Source: Comamonadaceae bacterium OS-4
Lineage (GTDB): Bacteria; Pseudomonadota; Gammaproteobacteria; Burkholderiales; Burkholderiaceae_C
Assembly (NCBI GenBank): GCA_027924025.1
Contig: AP026970.1
Coordinates: forward strand, 1,696,501-1,760,500
Direction of reading: 5' to 3'
DNA: 64,000 nucleotides
Shown: positions 1 through 64,000 of the stretch, in pieces
Layout of the letters: every line of letters begins with the position of its first letter
Position numbering within the stretch: the first letter of the stretch is position 1
The notes under the pieces: model-generated
Told to the model about the DNA's origin: nothing
Databases searched by the model: none
What the model saw: only the letters and a program-made list of their open reading frames with translations
Made by a program: the position numbers and the translations under genes

Positions 1-747
1 GTGTTTTTTGCCAGCCTGGGCGCTGTCATCGGCTGGCGCCAAACGTATCTGGCCGCCGCTTTGCTGTTTGTGGTGGTGATTGCCGTGCTGGCGAGCCAGC
101 GGCATTACCTGCACACCACGGTGGCCCGAAAAGTGGCCCCCGTGGCTGGCGGGGGCAAGGCGGAGCACGACATGGCGTTCATGAAACTGCCGGTGGTGTG
201 GTGGTGTTTCGGCTTCTTTTTGCTCTCGACCATGACCCTGGCCGTGGTGCAGAGTTATGCGGTCTCCATCCTGAAGGCGATGCACGGGGTCAGCTTTGAG
301 GCGGCCACGTACACCATCTCGTCGTACATGCTGTTTGGGGCGGTGGGCATGTTTATCGGCGGATTTGTGGCGGCCAAGTCCAAGCACTCAGACCGTGTAG
401 TCGCCATGGCCATGGCCGCGGGTGCGGTCTTGCTCGCGCTGTGCGGCACCGGTTGGCTGGGTGCTACCGGCACCATGGTGGTGTTGGCGATCACGGGTTT
501 TGCGGTGGGTATCGGCGGCCCTTCGCGCGACATGATGATCAAAAAAGCCACCCCCAAGGGCGCAACCGGCCGGGTATATGGCTTGGTGTATTCGGGCCTC
601 GACACGGGTTTTGCCATCTCGCCTTTGGTGTTCGGGGTGTTCATGGACCGGGGCTGGTATGGCGCCACTTTGCTCGGTGCGGCGCTGGTGTTACTGCTGA
701 GCGTGGGGGCCGCGCTGGGGGTGGGCCGCCGCACTTCCGTGCCATAG
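1..747 (+). CDS. MFS transporter, C-terminal part (5' end outside window)
   Basis: The reading frame is open from the first base, so the GTG there is probably internal and the N-terminal helices lie upstream. About 248 residues remain, with six or seven hydrophobic helices. A hydrophilic stretch near residues 45-57 looks like the central cytoplasmic loop that separates the two six-helix halves. A short loop with GGPSRD near residues 172-177 and a GRVYGLVYSGLDTG segment follow the pattern of metabolite MFS carriers. The substrate cannot be read from this part. It is an integral inner-membrane protein. The next gene starts 146 bp downstream, so it is probably not in the same operon. Confidence 0.8.
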   Translation: MFFASLGAVIGWRQTYLAAALLFVVVIAVLASQRHYLHTTVARKVAPVAGGGKAEHDMAFMKLPVVWWCFGFFLLSTMTLAVVQSYAVSILKAMHGVSFEAATYTISSYMLFGAVGMFIGGFVAAKSKHSDRVVAMAMAAGAVLLALCGTGWLGATGTMVVLAITGFAVGIGGPSRDMMIKKATPKGATGRVYGLVYSGLDTGFAISPLVFGVFMDRGWYGATLLGAALVLLLSVGAALGVGRRTSVP

Positions 748-893
748 CAGACAGACCGCAGCGCCCCTGCTGCCTAAGCTTCATGCATCGGATCTCTCGC
801 CCCTGACAACGCAGGTGCAAGAGAGAAGAAGCGTGACGCAGTGCCTTCTCTGGAGTTGCGTCCCGATTTTTGTGACGCCAACCAGGAAGCACC

Positions 894-1109
894 ATGCAAC
901 TCCAAAAATCCAAGGCCTTTGCGGCCATTTATGCAGTCACCCTGGCCAGCCTGGCCGGCTGTGCAGGCATGTCATCGCAAGAAAAAGGCACCGCCATCGG
1001 TGCCGGTGTAGGCGCCGTGGGCGGTGCGGTCCTGGGGGGCGGCACTTTGGGCACCCTGGGCGGCGCAGCCGTGGGCGGCGTGATCGGCCATGAGGTCACC
1101 AAACCGTGA
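894..1109 (+). CDS. small glycine-zipper lipoprotein
   Basis: A 71-residue protein with a short signal sequence and a lipobox (LAGC, Cys about residue 23), so it should be lipid-anchored in the envelope. The rest is a glycine-zipper segment (repeated GxxxG, about residues 36-65) like those of the Rick_17kDa/OmpA-type glycine-zipper families, which pack helices in membranes. It has no catalytic residues. It opens a run of small same-strand envelope genes (DUF883, YqjE-like, YqjK-like), which suggests a stress-response set. The role is inferred only from family and context. Confidence 0.75.
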   Translation: MQLQKSKAFAAIYAVTLASLAGCAGMSSQEKGTAIGAGVGAVGGAVLGGGTLGTLGGAAVGGVIGHEVTKP

Positions 1110-1159
1110 GACGGCATCTGCCGCCTCTGTTTATCGATACCACTGAGAAGGACATTCCC

Positions 1160-1450
1160 ATGAGCTATACCAATCCGCTTTCCAACGCCAACGGCCCCCT
1201 CGAGTCAGATGTCATGCCCGTGCTCAACCACGCCGCCCAGCAAGCCGATGGCTTGTTGCAACGCGGCGCTGATGCCTTGCGTGAAAACCGTACCTTTCTT
1301 CAGGAAGGTGCAGAGCGCACCCAGGCGCAAGTCAACACCTATGTGCGTGAAGAGCCACTCAAGTCGCTGCTGATGGCAGCCGCAGCCGGCGCTGTGCTCA
1401 TGGGCGTGGTGGGTTTGATGCTGCGTGGTCGTTCACACCACAGCCATTGA
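1160..1450 (+). CDS. DUF883/ElaB-YqjD family C-tail-anchored protein
   Basis: A 96-residue protein. I chose the ATG at 1160 because GAGAAGGA lies just upstream and the protein then starts MSYTNPL; an in-frame start at 1106 would add an unlikely tail overlapping the previous gene. The soluble part is helical and charged. The EEPLKS motif followed by one glycine-rich transmembrane helix (about residues 65-87) and a short RGRSHHSH tail is the hallmark of the DUF883 family. E. coli members YqjD and ElaB bind ribosomes at the inner membrane in stationary phase. The neighbouring YqjE-like gene matches the E. coli yqjDE arrangement. Confidence 0.85.
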   Translation: MSYTNPLSNANGPLESDVMPVLNHAAQQADGLLQRGADALRENRTFLQEGAERTQAQVNTYVREEPLKSLLMAAAAGAVLMGVVGLMLRGRSHHSH

Positions 1451-1453
1451 ACT

Positions 1454-1843
1454 ATGGCCGCACAAACAACCCGTGCGGCCGTTGCAGTCTGGGCGCTGTT
1501 ACAACAGCGCCCGGATTTGTTGCTGGAACATGCCCAAGCCTATGCCGACCTGTTGCGCGATGAAAGCACAACCTGGGCGGCTTTTTGGCTTGTCAAAGGT
1601 TTGTGGTTGATTGGCGCAGTGTTGCTGGCCTTTGTGGGTCTCACCCTTGCAGGGGTGGCGGTGATGTTGGGCAGCGTATTGCCTGTGGGCTGGGGCGTGC
1701 TGGTTGTGGTGCCCTCGGTCGCATTGTTGGGTGCGCTGTTTTGTGGATGGGCTGTGGTGCGGGGGCCTGCTGCTCCGGGCCTGGATGAAATGCGGGTGCA
1801 ATGGGAGGCTGACCGCAATATGTTGTCGCCGGGCGGGCTATGA
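1454..1843 (+). CDS. YqjE-like membrane protein (phage-holin superfamily fold)
   Basis: A 129-residue protein with a helical N-terminus and two hydrophobic helices (about residues 48-75 and 77-100), the layout of the YqjE / 'phage holin family' proteins. It starts 3 bp after the DUF883 gene and its stop overlaps the next start by 4 bp (ATGA), so these genes are co-transcribed and probably translationally coupled. Automatic annotation as a phage holin would be misleading, because there are no phage genes nearby. In E. coli yqjE is cotranscribed with yqjD. The function is unknown beyond envelope or stress association. Confidence 0.75.
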   Translation: MAAQTTRAAVAVWALLQQRPDLLLEHAQAYADLLRDESTTWAAFWLVKGLWLIGAVLLAFVGLTLAGVAVMLGSVLPVGWGVLVVVPSVALLGALFCGWAVVRGPAAPGLDEMRVQWEADRNMLSPGGL

Positions 1844-2196
1844 CGATCGCCAGCCCCGTGGTCACCACACCCGCGCAGCGCCTGGAGGCGAGTCGCCTCA
1901 ACATGCAGCAGGTGTTAAAGGCGGACGCTTGGCCCGAGCTGGTCATGGCGCGCCAAGCTGCCAGGCAGCTGGCGCAACATTACCCTTTGGCAACCGTGCT
2001 GATGGTGGTCGCCGGGGTCGTGGTGGTGGCGTCGGTCAAGCCTTGGCGCTGGTTCCAGCCGAGCACGGCTGTAAAGGTGGCGGTCGCGCAATCGGTGTGT
2101 CGCATGGTGGGTGGGGCGGTGTTGGCGGCCATGCAGCCGCGCAAGCCCCGGCAGCCGGGGCGCACGCCTCAGGCTGGAGCCTCAAAGAAGGCATAA
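1840..2196 (+). CDS. small membrane protein, YqjK-like position
   Basis: A 118-residue protein of no recognised domain. It has one clear transmembrane helix (about residues 47-66, LATVLMVVAGVVVVASV), a WRWF motif just after it, and a basic, proline-rich C-terminus. The start overlaps the preceding gene by 4 bp. It sits where yqjK lies in enterobacterial yqjCDEK operons, but I see only positional similarity. Its 3' end overlaps the convergent diguanylate cyclase by 28 bp, so both transcripts carry a short antisense segment. Confidence 0.65.
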   Translation: MTIASPVVTTPAQRLEASRLNMQQVLKADAWPELVMARQAARQLAQHYPLATVLMVVAGVVVVASVKPWRWFQPSTAVKVAVAQSVCRMVGGAVLAAMQPRKPRQPGRTPQAGASKKA

Positions 2197-2879
2197 CCCG
2201 TTTGTTCCCGCTTGGCGCGGTACATGGCGGCATCCGCGCGGGCCAGCAGCTCGCTGCCCGTGATTTCGCACGGTGGGCAAATCGCAATCCCAATACTCGG
2301 CCGCACCGTCAGTTCACAGGCCTGTAACTGGCAGGGTGCAGCCACCGAGTCAAACAATTTGGCGGCCAACTGCATCAGTTGCCGGACCTGGTTGGAGCCG
2401 CGCAACAAACAGGCAAACTCGTCTCCGCCCAAGCGGCACACCATGTCTTCTTTGCGCACTGACTGGTTGAGGCGCGCCGCCACAATTTGCAGCAGGTTGT
2501 CGCCCATCGCATGGCCATGGGTGTCGTTGATGTGCTTGAAGTCATCCAGATCCAGAAAGAACAGGGCCAGGCCGCGCTGGTGGGCCCATTGCTCATTGAG
2601 CGACTCTTGCAGGCACGCTTCAAAGTACGCCCGGTTCGGTAGCCGGGTCAGGCCATCGTGGCGCGCAAGGTGACGCGCGCTGCGCTCGCCCGCACGGGTG
2701 CCTGCAAGGTCACGCTGGGTTCTGACCAGGGCATTGCGCAGCTGGGTGACTTGCTCACGCAGTTGCGCGTTGGAGAGTAGCGCACCCTCCAGGGCAGAAG
2801 GCTCCGCATGGTGGCCGTTGCTGAATGTGCCGTCCGGCACATGCAACTTGAAGTTGGCCGGGTTGGGGCGGGCGCTCAT
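2169..2879 (-). CDS. soluble diguanylate cyclase (GGDEF)
   Basis: A 236-residue protein with a predicted coiled-coil N-terminus (about residues 30-70) and one GGDEF domain (about residues 72-233). The DGLTRLPNR entry motif, the FFLDLDDFKHIND metal/substrate motif and an intact GGDEF signature are all present, so it should make cyclic di-GMP from two GTP. An RxxD (RKED) five residues before GGDEF is a product-inhibition I-site. No transmembrane or PAS domain is visible, so it is probably cytoplasmic and activated by dimerisation through the coiled coil. Its start overlaps the upstream 76-residue gene by 4 bp, implying a two-gene operon. Confidence 0.9.
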   Translation of the reverse strand: MSARPNPANFKLHVPDGTFSNGHHAEPSALEGALLSNAQLREQVTQLRNALVRTQRDLAGTRAGERSARHLARHDGLTRLPNRAYFEACLQESLNEQWAHQRGLALFFLDLDDFKHINDTHGHAMGDNLLQIVAARLNQSVRKEDMVCRLGGDEFACLLRGSNQVRQLMQLAAKLFDSVAAPCQLQACELTVRPSIGIAICPPCEITGSELLARADAAMYRAKREQTGYAFFEAPA

Positions 2880-3106
2880 ACCGTGGATTCCGTGTCTAAC
2901 AGCGAAAGCTGGGTGGGCCCTTGGGCTGCTGCCTGATTTGCACCTTCCGCAGGTGCGCGGTGGCTGAGGTGCAGGGTCAATGTGGGTTTGCGGGCGGGGC
3001 GCGCGCCGGTGCTTGCAGTGCCTTCAGGAAAGACGCTCGTTTGGCGGTCCGGGTCGGTGTCAAACACCGGTTGACGGTGCCGTTTGCTGGTGGTGATGCA
3101 AGTCAT
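2876..3106 (-). CDS. small hypothetical protein upstream of diguanylate cyclase
   Basis: A 76-residue protein of unknown function. The ATG at 3106 is preferred because a good Shine-Dalgarno (AAGGAG) lies 7 bases before it; the frame extends to 3184 but without such a site. The protein is polar, rich in Thr, Ala, Pro and Arg, with no signal peptide or hydrophobic helix, and is probably disordered. It overlaps the diguanylate cyclase by 4 bp, so it is probably coupled to it and might modulate it. That is only a positional inference. Confidence 0.55.
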   Translation of the reverse strand: MTCITTSKRHRQPVFDTDPDRQTSVFPEGTASTGARPARKPTLTLHLSHRAPAEGANQAAAQGPTQLSLLDTESTV

Positions 3107-3252
3107 GGCGCACTCCTTGTGGTGGGGATGTAAGGGGTTGTAAACCCTGATTCCTGCAGGGTCTGTGCGCGACCGAACAAGCACCTGCGCCGACCGTACA
3201 GACCTGGTGTCGAGCGGGGGTTAGCCTGCAGTTTTTGAAGCAAGGTCCCCCG

Positions 3253-3960
3253 ATGCAACGCAACCGCCTACTCGCCAGTTTGTCGCAAATAGACCAGCGA
3301 AAAATCAGGGTGGCGGGTACCTGCGTGCCGCTCGCATTCAAGGACGTGCTGTGGACGCCCGGTGGGCACCAGGCCCATGTGTACTTTCCCCTGGAGGGCT
3401 ATGTGTCGCTGCTGGCTGATGCGGGCGATGCGCATGTGGTGGAGGTCGGTATGGTGGGGCCCGAGGGCATGTTGGGCCTTGGGGTTGCCCAAGGCGTGCC
3501 TGTGGCGGTGGTGAAAGCGCTGGTGCAAGAGGGCGGGTGGGCCTGGCGTGTGGATGGCCGGGCATTCAGGGCGGTACTGGCGGACTCCGTCGGCCTGCGC
3601 AAGGTGTTGTTCTCTTACGCCTATGTGGTGCAGGCCCAGCTGTCGCAGGCGAGTGCGTGCATTCGCTTCCATGAGGTGTTGCCCCGGCTCGCCCGGTGGC
3701 TGCTGATGTGCCAGGACCGCTCACCGGCGAACACCTTTCCCATGACCCAGGATTTTTTATCCACGATGCTGGGGGTGCGCCGGGTGAGCGTTACCAACGC
3801 TGCCAGCGAGCTGCAGGCACAAGGGCTGATCCACTACCACCGCGGCATATTGACGGTGGTAGATCGCCGCGGCCTCAAAGCCGTCTCGTGTCTGTGTTAC
3901 GCCCGAGACTCTTCGATTTACGAGGCCATCTTTCACCGGCCGGTGCAGGGGGACCTTTAA
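3253..3960 (+). CDS. Crp/Fnr family transcriptional regulator (paralog 1)
   Basis: A 235-residue protein with an N-terminal cyclic-nucleotide-binding-like beta barrel (about residues 20-120) and a C-terminal Crp-type winged helix (about 150-225; recognition region LGVRRVSVTNAASEL). I see no N-terminal cysteine set for an Fe-S cluster, so an FNR-type oxygen sensor is unlikely. The ATG at 3253 follows CAAGG with good spacing. It converges on a second Crp/Fnr gene, the stops overlapping by 4 bp. Both share a C-terminal CxCY motif, so they look like diverged duplicates. They are candidate regulators of this envelope-stress block. Confidence 0.88.
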   Translation: MQRNRLLASLSQIDQRKIRVAGTCVPLAFKDVLWTPGGHQAHVYFPLEGYVSLLADAGDAHVVEVGMVGPEGMLGLGVAQGVPVAVVKALVQEGGWAWRVDGRAFRAVLADSVGLRKVLFSYAYVVQAQLSQASACIRFHEVLPRLARWLLMCQDRSPANTFPMTQDFLSTMLGVRRVSVTNAASELQAQGLIHYHRGILTVVDRRGLKAVSCLCYARDSSIYEAIFHRPVQGDL

Positions 3961-4676
3961 ACCGCCACGGTCGCCGGCAAGAGCCGGTCGTATTCTTTTT
4001 TGACCACTTCGTAGCATTCGCAGGTCCGCTTTTCCAGGCCTGGGCGATCTTGCACGCTGATGTGCCCGCGGGCATAGCTGATAAGGCCAGCGCGTTGCAG
4101 CTTGAGCGCGGCTTCGGTGACCCCCTCCCGCCGCACGCCCAGCATGTTAGCGATGAGCTCTTGGGTCATGACCAGCTCGTTGCCCCGCAAGCGGTCCAGG
4201 CTCAAGAGCAGCCAGCGGCAGAGTTGCTGGTCGAGCGAGTGGTGCCGGTTACAGACCGCGGTTTGGGCCATTTGGGTGATCAGTGCCTGGGTGTAGCGCA
4301 GCATCAGGTGCATCACCGGGCCTGAGCGGTTGAACTCTTCTTTCATCATCTGCGAGCTCAGCCGGAAGCCTTGCCCAGCGCTTTGCACCACGGCCCGGCT
4401 GGGGGTGGAGCCACCGCCCATGAAAAGCGAGACACCCACCACTCCCTCGAGGCCCACCACAGCGATCTCAGCCGAGGCACCGTTTTCGAGCACATACAAC
4501 AGCGAGACGATGGCGCTGGTCGGAAAGTACACATGGCGCTGGACGGCGCCCGACTCATACAGAACCTTGCCCAGGGGCAGCTCCACAAGCTCCAGGTGTG
4601 GTTGCCACCGGACCCATTCGGCATCCGGTAAAGAGGCAATCAACTGGTTGCGGCGCGAGTCGGTGTTGGCGGGCAT
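3957..4676 (-). CDS. Crp/Fnr family transcriptional regulator (paralog 2)
   Basis: A 239-residue protein. The start at 4676 (MPANTDSRR) has AGAGG upstream; an in-frame start at 4715 is less likely. It has a cNMP-binding-like barrel with HVYFPTSAIVSLLY, then a winged helix with MTQELIANMLGVRREGVTEAA. Like its convergent neighbour it lacks FNR cysteine ligands and carries a CECY motif near the end. In Burkholderiales, proteins of this type lie beside stress or nutrient genes; the ligand is unknown. The 260-bp gap upstream, shared with the divergent membrane-peptide/glucan-synthase unit, is where it could act. Confidence 0.88.
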   Translation of the reverse strand: MPANTDSRRNQLIASLPDAEWVRWQPHLELVELPLGKVLYESGAVQRHVYFPTSAIVSLLYVLENGASAEIAVVGLEGVVGVSLFMGGGSTPSRAVVQSAGQGFRLSSQMMKEEFNRSGPVMHLMLRYTQALITQMAQTAVCNRHHSLDQQLCRWLLLSLDRLRGNELVMTQELIANMLGVRREGVTEAALKLQRAGLISYARGHISVQDRPGLEKRTCECYEVVKKEYDRLLPATVAV

Positions 4677-4936
4677 AAATACCTCTGTTGTGTTTTCCCT
4701 GTCAGCCGGACTCACCAGATCGGCGGCCCGTGCTGCAGATCAGTGTATGCCTGTGTGTTCAGTGGTCTGTGCGATAGCGCACCTTTGCGGAGGGCGGCCA
4801 ATGGCAAACCGTTCGCTTCCGAACAGACCTTGCGGGCTGCCGGGCGCAGCATGGGCTCCCTGTGCACGGGGCGAGCAAGCGCTCTCAGATTGCCCCGCTG
4901 CTGCTGTTGGCACCGCCCATTCCAAGGAGTACCCGT

Positions 4937-5203
4937 ATGACCCATTCGACTGATTTACCGTGCCCCATTTCGCAGTGTTTGGCGCGCTGGAGTACTGCTG
5001 CCTACCCGGATGCGGCAGAAACCTCGTCTTTTGACCTCTGGAGCCTGTCCTCCCATGTGCAACATTGCAGTGGCCGCGTGAGCCATACCGAACGACTGCA
5101 CCGCGCTGCGGGCTGGGCTGGTGGCATGGTGCGTGTGCGCTTGATGACATTTGTGGTGGTCGCGGTGTTGGTGCTCGGGGCGGGTTTCGTCCTGGCGGCG
5201 TAG
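4937..5203 (+). CDS. small single-helix membrane protein upstream of glucan synthase
   Basis: An 88-residue protein starting at an ATG with an excellent Shine-Dalgarno (AAGGAG, 7-base spacing). The first 65 residues are polar and contain three cysteines (CPISQCL and a later HCSG). The C-terminus is one transmembrane helix (MTFVVVAVLVLGAGFVLAA) ending at the stop. It ends 3 bp before the ATG of the giant glucan synthase, which has a poor ribosome site of its own, so translational coupling is likely. I do not recognise a family; it may be an accessory or regulatory subunit of the synthase. Confidence 0.6.
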   Translation: MTHSTDLPCPISQCLARWSTAAYPDAAETSSFDLWSLSSHVQHCSGRVSHTERLHRAAGWAGGMVRVRLMTFVVVAVLVLGAGFVLAA

Positions 5204-5206
5204 GGC

Positions 5207-8200
5207 ATGCCGCCGGCCCGTTGGAATGGGGTACTGGAACAGGTGCCGGACGGTCTGTGGTCCGCGATGGGCTTGGATGCCGGCCCGCTGGACGCGCCGA
5301 TCCGGTCCGATGTATTCGGGATGGAGCGTTTTGAGCGGCACGGCATCAGCCTCGGGCTGACGCACAAGGTCGTCAGGGAGCGCAGCCACCGGGAGAGTTT
5401 TACCCCCCGCTTGCAAGACAACATCCAACGCCTGCGCAGCGTGAATGCGTATATCGGCAGCCAAGCGCGCACCGGGTACGACATCAGCCCGGCCGCCGAA
5501 TGGCTGTTGGAGAACTTTCATCTGCTGGAGGCCCAGTTCAAAGAGGTGGATGAGGGCCTGCCATCCAACTATTTCAAGGGCCTGCCGGTACTGGTGCAGC
5601 CACCTTTGGCGGGCCTGCCGCGGGTGTACGGCGTGGCCTGGGCGTTTGTGGCGCACACCGATGGCGCCTTCGATGAGTCCTTGCTGGTGCATTTTCTCAA
5701 CGCCTATCAACAGAGCTGCGAGTTGCGCTTGAGTGAGCTGTGGGCATTGCCCACCACCTTGCGGGTGGTGCTGATGGAGAACCTGCGGCGCTTGGCCGAT
5801 CGGGTGGCGGCCAACAAGGCCGCACGCGAGTTGGCCAACCGCTGCTGTGATGACCTGGAGCACTACAGCATCAGCCTGCTGGGGGAGTTGGCGGCCCGCA
5901 TGCGGCTGCGGGGTGTGGAGGGCGTGTTCTTGGCGCAAATGAGCCGGCGCCTGCAAACCACCCTGCCGGACAGCCGGGTTATGGTCAAAACCTGGCTGCA
6001 AACCATGTTGCCCCTGTTGCCCGCGGTGCTGCTGCAGCAGCGCGCAGAGCAAGCTGCCGACAACCTGAGTGTGAGCAACTCGGTGACCTCGCTGCGCACG
6101 ATCGGGGACGCCGATTGGCCGGAAGTGGTGATGCGCACCAATGTATGCACCCGCCTGCTGCTGGGCAATGCGGTGTTCCAGGCAGAGCACTCCATGACCC
6201 GTGAGACCACCTTGCACGGCATTGAGCAGCTGGCCAAGCGCAGCGGCAAGCCCGAGGCCCATGTGACCGAGACCCTGCTGGACTTGATGGCGAAGGCGCC
6301 AGCCAGCGAGATGGAGGCCCAGGTCCCGGCGTATTGGCTGGGCGGGGCGGGCGGCGGGGCCTTGCGGGTGGCACTGGGCTTGCCCGCGCACTTGCGGTTT
6401 GACGGGGCCCGTGTGCGCCGCGTCTGGGCCTTGCCCCTCTACCTGGGTGCCATTGGTCTGGCCACTGCAGCGCTGATGGCGTGGCTGGTGCTCTGGCACG
6501 GCGCGCTCGACTCTGCCTGGCTCCGTGTGGCGCTGTGGTTGTTGGTAATGGTGCCGGCCTCCGAGGCGATGGTGGCCTTGGTCAACCGCCTGGCCAGTGA
6601 ATCCTTGGAGCCCCGGCGCCTGCCACGACTGGCATTCAAAGAGGGGCTACCCGCTGAGCACCGGGTAGCGGTGGTGATCCCGTGCATGTTGGTGGATGCG
6701 CTGGGCATTGAGGCCTTGGCCCGCAGGCTCCATTTGCACTACCTGGCCAATCCGGAACCTCTGGCCCAGTTTGTGTTGTTGACCGACCATCTGGATGCCG
6801 CCACCCCAACCACGCCCACCGACCCGGTGTTGCTGGCCCATGCGGTGCGCGCCCTCGAGGCCTTGAACCAGCGCTACCCTGTGCCCGCAGCGGCAGACGC
6901 TGCACCGGGGCAGGCTCTTGCGGCCCCGCGCTTTGCGCTGCTGCACCGCGAGCGGCGTTTCAGCCGGTCTGAAAACGCCTGGATCGGTTGGGAGCGTAAG
7001 CGCGGCAAGCTGGAGGCCCTGGTCGCCAGACTGACAGGAACCGGCCAAGGTGATTTCGTCGATGTGGGCACTCTGAGCCACGTCGTGCCCGGTACGCCCT
7101 ATGTGGTCACGCTGGACGCCGACACCCAGCTGCCGCCGGGGCGACTCCGCTCGCTGGTGGGTATTGCGGCCCACCCCAGCAACCAGCCCGTCTTTGACCC
7201 GGCGACCCGCACCATCGTGAAGGGATACGGCGTGTTGCAGCCCAGGGTGTCGGCCCCTTTGCCGGGGGAACATGCGCGCACCTTCTATCACTGGCTGTTT
7301 GCCGGACAGTTCGGTATTGATACCTACAGCGCCACCAGCTCAGAGGTGTACCAGGATGTATTCGGGCAGGGCACTTTTACCGGCAAGGGCTTGTTCAATG
7401 TGGCGGCGGTGCACCAGGTGTTGAGCGGGCGCTTTCCCGATGGACAGGTGTTGAGCCATGACTTGCTGGAGGGCGCTCTGGTGCGCTGCGCCACGGTGAC
7501 CGATGTGACGGTGCTGGAAGACGGCCCCCACCACCCCGAAACGGCCAACGCCCGCATCCACCGCTGGACGCGGGGCGACTGGCAGTTGATTCCGTTCATG
7601 CTGCGCTATCGCCAGTACGGCATTTCATTCCTGAACCTGTGGAAGATGCTGGACAACCTGAGGCGCTCGCTGGTGGCACCGGCTTGCCTAGCGCTCTTGT
7701 TGATGTCGGTCAGCGGCATCGGGCTGGAGCCAGTATTTGCTTTGCTACTGGTATTGCTGGCTTACACCGCTGGTCCGTTCATCGGGGCGGTGGCGGGGCT
7801 GGTACCGGGGCGACCCAATCTGGAGCTTCGCTACTTTTATGCCTGTGCTGGCGTCGACTTTGCGCGGGTGCTCGCGTTGGGCGTGTGGCAATGCATGCAG
7901 TTGTTGCGCCAGAGTATGTTGGCGGTGGACGCCGTCTGGCGCTCGCTGTACCGCCTTGCCATCAGCAGGAGTGGTTTGCTGGAGTGGACCACGGCCGCTA
8001 GCGTACAAGCCGGCAGCAGCACGCGCCTGGCTGCCATGCTGCGAACCCATGCCGGTCTGGTGGTGTTGACACTGGCGGGTGCAGCGGCTTTGGCCCCATG
8101 GATCACGCTGCCAGCCTGGGCGACAGCGTGGGCGGTCTTGTGGTTGTTTTCACCGCTTGCCCTGTGGCTGGCCTGCCAGAGCCAGTGGAGCCGCCGCATC

Positions 8201-11200
8201 GACATGCCGGACGCCGCCGGAGTGGCCTACCTGCAAGGTGTGGCGCAAGACACCTGGCGCTTCTTTGAACGCTGTGTGACGGCGCAAGACCATTGCTTGC
8301 CGCCCGACAACTTGCAGGTCTTGCCTTTTGAAATGCTGGCGCACCGCACCTCGCCGACCAATATCGGCCTATACCTCTTGAGCTGCGCATGTGCGGCACA
8401 GGCGGGCTGGATCAGCATGGCCGATCTGGCTACCCGCTTGAAAGCCACGCTGGATACGCTGGACAAGTTACCCCGGCACGAGGGGCATTTTTTGAACTGG
8501 TACGACACCCAGACCTTGGCAGTGCTGCTGCCCGCCTATGTGTCCACCGTCGACAGCGGCAACTTGAGCGGCCACCTGCTCACCACCGCCCAGGCCTGTC
8601 TTGATTTTTGTACAGAGGGGCGCGACGGTGTGTCGGTGGCGTGTGACGCGCAATGCGCTGAGCTTCAAGTGTTGGCCCGGCGCATGCAGGCCTTGGCGCT
8701 GGCGCCGGACTACCGGTTTTTGTACAGCACCCGCAGGCGCCTGTTTCATATCGGCTACCGGGTGCGTGAGCAAGAGCTGGACAACTCCTTTTATGACCTG
8801 TTGGCCTCCGAATCCCGGCTCACCAGCTTGCTGGCGATTGCCAAGGGCGATGTGGATGCCGCGCACTGGGGTGCCTTGGGGCGGATTGTTTGTCTTTATG
8901 GGGTGCAGCCGGGGCTCAAATCGTGGTCCGGCTCGATGTTTGAGTACCTGATGCCGTCCCTGATGCTGGACGAACCCCGGGGCAGCTTGTTGCAAAGTGC
9001 TTGCGAACACGCGGTAGGTGCACAACGGGCGTTTGGCGAACAGCAGGGCGTGCCATGGGGCGTGTCGGAGTCCGCCTATGCGGGGCGCGATAGCTCCATG
9101 GCCTACCAATATGCGCCGCAAGGGGTGCCGTCTCTCGCCCTGCGCAGAACGCCCCTCGACGAACTGGTGGTTGCGCCCTATGCCACCTTGATGGCCTTGA
9201 TGGTGAGCCCGCATGCGGCCATCGCGAACTTGCAGCGCCTTGAGGGCCTGGGGATGCGGCGTGAGTGGGGCTTTATGGAGGCCTTGGACTACACGCCGGT
9301 GCGGCAAACCGGGGTGGAGCTTTTCACGCCGGTGGGTACTTTCATGGCCCACCACCAGGGGATGGCGCTGGCCTCATTGACCAACCTGTTGCACCGCGAC
9401 ATTGTCAAACGGTGGGGGATGGCCGATCCGCACATGGAGGCGGTCAGCAGCTTGCTGCATGAGCGGGTGCCCAAGGAGATACGCAAACCCACCGGACTGC
9501 CGCAGCCGGTGGTGGAGCAGCGCTTGCAAACACGCCCACCGGGCCTGGTGCGGCAGCTGGTGCCGGGGCATCACGCGGTGGAGCCCAGCCAACTGTTGTC
9601 CAACGGCCGCTACGGAACAGTGGTGCGCGCCAACGGGGCGGGCGCCAGCCATTGGGGCACGACGGCGATCAGCCGCTTTCGCGATGACGCGCTGCGCGAC
9701 GCTTATGGCCACTTTGTGTTTTGCCGTGAATTGGGGGGTGCGGGCTTGCCCCGTTATTCCATCACCCGCAGCCCGGCGCCGGACCCTGCGGCCGACTACC
9801 GCTGCAGCTTTCAGCCGGATCGGGCGATTTTTCATTGCACCACCCCGCGCTGGGAGAGCCGGATGACGGTCTGGGTCAGCCCGGAAGACGACATCGAGTT
9901 CCGGCAGGTGGAGCTGCACAACACCGGGGATGAGGTCTTGGAGCTGGAGCTGAGCTGCTGCTGGGAAGTGGCGCTCAACGCCCAAGGTGCCGATGAGGCG
10001 CACCCGGCGTTTTCCAAGCTGTTTGTGCACGGCGAGTGGCTGGAGGCGCAACGTGCGCTCCTGTTTCAGCGCAATCCACGGGTGCCCACCGAGCCCACGG
10101 TGTGTGCGGTGCACTTTTTGGCCCACACCGATGCCACAGTGCTCTCGGTGCAGGCCTGTGCGGACCGGCAGGTTTGGTTGGGGCGCAACTGCAAGCCGGG
10201 GCGGGACAGCGGCTGGTCGCAGGGCATGCGCCATGGGGAGGCGTATTTCCAGGGGGGCGGGCCGGGTAGCAGCGGCTTGGACCCGGTGGCAGCGCTGTCG
10301 GTGCGCATCCGGCTGGCGCCTTTTGCCAAAGCACAGTTGACCTTTGCAAGCGCTGCGGCGGCAGGCACTGCGCTCTTGCACGCCCTGATCGACAAATACC
10401 AGCAAAGCAGCCATGTGCTGCGCGCATCGTCGATGTCGTCCACCTTGGCCGGTATCCGTTTGCGGTCGCTACAGATCAGCCCGGACACCTTGACTGCGAT
10501 GCAGAGCATCACCACCGCCTTGCTATTTGTGCTGAGCAAGCCTTCTGCTCTGCGCAGGGCGGCATTGCCCATCCAGAGCAAGGTGTGTGACAAGCGCTTG
10601 CTATGGCGGATGGGCTTGTCAGGCGACCGGCCGATTTTGTTGGTGTCGATATCGGTGTTGCAAGGCCTGGGGCTGGTGCGCGCGCTCAGCCAGACCATGC
10701 GCATGTGGGCTTGGGCCGGACTGGGCTGCGACCTGGTGGTCTTGAATGCTGAGCCTGCGTCGTACCACCTGTCTTTGCAACGGGAGCTCACGGTGCTGTG
10801 CGACCGCTTGAACTCAGAGCACCCGAAGGAAGATGCAAACACCAGCATCGGCATGTGGGTGCTGCGGGATGACGCGGTCAGTGACGACGAGCGCAGCACG
10901 CTGCATGCGCTGGCCCGCATGTTTCTGGATGCGGATGGCCGGCCCTTGCTGCACCATGTGCAGGCGTGGTCTGCCAGCCATGACCTCGATGCCCAACAGC
11001 GGTCTGCGCACCCCAGGCGCGCCCCCGGCGCAGCTGCCAGCGCCTTGCCAGCAGCGGTGCGTGTGTCCACCGGGGCTTTTGCCGCCAACGGTGAAGCGTT
11101 CCGCTTTTTGGTGAGCCGGGAGTCGCGGCCCCTGCGCCCGTGGGTCAATGTGTTGGCCAACGACGCTTTTGGCACTGTGCTCAGCGAGGCGGGTGGCGGC

Positions 11201-13504
11201 TTCACCTGGGCTGGCAACAGCCGCTTGAACCAGCTGACTCCATGGTCCAACGACCCTGTTGCGGACCCACCGGGCGAATGGTTGTGGCTGCAGGATCTGG
11301 ACGCATCACCCAAGGCGGTGTGGTCGTTGAGCCCGGACGCCTGGGCACTGCCCGGCGTGGAATACACCGTGAGCCACACCCAGGGCATGACCCGGATTCG
11401 CCACCGGCGGGGCTACCTGGAGGTGGAGGTGCTGTGGCTGGTCGATGTGGACCGGCAACTCAAACAGGTGCAGGTGCTAGTCCACAACCAGGGGGCGGCG
11501 GACGTGCGCCTGCGCTGCACCGGGATGGTGGAGTGGGTGCTGGGTGCGGCCTTGCGCGACCGCATGTCTACCGCAAGTACAGCCCACATCTCTGCCACTG
11601 ATGCGGTGCTCTTGTGCAGCCAACGTGAGCAGGCGGCGGGCTTGGGCGGGGGCACGGCTTTTTGGGCGTGTTTGACCCCGCATGACAGCAGCCTCAAGGC
11701 GGGGCGATTGCAGTGGACCACGGACCGCCGGCAGTTTTTTGACTCCACCGGGGCGCTCTCGGTGCCTGACCTCTTGGCCGACGACGAAGGCACCACCGCA
11801 CCCGAGGCGTCAGGCAGTGACCCGTGTGCTGCACTCTCGATCCCGCTGGATGTGCCCGCAGGCCAGAGCCGAAGCCACGTGTTTTTGATGGGCTACGCCG
11901 CTGATGCCGATGCCGCGTTGGCCTTGGCGCATCAGGCGCTCACGGTGGTGCCGGCACAGCGGATTCACGAGGTCACCGCCCACTGGAATCGGCGCCTGGG
12001 CCAGATCACGATCACCACGCCCGACCCGCTGATGGACGCGCTGGTGAACCGCTGGTTGCTTTACCAGACCCTGGCGTGCCGGATGGCGGCGAAGGCCGGC
12101 TTTTACCAAGCGGGCGGCGCAACAGGTTTTCGCGATCAACTGCAAGACGCGATGGCGCTGGTGCACACAGAGCCGGCCACTCTGCGGGCCCACATCAAGT
12201 TGTGTGCATCGCGTCAATTTGCGGCTGGGGATGTGCAGCACTGGTGGCATGACCCGGGTGGGGCAGGTGTGCGCACCCGCATGTCAGACGATCTGCTGTG
12301 GTTGCCGCAGGCCTTGACACGCTATGTGCAGGCCACGGGTGATCACACCGTGCTGGACGAGCAGGTGCCATTTCTCGAGGGGCCGCTGCTGGAGCTCGAG
12401 CAAGAAGACGCTTACTTTGCCCCACCTGCCACTGCAGACACCGCCACGGTGTACGAGCACGCAGCCCGTGCCCTCGACCACAGCCTCCAGGTCGGTGCCC
12501 ATGGTTTGCCCTTGATGGGCACCGGCGACTGGAACGACGGCATGAACGCCGTCGGCCCACTGGGCAAAGGGGAGTCGGTATGGTTGGCGTGGTTTTTGGT
12601 GCAATTGGTGCGCAACTGGGCACCTGTGGCCAGAGCGAGGGGGGAGCAGGCGCGTGCGCAGCGCTGGGAGCTGGCCGCGGACGGCTGGCACGCGGCGCTG
12701 GCCGGCCCGGCCTGGGATGGCCAGTGGTATGCCCGCGCCTTTTTTGACGACGGCAGCCCTCTGGGTAGCCACACCTTGCAGGAGTGCCGGATCGACCTGA
12801 TTGCGCAAGCCTGGGCGGTGCTCAGCCAAGCGGCGCCCCCGGAGCGCGCAGCACAGGCCATGCAGGCCGCGCACCAGGAGTTGGTCGACCCTGCGCTGGG
12901 CTTGATCAAGCTCTTGGCTCCGCCCTTGCAGCATCAGGTGCCCAGCGCGGGCTATATCCAGAGCTACCCGCCCGGGGTGCGCGAAAACGGGGGGCAGTAC
13001 AGCCACGCGGGTGTGTGGGCGCTCATGGCGATGGCGCAGCTGCACCGGGATACGCGCAGTGACTTGCCATACCGGTATTTCTGCGACCTCAGCCCGGCCC
13101 ACCGGAGTGCGGACCCGGTGCAGGGGCCTGTGTATGGCTTGGAGCCCTATGCCATGGCTGGCGATGTGTACGGCGCGCCACCCTATGCAGGCCGGGGAGG
13201 GTGGAGTTGGTATACCGGCTCGGCCGCGTGGATGTACCGGGCGGCCACCGAGTCGATTTTCGGGCTCGAGTTCGGGCCGCAGCGGCTGTGTTTCAGACCC
13301 TGTTTTCCCGCGCACTGGGACCAAGCGCACATGCAACTGCGGTTGCCCGACTGTGTGTTGGAAGTGAGCTTTTCCAAGCCGCTGGTCGAAGAAACACACA
13401 TGGTGTCGGTGCGGCGTGTGACGACGCTGGTGGTCGGCGAATGGCTGAACTACGCGGCCTTGCGGGGCGTTCACCGGGTGGAGCTGCAGATGCCGCCGCA
13501 CTGA
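5207..13504 (+). CDS. ndvB: cyclic beta-1,2-glucan synthase (NdvB/ChvB type)
   Basis: A 2765-residue multidomain membrane enzyme, the usual size for ChvB/NdvB. The PIRSDVFGMERFERHG start matches the family N-terminus. Transmembrane helices at about 405-465 and 815-1030 flank a GT84 glucosyltransferase domain with DADTQ (about residue 638), HDLLEG (about 750) and RWTRGDWQ (about 785). A glycoamylase-like domain follows (SESAYAGRDSSMAYQY, about 1287). The C-terminal GH94-type phosphorylase region has GFRDQLQD (about 2308) and GTGDWNDGMN (about 2440). Together these initiate, elongate, trim and cyclise periplasmic glucans from UDP-glucose, which matter for hypo-osmotic adaptation and host interaction. 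It is likely coupled to the small gene 3 bp upstream. Confidence 0.93.
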   Translation: MPPARWNGVLEQVPDGLWSAMGLDAGPLDAPIRSDVFGMERFERHGISLGLTHKVVRERSHRESFTPRLQDNIQRLRSVNAYIGSQARTGYDISPAAEWLLENFHLLEAQFKEVDEGLPSNYFKGLPVLVQPPLAGLPRVYGVAWAFVAHTDGAFDESLLVHFLNAYQQSCELRLSELWALPTTLRVVLMENLRRLADRVAANKAARELANRCCDDLEHYSISLLGELAARMRLRGVEGVFLAQMSRRLQTTLPDSRVMVKTWLQTMLPLLPAVLLQQRAEQAADNLSVSNSVTSLRTIGDADWPEVVMRTNVCTRLLLGNAVFQAEHSMTRETTLHGIEQLAKRSGKPEAHVTETLLDLMAKAPASEMEAQVPAYWLGGAGGGALRVALGLPAHLRFDGARVRRVWALPLYLGAIGLATAALMAWLVLWHGALDSAWLRVALWLLVMVPASEAMVALVNRLASESLEPRRLPRLAFKEGLPAEHRVAVVIPCMLVDALGIEALARRLHLHYLANPEPLAQFVLLTDHLDAATPTTPTDPVLLAHAVRALEALNQRYPVPAAADAAPGQALAAPRFALLHRERRFSRSENAWIGWERKRGKLEALVARLTGTGQGDFVDVGTLSHVVPGTPYVVTLDADTQLPPGRLRSLVGIAAHPSNQPVFDPATRTIVKGYGVLQPRVSAPLPGEHARTFYHWLFAGQFGIDTYSATSSEVYQDVFGQGTFTGKGLFNVAAVHQVLSGRFPDGQVLSHDLLEGALVRCATVTDVTVLEDGPHHPETANARIHRWTRGDWQLIPFMLRYRQYGISFLNLWKMLDNLRRSLVAPACLALLLMSVSGIGLEPVFALLLVLLAYTAGPFIGAVAGLVPGRPNLELRYFYACAGVDFARVLALGVWQCMQLLRQSMLAVDAVWRSLYRLAISRSGLLEWTTAASVQAGSSTRLAAMLRTHAGLVVLTLAGAAALAPWITLPAWATAWAVLWLFSPLALWLACQSQWSRRIDMPDAAGVAYLQGVAQDTWRFFERCVTAQDHCLPPDNLQVLPFEMLAHRTSPTNIGLYLLSCACAAQAGWISMADLATRLKATLDTLDKLPRHEGHFLNWYDTQTLAVLLPAYVSTVDSGNLSGHLLTTAQACLDFCTEGRDGVSVACDAQCAELQVLARRMQALALAPDYRFLYSTRRRLFHIGYRVREQELDNSFYDLLASESRLTSLLAIAKGDVDAAHWGALGRIVCLYGVQPGLKSWSGSMFEYLMPSLMLDEPRGSLLQSACEHAVGAQRAFGEQQGVPWGVSESAYAGRDSSMAYQYAPQGVPSLALRRTPLDELVVAPYATLMALMVSPHAAIANLQRLEGLGMRREWGFMEALDYTPVRQTGVELFTPVGTFMAHHQGMALASLTNLLHRDIVKRWGMADPHMEAVSSLLHERVPKEIRKPTGLPQPVVEQRLQTRPPGLVRQLVPGHHAVEPSQLLSNGRYGTVVRANGAGASHWGTTAISRFRDDALRDAYGHFVFCRELGGAGLPRYSITRSPAPDPAADYRCSFQPDRAIFHCTTPRWESRMTVWVSPEDDIEFRQVELHNTGDEVLELELSCCWEVALNAQGADEAHPAFSKLFVHGEWLEAQRALLFQRNPRVPTEPTVCAVHFLAHTDATVLSVQACADRQVWLGRNCKPGRDSGWSQGMRHGEAYFQGGGPGSSGLDPVAALSVRIRLAPFAKAQLTFASAAAAGTALLHALIDKYQQSSHVLRASSMSSTLAGIRLRSLQISPDTLTAMQSITTALLFVLSKPSALRRAALPIQSKVCDKRLLWRMGLSGDRPILLVSISVLQGLGLVRALSQTMRMWAWAGLGCDLVVLNAEPASYHLSLQRELTVLCDRLNSEHPKEDANTSIGMWVLRDDAVSDDERSTLHALARMFLDADGRPLLHHVQAWSASHDLDAQQRSAHPRRAPGAAASALPAAVRVSTGAFAANGEAFRFLVSRESRPLRPWVNVLANDAFGTVLSEAGGGFTWAGNSRLNQLTPWSNDPVADPPGEWLWLQDLDASPKAVWSLSPDAWALPGVEYTVSHTQGMTRIRHRRGYLEVEVLWLVDVDRQLKQVQVLVHNQGAADVRLRCTGMVEWVLGAALRDRMSTASTAHISATDAVLLCSQREQAAGLGGGTAFWACLTPHDSSLKAGRLQWTTDRRQFFDSTGALSVPDLLADDEGTTAPEASGSDPCAALSIPLDVPAGQSRSHVFLMGYAADADAALALAHQALTVVPAQRIHEVTAHWNRRLGQITITTPDPLMDALVNRWLLYQTLACRMAAKAGFYQAGGATGFRDQLQDAMALVHTEPATLRAHIKLCASRQFAAGDVQHWWHDPGGAGVRTRMSDDLLWLPQALTRYVQATGDHTVLDEQVPFLEGPLLELEQEDAYFAPPATADTATVYEHAARALDHSLQVGAHGLPLMGTGDWNDGMNAVGPLGKGESVWLAWFLVQLVRNWAPVARARGEQARAQRWELAADGWHAALAGPAWDGQWYARAFFDDGSPLGSHTLQECRIDLIAQAWAVLSQAAPPERAAQAMQAAHQELVDPALGLIKLLAPPLQHQVPSAGYIQSYPPGVRENGGQYSHAGVWALMAMAQLHRDTRSDLPYRYFCDLSPAHRSADPVQGPVYGLEPYAMAGDVYGAPPYAGRGGWSWYTGSAAWMYRAATESIFGLEFGPQRLCFRPCFPAHWDQAHMQLRLPDCVLEVSFSKPLVEETHMVSVRRVTTLVVGEWLNYAALRGVHRVELQMPPH

Positions 13505-13580
13505 CAGTTCGATAGCGTACCGACATCCGGAGCCGTCAGAACTACTGTCTAGGTGTTCATTCACCGTTTAGGAGTTCTCC

Positions 13581-13895
13581 ATGAAAAATTCAATGCGCAT
13601 TCTTGTGACCGCTATCGCGCTGGCCTCTGGCCTCTTGTCAGGTTGCGCAGTGCAGCGGGGCCAGGAAACGATGGGCGCCTATGTGGACGACGCCACCATC
13701 ACCACCCAGGTGAAAAGCCGCTTTGTCGAAAGCAAAGAAGTGGACGCCGGCGCCATCAGCGTAGAAACCATGAAGGGCACCGTGATGCTCTCCGGCTTTG
13801 CGAAAAGCGTGCTCGAAAAGAACACCGCAGAGCGCATCGCACGGGGTGTGAGCGGGGTTCGGGCAGTCAAGAACGAAGTGTCGGTGCGTCCTTGA
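13581..13895 (+). CDS. BON-domain lipoprotein (OsmY-like)
   Basis: A 104-residue protein with a signal peptide and lipobox (LLSGC, Cys about residue 22), followed by one BON domain (about 36-103). The domain shows the conserved DDATITTQVKSRF start and GTVMLSGF core with a VRAVKNEV end. BON domains bind phospholipid; OsmY and related proteins protect the envelope during osmotic stress. A TTTAGGAG ribosome site precedes the ATG. It lies 76 bp after the glucan synthase, consistent with an osmotic-stress locus. Confidence 0.88.
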   Translation: MKNSMRILVTAIALASGLLSGCAVQRGQETMGAYVDDATITTQVKSRFVESKEVDAGAISVETMKGTVMLSGFAKSVLEKNTAERIARGVSGVRAVKNEVSVRP

Positions 13896-13918
13896 ACCAC
13901 CTGTCTAAGGAGTAACGT

Positions 13919-14626
13919 ATGACGCACATCGAAACAGGTGCATTTCGCAGGGCCCCGCTGGTCGTGGGGCTGGCACTGGCGATGTCGTCCGGGCTTGGCC
14001 TGGCGCAGGTGCCAGATACCCGGGGGTATTTGCTGGACGGGGCTGGCAGCTTCGTGGGCAGTGCCACCCCCGGTCAGTGTTGGCGCAACGGGGCGTGGAC
14101 GCCCGCATTGGCGGTAGCGCCCTGCGACGCGGTCATCATGGCTGCTGCGCCGGTCGTGGTGCCGGCACCAGCGCCTGCCCCTGTAGAGCCGGCACGGGCT
14201 GCGCCGCCGGCGGCTCCGGCCTTGATTCCGATGCCGGCGCAACGCCTGAACTTTTCGGCAGACGCGCTGTTTGGTTTTGATCAATCGGTTCTCGGACCGA
14301 ATGGCACCGCCATGCTGGACGGCTTGGCCGTGGAGCTCAGTGGCAGCACCTTTGATGCAATCCACGTGCGGGGCTATACCGATCGCATTGGCAGCACGGC
14401 GTACAACCAGAAGCTGTCGGTGCGCCGCGCCACTGCAGTCAGCGACTATCTGGTGAGCAAGGGCGTGGCACCTGGGAGCATTCAGGCTTACGGTGAAGGC
14501 GAGTCCAACCCGCTCACAGCCTTGGCCGATTGCCCCGGTGGAAAGCGGGCGGCGTTGATTGCCTGCCTGCAGCGGGATCGCCGGGTCGAGGTTGACGTGC
14601 AAGGCACCAAGGCCGCAGTGCGTTAG
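13919..14626 (+). CDS. OmpA-family peptidoglycan-binding outer membrane protein
   Basis: A 235-residue protein with an N-terminal signal region (hydrophobic about residues 13-29), a short globular part with two cysteines, an Ala/Pro-rich linker (about 80-105) and a C-terminal OmpA domain (about 110-230). The motif GYTDRIGSTAYNQKLSVRRA carries the conserved Asp and Arg that hold diaminopimelate of peptidoglycan. There is no large beta-barrel, so it probably tethers outer membrane to cell wall. GGAGTAACGT precedes the ATG, 23 bp after the BON gene, so the two are likely cotranscribed. Confidence 0.87.
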   Translation: MTHIETGAFRRAPLVVGLALAMSSGLGLAQVPDTRGYLLDGAGSFVGSATPGQCWRNGAWTPALAVAPCDAVIMAAAPVVVPAPAPAPVEPARAAPPAAPALIPMPAQRLNFSADALFGFDQSVLGPNGTAMLDGLAVELSGSTFDAIHVRGYTDRIGSTAYNQKLSVRRATAVSDYLVSKGVAPGSIQAYGEGESNPLTALADCPGGKRAALIACLQRDRRVEVDVQGTKAAVR

Positions 14627-14648
14627 AGCTACCCGCGCACCGGAGGTT

Positions 14649-15155
14649 CTATGCCGCGCTGCGCTTTAAGTGGCCCAAGGGCAGCTCGGTGCTGCTCTTG
14701 ATGCGCCCCAGCACAATGTTCGACCGGATGCTGCCGACCCCCTGAATCCTCGTCAGGCGGCGCAACACCTGCTCGGAGAGCACGCCCAGGTCGGCAGCCA
14801 CGATTTGCAGGATGTAGTCCGACTCACCCGCGACCGAGTAACACTCCAACACTTCGGGGAAAGCGGCAATCTCCCGCTCAAAAGCCAGGCCCTCATCACC
14901 GCTGTGTCGGGTGAGCGTCACGTAGCTGATTGCCCGGACGCCAAGGCCAATGGCCTGCGGCTCTAGCAGCGCCACATAGCGCCGGATGATGCCGGCCGCC
15001 TGCAGCCGCTGTACCCGCCGGCTCACTTGGGACGCCGACAAATGCACCTGTTCCCCGATTTGCTGGTGGGTGGCGTGCGAATCTCGCTGCAGTGCAGCAA
15101 GAAGGCTGATATCAAAGCTATCAAGCAACGAATCTTCGTCTTTATTCATCTTCAT
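14649..15155 (-). CDS. Lrp/AsnC family regulator divergent from tyrosine catabolism
   Basis: A 168-residue protein with an N-terminal AsnC-type helix-turn-helix (about residues 10-60, THQQIGEQVHLSASQVSRRV) and a C-terminal RAM/ligand-binding domain (about 75-155). The start is uncertain: ATGs at 15155 and 15149 are both possible and neither has a clear ribosome site. It is divergent from hppD, and two TGCA-N7-TGCA dyads lie in the shared region, one overlapping its own start. It probably senses an aromatic amino acid (Phe or Tyr) and controls both itself and the hppD operon; the ligand is inferred from context only. Confidence 0.87.
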   Translation of the reverse strand: MKMNKDEDSLLDSFDISLLAALQRDSHATHQQIGEQVHLSASQVSRRVQRLQAAGIIRRYVALLEPQAIGLGVRAISYVTLTRHSGDEGLAFEREIAAFPEVLECYSVAGESDYILQIVAADLGVLSEQVLRRLTRIQGVGSIRSNIVLGRIKSSTELPLGHLKRSAA

Positions 15156-15210
15156 GCACAAATTATGCATGTGGCTGGGTGTAGTCCCACTAATTTGCAT
15201 ACCATTTGCA
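15153..15210. promoter_or_regulatory. paired TGCA-N7-TGCA dyads, candidate Lrp-type operators
   Basis: Two 15-bp dyads of identical layout, TGCACAAATTATGCA at 15155-15169 and TGCATACCATTTGCA at 15196-15210, have centres 41 bp apart, about four helical turns. They match the 5-5-5 layout of Lrp/AsnC operators with an AT-rich middle. The first overlaps the start of the Lrp-type gene, suggesting autoregulation. The second lies about 54 bp before hppD. Binding is inferred. Confidence 0.55.
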
Positions 15211-15263
15211 GGCAGGTTTGACCACAATTAACGCTTTCAAAACAGCGTTCGAGGAGCAGCACC

Positions 15264-16367
15264 ATGACCACTACCAACACCAGCGGAGCGAGCGGAGATT
15301 TGTTCGAGAACCCGATGGGCCTGATGGGCTTCGAGTTTGTGGAATTTGCGTCGCCTGTAGCGGGCGTGATTGAGCCGGTGTTTGAGCGCATGGGCTTCAC
15401 GCTGGTCGCCAAGCACCGTTCGAAAAACGTGGTGTTGTACCGCCAGGGCGATATCAATTTCATCGTCAACCGCGAGCCCAAGAGCGTGGCCGGCTACTTC
15501 GCCGCTGAGCATGGCCCCAGCGCCTGCGGCATGGCGTTCCGCGTCAAAGACTCCCACCACGCTTACAACCGCGCGCTCGAACTGGGTGCCCAGCCCGTAG
15601 AGCTGCGCCCCGGCCCCATGGAACTGAACCTGCCCGCCATCAAAGGCATTGGCGGCGCGCCCTTGTATTTGATTGACCGGTTTGAAGACGGCAAGTCGAT
15701 TTACGACATCGACTTTGAATTCATCGAGGGCGTGGACCGCCATCCCGTGGGCCACGGCCTGAAGCTCATCGACCACCTGACCCACAACGTCTACCGCGGA
15801 CGCATGGCCTTTTGGGCCGGGTTTTATGAGCATCTGTTCAACTTCCGCGAGATCCGCTACTTCGACATCAAGGGCGAGTACACCGGCCTGACTTCCAAGG
15901 CCATGACCGCGCCGGACGGCAAGATCCGCATCCCGCTGAACGAGGAGTCGCGCCAGGGTGGCGGGCAGATCGAGGAATACCTGATGCAGTTCAACGGCGA
16001 GGGCATTCAGCACATCGCGCTCATTTGTGACGACCTGGTCAGCACCGTGGACAAGCTGGCCATGGCGGGTGTGCCCTTGATGACCGCGCCCAACGACGTG
16101 TACTACGAGATGCTGGAAGGCCGCCTGCCCGGGCACGGCCAGCCAGTGGCGGAGTTGCAGAGTCGAGGTATCTTGCTGGATGGCTCTACCGAAGGCGGTC
16201 AACCGCGCCTGCTGCTGCAAATCTTTTCGCAAACCCAGCTCGGCCCGGTGTTCTTCGAATTCATCCAGCGTCAGGGAGATGAAGGTTTTGGTGAGGGTAA
16301 CTTCAAGGCCCTATTCGAATCGCTGGAGCGCGACCAGGTACGCCGCGGCGCTTTGGAAACCGCTTAA
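15264..16367 (+). CDS. hppD: 4-hydroxyphenylpyruvate dioxygenase
   Basis: A 367-residue enzyme that converts 4-hydroxyphenylpyruvate and O2 to homogentisate and CO2 in tyrosine degradation. It has two VOC modules. The Fe(II) ligands are visible: His in IDHLTHNV, His in [11 protein letters not shown], and Glu in [18 protein letters not shown], with the conserved C-terminal GNFKALF segment. Length is normal for the bacterial enzyme. GAGGAGC lies before the ATG. It heads the operon hppD-VOC-fahA-phhA and faces a divergent Lrp-type regulator. Confidence 0.96.
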
Positions 16368-16393
16368 GCCAACATAAAGCCCGAGGAGACACC

Positions 16394-16939
16394 ATGAAAA
16401 TAGAACGCATCCACCACGTGGCCTACCGCTGCAAAGACGCCAAGGAAACCGTGCTCTGGTACCAGAAGATGCTGCACATGGACTTTGTGCTGGCCATTGC
16501 CGAAGACCTGGTGCCCAGCACCAAAGCCCCAGACCCGTACATGCACGTCTTTCTGGACGCAGGGCAGGGCAATGTACTGGCCTTCTTTGAGTTGCCCACC
16601 CAACCCCCCATGGGCCGCGACCCCAACACGCCCGCTTGGGTGCAGCACATCGCTTTCAAGGTGAAAGACCGTGCCGAGTTGCTGGAGTTCAAAGCGCACC
16701 TCGAAGCCCAAGGGGTGGATGTGTTGGGCGTAACCGACCACGGCATGTTCCACAGCATCTACTTCTTTGACCCCAATGGCCACCGGCTGGAGCTGTCGTG
16801 CCCGGACCCCGACGAACAGGCCAAGCTGGCGCAAATGGACAAGGTGAAGTGGGCCATGTTGGAGGAGTGGAGTGTGACCAAGCGCGCGCCCAAACACGCT
16901 GCCTTTTTGCACGCTAACGAATTTGGAGCGAAAGCATGA
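16394..16939 (+). CDS. VOC-family metalloprotein embedded in the tyrosine catabolic operon
   Basis: A 181-residue protein with one VOC (glyoxalase/extradiol dioxygenase) fold. Candidate metal ligands are His in RIHHVAY (residues 7-8), His in WVQHIAFKV (about 82) and Glu in FFDPNGHRLELS (about 132). The C-terminal 35 residues are polar and extend beyond the usual fold. It lies between hppD and fahA and overlaps fahA by 4 bp, so it very likely acts in this pathway, where the dioxygenase hmgA or the isomerase maiA would be expected. It could be a ring-cleavage, isomerase or detoxification enzyme; the exact reaction is unknown to me. Confidence 0.8.
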   Translation: MKIERIHHVAYRCKDAKETVLWYQKMLHMDFVLAIAEDLVPSTKAPDPYMHVFLDAGQGNVLAFFELPTQPPMGRDPNTPAWVQHIAFKVKDRAELLEFKAHLEAQGVDVLGVTDHGMFHSIYFFDPNGHRLELSCPDPDEQAKLAQMDKVKWAMLEEWSVTKRAPKHAAFLHANEFGAKA

Positions 16940-18216
16940 GCGCAGTGCCTCATGGCTTGGACGCCACCCACGCCCCCGACACGCAAAGCTGGGTCGAATC
17001 CGCCGGCACCTCCGACACCGATTTCCCGATCCAGAACCTGCCCTTCGGCCGCTTCCGCCACAACGCGCTGGAGCCCTGGCAAATCGGTGTGGCCATTGGC
17101 GACCGCGTGCTGGACCTGCACGCCACCGGCTTGATCGACCACAACGACATGCACCGCCTGATGGCCGCACCCGTGGCCCAGCGCCGCGCTTTGCGCTTGG
17201 CGATCTGGGAAGGCCTATGCGAGGGCTCGGCCCTGCAAAAAGTCTGGGCCGATGCACTCTTGCGCCAGACCGAAGTCGAGCTGGGCCTGCCCTGCGAGGT
17301 GGGGGACTACACCGACTTCTACACCGGCATCCACCACGCCACCACGGTGGGCAAGCTGTTCCGCCCCGACAACCCGCTGCTACCCAACTACAAATGGGTG
17401 CCCATCGGCTACCACGGCCGGGCCAGCAGCATCGGTGCCAGCGGCCAGCAGTTTCATCGCCCCAAGGGCCAAACGCTCAAGCCGGGTGCTACGGTGCCGG
17501 ACTTCGGGCCCAGCGCGCGGATCGACTATGAGCTCGAACTCGGGGCCTGGGTAGCAAGTGGCAATCGTATGGGCGAGCCTGTGCCGCTTGCAGACGCGGA
17601 AGATGCCATCTTCGGCCTCACGCTGCTCAACGACTGGAGCGCACGCGATGTGCAGGCCTGGGAATACCAACCCTTGGGCCCGTTCTTGGCCAAAAACTTT
17701 GCCACCACGGTATCGCCTTGGTTGGTGACCATGGAGGCGTTGGCCCCGTTTCGCGCGCCTTTTGTGCGCGACGCGGCGGACCCGCAGCCATTGCCTTACT
17801 TAGACGGTGAGGCCAACCGCGCTCAAGGCGCGCTGGATGTGCAACTCGAAGTCTGGCTGCAAACGCCCGCCATGCGCGCTGCAGGCGAGGGCGGCGTGTG
17901 CCTCTCGCAGTCCAACATGCGGGACGCCTACTGGACGCTGGCGCAGCTGGTGGCCCACCACACGGTCAACGGCTGCAACCTGCGTGCGGGTGACCTGCTG
18001 GGCACCGGCACCTTGTCCGGCCCGGCGCCGGAGCAGGGCGGCTCCTTGCTGGAGCTGACCAAGGGTGGCAAGCAGCCCATCACCTTGCCTAACGGCGAGG
18101 TACGAACCTTCTTGCAGGACGGCGACACCGTCATCCTGCGCGGTACTTGCGAAGCAGTGGGTGCCCGGCGTATCGGCTTTGGCGATTGCCGGGGCACGGT
18201 GCTTGCAGCCCGTTGA
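16936..18216 (+). CDS. fahA: fumarylacetoacetase
   Basis: A 426-residue enzyme that hydrolyses 4-fumarylacetoacetate to fumarate and acetoacetate, the last step of tyrosine degradation. The N-terminal SH3-like domain (FGRFRHNALEPWQIGVAIGD) precedes the catalytic barrel. Metal and catalytic motifs are present: DYTDFYTGIHHATTVG, GYHGRASSI, the ELE pair in DYELELGAWV, and NDWSARDVQAWEYQPLGPF. Length fits the family. The start overlaps the VOC gene by 4 bp and phhA follows after 15 bp, so it is mid-operon. Confidence 0.95.
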   Translation: MSAVPHGLDATHAPDTQSWVESAGTSDTDFPIQNLPFGRFRHNALEPWQIGVAIGDRVLDLHATGLIDHNDMHRLMAAPVAQRRALRLAIWEGLCEGSALQKVWADALLRQTEVELGLPCEVGDYTDFYTGIHHATTVGKLFRPDNPLLPNYKWVPIGYHGRASSIGASGQQFHRPKGQTLKPGATVPDFGPSARIDYELELGAWVASGNRMGEPVPLADAEDAIFGLTLLNDWSARDVQAWEYQPLGPFLAKNFATTVSPWLVTMEALAPFRAPFVRDAADPQPLPYLDGEANRAQGALDVQLEVWLQTPAMRAAGEGGVCLSQSNMRDAYWTLAQLVAHHTVNGCNLRAGDLLGTGTLSGPAPEQGGSLLELTKGGKQPITLPNGEVRTFLQDGDTVILRGTCEAVGARRIGFGDCRGTVLAAR

Positions 18217-18231
18217 GCGTGGTGGACGGAG

Positions 18232-19095
18232 ATGAGCGACTACACCATCCCTCAACACTGGGCGCACTACAGCGCCGCAGACCATGCCGTCTGGAAAACG
18301 CTGTTTGAGCGCCAGACCGCATTGCTACCGCAACTGGCATGCCGCGAGTTTGTGGAAGGTATGCGCGCTTTGCCGCTGAGTGCAGAGGTCATTCCTGACT
18401 TTGCCGCCCTGAACGAAGTGTTGAAGCCCCGCACCGGCTGGCAGGTGGTGGCCGTGCCCGGCCTGGTACCGGACGAGGTGTTTTTTAATCATCTCGCCAA
18501 CCGGCGCTTTCCGAGCGGCAACTTCATCCGCGGTGCAGACCAGCTGGACTACCTGCAAGAGCCCGACGTGTTCCACGACGTGTTCGGCCATGTGCCCATG
18601 CTCATGCACCCGGTCATGGCGGACTTCATCCAGCTCTATGGCCAGGCCGGCTTGCGTGCACAGCGCATCGGCAAACTGACTGAGTTGGCTCGGGTGTATT
18701 GGTACACCGTGGAGTTCGGTTTGGTGAAAGAACAGGTGCAGTGCGCAAGCGGCGTTGAGGAGGCTCTACGCATCTACGGTGCAGGCATTGCCTCGTCATT
18801 CACCGAGAGCGGCTTCGCGGTGCACAGCGCATCGCCCCACCGCATCGGCTTTGACCTGGAGCGCGTCATGCGCACCCGCTATCGGATTGACGATTTTCAG
18901 GAGTGCTACTTCGTACTCGACAGCCTGAACGACCTGCTGGACCTGGCCCGCATCGACTTTGACCCGGTGTACGAGCGGCTTAACAGCGGCCCCACCTATG
19001 CGCCGGGCGATGTGTTGCCTGGCGACAAAGTGTTTCAGCGGGGGGATGGCGGCTACGCCCGCAGCCACAAGCCAGTTTCGGCCTGCGTTGAATGA
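18232..19095 (+). CDS. phhA: phenylalanine 4-monooxygenase
   Basis: A 287-residue bacterial phenylalanine hydroxylase that converts Phe to Tyr with tetrahydropterin and O2. The iron ligands are seen in PDVFHDVFGHVP (two His) and YWYTVEFGLVKE (Glu). It lacks the regulatory ACT domain of the animal enzyme, as is normal for bacteria. GGACGGAGATG leads into the start. It closes the operon that carries Phe through Tyr and homogentisate to fumarate. The pterin-recycling partner phhB is not adjacent and must be elsewhere if used. Confidence 0.95.
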   Translation: MSDYTIPQHWAHYSAADHAVWKTLFERQTALLPQLACREFVEGMRALPLSAEVIPDFAALNEVLKPRTGWQVVAVPGLVPDEVFFNHLANRRFPSGNFIRGADQLDYLQEPDVFHDVFGHVPMLMHPVMADFIQLYGQAGLRAQRIGKLTELARVYWYTVEFGLVKEQVQCASGVEEALRIYGAGIASSFTESGFAVHSASPHRIGFDLERVMRTRYRIDDFQECYFVLDSLNDLLDLARIDFDPVYERLNSGPTYAPGDVLPGDKVFQRGDGGYARSHKPVSACVE

Positions 19096-19119
19096 ATCAG
19101 GTGGATTTTTAAGACGAAT

Positions 19120-19170
19120 CAGCCTCTAGCCCCGATTCGACAAGCGCAGGTAGCTATTGAATTTATAGCG
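19120..19170 (+). repeat. intergenic repeat, copy A
   Basis: Shares the pattern (A/G)GCCTCTAGCCCC...GCGCAGG-TAGCTAT-N-ATAGC with copies at 28233 and, reversed, at 32677, 59912 and partly 23741. The GCTAT/ATAGC arms form a short hairpin. This copy lies between phhA and the convergent hydrolase gene and supplies the last codon and the stop of the hydrolase (19163-19165). Such elements are numerous in Comamonadaceae to my knowledge. Confidence 0.6.
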
Positions 19171-20077
19171 AAATGGCGCCCTGTATGTAGCGAATCAGTT
19201 GCTCCGAGAGGGAGGTGTCTGCGGTGCCGATGGCGTATAGCTCTGACATGTGGCTATGCCCATTCAACTGGTGCACCGGGGTGGGTTTGCCGGCGCGTTG
19301 CAGGGCGGCCCCTAACTGGTGGGCCTGTTGCACAAAGTCCTGCGGGTCGAGTTCTGCATAACCAATCCAGAGCGGCACGGCCGATTTCAGCAGGCCGGGC
19401 ACGGCTGAGCGCTCGCTGTAGCGGGTGGCATCGGCCCCGAAATAGGCCTTGAGTGGCGGGTTGTGCTCTGCCGTCACCGGGTCGAACAGGCCGGACAACA
19501 AAACAGCAGCCCGCACTCCGACTCCCACCCGTTGATGGAACTCTGGCATGGCCACGTACTGGGCCACATGGGCTGCTCCGGCGGAGTGCCCCATGAGTAC
19601 GAGTGGGCCGCCAAGCCGGTTGCTGACAGCAGGGGCTGTGCGCAAGTGCTGGATGGCGGCTTGAATATCGCGCTGCGCGCAGGGCCAGCCGTGCTCTGGC
19701 GCAAGCCGGTACGACATGTTCACCCCCACCATGCCGTGGCGCGCTGCCCACAGACCCATGTTGTCGTGAAACGTGCCGTCGCCAATACGCCGGTCTCCCC
19801 GCATAAAGGCGCCGCCATGCACAAACAGCAAGACAGGCAGCGGCCCGGTGCCAGTAAGTGGCGTAAAAAAGTCTAGCCGGTTCCGGGTATCGGGGCCGTA
19901 GGGCACGTCACGCTCAATCCGGACGTCCTGCGGCACCGCTTTGGAGTGCAGCGGTGCAAACAGCGCCTCGGTGGGCTGTGGTGCGACGACCGGCCCGATG
20001 GCTTGGAGCTCGGCTTGCACTGCGGCAGGCAACTGTGCGGGAATGTGCGTCGGGGCGAAGGTGAGGTCAGTGGTCAT
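19163..20077 (-). CDS. alpha/beta hydrolase of the hormone-sensitive lipase/BD-FAE type
   Basis: A 304-residue hydrolase starting at MTTDLTFAP, where it overlaps the upstream crotonase gene by 11 bp; an earlier in-frame start at 20146 lies deep inside that gene and is less likely. Motifs are the oxyanion-hole HGGAF, the nucleophile elbow GHSAG (Ser), Asp in GYAELDPQDF and a C-terminal His in GHSHMSE. It should cleave an ester, lactone or thioester. It is the last gene of the CoA-dependent catabolic operon, so it may act on a CoA thioester or lactone intermediate. The substrate is unknown. Confidence 0.85.
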   Translation of the reverse strand: MTTDLTFAPTHIPAQLPAAVQAELQAIGPVVAPQPTEALFAPLHSKAVPQDVRIERDVPYGPDTRNRLDFFTPLTGTGPLPVLLFVHGGAFMRGDRRIGDGTFHDNMGLWAARHGMVGVNMSYRLAPEHGWPCAQRDIQAAIQHLRTAPAVSNRLGGPLVLMGHSAGAAHVAQYVAMPEFHQRVGVGVRAAVLLSGLFDPVTAEHNPPLKAYFGADATRYSERSAVPGLLKSAVPLWIGYAELDPQDFVQQAHQLGAALQRAGKPTPVHQLNGHSHMSELYAIGTADTSLSEQLIRYIQGAISL

Positions 20078-20843
20078 GGTGTGCAAATGCCGCAGGGCGC
20101 TTTTCCAAACGCGCGCGAATGCCCTCTGTCTTGTCAGGGGTGGCAAACAATAACTGAAACGATTTGCGCTCGCACGCCAGGCCTTGGGCCAAGGGAAGAT
20201 TCATGCCCTCCAGCACGGCCTCTTTGATGAATTTCAAGGCTTGCACCGGCAGGCTGGCCAAGTGGGTGGCGAGCGCTATAGCGCGTTGCTCCACCTCGGC
20301 GTCAGGCACGACTTCACTGGCCAGGCCCATGGAAAAGGCCTCGGTGGCAGTGAAAGGCTCACCACTGAGCAAAATTTTCATGGCGGCAAACTTGCCCACT
20401 GCCCGGGTGAGCCGCTGGGTGGCACCTCCGCCGGGCATGATGCCGATTTTGATTTCCGGTTGGCCGAAGCGGGCACCCTGGCCGGCAATGATGATGTCGG
20501 CGTGCATGGCCAGCTCGCAGCCACCGCCGAGGGCGTGGCCACGTACCGCGGCGATCACCGGCTTGCTGCACCCGCTGATGGCACCCCAGAGCTGGTCCAT
20601 CTGCCTGGCCAGGATGTCGGTGGGGGTGGCGTCTACATATTCCTGCAAGTCAGCACCCGCGCAAAAGGCCCGTTCACTCCCGCCAATCACAATCGCATAG
20701 ACCCCGGGGTCTCGGTCGAGTGCGTGAAAGGCATCTGCCAGTGCCTGCCGCAGGGCCAGGTTCAGTGCGTTGAGCACCTCCGGTCGGTGCAGTCGCAACA
20801 GCACCACACCCGGTGCTACGTTTTCACGGAGCAAGGGGCTCAT
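20067..20843 (-). CDS. enoyl-CoA hydratase (canonical active site)
   Basis: A 258-residue crotonase. The oxyanion-hole segment AFCAGADL and both catalytic glutamates, in GHALGGGCELAMHAD and FGQPEIKIGIMPGGG, are intact, so it should add water across a 2-enoyl-CoA double bond. Length is typical of single-domain hydratases. Its start overlaps the previous crotonase by 4 bp. It works with the thiolase and SDR of this operon in a beta-oxidation-like sequence. Confidence 0.9.
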   Translation of the reverse strand: MSPLLRENVAPGVVLLRLHRPEVLNALNLALRQALADAFHALDRDPGVYAIVIGGSERAFCAGADLQEYVDATPTDILARQMDQLWGAISGCSKPVIAAVRGHALGGGCELAMHADIIIAGQGARFGQPEIKIGIMPGGGATQRLTRAVGKFAAMKILLSGEPFTATEAFSMGLASEVVPDAEVEQRAIALATHLASLPVQALKFIKEAVLEGMNLPLAQGLACERKSFQLLFATPDKTEGIRARLEKRPAAFAHHDH

Positions 20844-21670
20844 GTAGGGGTACCCGGTTGTGATGCGCCGTCGTTACCGAAAACCGGGGCGCGCTTTTCA
20901 AAAAATGCAGATACGGCCTCTGCGTGGTCTGCAGTGTGGTGCGCCATGCCCTGAAATTGGCCCGCAGAGTCCAGCGCCTGGTCGAGGGTGCTGTTGCGGC
21001 CTTCTTGGAGTAATTGCTTAGTCCAGCGCAATACCTGTGGCGGGTTGGCCGCTATCCGCTGGCCAAGAGCCATGGCCGCTTCCAGCAGTTGGCCGGCAGG
21101 CACAACCTGGCTTACCAGCCCAATGCGCAGCGCCTCGGCCGCGTCGATGGTGTCGCCGGTCAGGGCCAACTCGGCCGCTTTGGACCAGCCGACCACCCGT
21201 GGCAGCAACCAGCAGCCCCCGTCTCCCGGGACGATGCCGACTTTCACAAAGCTCTCCGCAAAGCGCGCGGTATCGGCGGCAATCCGGATATCGCACATGC
21301 AAGCCAGATCGTTGCCCGCACCGATGGCTGCACCATTGACCGCGGCAATGATGGGCACTTGCAGGGTTTGAAACGCCCGGGGTATGCGCTGGATACCCGC
21401 CCGGTAATTGGCGGCAATTTGTGCGGGCGAGCCACCGAACATGCCGGTGCGGTCGCGCATTTCGGCCACATTGCCCCCGGAGCAAAAGGCACTGCCCGCG
21501 CCGGTCAGCACGGCTGCGCGGATCGAGAGGTCGGCGTTCATCTCTGCAAACAGCTGCTCGAAGGCTGCGAATATCTCTTCACCACTCAAGGCGTTGCGGG
21601 TGTCGGGGCGGTTCAGGGTGAGCAGGGCCAGATGGCCATGGCGGGTGAATTGAATAGGGTCTGTGCTCAT
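20840..21670 (-). CDS. crotonase-family protein with altered catalytic residues
   Basis: A 276-residue crotonase, starting MSTDPIQF at 21670, 8 bp after the thiolase stop; a longer in-frame start would run back into the thiolase. The CoA/oxyanion motif AFCSGGNVAEM is present. At the two catalytic Glu positions it has Asp (GAGNDLACMCD) and no acid (AESFVKVG), followed by PGDGG with a different Asp. It is therefore probably not a simple hydratase but an isomerase, ring-opening or C-C-cleaving crotonase. The next gene is a canonical paralog, so the two likely act at different steps. Confidence 0.85.
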   Translation of the reverse strand: MSTDPIQFTRHGHLALLTLNRPDTRNALSGEEIFAAFEQLFAEMNADLSIRAAVLTGAGSAFCSGGNVAEMRDRTGMFGGSPAQIAANYRAGIQRIPRAFQTLQVPIIAAVNGAAIGAGNDLACMCDIRIAADTARFAESFVKVGIVPGDGGCWLLPRVVGWSKAAELALTGDTIDAAEALRIGLVSQVVPAGQLLEAAMALGQRIAANPPQVLRWTKQLLQEGRNSTLDQALDSAGQFQGMAHHTADHAEAVSAFFEKRAPVFGNDGASQPGTPT

Positions 21671-21678
21671 CTTTGCTT

Positions 21679-22887
21679 TCAAACGCGTTCTAGGGCCAGC
21701 GCAATGCCTTGGCCTACACCGATACACATGGTTACCAGTGCCCGGCGACCACCGGTGCGCTTCAGTTGCAGCGCTGCTGTTAGCGTCAGCCGCACACCTG
21801 ACATGCCCAGCGGATGGCCATACGCGATGGCACCGCCATGCGCATTGATGTGCTCTGCGTCGTCAGGCAAGCCCAGACTGCGCAACACGGCCAGGCCCTG
21901 CGCGGCAAAGGCTTCGTTGAGTTCAATCACATCAAAATCTGTGATCTTTAAGCCGGTCTGGGCCAGTAATTTTTGAACTGCGGGTACCGGCCCGATCCCC
22001 ATCACACGGGGGAGCACCCCTGCGGTGGCGAAGCCGGTGATTCGGGCCAAGGGCTGCAGACCATGGCGCGCCACCCCTGATTCGCTGGCCATCAGGAGTG
22101 CCGCGGCACCATCATTCACCCCGGATGCGTTGCCGGCGGTGACGCTGCCACCTTCTCGAAATGCCGGTTTGAGGCGGGCAAGACTCTGCAGGGTGGTGTC
22201 CGCACGGGGGTGCTCGTCTTCGGTGATCTGCAGGGTTGTGCCCCGCTTGCTGCCGGGCACGGTGACCGGGATGATTTCTTCCACTAGCACGCCACTACGC
22301 TGTGCCTCTGCGGCGCGCTGTTGGCTGCGCAGGGCAAAAGCGTCCTGGTCGGCGCGGCTGATGCCGTACTCCTCGGCCACGTTTTCTGCGGTTTCACCCA
22401 TGGCATCGATGCCATAGAGCCGCTGCATCGCCGGGTTGACGAAGCGCCAGCCAATGGTGGAGTCGTAGATTTCAGCCTGCCGTGAAAACGCGGTGGTGGC
22501 TTTGGGCATGACCATGGGGGCGCGGCTCATGCTCTCGACCCCGCCCGCGATGGCCAAATCCAGCTGGCCGCACCCGATGCCGCGGGCAGCGCTGGCAACC
22601 GCCTCCAGGCCGGAGCCACACAGGCGGTTGACGGTGGCGGCTGCCACCGTGGGCGGCAGGCCTGCAAGCAGAGCGCTCATGCGGGCTACGTTGCGGTTGT
22701 CCTCGCCGGCCTGGTTGACGCAGCCGTAGTACACCTCTTCCAACTGCGCCCAGTCTAGGCCGGGGTGACGTGCCATTAGCGTTTGGAGGGGGAGTGCACC
22801 CAGATCATCAGTGCGGATGCCGGAGAGGCCGCCGCCGTAACGGCCGATAGGGGTGCGAACACCATCGCACAGGTAGGCCTGCACCAT
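21679..22887 (-). CDS. acetyl-CoA acyltransferase (3-oxoadipyl-CoA thiolase-like)
   Basis: A 402-residue thiolase. The nucleophilic Cys lies in NRLCGSGLEA, the GGVESMSRAP segment is typical of PcaF/PaaJ, and NEAFAAQ, HINAHGGAIAYGHPLG and TMCIGVGQG complete the active site. It should cleave a 3-oxoacyl-CoA to acetyl-CoA and a shorter acyl-CoA. The sequence is most like 3-oxoadipyl-CoA thiolases, which would fit breakdown of a six-carbon dicarboxylic acyl-CoA, but no pca or paa genes are nearby. Start and upstream stop overlap (TGATG). Confidence 0.9.
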   Translation of the reverse strand: MVQAYLCDGVRTPIGRYGGGLSGIRTDDLGALPLQTLMARHPGLDWAQLEEVYYGCVNQAGEDNRNVARMSALLAGLPPTVAAATVNRLCGSGLEAVASAARGIGCGQLDLAIAGGVESMSRAPMVMPKATTAFSRQAEIYDSTIGWRFVNPAMQRLYGIDAMGETAENVAEEYGISRADQDAFALRSQQRAAEAQRSGVLVEEIIPVTVPGSKRGTTLQITEDEHPRADTTLQSLARLKPAFREGGSVTAGNASGVNDGAAALLMASESGVARHGLQPLARITGFATAGVLPRVMGIGPVPAVQKLLAQTGLKITDFDVIELNEAFAAQGLAVLRSLGLPDDAEHINAHGGAIAYGHPLGMSGVRLTLTAALQLKRTGGRRALVTMCIGVGQGIALALERV

Positions 22888-23729
22888 CACAGCCCCAGTA
22901 CCCGTTCAGCGTTGCCGTGCATGATTTTTTCCATCACCTCGGGCTTGTAGCCGAGCTCCGCCCACTCGCGCAAGATGCGCTCGTAAGGGAGGCTGGGGTA
23001 GTCGCTACCGAACATGATTTTGTCTTGCAGCCGGCCGCGAATATCGACTTTGAGGTTGCCCGGAAAGTGCTTGGGTGCCCAGCCCGACATTTCCCAATAC
23101 ACATTGCCCTTGTGCAGCGCAACGGCGGTGGTTTCCTCCACCCACGGCCAGCCGGGGTGGGCCATGATGATCTTCAGGTTCGGGAAATCTGCCGCCAGCT
23201 CGTCGATGGCGGACGGGTGTGCGTGGTTGATGCGCGCGCCGTGTCCCCCGGGCATGCCGGCGCCCATGCCGGTGGTGCCCACATCGATCATTACCGCAGC
23301 GCCCAGGCCGTTGATGACTTCAAAGAGGTCGTAGTGGCGCCGGTCGTTTACTGCAAAGTGCTGCATGATCGGGTGAAAGTGAAAGCCCACAAAGCCCAGC
23401 TCTTTCACCGCTTTCTCGACTTGGCGTATCGCGATTTCGCCCTTGGCAGGCTCCACGGCTCCCCAGCACTGGATCACCCGTTGCGGATGGCGCTTCCACA
23501 TGCCGTGCACATACTCATTGGTGCAGGGCGGGGTGGCCACGGTGGTTTCCAGATCCAGTGCCACCAGGCAGGCTTCGACGCCGGCGCTTGTGAACTCGGC
23601 AATGACGTCGTCTTCCGACTTGGCAACCCAGTCGCGTTTCCAGTAGGTGGCGAGGGCTTCCGGATAGGGGCCCTGGGCATCAATCCAGGTTTGGGTGCCG
23701 GGGTAGCAGTGCAGATCGATAATTCTCAT
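22887..23729 (-). CDS. amidohydrolase 2 family protein (ACMSD/decarboxylase-like)
   Basis: A 280-residue TIM-barrel metal enzyme of the amidohydrolase 2 superfamily, which includes ACMSD, gamma-resorcylate decarboxylase and pyrone or lactone hydrolases. Visible ligands are Asp-x-His at the N-terminus (IIDLHCYPG, in place of the usual HxH), His in GFHFHP, His in IMAHPGWPW and Asp in FGSDYPSLPYER. A D/E-x-H start is also seen in resorcylate-type decarboxylases. AGGAGCAACC precedes the ATG. It lies between the ligase and the thiolase genes, so it may decarboxylate or hydrolyse a ring or acyl intermediate. Confidence 0.82.
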   Translation of the reverse strand: MRIIDLHCYPGTQTWIDAQGPYPEALATYWKRDWVAKSEDDVIAEFTSAGVEACLVALDLETTVATPPCTNEYVHGMWKRHPQRVIQCWGAVEPAKGEIAIRQVEKAVKELGFVGFHFHPIMQHFAVNDRRHYDLFEVINGLGAAVMIDVGTTGMGAGMPGGHGARINHAHPSAIDELAADFPNLKIIMAHPGWPWVEETTAVALHKGNVYWEMSGWAPKHFPGNLKVDIRGRLQDKIMFGSDYPSLPYERILREWAELGYKPEVMEKIMHGNAERVLGL

Positions 23730-23740
23730 GGTTGCTCCTG

Positions 23741-23773
23741 TTTTTATAGCTAATTGCGCAATATTTAAGAGGG
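23741..23773 (-). repeat. intergenic repeat, partial copy D
   Basis: A half-length match to the reversed repeat: ATAGCTAATTGCGCAATAT at 23746-23764 parallels GATAGCTGGTTGCGCAATAT of copy C. It fills the 35-bp gap between the ligase and amidohydrolase genes and supplies the stop codon of the ligase (23765-23767). The distal GGCC arm is not clear, so this is a degenerate or truncated copy. Confidence 0.45.
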
Positions 23774-25417
23774 CTGCAGGCTGTTTTGGAGCATTTTTGC
23801 GACCATTTCGCCCAATGCCTTTTTGGACACCTTGCCGAAGGTGGATACCGGAAAGTCGGCCAACACCTCCAGGCGCTCTGGCAGTTTGAATTTGGCGATT
23901 TCCTTGGTCAGCAAAAAGTCAACCAGGGTTTTGAGTTCCAGTTTTTGGCCGGCTCGCAAGATGATAAAGGCGCACATTTTTTCGCCCATGTGGGCATCGG
24001 GCATGGGCACGCAGGCCACGTTTTGCACGGCCGGGTGCATGAGGATGAGGTTTTCTACTTCCTCGGCGCTGATCTTTTCGCCGCCACGGTTGATCAGGTC
24101 TTTTTTGCGTCCTTCGACCACATAGTTGCCGGACGGATGCTTGCGCATCAAATCGCCAGAGCGGTAGAAGCCATCGGTGGTGAACTGCTTGGCGTTGTAC
24201 TCCGGCACGCCGAAATAGCCGCGCAGGGTGTAAGGGCCACGCACCGTGAATTCACCCACCTCGCCGGGGGCCACTTCTCGGTCATCTTCATCCAATAGCT
24301 TGACCTCATCGTCTTCGCAGACCGGGCGGCCGCAGGTTTCCAGCTTGACCTCTTCAGGATCGCTGGAGCGCACAAACATCAGGGTGCCTTCAGACATGCC
24401 GAAGTTCTCTTGCACAAACACGCCGGGGATCAACGCGCGGGTTTTGGCGCGCACTTCGGGCTGCATGCGCTGGCCTCCACTTTGGATGAGCTTGAGGCTG
24501 GAGAGGTCGTAGTCGCCCACCGACGGGTCATTGATCAGGCGGATCAGCAACGCCGGCACGACCTTCAGGTGCGTGACCTTGTGTTTTTGGATCAGCGCAA
24601 ACATCTCCGCCGGCCGCGTGTTGGCGTGCACCACGACCTTGGCGCCGTTGAACATAAAGCCTTGAATACCGGGGCAGGCCAATGGCAGGTTGTGGGCGAT
24701 CGGCAGTACCAGGAGTAGCACCGACTCGGCATCGACCTCGCACACGCTGGCTGCCACTTTGGAGTTGTAGGCATAGTCATTGTTGGTGCGGGGAATGAGC
24801 TTGGGAATGCCGGTGGTGCCGCCTGAGAGCTGGAAGATGCACGGGTCGGTAGGGTCGATGGCAATTTCGGCCAAGCGGGACGCCGGCAGCTTCGCAGGGC
24901 GGTCGATCAGCTCCCGCAGGGAGTGTTCGCCGGGCTTGGCCTGCCCCAACACGATGCGTATGCGCAAAGCGGTGTTTTCAGCGGCCACACGGTCGATGAC
25001 CGGCGAAAAGTGAAACTCGCCCATCACATCCGGATACACGCAGGTGGTGGCGCCTGAGAGATTCACAAACTGGCTGATCTCGGCATAGCGGTGGGTCACC
25101 AGCGCAGCAATCGGGATGGCGCCGATTTTTTGTAGCGCGAAGTACAGCACCACGAACTCATGCACATTGGGCAGGGTGGGCACCACCCGGTCCAGCGGCT
25201 GGAGTCCGATCTCCAGCAGGTTGAGCGCCAAGTTGGTGCTCAGCCGGTCGAGGTCGGCATAGCTCAAGCTCACATCGCCATCGACGAGTGCGGTGCGGTC
25301 GCTGAAGCGCGCATACACCGCGTTGAATTCCTGGGCCAGCGACTTGTCTTGCCAATAGCCTCGGGCGCGGTAGCGGGCCGCAAATTCAGGGGGGTAGGGG
25401 ACGAATCCTTGCAACAT
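23765..25417 (-). CDS. EntE/DhbE-like aryl-acid AMP ligase (putative aryl-CoA ligase)
   Basis: A 550-residue ANL-family adenylating enzyme, starting MLQGFVPYP with GGAGG before it. Motifs are the P-loop SGGTTGIPKLIPR, NFGMSEG, the YRSGDL Asp and the C-terminal GRKKDLINRGGEKI hinge with Lys in FGKVSKK. The substrate-pocket IAHNLPLACPG matches the AHN of 2,3-dihydroxybenzoate/salicylate-AMP ligases. No aryl carrier protein, NRPS or isochorismate gene is present, so siderophore synthesis is unlikely; it probably activates a benzoate-like acid for degradation. The SDR lies 16 bp upstream. Confidence 0.88.
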   Translation of the reverse strand: MLQGFVPYPPEFAARYRARGYWQDKSLAQEFNAVYARFSDRTALVDGDVSLSYADLDRLSTNLALNLLEIGLQPLDRVVPTLPNVHEFVVLYFALQKIGAIPIAALVTHRYAEISQFVNLSGATTCVYPDVMGEFHFSPVIDRVAAENTALRIRIVLGQAKPGEHSLRELIDRPAKLPASRLAEIAIDPTDPCIFQLSGGTTGIPKLIPRTNNDYAYNSKVAASVCEVDAESVLLLVLPIAHNLPLACPGIQGFMFNGAKVVVHANTRPAEMFALIQKHKVTHLKVVPALLIRLINDPSVGDYDLSSLKLIQSGGQRMQPEVRAKTRALIPGVFVQENFGMSEGTLMFVRSSDPEEVKLETCGRPVCEDDEVKLLDEDDREVAPGEVGEFTVRGPYTLRGYFGVPEYNAKQFTTDGFYRSGDLMRKHPSGNYVVEGRKKDLINRGGEKISAEEVENLILMHPAVQNVACVPMPDAHMGEKMCAFIILRAGQKLELKTLVDFLLTKEIAKFKLPERLEVLADFPVSTFGKVSKKALGEMVAKMLQNSLQPS

Positions 25418-25433
25418 GACGGGCCTCCGTATC

Positions 25434-26195
25434 TCAGGTCGAACTGGTGAAGCCACCATCGATCACCACAATCTCGCCGGTTACAAAGCGGTTGGCGGTG
25501 AGCAGGTTCAGCATGGTCTCGGCGACATCGTCAGAGGTCACGCAGCGCTTGAGCGGTGTGGCCTTGGCGCGCTTGCCCATGAGGTCGTCGTATTTGTCGC
25601 CCAGCATGCGCTGCATCCAGTCGCCTTCCATCCAGCCCGGTGCTACCGCGTTCACCCGGATTTCGGGCCCGAGGTTCCAGGCCAGCGTCTTGGTGAGGTT
25701 GACCACCGCAGCTTTGCTCGCTGCATAAGGCAGGGGTTGCGGCCCCGGGCGCAGGCCCACGATGCTGGCGCTATTGACCACCGCCGGGTTGCTCCCTTTT
25801 TTTAGCAGTGGCAAGGCTGCGCGCGTCACTTGGAAGGTGCCTCGCACATTCACCGCAAAAGTGCGGTCCCACTCGGCCATGTCGAGGCTTTCCAGGTCCT
25901 TCACCTTCCAGGTCGCGGTGGTGCCGGCGTTGTTGATCAGGGCGTCGAGGTGGCCGAACTCAGCGTCAATCGTGGCCATCATGGCGCGCACAGCGCTGTC
26001 GTCGGACACATCGCACTGCACCAATAGGGTCTTAGCGCCCAAGGCTTGGGCTTCTGCGGCGGTGGCCGCTGCGCCCTTGGCGCTGGAGGCGTAGTTGATG
26101 GCAATGTCATACCCGGCCTTGGCAAGTGCCAGCACGGCGCTGCGGCCGATGCCGGTGGCTCCGCCGGTCACCAGCGCTTTTTTACGTTCACTCAT
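25434..26195 (-). CDS. SDR-family oxidoreductase (FabG/BadH-like)
   Basis: A 253-residue classical short-chain dehydrogenase. It has the cofactor motif TGGATGIGRS, NNAG at about residue 90, catalytic Ser in NSASIVG, the YAASK pair (Tyr, Lys) and a C-terminal VIDGGF. It should interconvert a hydroxyacyl and an oxoacyl compound, fitting the 3-hydroxyacyl-CoA dehydrogenase step missing elsewhere in this operon. Family similarity to FabG and to alicyclic-acid dehydrogenases such as BadH is generic, so the substrate is not proven. Confidence 0.9.
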   Translation of the reverse strand: MSERKKALVTGGATGIGRSAVLALAKAGYDIAINYASSAKGAAATAAEAQALGAKTLLVQCDVSDDSAVRAMMATIDAEFGHLDALINNAGTTATWKVKDLESLDMAEWDRTFAVNVRGTFQVTRAALPLLKKGSNPAVVNSASIVGLRPGPQPLPYAASKAAVVNLTKTLAWNLGPEIRVNAVAPGWMEGDWMQRMLGDKYDDLMGKRAKATPLKRCVTSDDVAETMLNLLTANRFVTGEIVVIDGGFTSST

Positions 26196-26234
26196 GGGAA
26201 TCTTTCTGTGGATAAGTGAGAGGGGTGCCAGGGC

Positions 26235-27212
26235 TTACTGGGCCTGGATGCCAAGATCCGCGACGATCTTTTTCATTGCTTTTTGTTGGCTGACGAAAAA
26301 CTCGCGGGCGCCTTCTACGCTGTCTTGGCGCGGGTACACGCCCAGGTCCGACAGGCGGGCGGTGATGTCGGCCGACTGGGTGATCTTGTTGATCTCTTTG
26401 TTCAGGGTCTCGATCACCTTGGGCGGTGTGCCTTCGGGCACCATGATCTGGAACCAACCGACCGCTTCAAAGCCGGGATAGGTCTCGGCCACGGTGGGGA
26501 CATCCTCAAAACCCGGCAGGCGTTTGGACGAGGTGACCGCCAGCGCATGGAGTTTTTTGGCTTTGATGTGTTGCAGCAGGCCCGGAATGCCGTCCGCCGT
26601 CATGGTGACTTCACCCGTCATGACCGCCACGATGGCAGCGGGCGGGCCGGCGTAGGGCACGGTGAACAAGCCCATGTTGCCGGACTTGTTGACCAGCTCC
26701 CCTGCGAGGTGGGGCAGGGAGTTGTTTTGCGGCGCTGCAAAGTTGAGCTTGCCGGGTTGGGCCTTGGAGGCCTTGGCCAGATCCGCCAGCGACTTGATGT
26801 TGTTGCCAGACTGGGTGACCAGAATCAGCGGGCTGATGCCGACGGTGGCGACCGATTGCAAATCGGTATCGGGGTTGAACTGCGGGTTTTTGTACACCAA
26901 GGGCGTGATGGTGCCCATGGCGGCCGGCACAAAGCCAATCGTGTAGCCGTCGTTGGCTGAGCGGGCCAGTGCAGACATGCCGGGGATGCCACCCGCACCG
27001 GGGCGGTTGTCCACCACCACGCCTTGGCCGAGTGCGGCGCTCAAGCGGTCTCCGATCAGGCGGGCCACCACGTCCGGTGCAGCACCGGCTTGGGCGGGAA
27101 CAATCATGCGGATGGGCTTGGCAGGCCAGTTTTGCGCAAATGCACCGGCTGCGCCTGCCAGCAGGCAGGCGGCCGCAATCACGGCGCGCCGTTGACGCGA
27201 TAGGGGTTTCAT
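26235..27212 (-). CDS. Bug/TctC-family solute receptor, first gene of catabolic operon
   Basis: A 325-residue periplasmic binding protein starting MKPLSRQRR at 27212 with AGGAG 5 bases upstream. It has a signal peptide (cleavage after AGAFA, about residue 25) and the Bug hallmarks WPAKPIRMIVPAQAGAAPDVVARLI and VVDNRPGAGG. Bug receptors feed tripartite tricarboxylate transporters, but no TctA/TctB genes are adjacent. It either uses a distant permease or acts as a sensor. It probably binds the acid that the downstream ligase activates. Confidence 0.9.
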   Translation of the reverse strand: MKPLSRQRRAVIAAACLLAGAAGAFAQNWPAKPIRMIVPAQAGAAPDVVARLIGDRLSAALGQGVVVDNRPGAGGIPGMSALARSANDGYTIGFVPAAMGTITPLVYKNPQFNPDTDLQSVATVGISPLILVTQSGNNIKSLADLAKASKAQPGKLNFAAPQNNSLPHLAGELVNKSGNMGLFTVPYAGPPAAIVAVMTGEVTMTADGIPGLLQHIKAKKLHALAVTSSKRLPGFEDVPTVAETYPGFEAVGWFQIMVPEGTPPKVIETLNKEINKITQSADITARLSDLGVYPRQDSVEGAREFFVSQQKAMKKIVADLGIQAQ

Positions 27213-27271
27213 GGTGTCTCCTGTGGTCGTCGACGAATATGTCGATCTGGGCGTGACTGTAGAAGTGGCCT

Positions 27272-27313
27272 GTGATTCACATAAGATGGCAAATTGCAAA
27301 TCGTGATTCATAT
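27272..27313. promoter_or_regulatory. direct repeat, candidate LysR operator
   Basis: GTGATTCACAT (27272-27282) and GTGATTCATAT (27303-27313) are near-identical and 31 bp apart, three helical turns, in the 113-bp gap between the divergent LysR and Bug genes. The first copy is itself palindromic (TGTGATTCACA). The spacing and position suit a LysR-type tetramer with regulatory and activation sites. Binding is inferred. Confidence 0.5.
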
Positions 27314-27325
27314 TTCGCATCCCCC

Positions 27326-28216
27326 ATGAAGCTTGATCAACTCCAGTACTTTGTCGCCATCGTGGAACATGGCAGCCTGCGCTCTGCGGCCCGGCGATTG
27401 GGCGTGCCGCAGCCTGCGCTCACACGCAGTATCCGTGCCTTGGAGAAGGAATTGGGGGGCTCGCTGTTCACACGCGAAACCACTGGCATGACGCTCACCG
27501 AGACCGGGCGGCGATTTCATATCCGAGCCAGCAATATCGTGCATGAAGCCCGCCGGGCCCAAGACGAAATCGCCCAGCACCGGGGCGATGACCGCGGGGC
27601 GGTGGTGGTGGCTCTGTCGATCATGCCGCACGTGGGCATGTTGCCGTTTGCCCTTAAAACCTTCCGGGCGCGCTACCCCGGAGTGAAGCTGCAAATCATC
27701 GAGGGACTGTTCCCGGATGCGGAAGGCCCTTTGCGCGATGGCACGGTGGATTTTTATCTGGGGGCTGCGCCGCGGACACCCCCGGCCCCGGGCCTGGCGA
27801 TGCGCAAAATGTTTGAGAACCGGCGCGCAGTGGTCTGCCGCAAGGGCCACCCATTGGCCAACGTGCGCTCTCTGAAGGCCTTGCAAGCGGCGGATTGGGC
27901 GATTACCGGCGTGGACTACAACGTGGAAGACGACATCGCCCGCCTGTTCGAGAGCCATGGACTCACGGCTCCGCATGTGGTGCTGCAGGCCAGCTCCGCG
28001 ATGTCCATCATGGTGAGCTTGGCCCACAGCGACTTGCTGGCGATGTTGCCCGTTCAGTGGGAAGAATTTCCGATGACCCGGGATGCGCTGCAGGTCATCC
28101 GGATCCGCGAGCCGCTGCCGGCGCCCGCGATTGTGATGGTCCAGCGCCCGGACTTTCCGCTCACACCGGCGGCTGAGTACCTGTCGGACGTGTTGAGTCG
28201 CTATGCCCCCACCTGA
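27326..28216 (+). CDS. LysR-family regulator of the adjacent catabolic operon
   Basis: A 296-residue LysR protein starting MKLDQLQYFVAIVEHGSL, the standard helix-turn-helix opening (about residues 1-60; SAARRLGVPQPALTRSI). The remainder is a substrate-binding periplasmic-type domain (about 90-290). It is divergent from the Bug receptor gene and is the obvious local regulator, probably responding to the acid substrate or its CoA ester. The in-frame start at 27272 would fall inside the promoter repeats and is unlikely. Confidence 0.92.
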   Translation: MKLDQLQYFVAIVEHGSLRSAARRLGVPQPALTRSIRALEKELGGSLFTRETTGMTLTETGRRFHIRASNIVHEARRAQDEIAQHRGDDRGAVVVALSIMPHVGMLPFALKTFRARYPGVKLQIIEGLFPDAEGPLRDGTVDFYLGAAPRTPPAPGLAMRKMFENRRAVVCRKGHPLANVRSLKALQAADWAITGVDYNVEDDIARLFESHGLTAPHVVLQASSAMSIMVSLAHSDLLAMLPVQWEEFPMTRDALQVIRIREPLPAPAIVMVQRPDFPLTPAAEYLSDVLSRYAPT

Positions 28217-28232
28217 TGGAAACAACAGAAAT

Positions 28233-28282
28233 CGGCCTCTAGCCCCCGTTTAATAGGAGCGAGCTGCTATCACAATGGTAGC
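28233..28282 (+). repeat. intergenic repeat, copy B
   Basis: CGGCCTCTAGCCCCCGTTT followed by GAGCTGCTATCACAATGGTAGC matches copy A in order and spacing. It lies between the convergent LysR and DecR-like genes and provides the last codons and the TGA stop (28270-28272) of the DecR-like gene. Confidence 0.6.
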
Positions 28283-28737
28283 GCCGTAGTGCTTTTGATC
28301 TGCTCCATCGAGAAGGCCGATGACACGCCAGAGAGCTCTGCGAGCTGGATCAGGCGCTTGTAAAACCGGTCGTAGCCGGCGATGTCGGCAGCTACGACCT
28401 TGAGCAGGTAGTCCACATCGCCGCTCATGCGGTGGAACTCTTGCACCTCGGGCATGCCGGCCACTGCGGCGGCGAATTCGCGCAGCCAGGCTTCGTCGTG
28501 CCGGTTGGTGCGCAGGCTCACAAACACGGTGACGGGCAGGCCAGCTTGTTCGCGGTTGACGATGGCCACGCGCTTTTCGATCAGGCCGGACTCTTCCATC
28601 GCCTTCACCCGTTTCCAGCACGGGGTGGTGGACAGGCCTATCTTTTCACTCAGTTGCGCCACCGACAGGGTGCCGTCTTTTTGCAGTTCACTCAAGATGG
28701 CACGGTCAGTGCGGTCCAGTTCTTTAGGGGGGCTCAT
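28270..28737 (-). CDS. Lrp/AsnC regulator, DecR (YbaO)-like
   Basis: A 155-residue regulator with an AsnC HTH (about residues 8-55, with STTPCWKRVKAMEESGLI) and a RAM domain (about 70-145). By memory it resembles E. coli DecR closely along its length: TTPCWKR, EMPEV-type MPEVQEFHRMSGDVDYLL, YDRFYKRL and a SAFSMEQIKSTTALPL end. DecR responds to cysteine and drives cysteine detoxification. Here it is divergent from a cysteine desulfurase-rhodanese fusion, which fits cysteine-responsive control. The ligand is inferred. Confidence 0.85.
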   Translation of the reverse strand: MSPPKELDRTDRAILSELQKDGTLSVAQLSEKIGLSTTPCWKRVKAMEESGLIEKRVAIVNREQAGLPVTVFVSLRTNRHDEAWLREFAAAVAGMPEVQEFHRMSGDVDYLLKVVAADIAGYDRFYKRLIQLAELSGVSSAFSMEQIKSTTALPL

Positions 28738-28759
28738 TGCTTCAATAGGGTGTTATTGG

Positions 28760-28790
28760 AGAATGAATATTCTATGGTTTGCTGAATATG
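28760..28790. promoter_or_regulatory. AT-rich dyad in the DecR-like/desulfurase intergenic region
   Basis: AGAATGAATATTCT (28760-28773) is an inverted repeat around GAATATTC, and TGAATAT recurs 19 bp further on (28783-28789). The site lies between divergent starts at 28737 and 28868 and is a reasonable Lrp-type operator controlling both genes. I have no proof of binding. Confidence 0.4.
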
Positions 28791-28867
28791 GGTAAAAAGC
28801 GAGATGTTTGTTCGCAGGTGCCTGCCTACCATCGAGGGCTTGTTTTCACCACCTTACGACGACTTCC

Positions 28868-30436
28868 ATGCACGCACCTGCCCACGAGATTTACCTGGAT
28901 TGCAATGCCACCACACCGGTGTTGCCCGCCGCTCGGGATGCTGCGGTGAGGGCCTTGTCGGGGCAATTCGGGAACCCCAGCAGCAGCCACAGCACCGGCT
29001 TGCGTGCCAAGGCGGTGCTCGATCGGGTACGTGCGCAAGTCGCCCGGGTGCTGGGGACCGGGAACGGGCAGTTGGTGTTCGGGAGCGGGGCTACCGAAGG
29101 CATTCAAACTGCCGTGCTGTCGGCCTTGTGTGCCGCGCGCACACGCCGTGATGCCGGCGAAGCGGTAAACGGGCCGATTTTGCTGGGTGCCACCGAGCAC
29201 AAAGCGGTGCCGCAAGCGGTAGCGCACTGGAACCAGCTGTTGGGCCTGAACCTGCCTGTGCTCACCGTGCCGGTCAACACACACGGCTTGCACGATCTGG
29301 CATTTCTGCAGCAACACCTGCCGGGCGCGACGCTGCTATGCACCATGGCTGCCAACAACGAGACGGGCGTGGTGTCTGACATTTCCGGCATAGAGGCCGC
29401 GTTACAGGCTAGCGGCTCCCGCGCTCTGTGGCTGGTGGACTGCGTGCAGGCGCTGGGCAAGCTCGCGTTGAATTTGGCGGCCACCCGCATCGACTACGCG
29501 CCGTTCTCCGGCCACAAGCTCTATGCGCCCAAAGGCATCGGCATGCTCTATGTGCGGGAGGGCAGCCCCTATACCGCGCTGATGGCCGGTGGTGGCCAAG
29601 AGGGCGGGCACCGCGCCGGCACCGAAAACATGCCCGGCATTGCCGCCCTGGGCGCTGTGTTGCAGGTGCTGGAAGACGGGGGTGACTCGGTGTTCCGCAG
29701 CCACGCGCAACTGGCGCAATACCGTGCCCGCCTGGCCGATGCGCTGCGCGCGACATTGCCTGGCGTGGTGTTCAACATGCCTTTTGAAGGCAGCTTGCCA
29801 ACCACGCTCAACTTTTCGGTTCCCGGCATGGACAGCAAAACTCTGCTCAATGTGTTTGATGCGGCGGGCATGCGCATCAGCGCTGGCAGCGCTTGCAGTG
29901 CCGCCAAAGCTGAACCCAGCTATGTGCTGCAGGCCATGGGCTTGCCGGCCTGGCAGACCGAGGGCGCGGTGCGCCTCTCGATAGGCGCCACGGTAGACGC
30001 AGCCTTCATCGACGAGGCATGCGCCCGCATCGCCGTCTGCGGCCAAGTGCTGCGGGCCTGCTGGGCGGGCGCTGGTCCAGTCGATGGCGGGCCAGCCTTG
30101 GCCATCGAGTGCGGTAGCGAGGGCGGCCTGTCTGCTGACGCACTGGCTGACTTCTTTCAACGCCACCCGGACGCCCGCATGGTCGATGTCCGCGATGTGG
30201 CTGAGCACCAGGCCAGCCACAACTTGCTGCCGTGGACGCAAGCCAGCACCCTGCATGTGCCCTTGGAGATCCTGCGCCACAGCATGCCTGCGGACCTGTC
30301 GCAAGCCTTCGGCCCGGTGGTCATGTTCTGCCGCAGCGGCGCACGCAGTCGCCAGGCCGCGGCGCTGTTGCGGGCACGGGGGCACACACAGGTCTGGCAT
30401 CTGGAGGGTGGGGTGGCACTGGCGGAAATGGCATAG
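28868..30436 (+). CDS. cysteine desulfurase-rhodanese fusion protein
   Basis: A 522-residue protein that joins two enzymes. Residues 1-400 are a NifS/IscS-type class V PLP desulfurase, with the PLP Lys at about 217 (SGHKLYAPKG), HRAGTENMPG, and the persulfide Cys at about 343 in SAGSACSAAK. Residues about 425-522 are a rhodanese domain with active-site Cys about 488 (CRSGARS) and the GGVALAEM end. The fused rhodanese probably accepts sulfane sulfur from the desulfurase Cys and passes it on. The start MHAPAHEIYLD fits the family; an upstream in-frame ATG would add 20 odd residues. It is divergent from a DecR-like regulator. Confidence 0.9.
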   Translation: MHAPAHEIYLDCNATTPVLPAARDAAVRALSGQFGNPSSSHSTGLRAKAVLDRVRAQVARVLGTGNGQLVFGSGATEGIQTAVLSALCAARTRRDAGEAVNGPILLGATEHKAVPQAVAHWNQLLGLNLPVLTVPVNTHGLHDLAFLQQHLPGATLLCTMAANNETGVVSDISGIEAALQASGSRALWLVDCVQALGKLALNLAATRIDYAPFSGHKLYAPKGIGMLYVREGSPYTALMAGGGQEGGHRAGTENMPGIAALGAVLQVLEDGGDSVFRSHAQLAQYRARLADALRATLPGVVFNMPFEGSLPTTLNFSVPGMDSKTLLNVFDAAGMRISAGSACSAAKAEPSYVLQAMGLPAWQTEGAVRLSIGATVDAAFIDEACARIAVCGQVLRACWAGAGPVDGGPALAIECGSEGGLSADALADFFQRHPDARMVDVRDVAEHQASHNLLPWTQASTLHVPLEILRHSMPADLSQAFGPVVMFCRSGARSRQAAALLRARGHTQVWHLEGGVALAEMA

Positions 30437-30471
30437 GTCTGTGCGCCCTGCGCATGGCACCTGGCGGCACA

Positions 30472-32268
30472 ATGTCGGGCATGCAGACATCCACACCCAC
30501 CCTTGACACCTCCACCCCCGCACTCGCCGGGCACCTCTTGGTCCAGTGCTTGATTGCACAGGGCGTTACCCACGCTTTTGGTGTGCCGGGCGAAAGCTAC
30601 TTGGCGGTGCTCGATGGCTTTCACCGCTACCGGTACCAGATTCGCTTCATCATCAACCGGCAAGAGGGCGGTGCTGCGTTCATGGCGGAAGCCCAAGGCA
30701 AGCTGACCGGCCGCCCCGGCATTTGTTTTGTGACCCGCGGCCCGGGGGCAACGAATGCCAGTATCGGTGTGCACACCGCGTTTCAGGATTCCACGCCGAT
30801 GGTGCTGTTCATCGGGGATGTGGCCAGCGACCAGCGTGACCGCGAGGCTTTTCAGGAAATGGATTACCGGGTGATGTTCGGCCCCAGCGCCCTGGGCATG
30901 GCCAAGCGGGTCGAACGGATTGACGATGCGAAACGCATTCCCGAATACGTGGCGCGCGCTTTTGCCACCGCCATGAATGGGCGCCCCGGTCCGGTGGTGC
31001 TGGTGTTGCCGGAAGACATGTTGACGCAAGTGTTGGTGCCTGATGCGGCGGGGCAACTACCCCAGCCGCTGGCCCGTGTCGAGCCCGTCGAGGCCTGGAG
31101 CGACCCCGGCGCCCTGCGGGATCTGCGCCAGCTGCTCCTGAAAGCAGAGCGCCCCTTTGTAATCGCCGGGGGCGGCGGGTGGACGCAGCAGGCGGCGCAA
31201 GCGCTGCAGCGCTTCGCTGAAAACTGGCGCTTGCCGGTGGGCAACGCGTTCCGCTTTCAAGACACCTTTGACAACCATCACCCGCAGTATGCGGGCGATG
31301 TGGGCATCGGTATCAACCCGGCGCTTGCCAAACGGGTGCGCGACAGTGACTTGATCATCGCCATCGGCCCCCGCTTGGGTGAAATGACCACCGGTGGCTA
31401 TACCCTGCTGCAAGCGCCCAAAGCGGCGCAGACGCTGGTACACATCCACGCCAGTGCAGAAGAGCTCAACCGGGTGTACCAAGCGGATCTGGCCATCCAC
31501 GCCAGCATGCGCGCCGCAGCCCGCTCTCTGGAGGTGTTGACCGCACCGGTGAATGTGCCGTGGGAGGCTTGGACACAGGCCTGCAACGCCGACTACCTGG
31601 CCAACCTGGTGCCCTCGGTGATTGCCGATTTGCCGGCCGACAACGAGCGCGGTTTGGTGGACATGCCCCATGTGATCGCCTGTTTGCAAAAGCACTTGCC
31701 TGCCGATGCGGTGCTGACCAACGGTGCCGGCAACTTTGCCAGCTGGCTGCACCGCTTCTACCGCTACACCGGCTTGGCCGCCGGGCACAAAACCCAGTTG
31801 GCGCCGACCAACGGCGCCATGGGTTATGGCGTGCCTGCAGGGATTGCGGCGGCGATTTTGAGCCAAGAGGCTGCTGGCAGCGGCCAGGGCCGTGTGGCAT
31901 TCACGATTGCCGGCGATGGCGATTTCCTGATGAACGGGCAGGAGCTCGCCACCGCGGTGCAGCACGGTGCCAAGAGCATCATTTTGCTGTTGAACAACGG
32001 CATGTACGGCACCATCCGCATGCACCAGGAGCGCGAATATCCGGAGCATGTGGCGGGTACTGCGCTGGCAAACCCCGACTTCGGTGCGCTGGCAAGGGCC
32101 TATGGCTATGCCGGTGTCACGATCCGCAAGAGTGCAGATTTTGAGGCCGAGCTGCTTGCCGCCTTGGCCCGGCCGCAGGGCACGGTGATTGAGGTGGTGC
32201 TGGAGCCGGAGCTCATCAGCACCCGCGGAACCCTGCAGAGCCTGACCCAAAACTCCCTCAAGCGATGA
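30472..32268 (+). CDS. thiamine-diphosphate enzyme, acetolactate-synthase-like
   Basis: A 598-residue TPP enzyme with the three-domain POX/ALS layout. The N-terminal domain has GVPGES and the cofactor-activating Glu in NRQEGGAAFMAEA, then RGPGATNA. The C-terminal TPP motif is GDGDFLMNGQELATAVQH with NNGMYGTIRMHQ. No small regulatory subunit (ilvH) is adjacent and it is distinct from a housekeeping IlvB. It may be a decarboxylase or carboligase acting on a 2-oxoacid; the substrate is unknown. Starts at 30472 and 30481 are both possible. It overlaps the glyoxalase-like gene by 4 bp. Confidence 0.85.
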   Translation: MSGMQTSTPTLDTSTPALAGHLLVQCLIAQGVTHAFGVPGESYLAVLDGFHRYRYQIRFIINRQEGGAAFMAEAQGKLTGRPGICFVTRGPGATNASIGVHTAFQDSTPMVLFIGDVASDQRDREAFQEMDYRVMFGPSALGMAKRVERIDDAKRIPEYVARAFATAMNGRPGPVVLVLPEDMLTQVLVPDAAGQLPQPLARVEPVEAWSDPGALRDLRQLLLKAERPFVIAGGGGWTQQAAQALQRFAENWRLPVGNAFRFQDTFDNHHPQYAGDVGIGINPALAKRVRDSDLIIAIGPRLGEMTTGGYTLLQAPKAAQTLVHIHASAEELNRVYQADLAIHASMRAAARSLEVLTAPVNVPWEAWTQACNADYLANLVPSVIADLPADNERGLVDMPHVIACLQKHLPADAVLTNGAGNFASWLHRFYRYTGLAAGHKTQLAPTNGAMGYGVPAGIAAAILSQEAAGSGQGRVAFTIAGDGDFLMNGQELATAVQHGAKSIILLLNNGMYGTIRMHQEREYPEHVAGTALANPDFGALARAYGYAGVTIRKSADFEAELLAALARPQGTVIEVVLEPELISTRGTLQSLTQNSLKR

Positions 32269-32675
32269 GCGCCATGCCTGCGCTGCAGTTGCAAGGTGTG
32301 CACCATGTGGCGGTGATTGCGTCGGACTACGCCCGCTCCAAGCACTTTTATGTCGAGGTTTTGGGTTTGCGCGTGCTGGCGGAAAACTACCGCAGCGCGC
32401 GCGATTCCTGGAAGCTGGATCTGGCCCTGCCGGATGGCTCGCAGATCGAGTTGTTTTCTTTCCCGAACCCGCCACCGCGCCCTTCACGCCCGGAGGCATG
32501 TGGCTTGCGGCACCTGTGTTTTTCGGTGGCCGATGTAGAGCGTGCCAAACATCAACTCGAGGCACAAGGCCTGGCGGTGGAAGCAGTGCGGGTCGACGAG
32601 TACACCGGCAAGCGGTTTACTTTTTTTGCCGACCCGGATGGGCTGCCACTCGAAATCTACCAGGCTGGCCAGTAA
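32265..32675 (+). CDS. glyoxalase I-like VOC protein (GloA2/YaeR type)
   Basis: A 136-residue single VOC domain with the YaeR/SMU1112c pattern: GVHHVAVIASDYARSKHFY, ELFSFPNPPPRPSRPEACGLRH and a final FFADPDGLPLEIYQ. Metal ligands are probably His in VHHVAV, His in GLRHLCFSV and Glu in LEIY. This group is annotated as a glyoxalase I-like lyase, though a true methylglyoxal role is unproven. It overlaps the TPP enzyme by 4 bp and is probably coupled to it, perhaps to process a reactive aldehyde or dicarbonyl product. Confidence 0.85.
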   Translation: MSAMPALQLQGVHHVAVIASDYARSKHFYVEVLGLRVLAENYRSARDSWKLDLALPDGSQIELFSFPNPPPRPSRPEACGLRHLCFSVADVERAKHQLEAQGLAVEAVRVDEYTGKRFTFFADPDGLPLEIYQAGQ

Positions 32676-32676
32676 A

Positions 32677-32732
32677 TTTGCTATCAAATAGATAGCTGGT
32701 TGCGCAATATATACCTGCGCTAGCGGCCTAAA
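32677..32732 (-). repeat. intergenic repeat, copy C
   Basis: Read on the minus strand it runs AGGCCGCTAGCGCAGG, an AT spacer, GCGCAACCAGC and TATC-N-GATAGC, the same order as copies A and B. It fills almost exactly the gap between the glyoxalase-like gene and the convergent unknown gene. The GCTATCAAATAGATAGC arm can form a hairpin. Confidence 0.6.
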
Positions 32733-33341
32733 TCATGCGATTTGTGTTGAGCCGAAAATGCGGTGGCGCAGGGTGGGTGCAGCGGGTTTGCTGGGCGCGG
32801 GCTTGTGGGCGCCCAAGGGGGGCAGCAAGATGAACGGGCCGGGGCCTGTGTCGCTCCATTGTGAGCAGACCATCATGTAGCTGGCGCCGTGTTCAGGTGT
32901 TTCGGTGTCCACAATCAAGGCGATCCGCAGGCCGCTGAAGCTGGACTGTGTGTACAGGCGGCGAACGCCAACCGCACCCTCAATCCGTGGGAGTTGAATC
33001 GGTTTTGCCGGTGTCCAGCGGTGGCGCAGGCCATCGGCTATGTCCAGCGCGGTGAGCGGCCTTTCGGTGCGGTAGTGCAGGGTCAAACCTTTAGCGGCGA
33101 TGACCACCAAGGCGCCCACCGAATTGCGTCCGACGGTGACAAAGTCTGCCGAAAGCTCCAGGTTTTCCAGCCGCTGGCCGCTGGCCTCAAAGCGGCTGTC
33201 GCCCGTGTCCGCAATAAAACTCCAGACCTTGCCGTCCGGCCCGATACTGATGGCTTCTTCTTGGCTTTGTGCGTTGCGCAGCACGGTGGTTTGGGTCCAG
33301 AGCGATGCCGCTGGCTCGGCAGGGTGGGTGGGGTTGGACAT
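32733..33341 (-). CDS. hypothetical protein (202 aa)
   Basis: I do not recognise a family. The start MSNPTHPAEP at 33341 is chosen because the frame upstream of it overlaps the divergent regulator gene. The sequence is soluble, without signal peptide or membrane helix, and rich in beta-type alternation (about residues 15-150). It ends with a proline/alanine linker and a short basic tail (KPAPSKPAAPTLRHRIFG). It is divergent from the CadC-like regulator with only 59 bp between them, so it may be that regulator's target. Confidence 0.6.
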   Translation of the reverse strand: MSNPTHPAEPAASLWTQTTVLRNAQSQEEAISIGPDGKVWSFIADTGDSRFEASGQRLENLELSADFVTVGRNSVGALVVIAAKGLTLHYRTERPLTALDIADGLRHRWTPAKPIQLPRIEGAVGVRRLYTQSSFSGLRIALIVDTETPEHGASYMMVCSQWSDTGPGPFILLPPLGAHKPAPSKPAAPTLRHRIFGSTQIA

Positions 33342-33400
33342 GGAATATGGTTTTGTAACAACGACTGTGGTGAGTTTGGTTCGACAGGGCCCCAAAAGTA

Positions 33401-35056
33401 TTGAATGACTCCTTAAAATTCCTGAATTCGTTGGGCGGTCGACTGCCTGCTCTATCCAAAAACAGAAAGTGCCCATTGCCCGCTAACCTCACTTCCGCTG
33501 TCTCAGATCCCGGAATCAGTGCCTTTGGTGATTTTGTTCTGCAGCGGCATGAGCGCAGGTTGCTCCGCCACGGTCAGACTGTGATGGTCGGGGCCCGGGC
33601 CTTCGATGTTTTGTGTGTGCTGGTGGACCATGCCGGGGAGCTGGTCACCAAAAAGAAGCTGTTCGATGTAGTCTGGCCGGGCTTGGTGGTGGAAGAAAAC
33701 AACCTCCAGGTCCACGTCTCCAGCTTGCGCCGTATTTTGGGCGCTGACGCGATTGCAACAGTGCCCAGCCGTGGCTACCGCTTCACCCTGCGCCTTGCGA
33801 CCAGCCAGCCGGAGGCCGGTGCGGTGGCGCCGGTGCTGCCCACAACCCTCGCGGCCAATGTCCAGGCCCATCGGCGGACGATCGCAGTGTTGCCGTTTGT
33901 GAATCTCAATGCGGACCCGGACCAGGAGTATTTTTCAGACGGTCTTGCAGAAGACATCATCAGTTACCTGACCAAATCGCCCTGGTTGCTGGTGGTGTCA
34001 AGGAACTCGTCGTTTGCCTACCGCAACACCACAGAGAGCAATCAGGCAGTGGGCGCAGCCTTGCGGGCCCGCTACCTGGTGTTGGGCAGTGTGCGCCGTG
34101 CCGGGGCGATGCTGCGCATGACCGCCGAACTGGTGGATACCACGACCGGTGAAACGCTGTGGTCAGACCGCTTTGACCGCCCGCTGAACGACGTGTTTGC
34201 ATTGCAAGCCGAGATTTCTGCGCACATCGTGAGCGCGATTGAGCCGGTGTATCTGCACAGCGAGGAGCGGGTCTCCGCCCTGGTGGCGCCCCAAGACATG
34301 GAGCACTGGGACTTGCTGATGCGCGCCCGTTGGCATTTCTGGCGCACCACGCCTGAGCATGTGTTGCAAGCCCAAAGCTTGCTGACCCGTGCCCTGGAAA
34401 TCAAGCCGGGCGACTCGGCCTGTCTTTCGCTCATGGCGTTTGTGCACATGGCCAAGCTCTGGGGTGCGTGGGCCGAAGACCCGCGCGCTGCAGTAGCCGA
34501 AGCAAACCGGTTGGCGCTGGTCGCGGTGCGCAATGACGAGCGCGATGCCTTTGCCCATTTCACGCTGGGCACCGCCCTGTCGTGTGCAGGACAAATGGCC
34601 GCTGCCATTGCGGAGCTGGAGTGTTCGCTGAGCTTGTATCCCCAGGCTGCCGCTGCGGCCGGTGAGCTGGGCCGTTTGCTGGTGTTTTCCGGCAGAACCG
34701 AGGAAGCGGAAGAGTTCATTTTGCAGGCCATTGATGCGAGCCCGCATGATCCGCACCTGAGCCTTTGGATCCGTAGCCGCGCGATCGCCTGCTTTATCGA
34801 AGGGCGCTACGTAGATGCGGTGCGCTATGCACGCGAGGCCACGGCCAAACGGGCAGACTGGTATTTCAACCACTTGCTGTTGGCTGCCTGTTTGTCTGCT
34901 GCCGGGGATCTGGCGGCTGCCCAAACCAGCCTAAAGCAAGCCATGGGTGGCCGGGGCTACAACCTGCAGGCGGTGCAGTTCGGGCATCCGTTCGTGCATG
35001 CGGATCAGCGCGATAAATTTTTGAACGCGCTGGTGGCCGCGGGGTGGGAGGCCTAG
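33401..35056 (+). CDS. CadC-like winged-helix regulator with TolB-like and TPR domains
   Basis: A 551-residue protein with an OmpR/PhoB-type winged helix (about residues 40-135; VEENNLQVHVSSLRRILG, IATVPSRGYRF). A TolB/FlgO-like alpha-beta domain follows (about 155-270; IAVLPFVNLNADPDQEYFSDGLAEDI). The C-terminus holds several TPR-like helical repeats (about 290-540). It has no obvious transmembrane helix between the DNA-binding and sensor parts, unlike CadC, so it is probably cytoplasmic. The family includes HilA-like and adenylate-cyclase-linked TPR regulators. The start is uncertain because no strong ribosome site precedes 33401. It may control the divergent unknown gene. Confidence 0.85.
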   Translation: MNDSLKFLNSLGGRLPALSKNRKCPLPANLTSAVSDPGISAFGDFVLQRHERRLLRHGQTVMVGARAFDVLCVLVDHAGELVTKKKLFDVVWPGLVVEENNLQVHVSSLRRILGADAIATVPSRGYRFTLRLATSQPEAGAVAPVLPTTLAANVQAHRRTIAVLPFVNLNADPDQEYFSDGLAEDIISYLTKSPWLLVVSRNSSFAYRNTTESNQAVGAALRARYLVLGSVRRAGAMLRMTAELVDTTTGETLWSDRFDRPLNDVFALQAEISAHIVSAIEPVYLHSEERVSALVAPQDMEHWDLLMRARWHFWRTTPEHVLQAQSLLTRALEIKPGDSACLSLMAFVHMAKLWGAWAEDPRAAVAEANRLALVAVRNDERDAFAHFTLGTALSCAGQMAAAIAELECSLSLYPQAAAAAGELGRLLVFSGRTEEAEEFILQAIDASPHDPHLSLWIRSRAIACFIEGRYVDAVRYAREATAKRADWYFNHLLLAACLSAAGDLAAAQTSLKQAMGGRGYNLQAVQFGHPFVHADQRDKFLNALVAAGWEA

Positions 35057-35085
35057 AAAGGCCACTTTGACAAGGCTCTTCTAGT

Positions 35086-35109
35086 GGCGGAACCGCAAAC
35101 GGTTCCGCC
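35086..35109. terminator. perfect hairpin between convergent genes, possible bidirectional terminator
   Basis: GGCGGAACCG and CGGTTCCGCC form a 10-bp stem with a CAAA loop, between the regulator stop (35056) and the convergent dppF-like stop (35118). No T-tract follows on either strand, so intrinsic termination would be weak. The hairpin may instead protect transcript ends. Confidence 0.5.
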
Positions 35110-35117
35110 GAGGGGCA

Positions 35118-36122
35118 TCAGATCCGGCCTTCCTCCACCGCATGGCATGCGACGCGAATGCCATCGAGTTTTTTCATTTCCGGCTTTTCACTCTTGCAGC
35201 GCGCATTGGCATGCGGGCAGCGCGGATGAAACGCACAACCCGATGGCGGGTTGAGCGGGTTTGGCACTTCGCCCGCCACCGCCGTACGTGCGCGCCCGGT
35301 GTCGTGCATTTTGGGAATGGCGTCCAGCAACATGCGGGTGTAGGGGTGACGCGGGCTGTCGAACAGCGTGTGTTTGTCAGCCAACTCTACCAAGCCACCC
35401 AGGTACATGACCCCGACCTGGTCGCTGACATGCCGCACCACCGCGAGGTTGTGCGAGATGAACAGGTAGGTCAGGCCCTGCTTGCGCTGCAGGTCTTTCA
35501 TGATGTTGAGCACTTGTGCCTGCACACTCACATCCAGAGCGGACGTGGGTTCATCGCACACCAGAAACTCCGGCTGGGTCGCCAAAGCCCGGGCTATGGA
35601 AATGCGCTGGCGCTGGCCGCCCGAGAACTGGTGCGGAAACTTGACGCGGTCTTGCGCCGAGAGTCCGACAGACTCCAGCAGCTCGCCCACGCGTTGATCC
35701 AGGGCAGCTTGCTCACTCAGGATTTCATGCTCGATCAGGGGCTCGGCAATGATGTCACCCACTGTCCAGCGCGGATTCAGGCTCGCATAGGGGTCTTGGA
35801 ACACCATTTGCACCCGGCGGCGCAGTTTGCGTCCCTCGGGGGTTTTGAATGCGGCATGGGCGTCTTGCCCATCGAATTCAAAGCCGCCCCGGGTGGGTTC
35901 ATACAAACCGACCAGCAAACGCGCGACCGTGCTTTTGCCGCATCCGGATTCACCCACGAGCGCGAGGGTGGTGCCGCGTTCGATATCGAAGCTCACGCCA
36001 TTCACTGCCTTCAGCAGCATCTTGGGTTTGCGCTCGATCACCCGGTTCAGCCAGGGGGCAGAGACGTCAAAGGTCTTGGCGAGGTCAGTCGCCCTTACCA
36101 GCGGTTGTGCATCTTGGCTCAT
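35118..36122 (-). CDS. dppF: dipeptide/oligopeptide ABC transporter ATPase, DppF type (operon 1)
   Basis: A 334-residue ABC ATPase with Walker [10 protein letters not shown] (57-65), Q-loop FQDPYASLNPRWTVGD, signature [16 protein letters not shown] and Walker B VCDEPTSALD. The C-terminal oligopeptide extension has the cysteine motif GCAFHPRCPHANARC that is typical of DppF/OppF. It overlaps the upstream dppD-like gene by 4 bp. It is the last gene of a five-gene operon (receptor, two permeases, two ATPases) and energises import of a peptide or similar solute. Confidence 0.92.
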   Translation of the reverse strand: MSQDAQPLVRATDLAKTFDVSAPWLNRVIERKPKMLLKAVNGVSFDIERGTTLALVGESGCGKSTVARLLVGLYEPTRGGFEFDGQDAHAAFKTPEGRKLRRRVQMVFQDPYASLNPRWTVGDIIAEPLIEHEILSEQAALDQRVGELLESVGLSAQDRVKFPHQFSGGQRQRISIARALATQPEFLVCDEPTSALDVSVQAQVLNIMKDLQRKQGLTYLFISHNLAVVRHVSDQVGVMYLGGLVELADKHTLFDSPRHPYTRMLLDAIPKMHDTGRARTAVAGEVPNPLNPPSGCAFHPRCPHANARCKSEKPEMKKLDGIRVACHAVEEGRI

Positions 36123-37090
36123 GCGGCACCTCCAGCCTCATGCAGCCAGCAAGCTGCTTGGGTGTTGCCTGCCTGCATCAGGTCGGGGCGTTGTTGGGTG
36201 CACTTGGCGATAGTGCGGGTGCAGCGAGGGTTGAATGCGCAGCCTTGTGGGATGGCATTCAGTCGTGGCATGGCACCATCAATCTGGTGGAGGTTTTCGC
36301 GATCTTGGCTCATGTCGGGGATACAGGCCATCAGGCCCGCCGTATAGGGGTGTGACGGCCGGTTGATAACATCGTGCACCGGGCCGATTTCTGCCACCCG
36401 GCCCGCATACATCACCGCCACGCGGTCGCAGGTTTCGGCAATCACGCCCATGTCGTGGGTAATCAGCATGACCGCAGCACCACGCTCTTTGCAAATGGTT
36501 TTGAGCAAGGTGATGATTTGCGCCTGGATGGAGACGTCCAGTGCCGTGGTGGGTTCGTCAGCCACGATCAGCTTGGGTTCTGCGGCCAAGGCCAAAGCGA
36601 TCACGACGCGCTGGCGCATGCCACCAGAGAACTGGTGCGGATAGTGGTCGATCCGCTGTTCTGCGGCCGGAATGCCGGTGTCTTTGAGCAGCTGAATCGC
36701 CCGTTCACGCGCCTGTGCCTGGTTCAGTGGCAGGTGGGTGGTGATGGTTTCAATCAGTTGCCGGCCGACCGAGTAGAGCGGGTTCAGCGAGGTCAGCGGA
36801 TCCTGGAAGATCGCGCCGATCTTGCGGCCCCGTATCGCCCGCATGCGGTCTTGCGGCAGGTTGTCGATGCGCTGGCCTTCGAGCAGGATCTCGCCGCTGC
36901 CGATGCGGCCCGGCGGCTCCAACAGGCCGATGATCGCCGCCCCGGTCAGCGATTTGCCGGCGCCGGATTCACCGACAACGCCCAGAATTTCTCCGGGTGC
37001 AATGTCGAACGAGACTTGATCAAGCGCACGCAGCGTGCCCTTGCGTGATGGGAATTCCACCACCAGATTTTTAACTTGTAACAAACTCAT
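36119..37090 (-). CDS. dppD: dipeptide/oligopeptide ABC transporter ATPase, DppD type (operon 1)
   Basis: A 323-residue ATPase with Walker A GESGAGKS (40-47), Q-loop [15 protein letters not shown], signature [16 protein letters not shown] and Walker [12 protein letters not shown]. The C-terminal motif [15 protein letters not shown] is characteristic of DppD/OppD. It lies 6 bp after the dppC-like gene and overlaps dppF by 4 bp. It pairs with DppF as a heterodimeric motor on the cytoplasmic side of the membrane. Confidence 0.92.
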
Positions 37091-37096
37091 AGGTGC

Positions 37097-38008
37097 TTAT
37101 CTCAAGCGGGGGTTCAGGGCATCGCGCAACCAATCACCCAGCAAATTAACGCTCAGGGCAATCAGGACCAGCATCGCGCCCGGGAAAATGGTGATCCACC
37201 ATTCGCCAGAGAACAGGTAGTCGTTGCCGACCCGGATCAGGGTACCTAGCGACGGCGAGGTGGGGGGCGCACCAACGCCAAGGAAGGAGAGGGTGGCTTC
37301 GGTGATGATGGCCGTGGCTACTTGGATCGTGGCCAGCACCAACACGGGGCCGAGTACGTTGGGCAGCACATGCTTGCGCATGATGCGAAGCGGTGCCACG
37401 CCGGTGACCCGTGCAGCTTGCACATATTCCTTGTTGCGCTCAACAAGGGTACTGCCGCGCACGGTACGCGCGTATTGCACCCAACCCGTCAGTGAGATTG
37501 AGATGATCAGCACGCCAAAGGCGAGGGACTCGTGGGCATTGGGGAAGAGCGCGCGCCCCACACCCGCAATCAGCAAGGCAACCAGGATTGCGGGGAAGGA
37601 GAGCATCACGTCGCACAAGCGCATCAGCAAGGCGTCCACCCAACCGCCCAGGAAGCCTGCCAGCAGGCCAAAGCTGACCCCGACCAGCAGTGACAACACC
37701 ACCGAGGCGAGGCCCACGGCCAGCGAGATGCGGGCGCCGTACATCAAGGCGGACAAAATATCGCGGCCCTGATCGTCGGTACCCAGCAAGAAGCCAGCCT
37801 TGCCGCCTTCACTCCAGGCGGGCGGGAGGCGGGCGTTGTCTAGCTGCAGCGTGGACAGGTCAAACGGGTTATGAGGTGCAATCCAGGGCGCAAAGAGCGC
37901 ACACACCAGACAGGTGAGTGCTATCAGCGCAGCGAAGATGGCAGTGGGGGACGTGCGGAAGCTATAGCCCACATCGCCATCCCACCACCGGTGAAATAAA
38001 GAGTTCAA
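37097..38008 (-). CDS. dppC: peptide ABC transporter permease, DppC type (operon 1)
   Basis: A 303-residue inner-membrane permease with an N-terminal cytoplasmic segment, a first helix (about residues 25-47, FAALIALTCLVCALFAPWIA) and a C-terminal five-helix BPD_transp_1 domain. The family segments LLGTDDQGRDILSALMYGARISL and an EAA-like region (QAARVTGVAPLRIMRKHVLPNV) are present, the latter contacting the ATPases. It partners the DppB-like permease 42 bp upstream. Confidence 0.92.
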   Translation of the reverse strand: MNSLFHRWWDGDVGYSFRTSPTAIFAALIALTCLVCALFAPWIAPHNPFDLSTLQLDNARLPPAWSEGGKAGFLLGTDDQGRDILSALMYGARISLAVGLASVVLSLLVGVSFGLLAGFLGGWVDALLMRLCDVMLSFPAILVALLIAGVGRALFPNAHESLAFGVLIISISLTGWVQYARTVRGSTLVERNKEYVQAARVTGVAPLRIMRKHVLPNVLGPVLVLATIQVATAIITEATLSFLGVGAPPTSPSLGTLIRVGNDYLFSGEWWITIFPGAMLVLIALSVNLLGDWLRDALNPRLR

Positions 38009-38050
38009 TGGATGTTCCTCTGTGAGGGAAAAAAGGTGGGGTTCTGTGGC

Positions 38051-39031
38051 TCAATGCCCGCCGGACTTGCCGGCACGCAGCCGCGGGTCCACCGCGAAAT
38101 ACAGCAGGTCCACGATCAGATTGATGACCACAAAAATCAAGGCAATCAGGCAGAGGTAAGCGGCCATGACCGGAATGTCTGCAAACGTCACCGCCTGTAT
38201 GAACAAGAGGCCCATGCCCGGCCACTGGAACACAGTTTCCGTGATGATGGCGAAGGCAATCAAACCGCCGAGCTGCAAGCCGGTGATCGTCATCACGGGG
38301 ACCAGCGTGTTTTTCAGCGCATGCCCGAAGTGAACCGCTCGGGTCGTCAGGCCCCGCGCCCGCGCGAACTTGATGTAGTCGGTCCGCAAGACTTCCAACA
38401 TCTCCGCACGCACCAGTCGCATGATCAGGGTGAGCTGAAAAATAGCCAAAGTGACTGCCGGCAACACGATGTGGTGCCAGCCTTTGGCCGTCAGCAGACC
38501 GCTGGTCCACCAGCCGATCTTCACCACCTCTCCACGGCCGAAGCTCGGGAACCAGCCCAGCGTTACGGCGAACACCAGAATCAACAAGATGCCGATCAAG
38601 AAGGTGGGAAGCGAGACGCCTAGAAGCGACAGCGTCATGAACACTTGGCTCAAGAACGAGCCGCGTTTGAGCGCCGCATAGACCCCCATGGGAATCCCGA
38701 CCGCAAGTGCCAGAAAACCAGCGACCAAGGCGAGCTCAAGGGTGGCAGGGAAGCGCTCGGCAATCAGCGCGGAGACCTGGGTCCCCTGGCGCAAACTGAA
38801 ACCGAACTCACCCTGGGCAGCATTCCTGAGGAAGTGCCAGAACTGAACAATAAAAGGTTGGTCAAGGCCCAGGGCCTGACGCAGTTCCTTGATTTGCTCT
38901 TGCGTTGCATCCTGTCCCAACAAGAAGACGACAGGGTCGCCAACGTATTGGAACAGCATGAACGATATGAGGGCAACGGTGACCATCACCAATGCCGCTT
39001 GCGCCAAGCGCCGCACTATGAATGCAAACAT
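38051..39031 (-). CDS. dppB: peptide ABC transporter permease, DppB type (operon 1)
   Basis: A 326-residue permease with six transmembrane helices. The opening FIVRRLAQAALVMVTVALISF and the DPVVFLLG region are the DppB/OppB/NikB N-terminal domain, and FARARGLTTRAVHFGHALKNT is the EAA loop. It follows the receptor gene with a 65-bp gap and precedes dppC. Together with dppC it forms the membrane channel. Confidence 0.92.
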   Translation of the reverse strand: MFAFIVRRLAQAALVMVTVALISFMLFQYVGDPVVFLLGQDATQEQIKELRQALGLDQPFIVQFWHFLRNAAQGEFGFSLRQGTQVSALIAERFPATLELALVAGFLALAVGIPMGVYAALKRGSFLSQVFMTLSLLGVSLPTFLIGILLILVFAVTLGWFPSFGRGEVVKIGWWTSGLLTAKGWHHIVLPAVTLAIFQLTLIMRLVRAEMLEVLRTDYIKFARARGLTTRAVHFGHALKNTLVPVMTITGLQLGGLIAFAIITETVFQWPGMGLLFIQAVTFADIPVMAAYLCLIALIFVVINLIVDLLYFAVDPRLRAGKSGGH

Positions 39032-39096
39032 AGATTCAAAAAAATGAGGGTCGCGGCAGATACTGCCGCGACCCCGTTTACTAAAGAAGTGCGGTC

Positions 39097-40668
39097 TTAC
39101 TTCACTTTGACCAAGCGCCAGTCGAGGCGGTTGTCTGCACGGTGGACCACGTCAATGTTCTTCTTCATCGCCCAAGGAATGACTTGGTTATGCAAAGGAA
39201 TATTAGCAACGTCGTCGTTGTGCAATTGAAGTGCTTTGGTGAGCAATTCGGTGCGCAGCTTCAGGTCGGTCTCTTTTTTGGTGCGCTCGATCAAAGCGTC
39301 CATCTGGGGGTTGCTGTAACGGCCCACGTTGTAGTTGCCGTCGCCGCCGGCGCCCACGGTGCGAACCAGGGATTGCAGGCTGTACAACGCATCAAATGTG
39401 GGCACGCCCCAGCCCAGCATGTAAATGCTGGCTTCATTGCGCTGGATCATGGGGAAGTAGGTCACCAATGGTAGGGTGCGCAGCTTCGCTTTCACGCCGA
39501 TACGCGACCACATGGCAGTCACTGCCTGGCAGATCTGTTCGTCGTTGATGTAGCGGTTGTTCGGGCAAGCCAGATCCACTTCAAAACCGTCTTTGTAGCC
39601 AGCATCGGCCAACAGTTTTTGAGCGGCAGCCACGTCAAACGGATAACGCTTGTGCACAGCTTCGGTCCAGCCAGTGACCTGAGGAGCCACGATGGCGCCG
39701 GTGGCTTGACCCAGTCCACGCATGGTGACGCGGGTGATGGCGTCTGCATCGATTGCCTGGTAGAGCGCCTTGCGGACGCGCACGTCTTTCAGCGGGTTTT
39801 TGCCCTTGATGTTGCTGCCCACGAGCTCGTCGCGGAACTGGTCCATGCCAAAGAAAATGGTGCGGTTTTCAATGCCGTCCATCACCTTCAACTCGGGGTT
39901 GGAGCGCACGCGTGGCAAGTCTTGCGGGCTGGGGTCCAGCACCAGGTCCACTTCGCCGGAGAGCAAGGCCGCCATACGGGTGGCCACCGCCTTGACGGGG
40001 GTGTAGACGATTTCTGTCACATTCGAATCACTCTTGCCCCACCAACCTTTGTTTTGGGTGAGAACCAGCTTCTGGTCCGGCAACCACTCTTTGAGCATAT
40101 ACGGGCCGGTGCCGTTGGCATTGCGGTGGGCAAAATTCTCTTCTTGGGTCTTGATGTCCTTGGGGGCCACAGACTTGTTCTTCTCGGCCCAGGCTTTGCT
40201 CATCACACGCAGCTCGGTCATCTGGTTCAGCAGAACGGGATTGGGTGTCTTGCTGTACACGTCGAAGGTGGTTTCGTTGACCTTGACGACCTTATCCACG
40301 CCCTGGATGTAGGGAGTGAAGTTCGATGTCGGCATCATGGCGCGCTGGATGGAGAACACAGCGTCATCCACAGTCAACGGGCTTCCGTCATGAAACTTCA
40401 CGCCACTGCGCAAAGTGAAGCGCATCTGGGTGGGAGAGATGTCTTTCCAGGCAGTTGCCAGTACGGGTTCGATCTTGAAAGTCTTGCTGTTGTAGTAAAC
40501 AAGGCTTTCGTAGACCGCGGCGTGAATGCCGTTTTGGAGTGCGTTGTTTTGGGAGTGGATGTCCCAAGTTGCAATATCACTGGAGCTGGACCATTTGAAT
40601 GTCTTGGCTTGCAATGCGGTTGCTCCGAATGCCATGGTTGCGGCGAGAGCGAGTACCTGGAGTTTCAT
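39097..40668 (-). CDS. peptide ABC transporter substrate-binding protein (operon 1)
   Basis: A 523-residue SBP_bac_5 family periplasmic receptor with a signal peptide (cleavage after ALQA, about residue 21). Typical elements are TFKWSSSSDIATWDIHSQNN, FTLRSGVKFHDGSPLTVDDAVFSI, NANGTGPYMLKEW and the RVRKALYQAID segment. It is the first gene of operon 1, the common position for the highest-expressed subunit. It is only distantly like the receptor of operon 2, so the two systems probably bind different peptides. The ligand is unknown. Confidence 0.9.
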   Translation of the reverse strand: MKLQVLALAATMAFGATALQAKTFKWSSSSDIATWDIHSQNNALQNGIHAAVYESLVYYNSKTFKIEPVLATAWKDISPTQMRFTLRSGVKFHDGSPLTVDDAVFSIQRAMMPTSNFTPYIQGVDKVVKVNETTFDVYSKTPNPVLLNQMTELRVMSKAWAEKNKSVAPKDIKTQEENFAHRNANGTGPYMLKEWLPDQKLVLTQNKGWWGKSDSNVTEIVYTPVKAVATRMAALLSGEVDLVLDPSPQDLPRVRSNPELKVMDGIENRTIFFGMDQFRDELVGSNIKGKNPLKDVRVRKALYQAIDADAITRVTMRGLGQATGAIVAPQVTGWTEAVHKRYPFDVAAAQKLLADAGYKDGFEVDLACPNNRYINDEQICQAVTAMWSRIGVKAKLRTLPLVTYFPMIQRNEASIYMLGWGVPTFDALYSLQSLVRTVGAGGDGNYNVGRYSNPQMDALIERTKKETDLKLRTELLTKALQLHNDDVANIPLHNQVIPWAMKKNIDVVHRADNRLDWRLVKVK

Positions 40669-40728
40669 GGGTAAAGATCCCTCGGTTTAAACGTCGCGAT
40701 TATGCATAAACCGTACCCATAAGAATTG

Positions 40729-40751
40729 CCGGAAAACCCTATGTTTTCCGG
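40729..40751. promoter_or_regulatory. inverted repeat upstream of dpp operon 1
   Basis: CCGGAAAAC and GTTTTCCGG form a perfect 9-bp inverted repeat with a 5-base spacer, 61 bp before the start of operon 1 and between it and the IS remnant. No T-tract follows. It may be an operator for operon 1 or a leftover terminal structure of the IS. Confidence 0.35.
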
Positions 40752-40793
40752 GGTCCAGACAGGGGCTTTCTTCCGTAACACTGACCCGTCCCG

Positions 40794-40985
40794 CTATCTT
40801 TGATTCGCTCCCCAATGCTGCCTGCGATGCTTGCGAAGCCAGATCAAAACTGTGGAACATCTTTGAATGCGGTAGCGCCGCTGCACCTCTTTGTAGGCCA
40901 GCTGACCTTTTTCAACTTGTTCAACCACACTGAGCTTGAAAGCCAGTGTGTAGCCGCGCTGGGTGCGGGTTACGCCTGATTCCAT
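40794..40985 (-). pseudogene. IS3-family transposase OrfA fragment
   Basis: A frame of 63 codons, from MESGVTRTQRG to WGANQR and stop, matches the N-terminal helix-turn-helix of IS3-type OrfA proteins (YTLAFKLSVVEQVEKGQLAYKE, RCSTVLIWLRKHRR). The rest of orfA and all of orfB (the DDE catalytic part) are absent, so it is a dead remnant. It could also be read from an upstream ATG at 41045. It separates the two dipeptide transporter operons. Confidence 0.75.
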
Positions 40986-41047
40986 TTGACTTACCCTTTT
41001 TGGGCGGAAAAGCGGACAACTCATTTCAGGATCGGTCAGGTTCATAA

Positions 41048-41073
41048 AAAAAGGGCACCTCAGTGCCCTTTTT
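41048..41073 (-). terminator. intrinsic terminator of dpp operon 2
   Basis: AAAAAGGGCAC and GTGCCCTTTTT form an 11-bp stem with a 4-base loop, and the flanking A-run gives a T-tract on the minus strand. It lies 20 bp beyond the stop of the operon 2 receptor gene. Confidence 0.85.
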
Positions 41074-41092
41074 CATGGCTGCAAATGCAGTC

Positions 41093-42721
41093 TTACTTCA
41101 TGTCCACGCCGTAGAAGGTGTGGCGTCCGAAGGGGCTCAGCTTGAAGTCCACCACTTCTTTGCGCACGGGCTTCAACTGCACCGCGTGGGCAATGGTGAA
41201 CCAAGGAGCCTGCTCCTTGAAGATCACCTGGGCTTTTTCGTACAGCTTGGTGCGCTCGGCCGGGTTGGACACGACCTTGGCTTTTTGCACCAGGTCTTCA
41301 AACGGCTGGTAGCAGAACTTGGCCACGTTGGAGCCGTTTTGCTTGGCAGAGCTGCAACCCAACAAGGTGTTCAGGAAGTTGTCTGGGTCTCCGTTGTCAC
41401 CGGTCCAGCCCAACATGCCCATCTGGTGTTCACCGGCTTGCATGCGCTTGCGGTACTCACCCCATTCGAAGCTCTTGATCTCGGCGGTCACACCCACCTT
41501 GGCCAAGTCGGCTTGCATCAACTCCGCAATGCGCTTGGCATTGGGGTTGTAGGGGCGCTGCACGGGCATGGCCCACAGGTCGGTGGTGAAGCCGTTGGGG
41601 TAGCCGGCGGCTGCCAATAACTTCTTGGCTTGCTCAGGGTTGTACAAGTCGTCTTTCAGAGCCTTGTTGTAAGACCACTGGCCTGGAGGAATCGGGTTCA
41701 CAGCGGCCACACCGGTGCTCAGGTATACGGCGGACACGATGGCTTTCTTGTCAATGGCCATGTTGATGGCCTTGCGCACGCGCACGTCGTCAAACGGCTT
41801 TTTGGTGGTGTTGTAGGCTAGGTAGCCGATGTTGAGGCCGGGCTGCTCCATTACGGTGACATTGGCGTCCTTGCGGATGGCGTCCAGGTCAGCAGGGTTG
41901 GGGTAGGGCATGACATGGCACTCACCCTTTTGCAGCTTGGCCCAACGCACGGAGGCGTCCGGGGTGATGGAGAAGATCAGGTCATCGATCTTGGCTTTGC
42001 CGGCCCAGTACTGGGGGTTGGCCTTGAAGCGGATGATGGAATCCTTCTGGTACTGCACCACCTGGTAAGGACCGGTGCCCAAGGGGTCTTGGTCGATCTT
42101 CTCAGGTGCGCCGGCCTTCAGCATGGCAATCGCGTATTCCTTGGACTGGATACCGGCGAACTGCATGGCCAGGTTGGCCAGGAAAGGCGCTTCAGGCTGG
42201 TTCAGAGTGATCTTGACGGTGTACTCGTCCACCTTGTCCACAGACTTGAGCAACTTGGGCATGCCCATGTCGCCAAAGTAAGCGTGGTTAGGGCTGGTGA
42301 CGCGGAAGAAGGGGTCGTTTTCTTTCCACTGACGCTCAAACATAAAGAGCACGTCATCCGCGTTGAAATCGCGGCTGGGCTTGAAGTTCTTGTTGGACTG
42401 GAACTTCACGCCTTTGCGCAACTTGAAGATGTATTCCAGGCCGTCTTTGGAAATGGTCCAGCTCTCTGCCAGAGAGGGCTCCACCTTGGTGCCGCCACGC
42501 TCGAAGTGCACCAAGTTGTCGTAAATCTGTTCAGTCACGTCGAAGGACGTGCCGGTGGTATTCACACCGGGGTAGAAGTTCTCAGGGCTGCCTTCCGAGC
42601 AGTACACCAGGGTCTTGGCGGCTACTGGCGAAAGCGCCAGAGCAGCGGGCAGGGCCAGAGCACACAACAATGCACTTTTGGTGCGTCGTGCAGCCGTGGC
42701 TTTCTTCAGGGTCAGGGTCAT
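41093..42721 (-). CDS. dppA: dipeptide ABC transporter substrate-binding protein, DppA type (operon 2)
   Basis: A 542-residue periplasmic receptor with a long signal region (about residues 14-36). The mature start KTLVYCSEGSPENFYPGVNTTG is close to E. coli DppA. Other hallmarks are DADDVLFMFERQ-type NADDVLFMFERQW, DPLGTGPYQVVQYQ and RVRKAINMAIDKKAI. It should bind dipeptides (in DppA also heme or aminolevulinate). It is the last gene of operon 2, followed by a strong terminator and preceded by dppF after 29 bp. Confidence 0.93.
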   Translation of the reverse strand: MTLTLKKATAARRTKSALLCALALPAALALSPVAAKTLVYCSEGSPENFYPGVNTTGTSFDVTEQIYDNLVHFERGGTKVEPSLAESWTISKDGLEYIFKLRKGVKFQSNKNFKPSRDFNADDVLFMFERQWKENDPFFRVTSPNHAYFGDMGMPKLLKSVDKVDEYTVKITLNQPEAPFLANLAMQFAGIQSKEYAIAMLKAGAPEKIDQDPLGTGPYQVVQYQKDSIIRFKANPQYWAGKAKIDDLIFSITPDASVRWAKLQKGECHVMPYPNPADLDAIRKDANVTVMEQPGLNIGYLAYNTTKKPFDDVRVRKAINMAIDKKAIVSAVYLSTGVAAVNPIPPGQWSYNKALKDDLYNPEQAKKLLAAAGYPNGFTTDLWAMPVQRPYNPNAKRIAELMQADLAKVGVTAEIKSFEWGEYRKRMQAGEHQMGMLGWTGDNGDPDNFLNTLLGCSSAKQNGSNVAKFCYQPFEDLVQKAKVVSNPAERTKLYEKAQVIFKEQAPWFTIAHAVQLKPVRKEVVDFKLSPFGRHTFYGVDMK

Positions 42722-42750
42722 TGGAGATACTCCTCTGGGGTTGATGCTGC

Positions 42751-43752
42751 CTACGCAGCGGGTTGGCTCAATCGATAAGCTTCATGACAAGCAACTTGCC
42801 TGCCAGCCAGGGGCTGCAGGACAGGTCGCTCGGCGTGACAACGCTCGGTGGCGTGCGGGCAGCGTGTGGAAAACACACAGCCCTTGGGCGGATTCAGGGG
42901 GGAAGGCAATTCACCCTTCAGAACGATGCGCTGGCTCTTGCCACCGGGTGCATGCATGCCCGGTGTGGAGGCCATGAGTGCGCGCGTGTAGGGGTGCAGA
43001 GGCTGCTCGAAAATGGTGCTCTTGTCGCCTTGCTCCACTACTTGCCCGAGGTACATCACCATCACGTCGTGGGCGATATGGCGGACCACACCCAGGTCGT
43101 GCGAGATAAAGAGATAGGCCAGTCCCAGCTCCTCCTGCAGGTCTGCCAGCAGGTTCAGCACCTGCGCCTGAATAGACACATCCAGGGCCGACACGGGTTC
43201 ATCTGCAACCACCAGCGCGGGGTCCAGCATCAGCGCGCGGGCAATCGCAATCCGCTGGCGCTGCCCGCCGGAAAACATGTGCGGATAGCGGTCGTAGTGC
43301 TCGGGGCGCAGGCCCACTTTGGCCAGCATGGCACGGGCTTTTTCTTGCCGCTGCGCAGCATTCAAGTCCGTGTTGATTTCCAGGGGGGCTTCCAGAATCT
43401 GGCCAATGCGCTTGCGCGGGTTCAGCGAACCGTAGGGGTTCTGAAACACCAGCTGCACTTTTTTGCGCAATGCCGCTTTGGTGCTGCTGTCTCCGCTGGT
43501 GGCGTCCACGCCTGCGAGTTGCAGGCTCCCTTCGGTGGGCGATTCGATGAGCGAGACCATGCGGGCCAGGGTGGACTTGCCACACCCGGACTCGCCCACT
43601 ACGGCCAGCGTCCGCCCGGGCATGACTTGGAAGGACACGCCGGCCACCGCTTGCAGATGATCGGGTGCGCGCATGAAACCGCGGCGGATGGTGTAGACCT
43701 GCCGCAGACCACGGGCTTCGACAACCGGTGTCAAGGTGTTCGGGGTGCTCAT
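42751..43752 (-). CDS. dppF: dipeptide ABC transporter ATPase, DppF type (operon 2)
   Basis: A 333-residue ABC ATPase, starting MSTPNTLTP at 43752 so that it overlaps dppD by 4 bp; a longer frame would extend far into dppD. It has Walker [11 protein letters not shown]-loop [16 protein letters not shown], signature [16 protein letters not shown] and Walker [12 protein letters not shown]. The C-terminal [15 protein letters not shown] cysteine motif is typical of the family. It pairs with DppD to drive dipeptide import. Confidence 0.92.
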
Positions 43753-44726
43753 GCTGCCACCTCCTGTGCACCCAGCGCAAAGTGGCAGCGCACGCTGCCA
43801 CCGCTCCACGGGGTGAGGGCAGGGCGTTGGTCGCAAGCGCCCTGGCGCGCGTGGCTGCAGCGCGGTGCGAACAGGCAACCGTCCGGGCGGTCATACAGGC
43901 CCGGTACCATGCCGGGGATGGTGTTCAGTCGGCTCTGGTGCATGCTGCGTTCGGGCATGGCAGAGAGCAATGCCTCGGTATAAGGGTGGGCGGGCGCAGC
44001 AAACAAGTCGTCTGCCCGGCGTTGCTCCATGACTTGGCCGGCGTACATCACGGCCACGCGCTGGGCCATGTCAGACACCACCCCCATGTTGTGGGTGATC
44101 AAGACCAAGGCCATGCCCCGGTCTTTTTGTAGGCTCTTGAGCAAATCCAGAATCTGCGCCTGAATGGTTACATCCAAGGCGGTGGTGGGTTCATCGGCAA
44201 TCAACAGCTTGGGGTTGCAGGCAATCGCCATGGCGATCATCACGCGCTGGCTCATACCACCCGAGAGTTGGTGCGGGTAGACCTTGAGGCGGCTCTCGGG
44301 AGCCGGAATGCCGACTTGCTCCAGCAGTTCGATAGAGCGTTTGTGCGCGGCTTTTTTGTCCAGACCCAAGTGCAGCTTCAGGGTTTCAGCCAGCTGGAAG
44401 CCCACGGTGAAGCAGGGGTTCAGGCTGGTGGTCGGATCCTGAAAGATCATGGACATGTCTTTGCCCGTGAAACGCCGGCGTTCGCGGTCGCTCAAACCCA
44501 GCAGGTCATGTCCGTCAAAGCGAAGTTTTTTGGCTCGTACACGGCCGGGAAAAGCTACGAGGCCCATCAGCGCCATCATGGTGACGCTTTTGCCGGAGCC
44601 GGATTCTCCGACCACACCCAGTACTTCACCGGCCTCGAGTGAGAGGCTCACGTCCTGCACCGCATGCATCACGCCGTTGTGCGACGGGAACTCTACGGAG
44701 AGGTTTTCAATTTCTAGCAATGCCAT
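43749..44726 (-). CDS. dppD: dipeptide ABC transporter ATPase, DppD type (operon 2)
   Basis: A 325-residue ATPase with Walker [12 protein letters not shown]-loop [17 protein letters not shown], signature [16 protein letters not shown] and Walker [12 protein letters not shown]. The MSQRV variant of the signature is characteristic of DppD. The C-terminal [16 protein letters not shown] cysteines match the oligopeptide-type extension. It starts 18 bp after dppC. Confidence 0.92.
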
Positions 44727-44744
44727 ATTGTTTTTCTCTTTGGC

Positions 44745-45644
44745 TTAGCGTTTGAGTTTGGGGTCCAGCGCGTCGCGCAGGCCATCGCCCAACAGGTTGA
44801 ACGCCAAGACCGTGATCAGGATGGCCAGACCGGGGAAGGTCACCACCCACCAGGCGCGCAATACAAATTCACGCGCGTCGGCCAGCATGGTTCCCCATTC
44901 CGGTGAGGGCGGTTGCGCGCCCAGGCCCAGAAAACCAAGTGCCGCAGCATCCAGAATGGCGGTGGAGATACCCAGAGACGCTTGCACGATCAGCGGTGCA
45001 GTGCAGTTGGGCAGCACCTCGCTGAACATCAGGCGGAAATGACTCGCGCCTGTCATGCGGGCCGCAGTCACATAGTCGCGCGAGGTCTCGGCTATCACGG
45101 CCGCACGGGTGATACGCACATAGTGCGGCAGCACCACAATGGCTACCGCCAACATGGCGTTCACCAGGCCTGGGCCGAGAATGGCCACAATCACGATGGC
45201 CAGCAGGAGGCTGGGCAGCGTGAGGATGATGTCCATCATGCGCATGATGGCGATTTCCAGAATGCCTTTGAAGTAACCGGCAACGAGACCGAGTACGGTG
45301 CCAACGATCACTGACAAGGACACCACGGCAATGCCGATGACCAGCGAGAGCCGTGCGCCATGCATGAGACGCGAGAGGATGTCACGGCCGATGGCATCTG
45401 TGCCGAGCAAGTAAGCGCGCGAGCCGCCTTCTTGCCAGGCCGGTGGCTTTAAAAATGCCGCGTTGTTGGTCAGGTCGGGTGGGTAAGGTGCAATCCAGGG
45501 CGCCAGCAAGGCCATCAGCAGCACCAGGACCACAATGGCCAAGCCTGCAAGAGCGCCCTTGTTGCCTTTGAAATAGCGCCAGAATTCCTGGAGGGGATGC
45601 GTCGGTTGTGACGCCACCGCAGCGTTCATCGTAGAAGTGCTCAT
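44745..45644 (-). CDS. dppC: dipeptide ABC transporter permease, DppC type (operon 2)
   Basis: A 299-residue permease with the first helix at about residues 34-52 and a C-terminal five-helix transport domain. Family segments are YLLGTDAIGRDILSRLMHGA, the EAA-like TAARMTGASHFRLMFSEVLP and FLGLGAQPPSPEWGTMLADA. The start overlaps the stop of dppB by 1 bp (TAATG), so translation is coupled. Confidence 0.93.
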   Translation of the reverse strand: MSTSTMNAAVASQPTHPLQEFWRYFKGNKGALAGLAIVVLVLLMALLAPWIAPYPPDLTNNAAFLKPPAWQEGGSRAYLLGTDAIGRDILSRLMHGARLSLVIGIAVVSLSVIVGTVLGLVAGYFKGILEIAIMRMMDIILTLPSLLLAIVIVAILGPGLVNAMLAVAIVVLPHYVRITRAAVIAETSRDYVTAARMTGASHFRLMFSEVLPNCTAPLIVQASLGISTAILDAAALGFLGLGAQPPSPEWGTMLADAREFVLRAWWVVTFPGLAILITVLAFNLLGDGLRDALDPKLKR

Positions 45645-46654
45645 TATTTCTGGTGGCGGATGCGTGGGTTGATGATGCCGTAGGTGATATCCACCAACAG
45701 ATTGACCGTCATGACCATGAGGCCCAGCAGCAACATGCCGCCCTGGAGGACCGGGTAGTCACGCCGGCTGATGGCTTCAATCAGCCACTTGCCCACACCT
45801 GGCCACGAGAAGATGGTTTCGGTCAGTATGGCCCCGGTGAACAACACGCCCACCTGAAGACCGATCACCGTGATCACGGGGATCATCGCATTGCGCAGCG
45901 CATGGACGGCTACTACTCTCAGCCCGGTCAGGCCCTTGGCCCGCGCGGTGCGGATGTAGTCTTCACCCATCACCTCCAGCATGGCCGAGCGCGTCATCCG
46001 CGCGATCACCGCCAGCGGGTTGGTGCCCAGCACGATAGTGGGCAATATGAGGTGAGACGCTGCGGACCAGAAGGCTGCAGTTTCGCCGGCCAGCAGCGTG
46101 TCAATCAGCAGGAAGCCTGTGACCGGTTCAATGAAGTACTGCACCGCGATCCGGCCAGACACCGGGGTCAGGTCCAGCTGCACCGAGAACAACAGGATCA
46201 GCAGCAAGCCCCACCAGAAAATCGGCATGGAGTAGCCGGTGAGCGAAACGCCCATCACGCCATGGTCGAGGATGGAGTTGCGCTTGACGGCCGCAATGAT
46301 GCCGGCCGGTATGCCGATCAACAAGGCAAAAATGATCGCGCACACCGCCAGCTCAATGGTGGCGGGGAAGAGGGTGGCGAATTCACGCAGGACAGGCTCC
46401 TGGGTGATGATGGATTTGCCCAGATCGCCTTTGAGGACTTTAGCGATGTAGATGCCGTACTGCACCATGACAGGCTGGTCCAGCCCGTACTCCTTGAGGA
46501 GCACAGCATGACGCGTCGCATCAATGCCGCGTTCACCGGCCAGGGTTTCAATGGGATCACCGGGGACCAAGCGGATCAGGAAGAAGGCGAGCAATGTCAT
46601 GCCGAAGAACGTCGGAATGATCAGGCTCAGTCGTGTAAAGATGAATCGCAGCAT
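45644..46654 (-). CDS. dppB: dipeptide ABC transporter permease, DppB type (operon 2)
   Basis: A 336-residue permease, close to the 339 residues of E. coli DppB. The start MLRFIFTRLSLIIPTFFG at 46654 matches the family; a longer in-frame start at 46750 adds a non-homologous tail. RLVPGDPIETLAGERG and the EAA loop RTARAKGLTGLRVVAVHALR are conserved. It is the first gene of operon 2, whose order is B-C-D-F-A, unlike operon 1, which begins with its receptor gene. Confidence 0.93.
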   Translation of the reverse strand: MLRFIFTRLSLIIPTFFGMTLLAFFLIRLVPGDPIETLAGERGIDATRHAVLLKEYGLDQPVMVQYGIYIAKVLKGDLGKSIITQEPVLREFATLFPATIELAVCAIIFALLIGIPAGIIAAVKRNSILDHGVMGVSLTGYSMPIFWWGLLLILLFSVQLDLTPVSGRIAVQYFIEPVTGFLLIDTLLAGETAAFWSAASHLILPTIVLGTNPLAVIARMTRSAMLEVMGEDYIRTARAKGLTGLRVVAVHALRNAMIPVITVIGLQVGVLFTGAILTETIFSWPGVGKWLIEAISRRDYPVLQGGMLLLGLMVMTVNLLVDITYGIINPRIRHQK

Positions 46655-46773
46655 GAGGGGGTGGATTCTAGGCACGCAGTAGAGCGCAGATTCGTTATCT
46701 GCACCAATAACGACTAGCGACTTTCCCTTATGGGGATTGGCACCAGTCACCCAAGTGACAAGTAAATAGAAAC

Positions 46774-46799
46774 AAAAAAAGGCCGGGTCACTCCGGCCT
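46774..46799 (-). terminator. intrinsic terminator of the SWIB gene
   Basis: On the minus strand AGGCCGG, a 6-base loop and CCGGCCT are followed by a run of seven T. It lies 26 bp after the SWIB gene stop. Confidence 0.85.
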
Positions 46800-46824
46800 C
46801 TTTGGGGATGTGCGCTTGCGCGAC

Positions 46825-47256
46825 TTACTTCAGGTGCTTGCCGATCAAGCCAGCCAATTCAAACATGGTGACCTGGGCTTTGCCGAAGATTTCCTTCAGT
46901 TTGGCATCGGCGTTGATGTTGCGCTTGTTGGCAGCGTCTTGCAGGCCGTGCTTTTTGATGTATGTCCAGAGCTTGCTCACCACTTCGGTGCGTGGCAAGG
47001 CAGTCGAACCGACCACAGCAGCCAATGCGGAGCTGGGGGTCAGGGCTTTCATGAACGCGGCGTTCACAGTGCGCTTCTTGGCGGGAGCCTTCTTCGCAGG
47101 TGCTGCAGCTTTCTTGGCGGGTGCAGCGGCTTTCTTGGCAGGAGCCGCAGCCTTGACGGCTACTTTCTTCGCAGGTGCTGGAGCCTTGGTTGCAGGAGCA
47201 GCTTTCTTTGCTGGTGCAGCGGCTTTTTGAGCCGGCGCTTTTTTCGCAGTTGCCAT
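46825..47256 (-). CDS. SWIB/MDM2-domain protein with histone H1-like Lys/Ala tail
   Basis: A 143-residue basic protein. Residues 1-60 are low complexity, built from AAPAKKA-type repeats, like the C-terminal tails of histone H1 and bacterial H1-like proteins, and should bind DNA. Residues about 64-142 are a SWIB domain (ALAAVVGSTALPRTEVVSKLWTYIKKHGLQD, then LKEIFGKAQVTMFELAGLIGKHL). SWIB is best known from eukaryotic chromatin remodelers and chlamydiae but recurs in Burkholderiales. It is monocistronic, with a strong terminator. It is probably nucleoid-associated; the exact role is unknown. Confidence 0.88.
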   Translation of the reverse strand: MATAKKAPAQKAAAPAKKAAPATKAPAPAKKVAVKAAAPAKKAAAPAKKAAAPAKKAPAKKRTVNAAFMKALTPSSALAAVVGSTALPRTEVVSKLWTYIKKHGLQDAANKRNINADAKLKEIFGKAQVTMFELAGLIGKHLK

Positions 47257-47433
47257 GGTGAATTGTCCTTTTTGAAGTTGGTTTTAGCCCAGCAAAAAAA
47301 AGCTTCTTCACTGGTGTCGCACATGCTAATAGCAAAAAAGCGGCTTTCCAAGGGAGCACTGTCAATTTTCCTGCGGTAATGTTGTTTTTTTCATTGGAGA
47401 ATCCATGCAATTGAGTCCTCAAGGAGTGCCCTG

Positions 47434-47967
47434 ATGTCCGGTTCCGCGTTTCCTTCGTTTTCCACCTGTGATTTTTGTGACCTTTACAAAGGCGACAGCA
47501 GCGGTGATTTCAGGGTGTTGCCCCCTGTCTTTAGAGAGTTCGGCGGACTGTCGGCTTTCTGTGGGCCGGTGTATACCGTGCAGTGTTTGGAAGACAACAG
47601 TTTTGTGAAGCAGGCGGTGGATTCCCAGGGGTGGCTGGACACACCCGCGGGGCGCGTGGCGCAAGTGCTGGTGGTTGATGGTGGTGCCTCGATGCAGCGG
47701 GCGCTGGTCGGGGGCAACCTGGCTGCAGCGGCGGCCCGCAATGGGTGGGCCGGGATGGTGGTGAACGGATGTGTTCGGGACCTTGCAGAGCTCGAGCAGC
47801 AGCCCTTGGGCATTCGGGCTCTGGCGCCCATGCCGTTGCCTACCGAAAAACGTCAACAGGGTGTGGTGCAGATCCCGGTGCGGGTGCAGGGCGTATGGGT
47901 GCGCCCGGGTGACTGGTTGTATGCCGACCGGGACGGCATAGTGATCGCACCCCGACCCTTAGTGTGA
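47434..47967 (+). CDS. rraA: RraA-family protein
   Basis: A 177-residue protein of the RraA fold. Hallmarks are TCDFCDLY near the N-terminus, the GGNLAAAAARNGWAGMVVNGCVRD segment with the Arg-Asp pair, and a C-terminal PGDWLYADRDGIVIAP. The family covers both RNase E inhibitors and metal-dependent 4-hydroxy-4-methyl-2-oxoglutarate/oxaloacetate aldolases. GGN and RD residues used by the aldolases are kept, so either role is possible. CAAGGAG precedes the start. The stop overlaps the convergent DMT transporter by 9 bp. Confidence 0.85.
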   Translation: MSGSAFPSFSTCDFCDLYKGDSSGDFRVLPPVFREFGGLSAFCGPVYTVQCLEDNSFVKQAVDSQGWLDTPAGRVAQVLVVDGGASMQRALVGGNLAAAAARNGWAGMVVNGCVRDLAELEQQPLGIRALAPMPLPTEKRQQGVVQIPVRVQGVWVRPGDWLYADRDGIVIAPRPLV

Positions 47968-48897
47968 GGGTGCGCTGCCGCGCCCCGGCAGCGTCGCCAG
48001 CACAACGCTCAACAGAGCGATGCCGAACGCCACCATCTGAAGGCCGCCCAGGGGTTCGCCCAGAACCAAAACGCCCACTACAGCTGCCGATATCGGCAGC
48101 ATCACGGTGAACACCCCGGCGCGCGAAGCGGGCACGTTTTTCAGGCCGCTCATCCACAGCCACACGGTCCAGACACTGGCAGCCAAAGAGTAAAACAGCA
48201 GCAGCAACCAGGAGCCTGTCGTCACCGCGCCGAAGTCAAACGACCACGCAACGTACGCGCCCAGAGGTGTCATCAACGCAAAGCCCCACAAATTAATGAG
48301 TGCGGTGATGCGGCGCGGAGTCAGGGCCCCGGTGAGCTTTTTGGCAATCACCGCATAAGCCGCTTCGCAGAGCACGGCGGCAAACACCAGAGCGTTGCCC
48401 AAAAGATGGTTGTTCTGGGTCAAATCGCCGCTTGGCCCAGATGGTCCGTGCGCAGAGTGCTCACTTTTTGATAGTGCGAGCAAGCCGATACCCAAAGCAC
48501 TGCAGGCGACAGCCAGCCAAGTCCGGCCGCTGATTTTTTCCTTGAGAAACACCCAGCTCATCAGCGCCACGACGGCCGGAATGGCAGCCATGATGACGCC
48601 GGCAGACACCGCGGTGGTCATGCTGACGCCGTACAGCATGCAGATCGAAAACAGAAAGTTCCCGAAGAAAGACTCCAAGAACAAAAACTTGCGGGTGGCG
48701 GGGCTCATCGGCATTTCGTCTGCCGGGCGCTTGAGCCAATGGATGGTGGCCAAGCCGCCGATACCAAAGCGCAACCACGCCAGCAAAAACACCGGGAGCA
48801 CCATCACCAGCGGCTTGGAGAGTGCGACATAACTGCCGACGAGTGCCATGCTGGAGGCCAGAAAAGCGTAGGAAAGGAGCCGGGGCGTGGTGTTCAT
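47959..48897 (-). CDS. EamA/DMT-superfamily exporter
   Basis: A 312-residue membrane protein with two EamA repeats, about ten helices in all, starting MNTTPRLLSYAFLASSMALVG at 48897. The first repeat ends near FLKEKISGRTWLAVACSALGIG and the second near LGEPLGGLQMVAFGIALLSVVLA, the standard DMT pattern. A loop of about 25 polar residues in the middle (SEHSAHGPSGPSGDLTQNN) is longer than usual. It probably exports a small metabolite or amino acid. Substrates cannot be predicted from sequence. Confidence 0.87.
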   Translation of the reverse strand: MNTTPRLLSYAFLASSMALVGSYVALSKPLVMVLPVFLLAWLRFGIGGLATIHWLKRPADEMPMSPATRKFLFLESFFGNFLFSICMLYGVSMTTAVSAGVIMAAIPAVVALMSWVFLKEKISGRTWLAVACSALGIGLLALSKSEHSAHGPSGPSGDLTQNNHLLGNALVFAAVLCEAAYAVIAKKLTGALTPRRITALINLWGFALMTPLGAYVAWSFDFGAVTTGSWLLLLFYSLAASVWTVWLWMSGLKNVPASRAGVFTVMLPISAAVVGVLVLGEPLGGLQMVAFGIALLSVVLATLPGRGSAPSH

Positions 48898-49039
48898 GGG
48901 ATGCACTGTGAAACGGGCTGACAAGGACCCGATGAGCCTACACCAAGTCACTGGCGCCAAGTGGCTCCATGCACGCGATATCGCTCAGGTAAGGTCACAC
49001 CCATTCCAATCCATCCACTTGTTGACCAAAGGATTCCTC

Positions 49040-49960
49040 ATGGGTGCAGGTACCTTCGCTTACGCGAGCAACAGCAATCGTTTTTTGGCTTGCGAGCCGC
49101 TTCAGCACCAGCCGTTTGCCCTGGCGGGCATCCCGTTTGACGGCGCGGTGACCAACCGCCCGGGCGCACGATTCGGCCCCCAGGAGATCCGGCGCGCATC
49201 GTTGATGTTGTGTGATGGGCTGCATCCGTTCTTTGGGGTGAGCCCTATCGATGTCCTGGGTGACGCGGGCGAGTTTGCTTTGCCGAATGCATCGCCCTTG
49301 GTGCATGTTCGGGCTGCGATTGAGGCGCAAGCAGACGCGCTCTTGGCCCAACATCACTGCGTATTTCTCGGGGGCGACCATTCCGTCACCCTGCCTCTGT
49401 TGCGCGCGATCAAGCGCCGCCATGGTGCGGTGGCGCTGATCCATTTTGATGCGCACTGCGACACTTGGGAGGACCATTTCGGTGAACCTTCAGGCCATGG
49501 CACCTGGACCTACGAAGCGCTGCAAGAAGGACTGGTCCAGCCTGAAAAAACCATTCAGATCGGACTGCGATCCAGTGGTACCCGTGCCGCCCGGGAATAT
49601 GTGCAGGACCAGGGCGGGATGATCTTTACTGCCCGCGATCTGCGCGGGTGCGATGGCGATGGGCTGGCAGGTGTGGTCGCGGCCATTCGTGAGCGAATCG
49701 GCGACACGCCGGTGTATTTGACGCTGGATATCGATTGCCTAGATCCCGCATTTGCCCCCGGCACCGGAACCCCCGAGCCCGGTGGCATGAGCAGTTCGCA
49801 GGTGCTGACCTTGTTGGAGGAGTTGGCGCCGCTGTCTTTCATCGGGATGGACTGTGTCGAGGTTGCCCCTGCGTATGACCATGCAGAACTCACCAGCAAT
49901 GCCGCGGCAACATTTGTCTGGACTTACCTGAGCGGGCAGGTCGCCAAGTTGGCCAAGTAA
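49040..49960 (+). CDS. speB: agmatinase
   Basis: A 306-residue ureohydrolase that should convert agmatine to putrescine and urea. The binuclear manganese site is seen in GGDHSVTLPL, IHFDAHCDTW and LTLDIDCLDPAFAPGTGTPE, with the substrate-binding loop HFGEPSGHGTW. The start MGAGTFAYAS has AAAGGA upstream; the frame extends further 5' but without a plausible start. It sits 12 bp before puuB, so agmatine-derived putrescine can flow directly into the gamma-glutamyl pathway. No arginine decarboxylase is present nearby. Confidence 0.92.
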   Translation: MGAGTFAYASNSNRFLACEPLQHQPFALAGIPFDGAVTNRPGARFGPQEIRRASLMLCDGLHPFFGVSPIDVLGDAGEFALPNASPLVHVRAAIEAQADALLAQHHCVFLGGDHSVTLPLLRAIKRRHGAVALIHFDAHCDTWEDHFGEPSGHGTWTYEALQEGLVQPEKTIQIGLRSSGTRAAREYVQDQGGMIFTARDLRGCDGDGLAGVVAAIRERIGDTPVYLTLDIDCLDPAFAPGTGTPEPGGMSSSQVLTLLEELAPLSFIGMDCVEVAPAYDHAELTSNAAATFVWTYLSGQVAKLAK

Positions 49961-49972
49961 GGCGCAGCAACC

Positions 49973-51274
49973 ATGTCCCTGTTGAAGTCCGACACCCAGC
50001 TCCATCGCAATAGCTATTACGAGGCGAGTGTGACCCGTCCCCCGGCCTCTGCGGTGCTGCAGGGCGCGCACCGGGCGGATGTGGTGGTGGTGGGTGGAGG
50101 CTTTGCCGGTTTGTGTTGTGCGCTGGATTTGCGCGCAGCGGGCTATTCGGTCGTGCTACTGGAGGCGGATCGGGTGGTCAGCGGAGCGTCGGGGCGCAAC
50201 GGCGGGCAATTTATCGTGGGCGTGGCCAGTGGGCAGGAACCGCTGGAGCAGCAAGGTGGCAAGGCGCTCGCCCGGAGCGTGTGGGACATGTCTTTGGAAG
50301 CCGTGGCCCTGCTCAAGCAACGAGTGGAAGCGCACCAGATTGCCTGTGATCTGGCCACCGGTTACCTGACGGTGGCCGACCGCCCCCGCAAAGCGCGTGC
50401 GCTGCAAGCCGATGCCGAGGCACTGGAACGTGACTACGGGTTCAGCACCCGCTGGCTGGAGGGGGCTGCCCTGCAGCAGCAGATTCAGAGCGAGCGCTAT
50501 GTTGCCGCGACGTGGGAGCCCATCTCGGGACATTTGCATCCCTTGAAGTACGGCCTGGGTCTCATGCGTGCAGCATTAGCGGCAGGGGTGCAGGTGTTTG
50601 AGTCTTCACCGGTGACCGCGCTGGAGCGGGGAGCGAGGGTGACGGCCAAAACAGCCACCGGTGAGGTGCAAGCCGATTTTGCAGTCCTTGCGGGCAATTG
50701 CACTCTGCCGGAGTTCGGCCCCCTGGTGGCGCCGGAGATTCGCAGCCGCATCATGCCGGTGGGCACTTACATGGTGGGCACCGAGCCACTGCCTGAGACA
50801 CTAGCCAGCAGCTTGCTGCCCGCAAACGCGGCGGTGTGCGACAACAATTTTGCGGTGGACTATTTCCGCCGGAGTGCAGATCACCGGCTCTTGTTCGGGG
50901 GCGGGGTGAGCTACTCCACGGCCACGCCGCGCAATCTGGCGGCTACGATGCAGCAGCGAATGGCCCGGGTGTTCCCGCAACTGGCCAAGGCGCGCCTGGA
51001 GTATGTCTGGGGCGGCTTTGTCGATATCAGCATGAACCGTGCACCTGACTTCGGCCGCATTGATGGCAATGTGTATTACCTGCAGGGCTTCAGTGGGCAC
51101 GGGGTGGCCTTAACCGGCTTGGCGGGGCGTTTGGTCGCGCAAGCCATTGCCGGTCAGGCCGAGCGGTTTGATGTGTTTGCGCGCATCCAGCATCGCAGCT
51201 TTCCGGGCGGGCGCTGGTTGCGGACACCCAGTTTGGTGCTGGGCATGGCGTATCACCAGCTCAAAGATCTTTGA
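49973..51274 (+). CDS. puuB: FAD-dependent gamma-glutamylputrescine oxidoreductase
   Basis: A 433-residue DAO-family flavoprotein with the dinucleotide fold VVVVGGGFAGLCCALDLRAAG (residues about 36-56) and GASGRNGGQF. The C-terminal GGFVDISMNRAPDFGRI and QGFSGHGVALTGLAG close the FAD site. It oxidises gamma-glutamylputrescine to the aldehyde, releasing ammonia and hydrogen peroxide. It follows speB closely. Its end overlaps the convergent MocR gene by 14 bp. PuuA is encoded downstream beyond that regulator. Confidence 0.9.
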   Translation: MSLLKSDTQLHRNSYYEASVTRPPASAVLQGAHRADVVVVGGGFAGLCCALDLRAAGYSVVLLEADRVVSGASGRNGGQFIVGVASGQEPLEQQGGKALARSVWDMSLEAVALLKQRVEAHQIACDLATGYLTVADRPRKARALQADAEALERDYGFSTRWLEGAALQQQIQSERYVAATWEPISGHLHPLKYGLGLMRAALAAGVQVFESSPVTALERGARVTAKTATGEVQADFAVLAGNCTLPEFGPLVAPEIRSRIMPVGTYMVGTEPLPETLASSLLPANAAVCDNNFAVDYFRRSADHRLLFGGGVSYSTATPRNLAATMQQRMARVFPQLAKARLEYVWGGFVDISMNRAPDFGRIDGNVYYLQGFSGHGVALTGLAGRLVAQAIAGQAERFDVFARIQHRSFPGGRWLRTPSLVLGMAYHQLKDL

Positions 51275-52724
51275 GCGCGCCAGCAACCAATCGGGCGAGC
51301 TGCGGGCCCCAGTGCGCAATGTCCTGCAAGGTGGCGTATCCGTAGCCGATCACAAGGCCTTTGGCGTCGCGCCGTGCAAGGCAGTAGGCGGACAGGGGGC
51401 GAACCACCATGCCGGCTTGTCCGATCCGGCGGGCCAGCGCTTCGTCGTCCAACATCGTGGGAAGTTGCAGGCACAAGTGCAAGCCCTGCTCAGCGCCACT
51501 GATGCTGGCGTTCGGTCCCAATATGGGCTGAAGCGCGTCCAGCAGGCACTTCCGGCGCTGGGCATAACTTTGCCGCGCCTTGCGCAAGGCCGCCGCAAAA
51601 TGGCCCAACTCTATGAATTCTGCGAGTGCTGCTTGCAGGGGGAGTTGCCCCGGCCGGTTGAGGTCGTAGTGGGCTTGCTTGAAAGCTGCTGCCACCGTTT
51701 TAGGGACGACCAGGTACCCCAGCTTGAGGCCCGGGTAGAGCACTTTGGAAAAAGACCCGAGGTAAATCACACGGCCACTGTGATCGAGCCCGGCCAGGGA
51801 CGAGAGGGGAGGGCCGCTGAAACGGAACTCGCTGTCGTAGTCGTCCTCCAGGATCCAGGCGTTGTGTTGCCGGCCCAAAGCCAGCAGCTGTTGCCGCCGG
51901 GCGAGCGACATGACGGCACCGGTTGGGTACTGGTGTGATGGCGTGGTGTAGATCAGCCGGGGCGGGTGCTGGTCGTCCAGAGGGCCGGGCGCCATCCCGT
52001 GGGGGTCTACTGAAACAGGGTGAAGCTGTAAGCCGGCGGCCGTGAATGCCTTGACGGCGCCCCAATAGGCGGGATCTTCCATCCACACGCATTGCCCGTG
52101 GTCCGCGAGCATGTGGGCGCACAAATCGAGGGACTGTTGGGTTCCATTGGTGATCAACACCTGATCCATATCGACCGGCACACTACGTGATACCCGGAGG
52201 TAGTCAGCCACTGCACGCCTCAAAGGTGTGTGGCCACCGCCGTACGAGTAGTCCAGCATCTCGGGGTAGGTCATGCGCCAGTGCTTGTTTTGCAGGCGTT
52301 GCCAAAGAGCCACCGGAAAAGCGCTGAAGTCGGCCACACCCGGGGTAAACGGCTGCACTTCGAGTTGGGCGGAGGTGAATTGGGTGGACACAGCAATTCC
52401 CCGGCTCGACAGCCCGGACCCCTTGTCTTCCCGCGCTGGCTGGAGGCGCGTCACCGGGCGTGATTGCTCGTTGACATAGGTGCCACTGCCCACCCGGCTG
52501 ACGAGGTAGCCCTCGGTGACCAGCTGGTTGATGGCGGCCACCACTGTGTTGCGCGACAGGTTCAGATCCTGGGTGAGTTCGCGGCTGGAGGGGAGCTTGT
52601 CTCCGGCATGGAGCTTGCCTTGCAGCACTGCCCGTCGCAGGGCTTCATACAGTTGGCGGTGCAGCGGCATCTGCCCTTTGCTGCTTAGCTGGTGCATTTC
52701 ACTGAGGATGAGTTCTGACAGCAT
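51261..52724 (-). CDS. MocR/GabR-type GntR regulator with aminotransferase domain
   Basis: A 487-residue regulator with a GntR winged helix (about residues 10-80, SSRELTQDLNLSRNTVVAAINQLV) fused to a class I aminotransferase-like domain (about 110-480). The PLP-binding Lys lies in LGSFSKVLYPGLKLG, and DDYDSEFRF carries the family Asp. Such proteins use PLP adducts with an amino compound as the signal. It lies between puuB (convergent) and puuA (divergent), so it likely senses a polyamine or an intermediate such as 4-aminobutyrate and controls this cluster. Confidence 0.9.
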   Translation of the reverse strand: MLSELILSEMHQLSSKGQMPLHRQLYEALRRAVLQGKLHAGDKLPSSRELTQDLNLSRNTVVAAINQLVTEGYLVSRVGSGTYVNEQSRPVTRLQPAREDKGSGLSSRGIAVSTQFTSAQLEVQPFTPGVADFSAFPVALWQRLQNKHWRMTYPEMLDYSYGGGHTPLRRAVADYLRVSRSVPVDMDQVLITNGTQQSLDLCAHMLADHGQCVWMEDPAYWGAVKAFTAAGLQLHPVSVDPHGMAPGPLDDQHPPRLIYTTPSHQYPTGAVMSLARRQQLLALGRQHNAWILEDDYDSEFRFSGPPLSSLAGLDHSGRVIYLGSFSKVLYPGLKLGYLVVPKTVAAAFKQAHYDLNRPGQLPLQAALAEFIELGHFAAALRKARQSYAQRRKCLLDALQPILGPNASISGAEQGLHLCLQLPTMLDDEALARRIGQAGMVVRPLSAYCLARRDAKGLVIGYGYATLQDIAHWGPQLARLVAGALKDL

Positions 52725-52741
52725 GGGGATGCAAGAGGGTT

Positions 52742-52799
52742 AAAGTGGCACCATGGAGGCCTTTTAAATGGCTCCGGTTTGCAACCAATTTTGCACCAG
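52742..52799. promoter_or_regulatory. repeated TGGCACC/TTGCACCA motifs, candidate MocR operator
   Basis: The gap between the MocR gene and puuA contains AAAGTGGCACC (52742-52752), AAATGGCTCC (52766-52775), TTTGCAACCA (52778-52787) and TTTTGCACCAG (52789-52799). The first resembles AAAGTGG-type half-sites of PdxR/MocR regulators, which bind direct repeats. The arrangement is imperfect, so this is a weak call. Confidence 0.35.
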
Positions 52800-52865
52800 A
52801 ATGATTTGATCTACAGCGCCGCACTGCAGGCATGATGGCGGTGCAGCACCCCAAGGAGATACAAC

Positions 52866-54233
52866 ATGACGGAAAACAAAAACATGAATTTCAACGATCT
52901 GGAGCAATGGCTCAATGAGCGCCGGGTCACGGAGGTGGAGTGTTTGGTGCCCGACTTGACCGGAGTCGCTCGTGGAAAAATTCTGCCACGCGCCAAGTTC
53001 ACCGAAGACCGCGGCATGCGGCTTCCACAAGCGATTGTGGCCATGGGGGTGACGGGGGAGTTCCCTGAAAGCGGCCCGTACTACGACGTCATTGACCCCA
53101 CCGACAAAGACATGCAGCTGAGGCCCGATCCATCTTCGGTGCGTATTGTTCCGTGGGCTACCGATCCCACTGCGCAGGTCATTCACGACTGCTTTGACCA
53201 CGAGGGCAAGCTGGTGCCTTTTGCGCCGCGCAGCGTGTTGCGCCGGGTCTTGGATCTGTACGCCGCAGAGGGGCTTCAGCCGATTGTGGCGCCCGAGTTG
53301 GAGTTTTACCTCACCGCCCGTAACACCGACCCCAACACCCTGTTGCGTGCACCGGTGGGCCGCAGCGGGCGGGCAGAGACCTCCCGCCAGGCCTACAGCA
53401 TCGACGCGGTGAACGAATTTGACCCCTTGTTTGAAGAAATCTACGACTACTCCGACAAGATGGAGCTCAACGTGGACACGCTGATCCACGAGGTCGGGGC
53501 AGGGCAGATGGAGATCAACTTCTTCCACAACAAGCCGCTGGGTTTGGCGGATGAGGTGTTTTTCTTCAAGCGCACCGTGCGCGAAGCCGCACTGCGCCAT
53601 GACATGTACGCGACCTTTATGGCCAAGCCGATTGCAGGCGAACCCGGCAGTGCCATGCATGTGCACCAAAGCTTGGTGGATGTGGAGTCGGGCAAGAACG
53701 TGTTCAGCAACGAAGATGGCACGCCGTCCGAAGCCTTCATGCACTACATCGGCGGCTTGCAGCGCTACATTCCGGCGGCCATGGTGTTGGTGGCACCGTA
53801 TGTGAATAGCTATCGGCGCCTGTCTCGCAACACGGCGGCACCTATCAATATCGAATGGGGCTATGACAACCGCACAGTCGGCATCCGTTCGCCCATTTCC
53901 TCGCCGGCAGCCCGCCGGGTGGAAAACCGGGTGATCGGCGCCGATGCCAACCCCTATGTGGCGATGGCGATGACCTTGGCCTGTGGCTACCTCGGCCTGA
54001 AAAACAAAATCAAACCCAAGCCGGAGATGCGGGGGGATGCCTATTTGTCCCCGTATGCCTTGCCACGGAGCCTCGGGGAGGCGCTGGATTGGCTGCGCAA
54101 AGAAACCGATTTGCATGAGGTCTTGGGCAAGGAGTTTGTCACCGTTTACTCAGAAATCAAGGAGCTGGAGTTTGACGAGTTCATGAAGGTGATTTCGCCG
54201 TGGGAGCGCGAGCACTTGTTGCTCCATGTGTAA
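52866..54233 (+). CDS. puuA: gamma-glutamylputrescine synthetase (glutamine synthetase family)
   Basis: A 455-residue GS-fold ligase that should join glutamate to putrescine with ATP. Active-site motifs are VAPELEFYL, HEVGAGQMEINF, GEPGSAMHVHQS and PYVNSYRRL, with the late GIRSPISSPAARRVENR segment. True glutamine synthetase motifs differ, and the neighbours (puuB, spuC, pot) support a polyamine role. AAGGAGAT precedes the ATG. It starts a same-strand run puuA-spuC-potFGHI and is divergent from the MocR regulator. Confidence 0.9.
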   Translation: MTENKNMNFNDLEQWLNERRVTEVECLVPDLTGVARGKILPRAKFTEDRGMRLPQAIVAMGVTGEFPESGPYYDVIDPTDKDMQLRPDPSSVRIVPWATDPTAQVIHDCFDHEGKLVPFAPRSVLRRVLDLYAAEGLQPIVAPELEFYLTARNTDPNTLLRAPVGRSGRAETSRQAYSIDAVNEFDPLFEEIYDYSDKMELNVDTLIHEVGAGQMEINFFHNKPLGLADEVFFFKRTVREAALRHDMYATFMAKPIAGEPGSAMHVHQSLVDVESGKNVFSNEDGTPSEAFMHYIGGLQRYIPAAMVLVAPYVNSYRRLSRNTAAPINIEWGYDNRTVGIRSPISSPAARRVENRVIGADANPYVAMAMTLACGYLGLKNKIKPKPEMRGDAYLSPYALPRSLGEALDWLRKETDLHEVLGKEFVTVYSEIKELEFDEFMKVISPWEREHLLLHV

Positions 54234-54263
54234 CGCCTTTGCCCACTTCTGATTTGAATTGCC

Positions 54264-55658
54264 ATGAACGCATCCATCGATACCGCACATATTCAGGCGC
54301 TCGACAGCGCGCACTTTTTGCACCCGTTTACCGACTTTAAGGACCTGCAGGGCCGCGGTGCCCGGATCATCAGCCATGCGGATGGGATTTATGTGTGGGA
54401 CTCCGAAGGCCACCGCATCTTGGACGGCATGAGTGGTTTGTGGTGCGTGAATGCCGGATACGGGCGCCGCGAGCTGGCAGACGCAGCCCATCAGCAAATG
54501 ATGACGCTGCCTTACTACAACAGTTTTTTCCAGACGACCAATGTGCCTGCCGTGCAATTGGCCGCCAAATTGGCATCCTTGGCGCCGGATGTGGGCGACC
54601 GCAGTTTTCAGCATGTCTTTTACTCGTCAAGCGGCAGTGAAAGCAATGATTCGAATGTGCGCATGGTGCGTCGCTATTGGGATTTGTTGGGGCAGCCCCA
54701 GCGCAAGGTCATCATCAGCCGCCTCAATGCCTACCACGGCAGCACGATGGCGGGCGCCTCTTTGGGGGGCATGAGTGGCATGCACGCGCAGGGTGACTTG
54801 CCGATCCCCAACATCACCCACATCGGGCAGCCTTATTTCTTCGAGAACGGATTGCCTGGCGAGTCGGTCGAGGAGTTCGGGGTGCGCGCAGCGGGGTGGC
54901 TGGAGGAAAAAATTCTGTCCGTGGGTCCCGACAAGGTCGCAGCTTTTATTGCAGAACCGGTGCAGGGCGCGGGCGGCGTGATTATTCCGCCGGACAGCTA
55001 TTGGCCCGAGATCCAGCGGATTGTGGACAAATACGGCATCTTGCTGATCAGTGACGAGGTGATTTGTGCGTTCGGCCGTTTGGGGCACTGGTTCGGGTAC
55101 GAGAAATTCGGCTACAAGCCCGACTTGGTGACTTTTGCCAAAGCTATCACCAGCGGGTACATCCCCCTGGGCGGCGTGATGGTGGGCAACCGTGTCGCTA
55201 AGGTTCTGATTGAACAAGGTGGTGAGTTCAACCATGGCTACACCTACAGCGGCCACCCCGTGGCTTGCGCAGTTGGGCTGGCCAACGTCGCCCTGATGGA
55301 GCGTGAGCAGCTCCCACAAAGGGTGCATGGCGATATCGGGGCTTACTTTGCGCAGCGTTTTGCAGAGCTGAACGAGCATCCCTTGGTCACCGCTGCTGAA
55401 ACCTGCGGATTCGTTGCCGGCATGGTGCTGATCAAAGACAAGCGCGCGGGTACCCGCTTTGCTGAGCAAGATGCGGTGGGCATGGTGTGCCGGGCCCACT
55501 GCTTCCGCAGTGGATTGGTGATGCGCGCAGTCGGGGATCGGATGATCATTGCCCCGCCGCTGACCATGTCCCGCGCTGACATTGATGAAATGATGCGCTT
55601 GATTTATTTGGCATTGGACCTTACCCACGCGGAGCTGAGGGCCAAAGGGCTGGCATAG
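54264..55658 (+). CDS. spuC: polyamine:pyruvate class III aminotransferase
   Basis: A 464-residue PLP enzyme of the SpuC/putrescine-pyruvate aminotransferase type. Key motifs are LDGMSGLWCVNAGYGR, SGSESNDSNVRMVR, NAYHGSTMAGASLGG, LISDEVICAFGRLG (Asp) and the PLP Lys in TFAKAITSGYIPLGG. It transfers the amino group of putrescine or a similar amine to pyruvate, giving an alternative to the glutamylated route. It lies 30 bp after puuA, in the same unit. Confidence 0.92.
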   Translation: MNASIDTAHIQALDSAHFLHPFTDFKDLQGRGARIISHADGIYVWDSEGHRILDGMSGLWCVNAGYGRRELADAAHQQMMTLPYYNSFFQTTNVPAVQLAAKLASLAPDVGDRSFQHVFYSSSGSESNDSNVRMVRRYWDLLGQPQRKVIISRLNAYHGSTMAGASLGGMSGMHAQGDLPIPNITHIGQPYFFENGLPGESVEEFGVRAAGWLEEKILSVGPDKVAAFIAEPVQGAGGVIIPPDSYWPEIQRIVDKYGILLISDEVICAFGRLGHWFGYEKFGYKPDLVTFAKAITSGYIPLGGVMVGNRVAKVLIEQGGEFNHGYTYSGHPVACAVGLANVALMEREQLPQRVHGDIGAYFAQRFAELNEHPLVTAAETCGFVAGMVLIKDKRAGTRFAEQDAVGMVCRAHCFRSGLVMRAVGDRMIIAPPLTMSRADIDEMMRLIYLALDLTHAELRAKGLA

Positions 55659-55750
55659 CACTTCTATAATCTTTTTTGGTCTGAATATTGCTTGAGTCAG
55701 GCTAGTCGTTCGTAGTTCAACACCTTCATTTCTACGGGAATCAGCTCACC

Positions 55751-56911
55751 ATGAATAAGTACCTTTGCACGTTTGCGCTGTCTGCGCTGGTTTTGGCCGC
55801 ATGTGGCAAAAAAGAGGAAGCACCCGCGGCTGCCGCAACACCCGCGCCTGTGGCAAGTGCTCCGGCCGAGGCGGTGAATACCGAGGAAAAGGTACTGAAT
55901 ATTTACAACTGGCCCGACTACATTCCTGAAGGCATGGTGGCCGCCTTCGAGAAAGAAACCGGCATCAAGGTCAACTACGACACGTTTGAGACCAACGAAG
56001 CGCTGCATGCCAAACTGGTGGCAGGCAACACCGGATACGACTTGGTGGTGCCAGGCACAGTTTTCGCCAAGCCACAAATTGAAGGCGGCTTGTTGCAGCC
56101 CCTGGATAAATCAAAAATCAAAAACTTGGCCAATCTGGATCCGGCCCTGATGGCCACCATGACCAAGGCAGATCCGGATAACAAGCATCTCGTACCTTGG
56201 GCTTGGAGCTTTACCACTGTGGGTATTAACAAGACCAAAGTGGAAAAAGCCTTGGGAGGCATGCCCATGCCCGACAACGCGTGGGATCTGGTGTTCAACC
56301 CCAAGTACACCGCCAAGTTGAAATCGTGCGGTATTGCGTACCTCGATTCGCCCACTGAAATTCTGCCGGTCGCCTTGCATTACATCGGCAAAGACGCGTA
56401 TTCCAACAGCGCCGATGACTACAAGGAAGCAGGCGCCATGTTGGCGAAAGTCCGTAAAGACGTGCGTTTGTTCAGCTCCACCATGATCGACGATCTAGCG
56501 GGCGGCAAGGCTTGTGCAGCCATCGGTTGGGCTGGCGATATCAATATTGCAGCAGTCCGTGCCAAGGACAACGGTTCCAAAGACGTGATCGAGGCATTGT
56601 TGCCCAGCACAGGCGCTCTGATTTTTATTGATGCGATGGGGCTGACCAAGGATGCCAAGCACCCCAACAATGCCCATGCATTCATTGACTTCTATCTCCG
56701 TGCTGAGAGCGGTGCATCCATGACCAATGAGATGAACTACAACACCGGCAACAAGGCTTCTGTGGAGAAAATCAAGCCAGAGATGACCGCCAACAAGAGC
56801 ATTTTTGTCGAGGCAGAATACTTCTCCAAAATGATTCCACCCAGCAGCTTCAGCAACGAAGCGCGTGAATCGATGGCGAACGCTTACAACGCGTTCAAAA
56901 AAGGTAAGTAA
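55751..56911 (+). CDS. potF: polyamine ABC transporter receptor, lipoprotein
   Basis: A 386-residue receptor with a lipobox (VLAACGKK, Cys about residue 17) and an Ala/Pro-rich linker (about 22-42). The mature domain begins VLNIYNWPDYIPEGMVAAFEKE, the PotF/PotD signature. Unlike E. coli PotF it is lipid-anchored and carries a linker. It should bind putrescine or spermidine. A hairpin terminator follows it before potG, which probably keeps receptor levels above those of the transporter. Confidence 0.93.
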   Translation: MNKYLCTFALSALVLAACGKKEEAPAAAATPAPVASAPAEAVNTEEKVLNIYNWPDYIPEGMVAAFEKETGIKVNYDTFETNEALHAKLVAGNTGYDLVVPGTVFAKPQIEGGLLQPLDKSKIKNLANLDPALMATMTKADPDNKHLVPWAWSFTTVGINKTKVEKALGGMPMPDNAWDLVFNPKYTAKLKSCGIAYLDSPTEILPVALHYIGKDAYSNSADDYKEAGAMLAKVRKDVRLFSSTMIDDLAGGKACAAIGWAGDINIAAVRAKDNGSKDVIEALLPSTGALIFIDAMGLTKDAKHPNNAHAFIDFYLRAESGASMTNEMNYNTGNKASVEKIKPEMTANKSIFVEAEYFSKMIPPSSFSNEARESMANAYNAFKKGK

Positions 56912-56932
56912 GCCCCGTATTCGACGTATCTC

Positions 56933-56969
56933 AGGGCTGTTTGTACTCCCGGTATGAACAGCCCTTTTT
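56933..56969 (+). terminator. partial terminator between potF and potG
   Basis: AGGGCTGTT, a 15-base loop and AACAGCCCT are followed by TTTTT. Placed in the receptor-ATPase gap, it likely allows only part of the transcripts to continue into potGHI. Confidence 0.75.
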
Positions 56970-57000
56970 GCATCTAGAGACATCATCAAAGGTCAATCAC

Positions 57001-58101
57001 ATGGCAGTGCAACCCGACAAAGTGGGATATCTTGTCACCGAAAAACTGGTAAAGCGCTTTGACGAAGCTGTTGCTGTCGACGAAGTCTCGCTGTCCATCG
57101 CCCAAGGTGAAATCTTCGCCCTGCTGGGAAGCTCGGGCTGTGGCAAATCGACCTTGCTGCGCATGTTGGCGGGTTTTGAGTCGCCTACCTCGGGACGCAT
57201 CTTGCTTGGTGGGCAAGATGTGGCCAAGTTGGCGCCCTATGACCGGCCGATCAATATGATGTTCCAGAGCTACGCGCTGTTTCCCCATCTGGATATCTGG
57301 GAGAACGTCGCTTTCGGCCTGAAGCGGGAAGGCCTGCCCAAAGAGGAGATCAAGCAGCGTGTGGGCGAGATGCTGGATTTGGTTCAGCTGGGCGCCTATG
57401 CCAAGCGCAAGCCCCACCAGCTTTCCGGCGGGCAGCAGCAGCGGGTGGCCTTGGCGCGTAGTTTGGCCAAGCGGCCCAAACTGTTGTTGTTGGATGAACC
57501 CTTGGGCGCGCTCGACAAAAAGCTGCGGGAGCAAACCCAATTCGAGTTGGTCAACATCATTGAAAAAGTGGGTGTTACCTGTGTCATGGTGACCCATGAC
57601 CAGGAGGAGGCCATGACCATGGCAAGCCGGATTGCCGTGATGAGCAAAGGCCGTGTGCTGCAAGTGGGGAGCCCTGAAGAGGTCTATGAACATCCGGCCA
57701 ACCGCTTTGTGGCGGGTTTTATTGGCAATGTGAATGTGTTTGAAGGCCGACTCAGCGTGGACGAAGTTGACCGCTGTGCCGCAGTGACCGGGATCGGCGA
57801 GATACAAGTCGGCCATGGGGTGAGCGGCACGCTGAATATGCCGGTGGGCATCGCTGTGCGGCCTGAAAAAATCGAGATCAGCAAGGCGCGACCGTCTGTC
57901 CATGTGAATGTGTTCACCGGAAAGGTGAAAGAGATCGCCTACTTCGGCTCGTACAACACCTTTATCGTGGTCGCTACCGACGGTACCCGGGTCAAGATCA
58001 CCGAGGCCAACACGTCGCGCCAAGACCTGAGCGATATCACCTGGGAAGACGATGTGTTTTTCTGGTGGGGTGATCGTTCCGGCATTGTGTTGCGGGATTG
58101 A
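57001..58101 (+). CDS. potG: polyamine ABC transporter ATPase
   Basis: A 366-residue ATPase with Walker A GSSGCGKST, Q-loop FQSYALFPHLDIWENVAFG, signature LSGGQQQRVALARSLA, Walker B LLLLDEPLGALD and switch His in VMVTHDQEEAM. The C-terminal TOBE-type domain (about 270-360) has AVRPEKIEIS. The start MAVQPDKVG is preferred over an in-frame upstream ATG that lies inside the terminator hairpin. It energises PotHI. Confidence 0.94.
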   Translation: MAVQPDKVGYLVTEKLVKRFDEAVAVDEVSLSIAQGEIFALLGSSGCGKSTLLRMLAGFESPTSGRILLGGQDVAKLAPYDRPINMMFQSYALFPHLDIWENVAFGLKREGLPKEEIKQRVGEMLDLVQLGAYAKRKPHQLSGGQQQRVALARSLAKRPKLLLLDEPLGALDKKLREQTQFELVNIIEKVGVTCVMVTHDQEEAMTMASRIAVMSKGRVLQVGSPEEVYEHPANRFVAGFIGNVNVFEGRLSVDEVDRCAAVTGIGEIQVGHGVSGTLNMPVGIAVRPEKIEISKARPSVHVNVFTGKVKEIAYFGSYNTFIVVATDGTRVKITEANTSRQDLSDITWEDDVFFWWGDRSGIVLRD

Positions 58102-58109
58102 GGTCGCTT

Positions 58110-59027
58110 ATGTCCACGAACTCTTTGCCTTCCCCCGGTCGCCGATTTGTGATCGGCGTGCCATTCAGTTGGCTGCTGATTTTCTTTTTGTTGCCTTTTC
58201 TGATTCTGGTCTACATCAGTTTTGTAGACATGGGCAATGACATCAACCCGTTCAAGCCGATCTGGGATTCGGGAACGGGTCTGTTGAAGTTGAAGTACGA
58301 GAATTACTGGTCCATCTTCCGCACCGGCGAGGATGGGGCGCTATTCCAGACGCTCTATATTGAAGCCTATCTGCGCTCCATTTGGTATGCGCTGTGCACG
58401 GCGGTGCTGTGTCTGTTGATTGGCTACCCGTTTGCGTATTTCATCGCCCGCGCCAAGCCCAGTGTGCGGCCCGCGCTGTTAATGATGGTGATGTTGCCGT
58501 TTTGGACTTCTTTTTTGTTGCGGGTCTATGCCTGGAAAGGGATCCTGGCGGATCAGGGGGTCATCAACCAAGTGCTCATGGCGGTGGGGCTGACTTCGGA
58601 GCCGGTGCAGTTGCTCTACACCAATGTGTCGATGTTGGTCGGCATGACCTATGTTTACCTGCCCTTCATGATCTTGCCGCTTTACGCCAACTTGGTGAAG
58701 ATGGATTTTCGTCTTCTGGAGGCGGCCTACGATTTGGGAACCTCTCCGTTCAAGGCTTTTTGGTTGGTGACGGTCCCATTGTCCAAAGCGGGCATCGTGG
58801 CCGGCTTCATGTTGGTGTTCATCCCTTCGGTTGGTGAGTTTGTGATTCCCTCGCTCTTGGGTGGGCCGGAAAACATCATGATTGGCCGGGTGGTCTGGGA
58901 TGAAATGTTCACCAGCAACAACTGGCCCCGCGCCAGCGCCTTGGCCGTGGTCATGATTGGCCTGATTGTGGTGCCTTTGGCCCTGTACTACCGCTACACC
59001 GGCGAAGCCGCTGAGCCCAAGCATTAA
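58110..59027 (+). CDS. potH: polyamine ABC transporter permease
   Basis: A 305-residue permease with six helices. The start MSTNSLPSPGRR has GAGGT upstream, 8 bp after potG. The EAA motif EAAYDLGTSPFKAFWLVTVP contacts PotG. Family features include the long first periplasmic loop with DMGNDINPFKPIWDSG and FIPSVGEFVIPSLLGG. It pairs with PotI. Confidence 0.93.
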   Translation: MSTNSLPSPGRRFVIGVPFSWLLIFFLLPFLILVYISFVDMGNDINPFKPIWDSGTGLLKLKYENYWSIFRTGEDGALFQTLYIEAYLRSIWYALCTAVLCLLIGYPFAYFIARAKPSVRPALLMMVMLPFWTSFLLRVYAWKGILADQGVINQVLMAVGLTSEPVQLLYTNVSMLVGMTYVYLPFMILPLYANLVKMDFRLLEAAYDLGTSPFKAFWLVTVPLSKAGIVAGFMLVFIPSVGEFVIPSLLGGPENIMIGRVVWDEMFTSNNWPRASALAVVMIGLIVVPLALYYRYTGEAAEPKH

Positions 59028-59035
59028 GGATCGCC

Positions 59036-59902
59036 ATGAAAGCCTGGATAGAACAACATTTCGGCAAGGCCTGGTTAGCTTTGGTGTATTTGTTCCTCTA
59101 CATGCCGCTGTTGTTTATGGTGGTGTTCTCGTTCAACAGCACCCGTCAGGATGCCAATTTCACTGGATTTTCCCTTCGCTGGTACGAAGCCCTGACGCGG
59201 GATACCAAAATTGTGGAAGGGTTTTGGTTGTCCATACAAGTGGCACTGGTCACCGGCGTGCTGTCTGCTGTATTGGGCACTTTTGCCGCATTTGTATTGG
59301 TGCGGTACCGCCGTTTTCTCGGCCGTACCGCCTTCTCTGGCATGGTCAACGCACCTCTGGTGATGCCTGAGGTAGTGATCGGTTTGTCACTCTTGTTGTT
59401 GATGGTCGGTGCCCAGAACCTGTTCGGGTGGCCTGAGCGCGGCATGTTCACCATTATTTTGGGTCACACCTTGTTGGGAATGGCCTATGGCATGGTGGTG
59501 ATTCAGTCCCGCCTGCTGGAGGTAAACCGGTCGCTGGAAGAGGCCGCCATGGACCTAGGCGCACGACCCCATGAGGTCTTCTTTCTGGTCACACTCCCCA
59601 ACATCGCCCAAGGCATTTTGGCGGCCTTTTTGCTGAGTTTTACTTTGTCGTTTGACGATGTGGTGATCTCAGAGTTTCTGTCAGGTCCGGGGGTGAATAC
59701 CTTGCCCCAGGTCATCTTCGGTTATGCCCGCCGCGGTATCAACCCGACGATCTATGCAGCCGCCACTTTGCTGATCGTCACGGTAACCACCGTGATTGTG
59801 GGTTACAGCATCTGGGTCGCCCGCCAGACGCGCAAGCGTGAGCGTGAGATTGCTGCAGCCTCGAGGGCTGTGACGGGCGCGCTGCAGTCGCCCACCGTCT
59901 AG
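59036..59902 (+). CDS. potI: polyamine ABC transporter permease
   Basis: A 288-residue permease with six helices and the EAA motif EEAAMDLGARPHEVFFLVTLP. The opening ALVYLFLYMPLLFMVVFSFNSTR and SFDDVVISEFLSGPGVNTLP are typical of PotI/PotC. It starts 8 bp after potH and ends the transporter unit. The C-terminal tail of about 25 basic and polar residues is cytoplasmic. A family repeat lies immediately downstream. Confidence 0.93.
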   Translation: MKAWIEQHFGKAWLALVYLFLYMPLLFMVVFSFNSTRQDANFTGFSLRWYEALTRDTKIVEGFWLSIQVALVTGVLSAVLGTFAAFVLVRYRRFLGRTAFSGMVNAPLVMPEVVIGLSLLLLMVGAQNLFGWPERGMFTIILGHTLLGMAYGMVVIQSRLLEVNRSLEEAAMDLGARPHEVFFLVTLPNIAQGILAAFLLSFTLSFDDVVISEFLSGPGVNTLPQVIFGYARRGINPTIYAAATLLIVTVTTVIVGYSIWVARQTRKREREIAAASRAVTGALQSPTV

Positions 59903-59911
59903 AGAAGTCTG

Positions 59912-59964
59912 ATTTGCTATTGTTTTTGTAGCGAGCGCCGCCGGATTGGTGGGCGCCCTAGGGG
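59912..59964 (-). repeat. intergenic repeat, copy E
   Basis: TTTGCTATTGTTTTTGTAGCGAGCGCC, then GGGCGCCCTAGGGG, parallels the reversed repeat of copy C: GCTAT-N-TAGC hairpin arms, a GCGC block, then CTAG-GG. It sits between potI and the GlnT-like gene and ends 5 bp before that gene's start. Confidence 0.5.
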
Positions 59965-59969
59965 TTTTT

Positions 59970-61298
59970 ATGCATGACTACCCGGCGCTGATTGAGGCCT
60001 TGCGCGCGCAAGGCATTCATTCGCTCTTGCCTCAGTTCACCGATATCCACGGGGTCGCCAAGGGCAAGTTAGTCCCTGTGGCGAACTTGAAGGAGTGGGT
60101 AGAGGTCGGTGCTGGGTTCGCTGGGCCTAGCATCTGGGGTACGGGTTTGCCTAGGTTCGGTCCGCGCAGCGAGTACTACGGGCGCATCGTTCTGGACACC
60201 ATACGCCCTTTGCCTTTCATGCCCGGAGTGGCGCACGCTGTCTGTGATGGCTATGCCGGCGGCCTTCCATTGGAAACCTGCTCGCGGCAGTTGCTCCTGA
60301 AAGCCCTTGAGCGGCTGAGCTCGCGCGGCTGGACGATGTGGGTTGGCATAGAGCCTGAGTTCTTTTTGCTTCATAAGCGAAATGGCCGTTGGGTGATTGC
60401 CGACGACGGCGATCATCTGTCCAAACCGTCTTACGACCTGAAGTCGATACACCGCAACGTCGCCTATTTGGATGACATGCGCCAGACGTTGGTGAGTTTG
60501 GGTTTTGATCTCCAGCAAATCGACCATGAAGATGCGACAGGGCAATACGAGGTGAACTACCGATTTGACGACGCACTCGCCGCTGCAGATCGATTCATGC
60601 TGTTCAAGATCGCGGCCCATGCGGTGGCCGAACGGCATGGAATGGTGTTTAGCGGCATGCCAAAGCCCCTGGCCCATGCACCCGGTAGTGGATTGCATTT
60701 TCATGTCAGCATCACCAATGCGCAGGGGGAGGCGGTGTTCAGTAGTGAGCAGGACGCTCTGGGACTGAGCCCTTTGGGGCACCAGTTTGCAGCTGGTTTG
60801 CTGGCGCATGCGGATGCGCTTGCGGCGATTTGCGCACCCACCGTCAACAGTTACAAGCGTTTGGCGAGTAGTGCCAGTGCATCTGGGACGACCTGGTCGC
60901 CTGTGTGGAAATCGTATGGCAACAACAACCGGACCTGTCTGGTGCGCACAGTGGCGGGGCGCCTGGAATGGCGGCTGCCTGACCCGTCTTGCAACGTGTA
61001 TGCAGCGATAGCTGCCACTTTATTGGCAGGGCTAGACGGTATCGACAAGGCTTTAGTCCCTCCGGAGCCTTGCGATATGGATCTTTATGCGGTGGCGGCC
61101 AGCGGTGCCGCTTTACCGCCAGCGCTACCGCGCACCTTGATTGATGCACTTGACTGCTTGGCGAATGACACCGTGTTGGCTGAGGCATTGGGCCGTGAGT
61201 TCGTAGAGCAGTTTCTTGCTGTCAAGCGACAGGAGTGGAGCGAGTTTCATCAAGCTGTCAGTGATTGGGAATTAAATCGCTACGCGGATGCGTATTAG
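59970..61298 (+). CDS. glnT: type III glutamine synthetase-like ligase (GlnT family)
   Basis: A 442-residue GS-fold enzyme starting MHDYPALIEAL at 59970. Motifs are GIEPEFFLL, HEDATGQYEVNYRF, HAPGSGLHFHVSI, NSYKRLA and RTVAGRLEWRLPDPSCNVY. The sequence is like GlnT/type III-like GS, a group that includes gamma-glutamylmethylamide and other gamma-glutamyl-amine ligases, rather than housekeeping GlnA. Given its place after potFGHI and a second GS-like gene (puuA) in the cluster, it probably glutamylates another amine or polyamine. Lower similarity to puuA means they are not recent duplicates. Confidence 0.85.
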   Translation: MHDYPALIEALRAQGIHSLLPQFTDIHGVAKGKLVPVANLKEWVEVGAGFAGPSIWGTGLPRFGPRSEYYGRIVLDTIRPLPFMPGVAHAVCDGYAGGLPLETCSRQLLLKALERLSSRGWTMWVGIEPEFFLLHKRNGRWVIADDGDHLSKPSYDLKSIHRNVAYLDDMRQTLVSLGFDLQQIDHEDATGQYEVNYRFDDALAAADRFMLFKIAAHAVAERHGMVFSGMPKPLAHAPGSGLHFHVSITNAQGEAVFSSEQDALGLSPLGHQFAAGLLAHADALAAICAPTVNSYKRLASSASASGTTWSPVWKSYGNNNRTCLVRTVAGRLEWRLPDPSCNVYAAIAATLLAGLDGIDKALVPPEPCDMDLYAVAASGAALPPALPRTLIDALDCLANDTVLAEALGREFVEQFLAVKRQEWSEFHQAVSDWELNRYADAY

Positions 61299-61454
61299 CG
61301 GCGTGTGGTGTTCTTCGATTTTTTGCAACTTACATTCCGATGTCGCAATGTGGAAATCTCCTGCTTGATTCGACGTGTTTGATTTTCGGATCGTATGAAG
61401 TCATTTCATATTGCAGTACGCATCTGCTAAGTTATTGATTTTTAATGAGAAAAT

Positions 61455-61502
61455 TTATGTCTTATATAAGACATAAGATTGGACTTCTGTCTTATATAAG
61501 AC
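61455..61502. promoter_or_regulatory. two phased palindromes upstream of aceA
   Basis: GTCTTATATAAGAC occurs twice. The first copy sits inside a longer perfect 22-bp palindrome at 61455-61476; the second is at 61489-61502. Their centres are 30 bp apart, about three helical turns, and the second ends 64 bp before the aceA start. They look like a cooperative operator for a dimeric repressor or activator of the glyoxylate shunt; I cannot name the regulator. The rest of the 268-bp gap from glnT shows nothing else. Confidence 0.65.
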
Positions 61503-61566
61503 TTAAAATTCAGTCATCGACAGCGTCATGGCTGCCGAATCATTCAATCAACCTAGGAGTGTTCAC

Positions 61567-62898
61567 ATGCCGCAATCCATCAAAGAACAATTGAGCCGCG
61601 AACAGCAAATCGCAGCCCTGGAAAAAGACTGGGCGACCAATCCCCGCTGGAAGGGTGTGAAGCGCGGTTACTCCGCTGCAGACGTGGTTCGCTTGCGTGG
61701 CAGCGTGCAGCCTGAATACACCTTGGCTCAGCGCGGTGCCGAAAAATTGTGGGAAAAAGTCAACGGTGGCGCCAAGAAGGGCTACGTGAACGCGTTTGGT
61801 GCCATCTCTGCAGGCCAAGCCATGCAGCAAGCTAAGGCTGGCTTGGAAGCCGTGTACCTGTCTGGATGGCAAGTGGCTGCTGACGGCAACACATCCGAGA
61901 CGATGTACCCCGACCAGTCCTTGTACGCCTACGATTCGGTGCCGACCATGGTGCGTCGCATCAACAACACCTTCAAGCGCGCTGACGAAATTCAATGGGG
62001 TCGCGGTATCAACCCCGGCGACAAAGAGTTCATCGATTTCTTCTTGCCGATCGTGGCAGACGCTGAAGCAGGTTTTGGCGGCGTGTTGAACGCTTTTGAG
62101 CTGATGAAGAACATGATTGCATCGGGTGCAGCCGGTGTGCACTTCGAAGATCAATTGGCAGCTGTGAAGAAGTGCGGTCACATGGGTGGCAAGGTTCTGG
62201 TGCCTACCCGCGAAGCGATCGAGAAGCTAATCGCAGCGCGTTTTGCAGCAGACACCATGGGCGTGCCCACCATCATTCTGGCGCGTACAGACGCTGAAGC
62301 AGCCAACCTGATTACCAGCGATTACGACGAAAACGACAAGCCGTTCATCACCGGTGAGCGTACGCAAGAAGGTTTCTACCGTGTCAAAAACGGCTTGGAA
62401 CAGTCCATCAGCCGTGGCGTCGCCTACGCACCGTATGCAGACCTCGTGTGGTGCGAAACCGGCGTGCCTGACATCGGCTTTGCGCGTGAATTTGCCCAAG
62501 CGGTTCACGCGGCATGCCCCGGCAAGTTGCTGTCTTACAACTGCTCGCCTTCTTTCAACTGGAAGAAGAACCTCAGCGACAGCCAGATCGCGTCCTTCCA
62601 GGAAGACCTGTCCGCACTGGGTTACAAGTACCAGTTCATCACCTTGGCCGGCATTCACATCAACTGGTTCAACACCTTCCAGTTCGCCCATGCATACGCC
62701 CAGGGCGAAGGCATGAAGCACTACACCGAAATGGTGCAAGAGCCTGAATTCGCCGCACGTGAAAAGGGTTACACCTTTGTGTCTCACCAGCAAGAAGTGG
62801 GTGTTGGCTACTTTGACGATGTCACCACCGTGATCCAGGGCGGTTCCTCCTCCGTCAAGGCACTGACTGGCTCCACTGAAGAAGAGCAATTCCACTAA
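61567..62898 (+). CDS. aceA: isocitrate lyase
   Basis: A 443-residue enzyme that splits isocitrate to glyoxylate and succinate, the first step of the glyoxylate shunt. The catalytic KKCGHMGG (Cys) is intact, with [25 protein letters not shown] and [12 protein letters not shown]. The start [11 protein letters not shown] has TAGGAG upstream; an in-frame ATG at 61528 has no site. It stands alone between phased palindromes and a strong terminator. It lets the cell grow on the acetyl-CoA produced by the neighbouring catabolic modules. Confidence 0.96.
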
Positions 62899-62916
62899 GC
62901 AACCCGCTGTGGAGCG

Positions 62917-62952
62917 AAGGCCGGGCGGCTCACAAGGCGCCCGGCCTTTTTT
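62917..62952 (+). terminator. intrinsic terminator of aceA
   Basis: AAGGCCGGGCG and CGCCCGGCCTT make an 11-bp stem with a 10-base loop followed by TTTTTT, 18 bp after the aceA stop. It separates aceA from the thrS leader. Confidence 0.92.
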
Positions 62953-63006
62953 ATTGGGTAAAATAGAAACTCAACTTTGTATAAGAGCGAGAAAGGCAGT
63001 TTGGTT

Positions 63007-63048
63007 ATGACACCGCGAACTACTCCGGCAACATTCACTGTGCAATAA
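63007..63048 (+). CDS. thrS leader peptide (13 aa, five Thr)
   Basis: A 13-residue ORF, MTPRTTPATFTVQ, lies 106 bp before thrS. Five of its 13 residues are threonine (codons ACA, ACT, ACT, ACA, ACT), with a tandem ACT ACT at 63019-63024. A weak ribosome site (GAAAGG) lies 10 bases upstream. The ORF is followed by mutually exclusive hairpins and a terminator, exactly the organisation of amino acid attenuators such as the pheM leader of pheST. Ribosome stalling at Thr codons, when charged tRNA-Thr is scarce, would let thrS be transcribed. The function is inferred from structure. Confidence 0.7.
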   Translation: MTPRTTPATFTVQ

Positions 63049-63107
63049 GGCCGTAGTCCGCGCGTCTTGTGCGCAATCAGCTACCAAATTCATAGTAAAG
63101 CGCGGAC
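63014..63107 (+). promoter_or_regulatory. antiterminator/pre-emptor segments of the thrS attenuator
   Basis: Segment 1 (63014-63023, CGCGAACTAC, holding most of the tandem Thr codons) pairs with segment 2 (63053-63062, GTAGTCCGCG) at 9 of 10 positions. The overlapping segment GTCCGCGC (63056-63063) pairs perfectly with GCGCGGAC (63100-63107), which contains most of the 5' arm of the terminator. A ribosome stalled on segment 1 would free segment 2 to form the antiterminator; a ribosome at the stop codon (63046-63048) would cover part of segment 2 and let the terminator form. Confidence 0.7.
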
Positions 63108-63122
63108 CGTTCCGCGCTTTTT
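63097..63122 (+). terminator. thrS leader terminator (attenuator)
   Basis: AAAGCGCGGA, loop CCGT, TCCGCGCTTT and a run of T form a perfect 10-bp intrinsic terminator 32 bp before thrS, with no gene between it and the leader ORF. As a terminator in front of an essential gene it must be conditional. Confidence 0.85.
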
Positions 63123-63153
63123 GTTTTTCTGAATCCTCTTTTTAGACACCACC

Positions 63154-64000
63154 ATGATCAACATCACACTTCCTGACGGCTCCAAACGTGAATTCCCCGG
63201 CCCGGTAACTGTCGCTGAGGTCGCGGCCTCCATTGGTACTGGATTGGCCAAGGCTGCGCTGGCGGGCAAAGTGGACGGCAAGGTGGTCGACACGAGCTTT
63301 CAGATGTCAGCGGACAGTGCGTTGTCCATCATCACCGCCAAAGATGCAGATGGGCTGGAGGTCATTCGACATTCCACGGCCCACTTGTTGGCTTATGCCG
63401 TCAAGGAGTTGTTTCCTGATGCGCAAGTGACGATCGGTCCTGTAATTGAGCATGGATTCTTTTACGACTTCTCGTACAAGCGACCCTTCACTCCCGAAGA
63501 CTTGGTGGCCATCGAAAAGAAGATGACTGAGCTGGCGAGCAAAGATGAGCAGGTAGTTCGCCGCGTATTGCCGCGTGACGAGGCGGTGGAGTACTTCAAG
63601 AGCTTGGGTGAGCAGTACAAGGCGGAGATCATCGCCAGTATTCCGGCAAATGAAGATGTCTCGCTTTACCGCGAAGGCAAGTTTGAAGACTTGTGCCGTG
63701 GCCCCCACGTGCCCAGCACCGGCAAGCTCAAGCACTTCAAACTGATGAAGGTGGCAGGCGCCTACTGGCGCGGTGACCACAAAAATGAAATGTTGCAGCG
63801 GATTTACGGCACTGCGTGGGCCACCAAAGACGAGTTGCAGCAGTACTTGACCATGCTGGAAGAGGCCGAGAAGCGCGATCACCGCAAGCTCGGTCGCGAG
63901 CTCGATTTGTTCCATATTGACGAACACTCGCCCGGTACGGTTTTTTGGCATCCCAAGGGCTGGACGCTCTGGCAAGGTGTTGAGCAGTACATGCGCAAGG
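63154..64000 (+). CDS. thrS: threonyl-tRNA synthetase (3' end outside window)
   Basis: The first 282 codons are present. Residues 1-62 form the TGS domain ([20 protein letters not shown]). Residues 63-225 are the editing domain, with [11 protein letters not shown] and [10 protein letters not shown] carrying the His and Cys of the zinc-like proofreading site that removes mischarged Ser. The class II catalytic core begins near 245 ([24 protein letters not shown]) and is cut off at the window edge. It charges tRNA-Thr and is essential. The start has no strong Shine-Dalgarno. Its leader carries a putative Thr attenuator. Confidence 0.96.

Follow-up and report, generated by a model that had tools for sequence, protein, structure and literature searches.

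The window, the whole 64,000-nt stretch analysed here, ends inside thrS, the gene for threonyl-tRNA synthetase (ThrRS). The partial protein matches NCBIfam TIGR00418 (E 1.3e-67) and, being truncated, scores under the cut-off set for the whole protein; among the best 80 of at least 579 named loci it is nearest to ThrS of Rhodoferax bucti (96% identity). The isocitrate lyase gene (61528-62898) lies 5' of thrS, and the leader described below occupies the space between the two. A terminator-like hairpin at 62934-62948 belongs to the isocitrate lyase gene, so the second hairpin, at 63097-63120, is unnecessary for ending that gene. Behind thrS, one related locus (L002) carries a 178-aa ORF that, by eye, we take to be initiation factor IF3; a switch at thrS, if real, may extend to this candidate IF3 gene. 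The features of the leader region are:

62959-62964, + strand: putative -10 box, TAAAAT, named from its recurrence upstream of leader ATGs
62989-62996, + strand: GAGAAAGG, putative ribosome binding site of the leader ORF, from the conservation of GAAAGGC
63007-63048, + strand: leader ORF MTPRTTPATFTVQ, 13 codons with five Thr, read from the sequence and re-extracted
63014-63023, + strand: segment 1 (pre-emptor), within codons 3-6, 9 of 10 positions pairing with 63053-63062
63053-63063, + strand: segment 2, common to pre-emptor and antiterminator, from pairing and alignment
63097-63120, + strand: intrinsic terminator stem-loop, 10 pairs and a 4-base loop, a hairpin read from the sequence
63100-63107, + strand: segment 3, in the 5' arm of the terminator, forming the antiterminator with 63056-63063 (8 of 8)
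63118-63129, + strand: T-rich tract of the terminator, from the sequence
63154-64000, + strand: thrS, threonyl-tRNA synthetase (NCBIfam TIGR00418), continuing past the end of the window

The leader ORF reads ATG ACA CCG CGA ACT ACT CCG GCA ACA TTC ACT GTG CAA TAA, with Thr at codons 2, 5, 6, 9 and 11, and its stop codon lies 4 nt before segment 2. Each element that the sequence-only reading had placed here was recovered on re-extraction, namely the 13-codon ORF with five Thr codons, the 10-pair terminator stem with its T-run, the antiterminator (GTCCGCGC at 63056-63063 opposite GCGCGGAC at 63100-63107) and the pre-emptor (CGCGAACTAC at 63014-63023 opposite GTAGTCCGCG at 63053-63062); one minor correction concerns the centre of the pre-emptor helix, which falls at the CGA/ACT junction instead of on the tandem Thr codons. 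In dinucleotide shuffles of the window alone, an equally Thr-dense short ORF arose with p = 0.0013, the duplex of segment 1 with the middle with p = 0.013, that of the middle with the terminator arm with p = 0.015, and the 8-base perfect match with p = 0.013. The leader motif has one exact occurrence in this genome, at this leader, and two further sites with three mismatches. By itself the window is suggestive, and conservation among relatives settles the observation.

Conservation of the threonine leader

Relatives were taken from 150 genomes of the window's family (the window's included), 148 of them with a ThrS match. The 130 upstream regions examined leave out 20 genomes, two without a match and 18 with mostly the weakest or fragmentary matches, and among the 130 a few are truncated where the contig stops or start a few bases off the start codon. 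As the sequence-only reading had anticipated, Thr-rich ORFs are found in related genomes: a short ORF beginning M-T-P-R-T (rarely a variant) precedes thrS in 109 of the 130 family genomes and in 64 of the best 80 named loci. These make up a set of 173 leaders; the two sources overlap, some ThrS rows are identical, and the counts below come from related sequences without independence.

The search pattern requires purine-C at codon 2, CC at codon 3, CG at codon 4 and AC at codon 5, leaving third positions free. Thr at codons 2 and 5 is therefore partly built in, whereas the constancy of third positions is a finding, and evidence was drawn only from these positions and from codon 6 onward. Codon 2 is ACA in 171 of 173 leaders, codon 3 is CCG in all 173, codon 4 is CGA in 164 and CGG in 9, and codon 5 is ACT in 153. 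Outside the pattern, 129 of 173 leaders have Thr at codon 6, where every one of the four Thr codons is used (ACG 58, ACA 34, ACC 30, ACT 7), and 77 have Thr at codon 7. Most leaders (108/173) have 12 or 13 codons. The number of Thr codons ranges from 2 to 7, and the 18 of 173 leaders with only two count against an attenuator. Thr enrichment was also scored free of the pattern: short ORFs within the last 330 nt before thrS were scanned with a 6-codon window, and the highest Thr count was kept. At least three Thr in six codons were found in 73% of the 130 family upstreams versus 6% of shuffles; Ala reaches the same threshold in 43% of the upstreams and Arg in 33%. At least four Thr were found in 39%, the next highest of the amino acids tested being Ala at 8%.

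The frame, the start codon and a GAAAGGC block (>90% in a 164-row leader alignment) are conserved across leaders, an indirect sign that the leader may be translated. The window's version of this block, GAGAAAGG, is presumably complementary to the 16S rRNA tail; a sequence search for that tail found no match in this genome. Further upstream, 67 of 173 leaders have TAAAAT 20-90 nt 5' of their ATG, where shuffles would give 3.3, and in 39 of those 67 it lies at 47-51 nt (48 nt in the window). A scan for the sigma-70 consensus found no promoter. From the hexamer, a transcription start would be expected near 62971. The sequence-only reading had named a start downstream of 63048 as fatal to its proposal; judged by the recurrence of TAAAAT, the start more likely lies 5' of the ORF.

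The stretch ATG ACA CCG CGA AC is near-fixed in the family even where later Thr codons drift, and GGTT precedes the leader ATG in 169 of 173 leaders. We know of no amino-acid leader-peptide attenuator for which such near-invariance of the first five codons, at every nucleotide, would be usual. Besides serving as code and as one helix strand, these codons may carry a second signal, in which case thrS would be read by two inputs at one switch, an idea that we regard as doubtful; the signal may be a nascent MTPRT peptide, aiding ribosome stalling or working in trans, or else a site in the RNA, at the start codon, for ThrRS or another factor. The block of GGTT and the ACA codon 2 (63003-63013 and its equivalents) is nearly invariant, and no conserved helix could be assigned to it.

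In a sample of 200 genomes of the order, six from outside the family (f8, f10 and f39) carry the exact motif GGTTATGACACCGCGAAC (one free base), and seven (f3, f35 and f47) carry it altered at the first base alone. Other Burkholderiales families also have diverged Thr leaders, with Thr often after CGA (MTPLTTLERLIR, MRPPTTLQGKTR, MVPPTTTLGAFTA, MPRTHTTTGHFSRRG, MFKRTTTTRISR, MQRTSTKTITYLG, MQLNRTTTTS, MSARTSWLVTR and MTTRTTTAG). Among 66 other-family upstreams, made up of the top 26 beyond the family plus 40 hand-picked to spread over families, 15% hold at least four Thr in six codons (Ser 9%, Arg 5%); at least three are found in 36%, a threshold that is uninformative here since Val and Arg reach 39% each. 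Many thrS upstreams across the order show no convincing leader by eye. In other orders of the class, 29 upstreams, the best-scoring of 54 genomes with a match, hold Thr-rich short ORFs in 3% at either threshold, which is background, and the class-level motif search gave no exact match outside the family, with scattered sites of one or two mismatches. A blastn search against a phage collection found no phage relative of the leader.

As a separate observation, thrS and its leader are preceded by a tRNA-Val (GAC) gene in 13 of 13 hand-picked loci from other families of the order (L264, L265, L268, L269, L271, L276, L277, L280, L287, L290, L291, L300 and L320); L271 and L277 have the tRNA gene and a hairpin with no leader visible.

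The near-constant third positions of codons 2-4, together with GGTT before 169 of 173 ATGs, look as much like an RNA site as like code, and ThrRS might bind the RNA of its own leader, in the manner of the thrS operator of E. coli, with the ORF incidental. We consider this quite improbable: codon 6 remains Thr through changes of its third base, Thr codons persist in the different RNA of other families, the nucleotide ahead of GGTT is not constant, terminator loops are variable among leaders, and by-eye inspection of the leader sequences found no anticodon-like stem mimicking the anticodon arm of tRNA(Thr).

Competing helices and computed folding

For attenuation by a translating ribosome, the arrangement would work as follows. 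RNA polymerase would start near 62971, and a ribosome would begin the 13-codon leader. When charged Thr-tRNA is scarce, the ribosome would wait at the Thr codons, at codon 5 and also at 2, 6, 9 and 11, covering segment 1 and leaving segment 2 to pair with segment 3, so that no terminator would form and thrS would be transcribed. When Thr-tRNA is plentiful, the ribosome would reach the stop codon and leave; segment 1 would then pair with segment 2, and the terminator would form, ending the transcript near 63125. The analysis shows the ORF, the terminator, the complementarities with their conservation, and the direction in which computed folding changes; from there we infer that the leader is translated, that ribosomes stall on it, that transcription terminates there in vivo and that threonine governs the outcome.

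A terminator is present after 168 of 173 leaders. In the 164-leader alignment, 90% of cells are paired for the terminator versus at most 64% for slid versions, 81% versus 25-49% for the antiterminator and 70% versus 22-41% for the pre-emptor, the helices having been taken from the window itself, a choice that favours them over the slid versions. Two-sided changes exceed the slid controls for the terminator (72 versus up to 49) and do not for the antiterminator (52 versus up to 81) or the pre-emptor (34 versus up to 34). Complementarity within single leaders is modest: each helix reaches p <= 0.04 in 35% of 168 leaders, with a median p of 0.1; for the pre-emptor, p <= 0.05 in 31% of 109 family leaders.

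The terminator arm is changed in eight leaders, and segment 2 is matched in five of them. L158 has the whole helix replaced, with the arm AAGCGGCTTC and a segment 2 carrying the matching AGAAGCCG, and L171, L176, L110 and L023 have the arm ACGCGG with CCGCGT in segment 2; in L096, L127 and L210 the changed arm is less cleanly matched. Six aligned sequences have A at position 63100; four of these carry T at 63063, and five carry T at 63117. Changes in the competing stems, whose compensation the sequence-only reading had set as one of its tests, are matched in some lineages (five of the eight changed-arm leaders), against which stand the three less clean cases and the two-sided changes of pre-emptor and antiterminator, which do not rise above slid controls.

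Outside the family, where leaders were picked by eye as plausible (sets of 26, one of them without a terminator, and 28), the antiterminator reaches p <= 0.05 in just 4 of 25 leaders (combined p 0.006) and the pre-emptor in just 2 of 28 (combined p 0.055). Outside the family the pairings are thus weak, mostly short of significance, and the RNA mechanism is no more than a possibility there.

Folding with and without a ribosome was computed in a simplified model with fixed ribosome footprints and equilibrium folding. Averaged over 106 family leaders, upstream RNA holds segment 3 with a probability of 0.48 when the RNA is free, 0.86 with a ribosome at codon 5 and 0.68 with a ribosome at the stop codon. 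The codon-5 ribosome shifts this holding by more than 0.2 upward in 71 of the 106 leaders and downward in one; in 62 named leaders it goes up in 35 and down in none. Shuffling the 5' part takes the free value up to 0.76, the native value being lower in 85 of 106, and shuffling the middle takes the stalled value down to 0.76, the native being higher in 82 of 106. Computed folding in the family thus moves in the right direction, and in the model a ribosome at Thr codon 5 would free segment 2 to hold the terminator arm. For the window leader the probability is 0.60 in free RNA, 0.81 when the ribosome stands at codon 5 and 0.99 when it stands at the stop. These values, which count against an attenuator, require that the off state arise in RNA that is released or untranslated.

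Repeated loss of the leader

A ThrS tree of 115 rows requires 13 changes of the leader label, and well supported branches force at least seven of these; L061 (MTLRT) and six outgroup rows were hand-labelled as leader-bearing, and the bootstrap was unsettled. A leaderless genome occurs within the window's own genus (L084_G125). The leader has thus been lost repeatedly, which counts against the attenuator reading.

A terminator-like hairpin is retained in 27 of 36 leaderless upstreams from both sets, although in a few of these loci it may be a different hairpin; 20 leaderless upstreams also have a -10-like hexamer, from a loosely defined set, at most 70 nt before the hairpin. At L037, L055, L062, L065, L066, L069, L072 and L084 the leader ORF is absent, and TAAAAT is followed 26-33 nt later by the terminator-like hairpin, immediately ahead of thrS. 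The L055 contig is labelled as an Akkermansia muciniphila MAG and its thrS groups with Comamonadaceae; it is probably misbinned.

The retained hairpins would also suit a constitutive terminator that sets a basal level of thrS or ends upstream transcripts, with a fortuitous ORF. We hold this to be very improbable indeed: 109 of 130 family genomes keep the ORF, which is Thr-rich beyond its fixed part, segment 2 changes along with the terminator in some lineages, and the isocitrate lyase gene upstream has a terminator-like hairpin of its own. For an attenuator, a terminator that outlives repeated loss of its leader is an unusual feature, as are the invariant first five codons. Leader loss with the terminator kept offers natural comparisons for the role of each part.

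A probable charging sensor for thrS, and known systems

A T-box riboswitch would have left other traces. The sequence AGGGTGGNACCGCG, which we take to be the T-box sequence, has no leader match even at three mismatches; its matches across the window (38, against 36.7 expected) are at chance. Rfam matches up to E 5 over 61000-64000 include no T-box structure, consisting of weak, unrelated matches below gathering scores. Elsewhere in the window, AGGGTGGTGCCGCG at 35965-35978 is one mismatch from the T-box sequence, and such matches are at chance in the window. Firmicutes thrS genes use T-boxes (PMC2494555); for the window leader, direct reading of uncharged tRNA(Thr) by a T-box can practically be discarded.

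Very probably, then, the leader is a ribosome-mediated transcription attenuator that senses the charging of tRNA(Thr) and controls thrS, as the sequence-only reading had proposed; the Thr-rich leader conserved in the family, the terminator behind 168 of 173 leaders and the matched arm changes all support it. Such a switch would probably raise threonyl-tRNA synthetase when charged threonine tRNA runs short.

Leader-peptide attenuators of Proteobacteria include those of thr, his, leu, ilv, trp and pheST. The window leader shares their four-segment logic and cognate codons, and differs in its target, thrS; the mechanism would thus be classical attenuation. T-boxes bind tRNA directly and have no leader peptide. 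The E. coli thrS operator mediates translational autoregulation by ThrRS, without a leader peptide or terminator; the target gene is the same, but control there is by protein binding. Self-regulation by ThrRS is mentioned in PMC2965389, whose main text does not name thrS. The Firmicutes thrS T-box, like the switch proposed here, ties antitermination of thrS to threonine tRNA charging (PMC2494555).

Among the closest counterparts is thrL of Streptomyces lividans, a thrS leader peptide reported as an attenuator in PMC8079986, alongside leaders for alaS, trpS and leuS. It too is a short ORF with Thr codons upstream of thrS. Unlike the window leader, thrL has 18 aa with two Thr (MKRVRPFLETTPGFVPAR), lacks the MTPRT form, belongs to Actinobacteria and, as described there, lies on a leaderless transcript with no clear U-rich terminator (PMC8079986). 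Synthetase leaders, a thrS leader among them, are therefore not new as a kind. The earlier remark, which knew of no thrS leader peptide described in Betaproteobacteria, holds within the open library searched, where none was listed, and comparative surveys of attenuation may contain an earlier prediction; beyond Betaproteobacteria it falls to thrL (PMC8079986).

What would be new is a thrS leader in Burkholderiales, conserved and yet short enough for annotation to miss. If the attenuator reading is true, leader-peptide control of Burkholderiales thrS is a third route besides ThrRS control in E. coli and T-boxes in Firmicutes.
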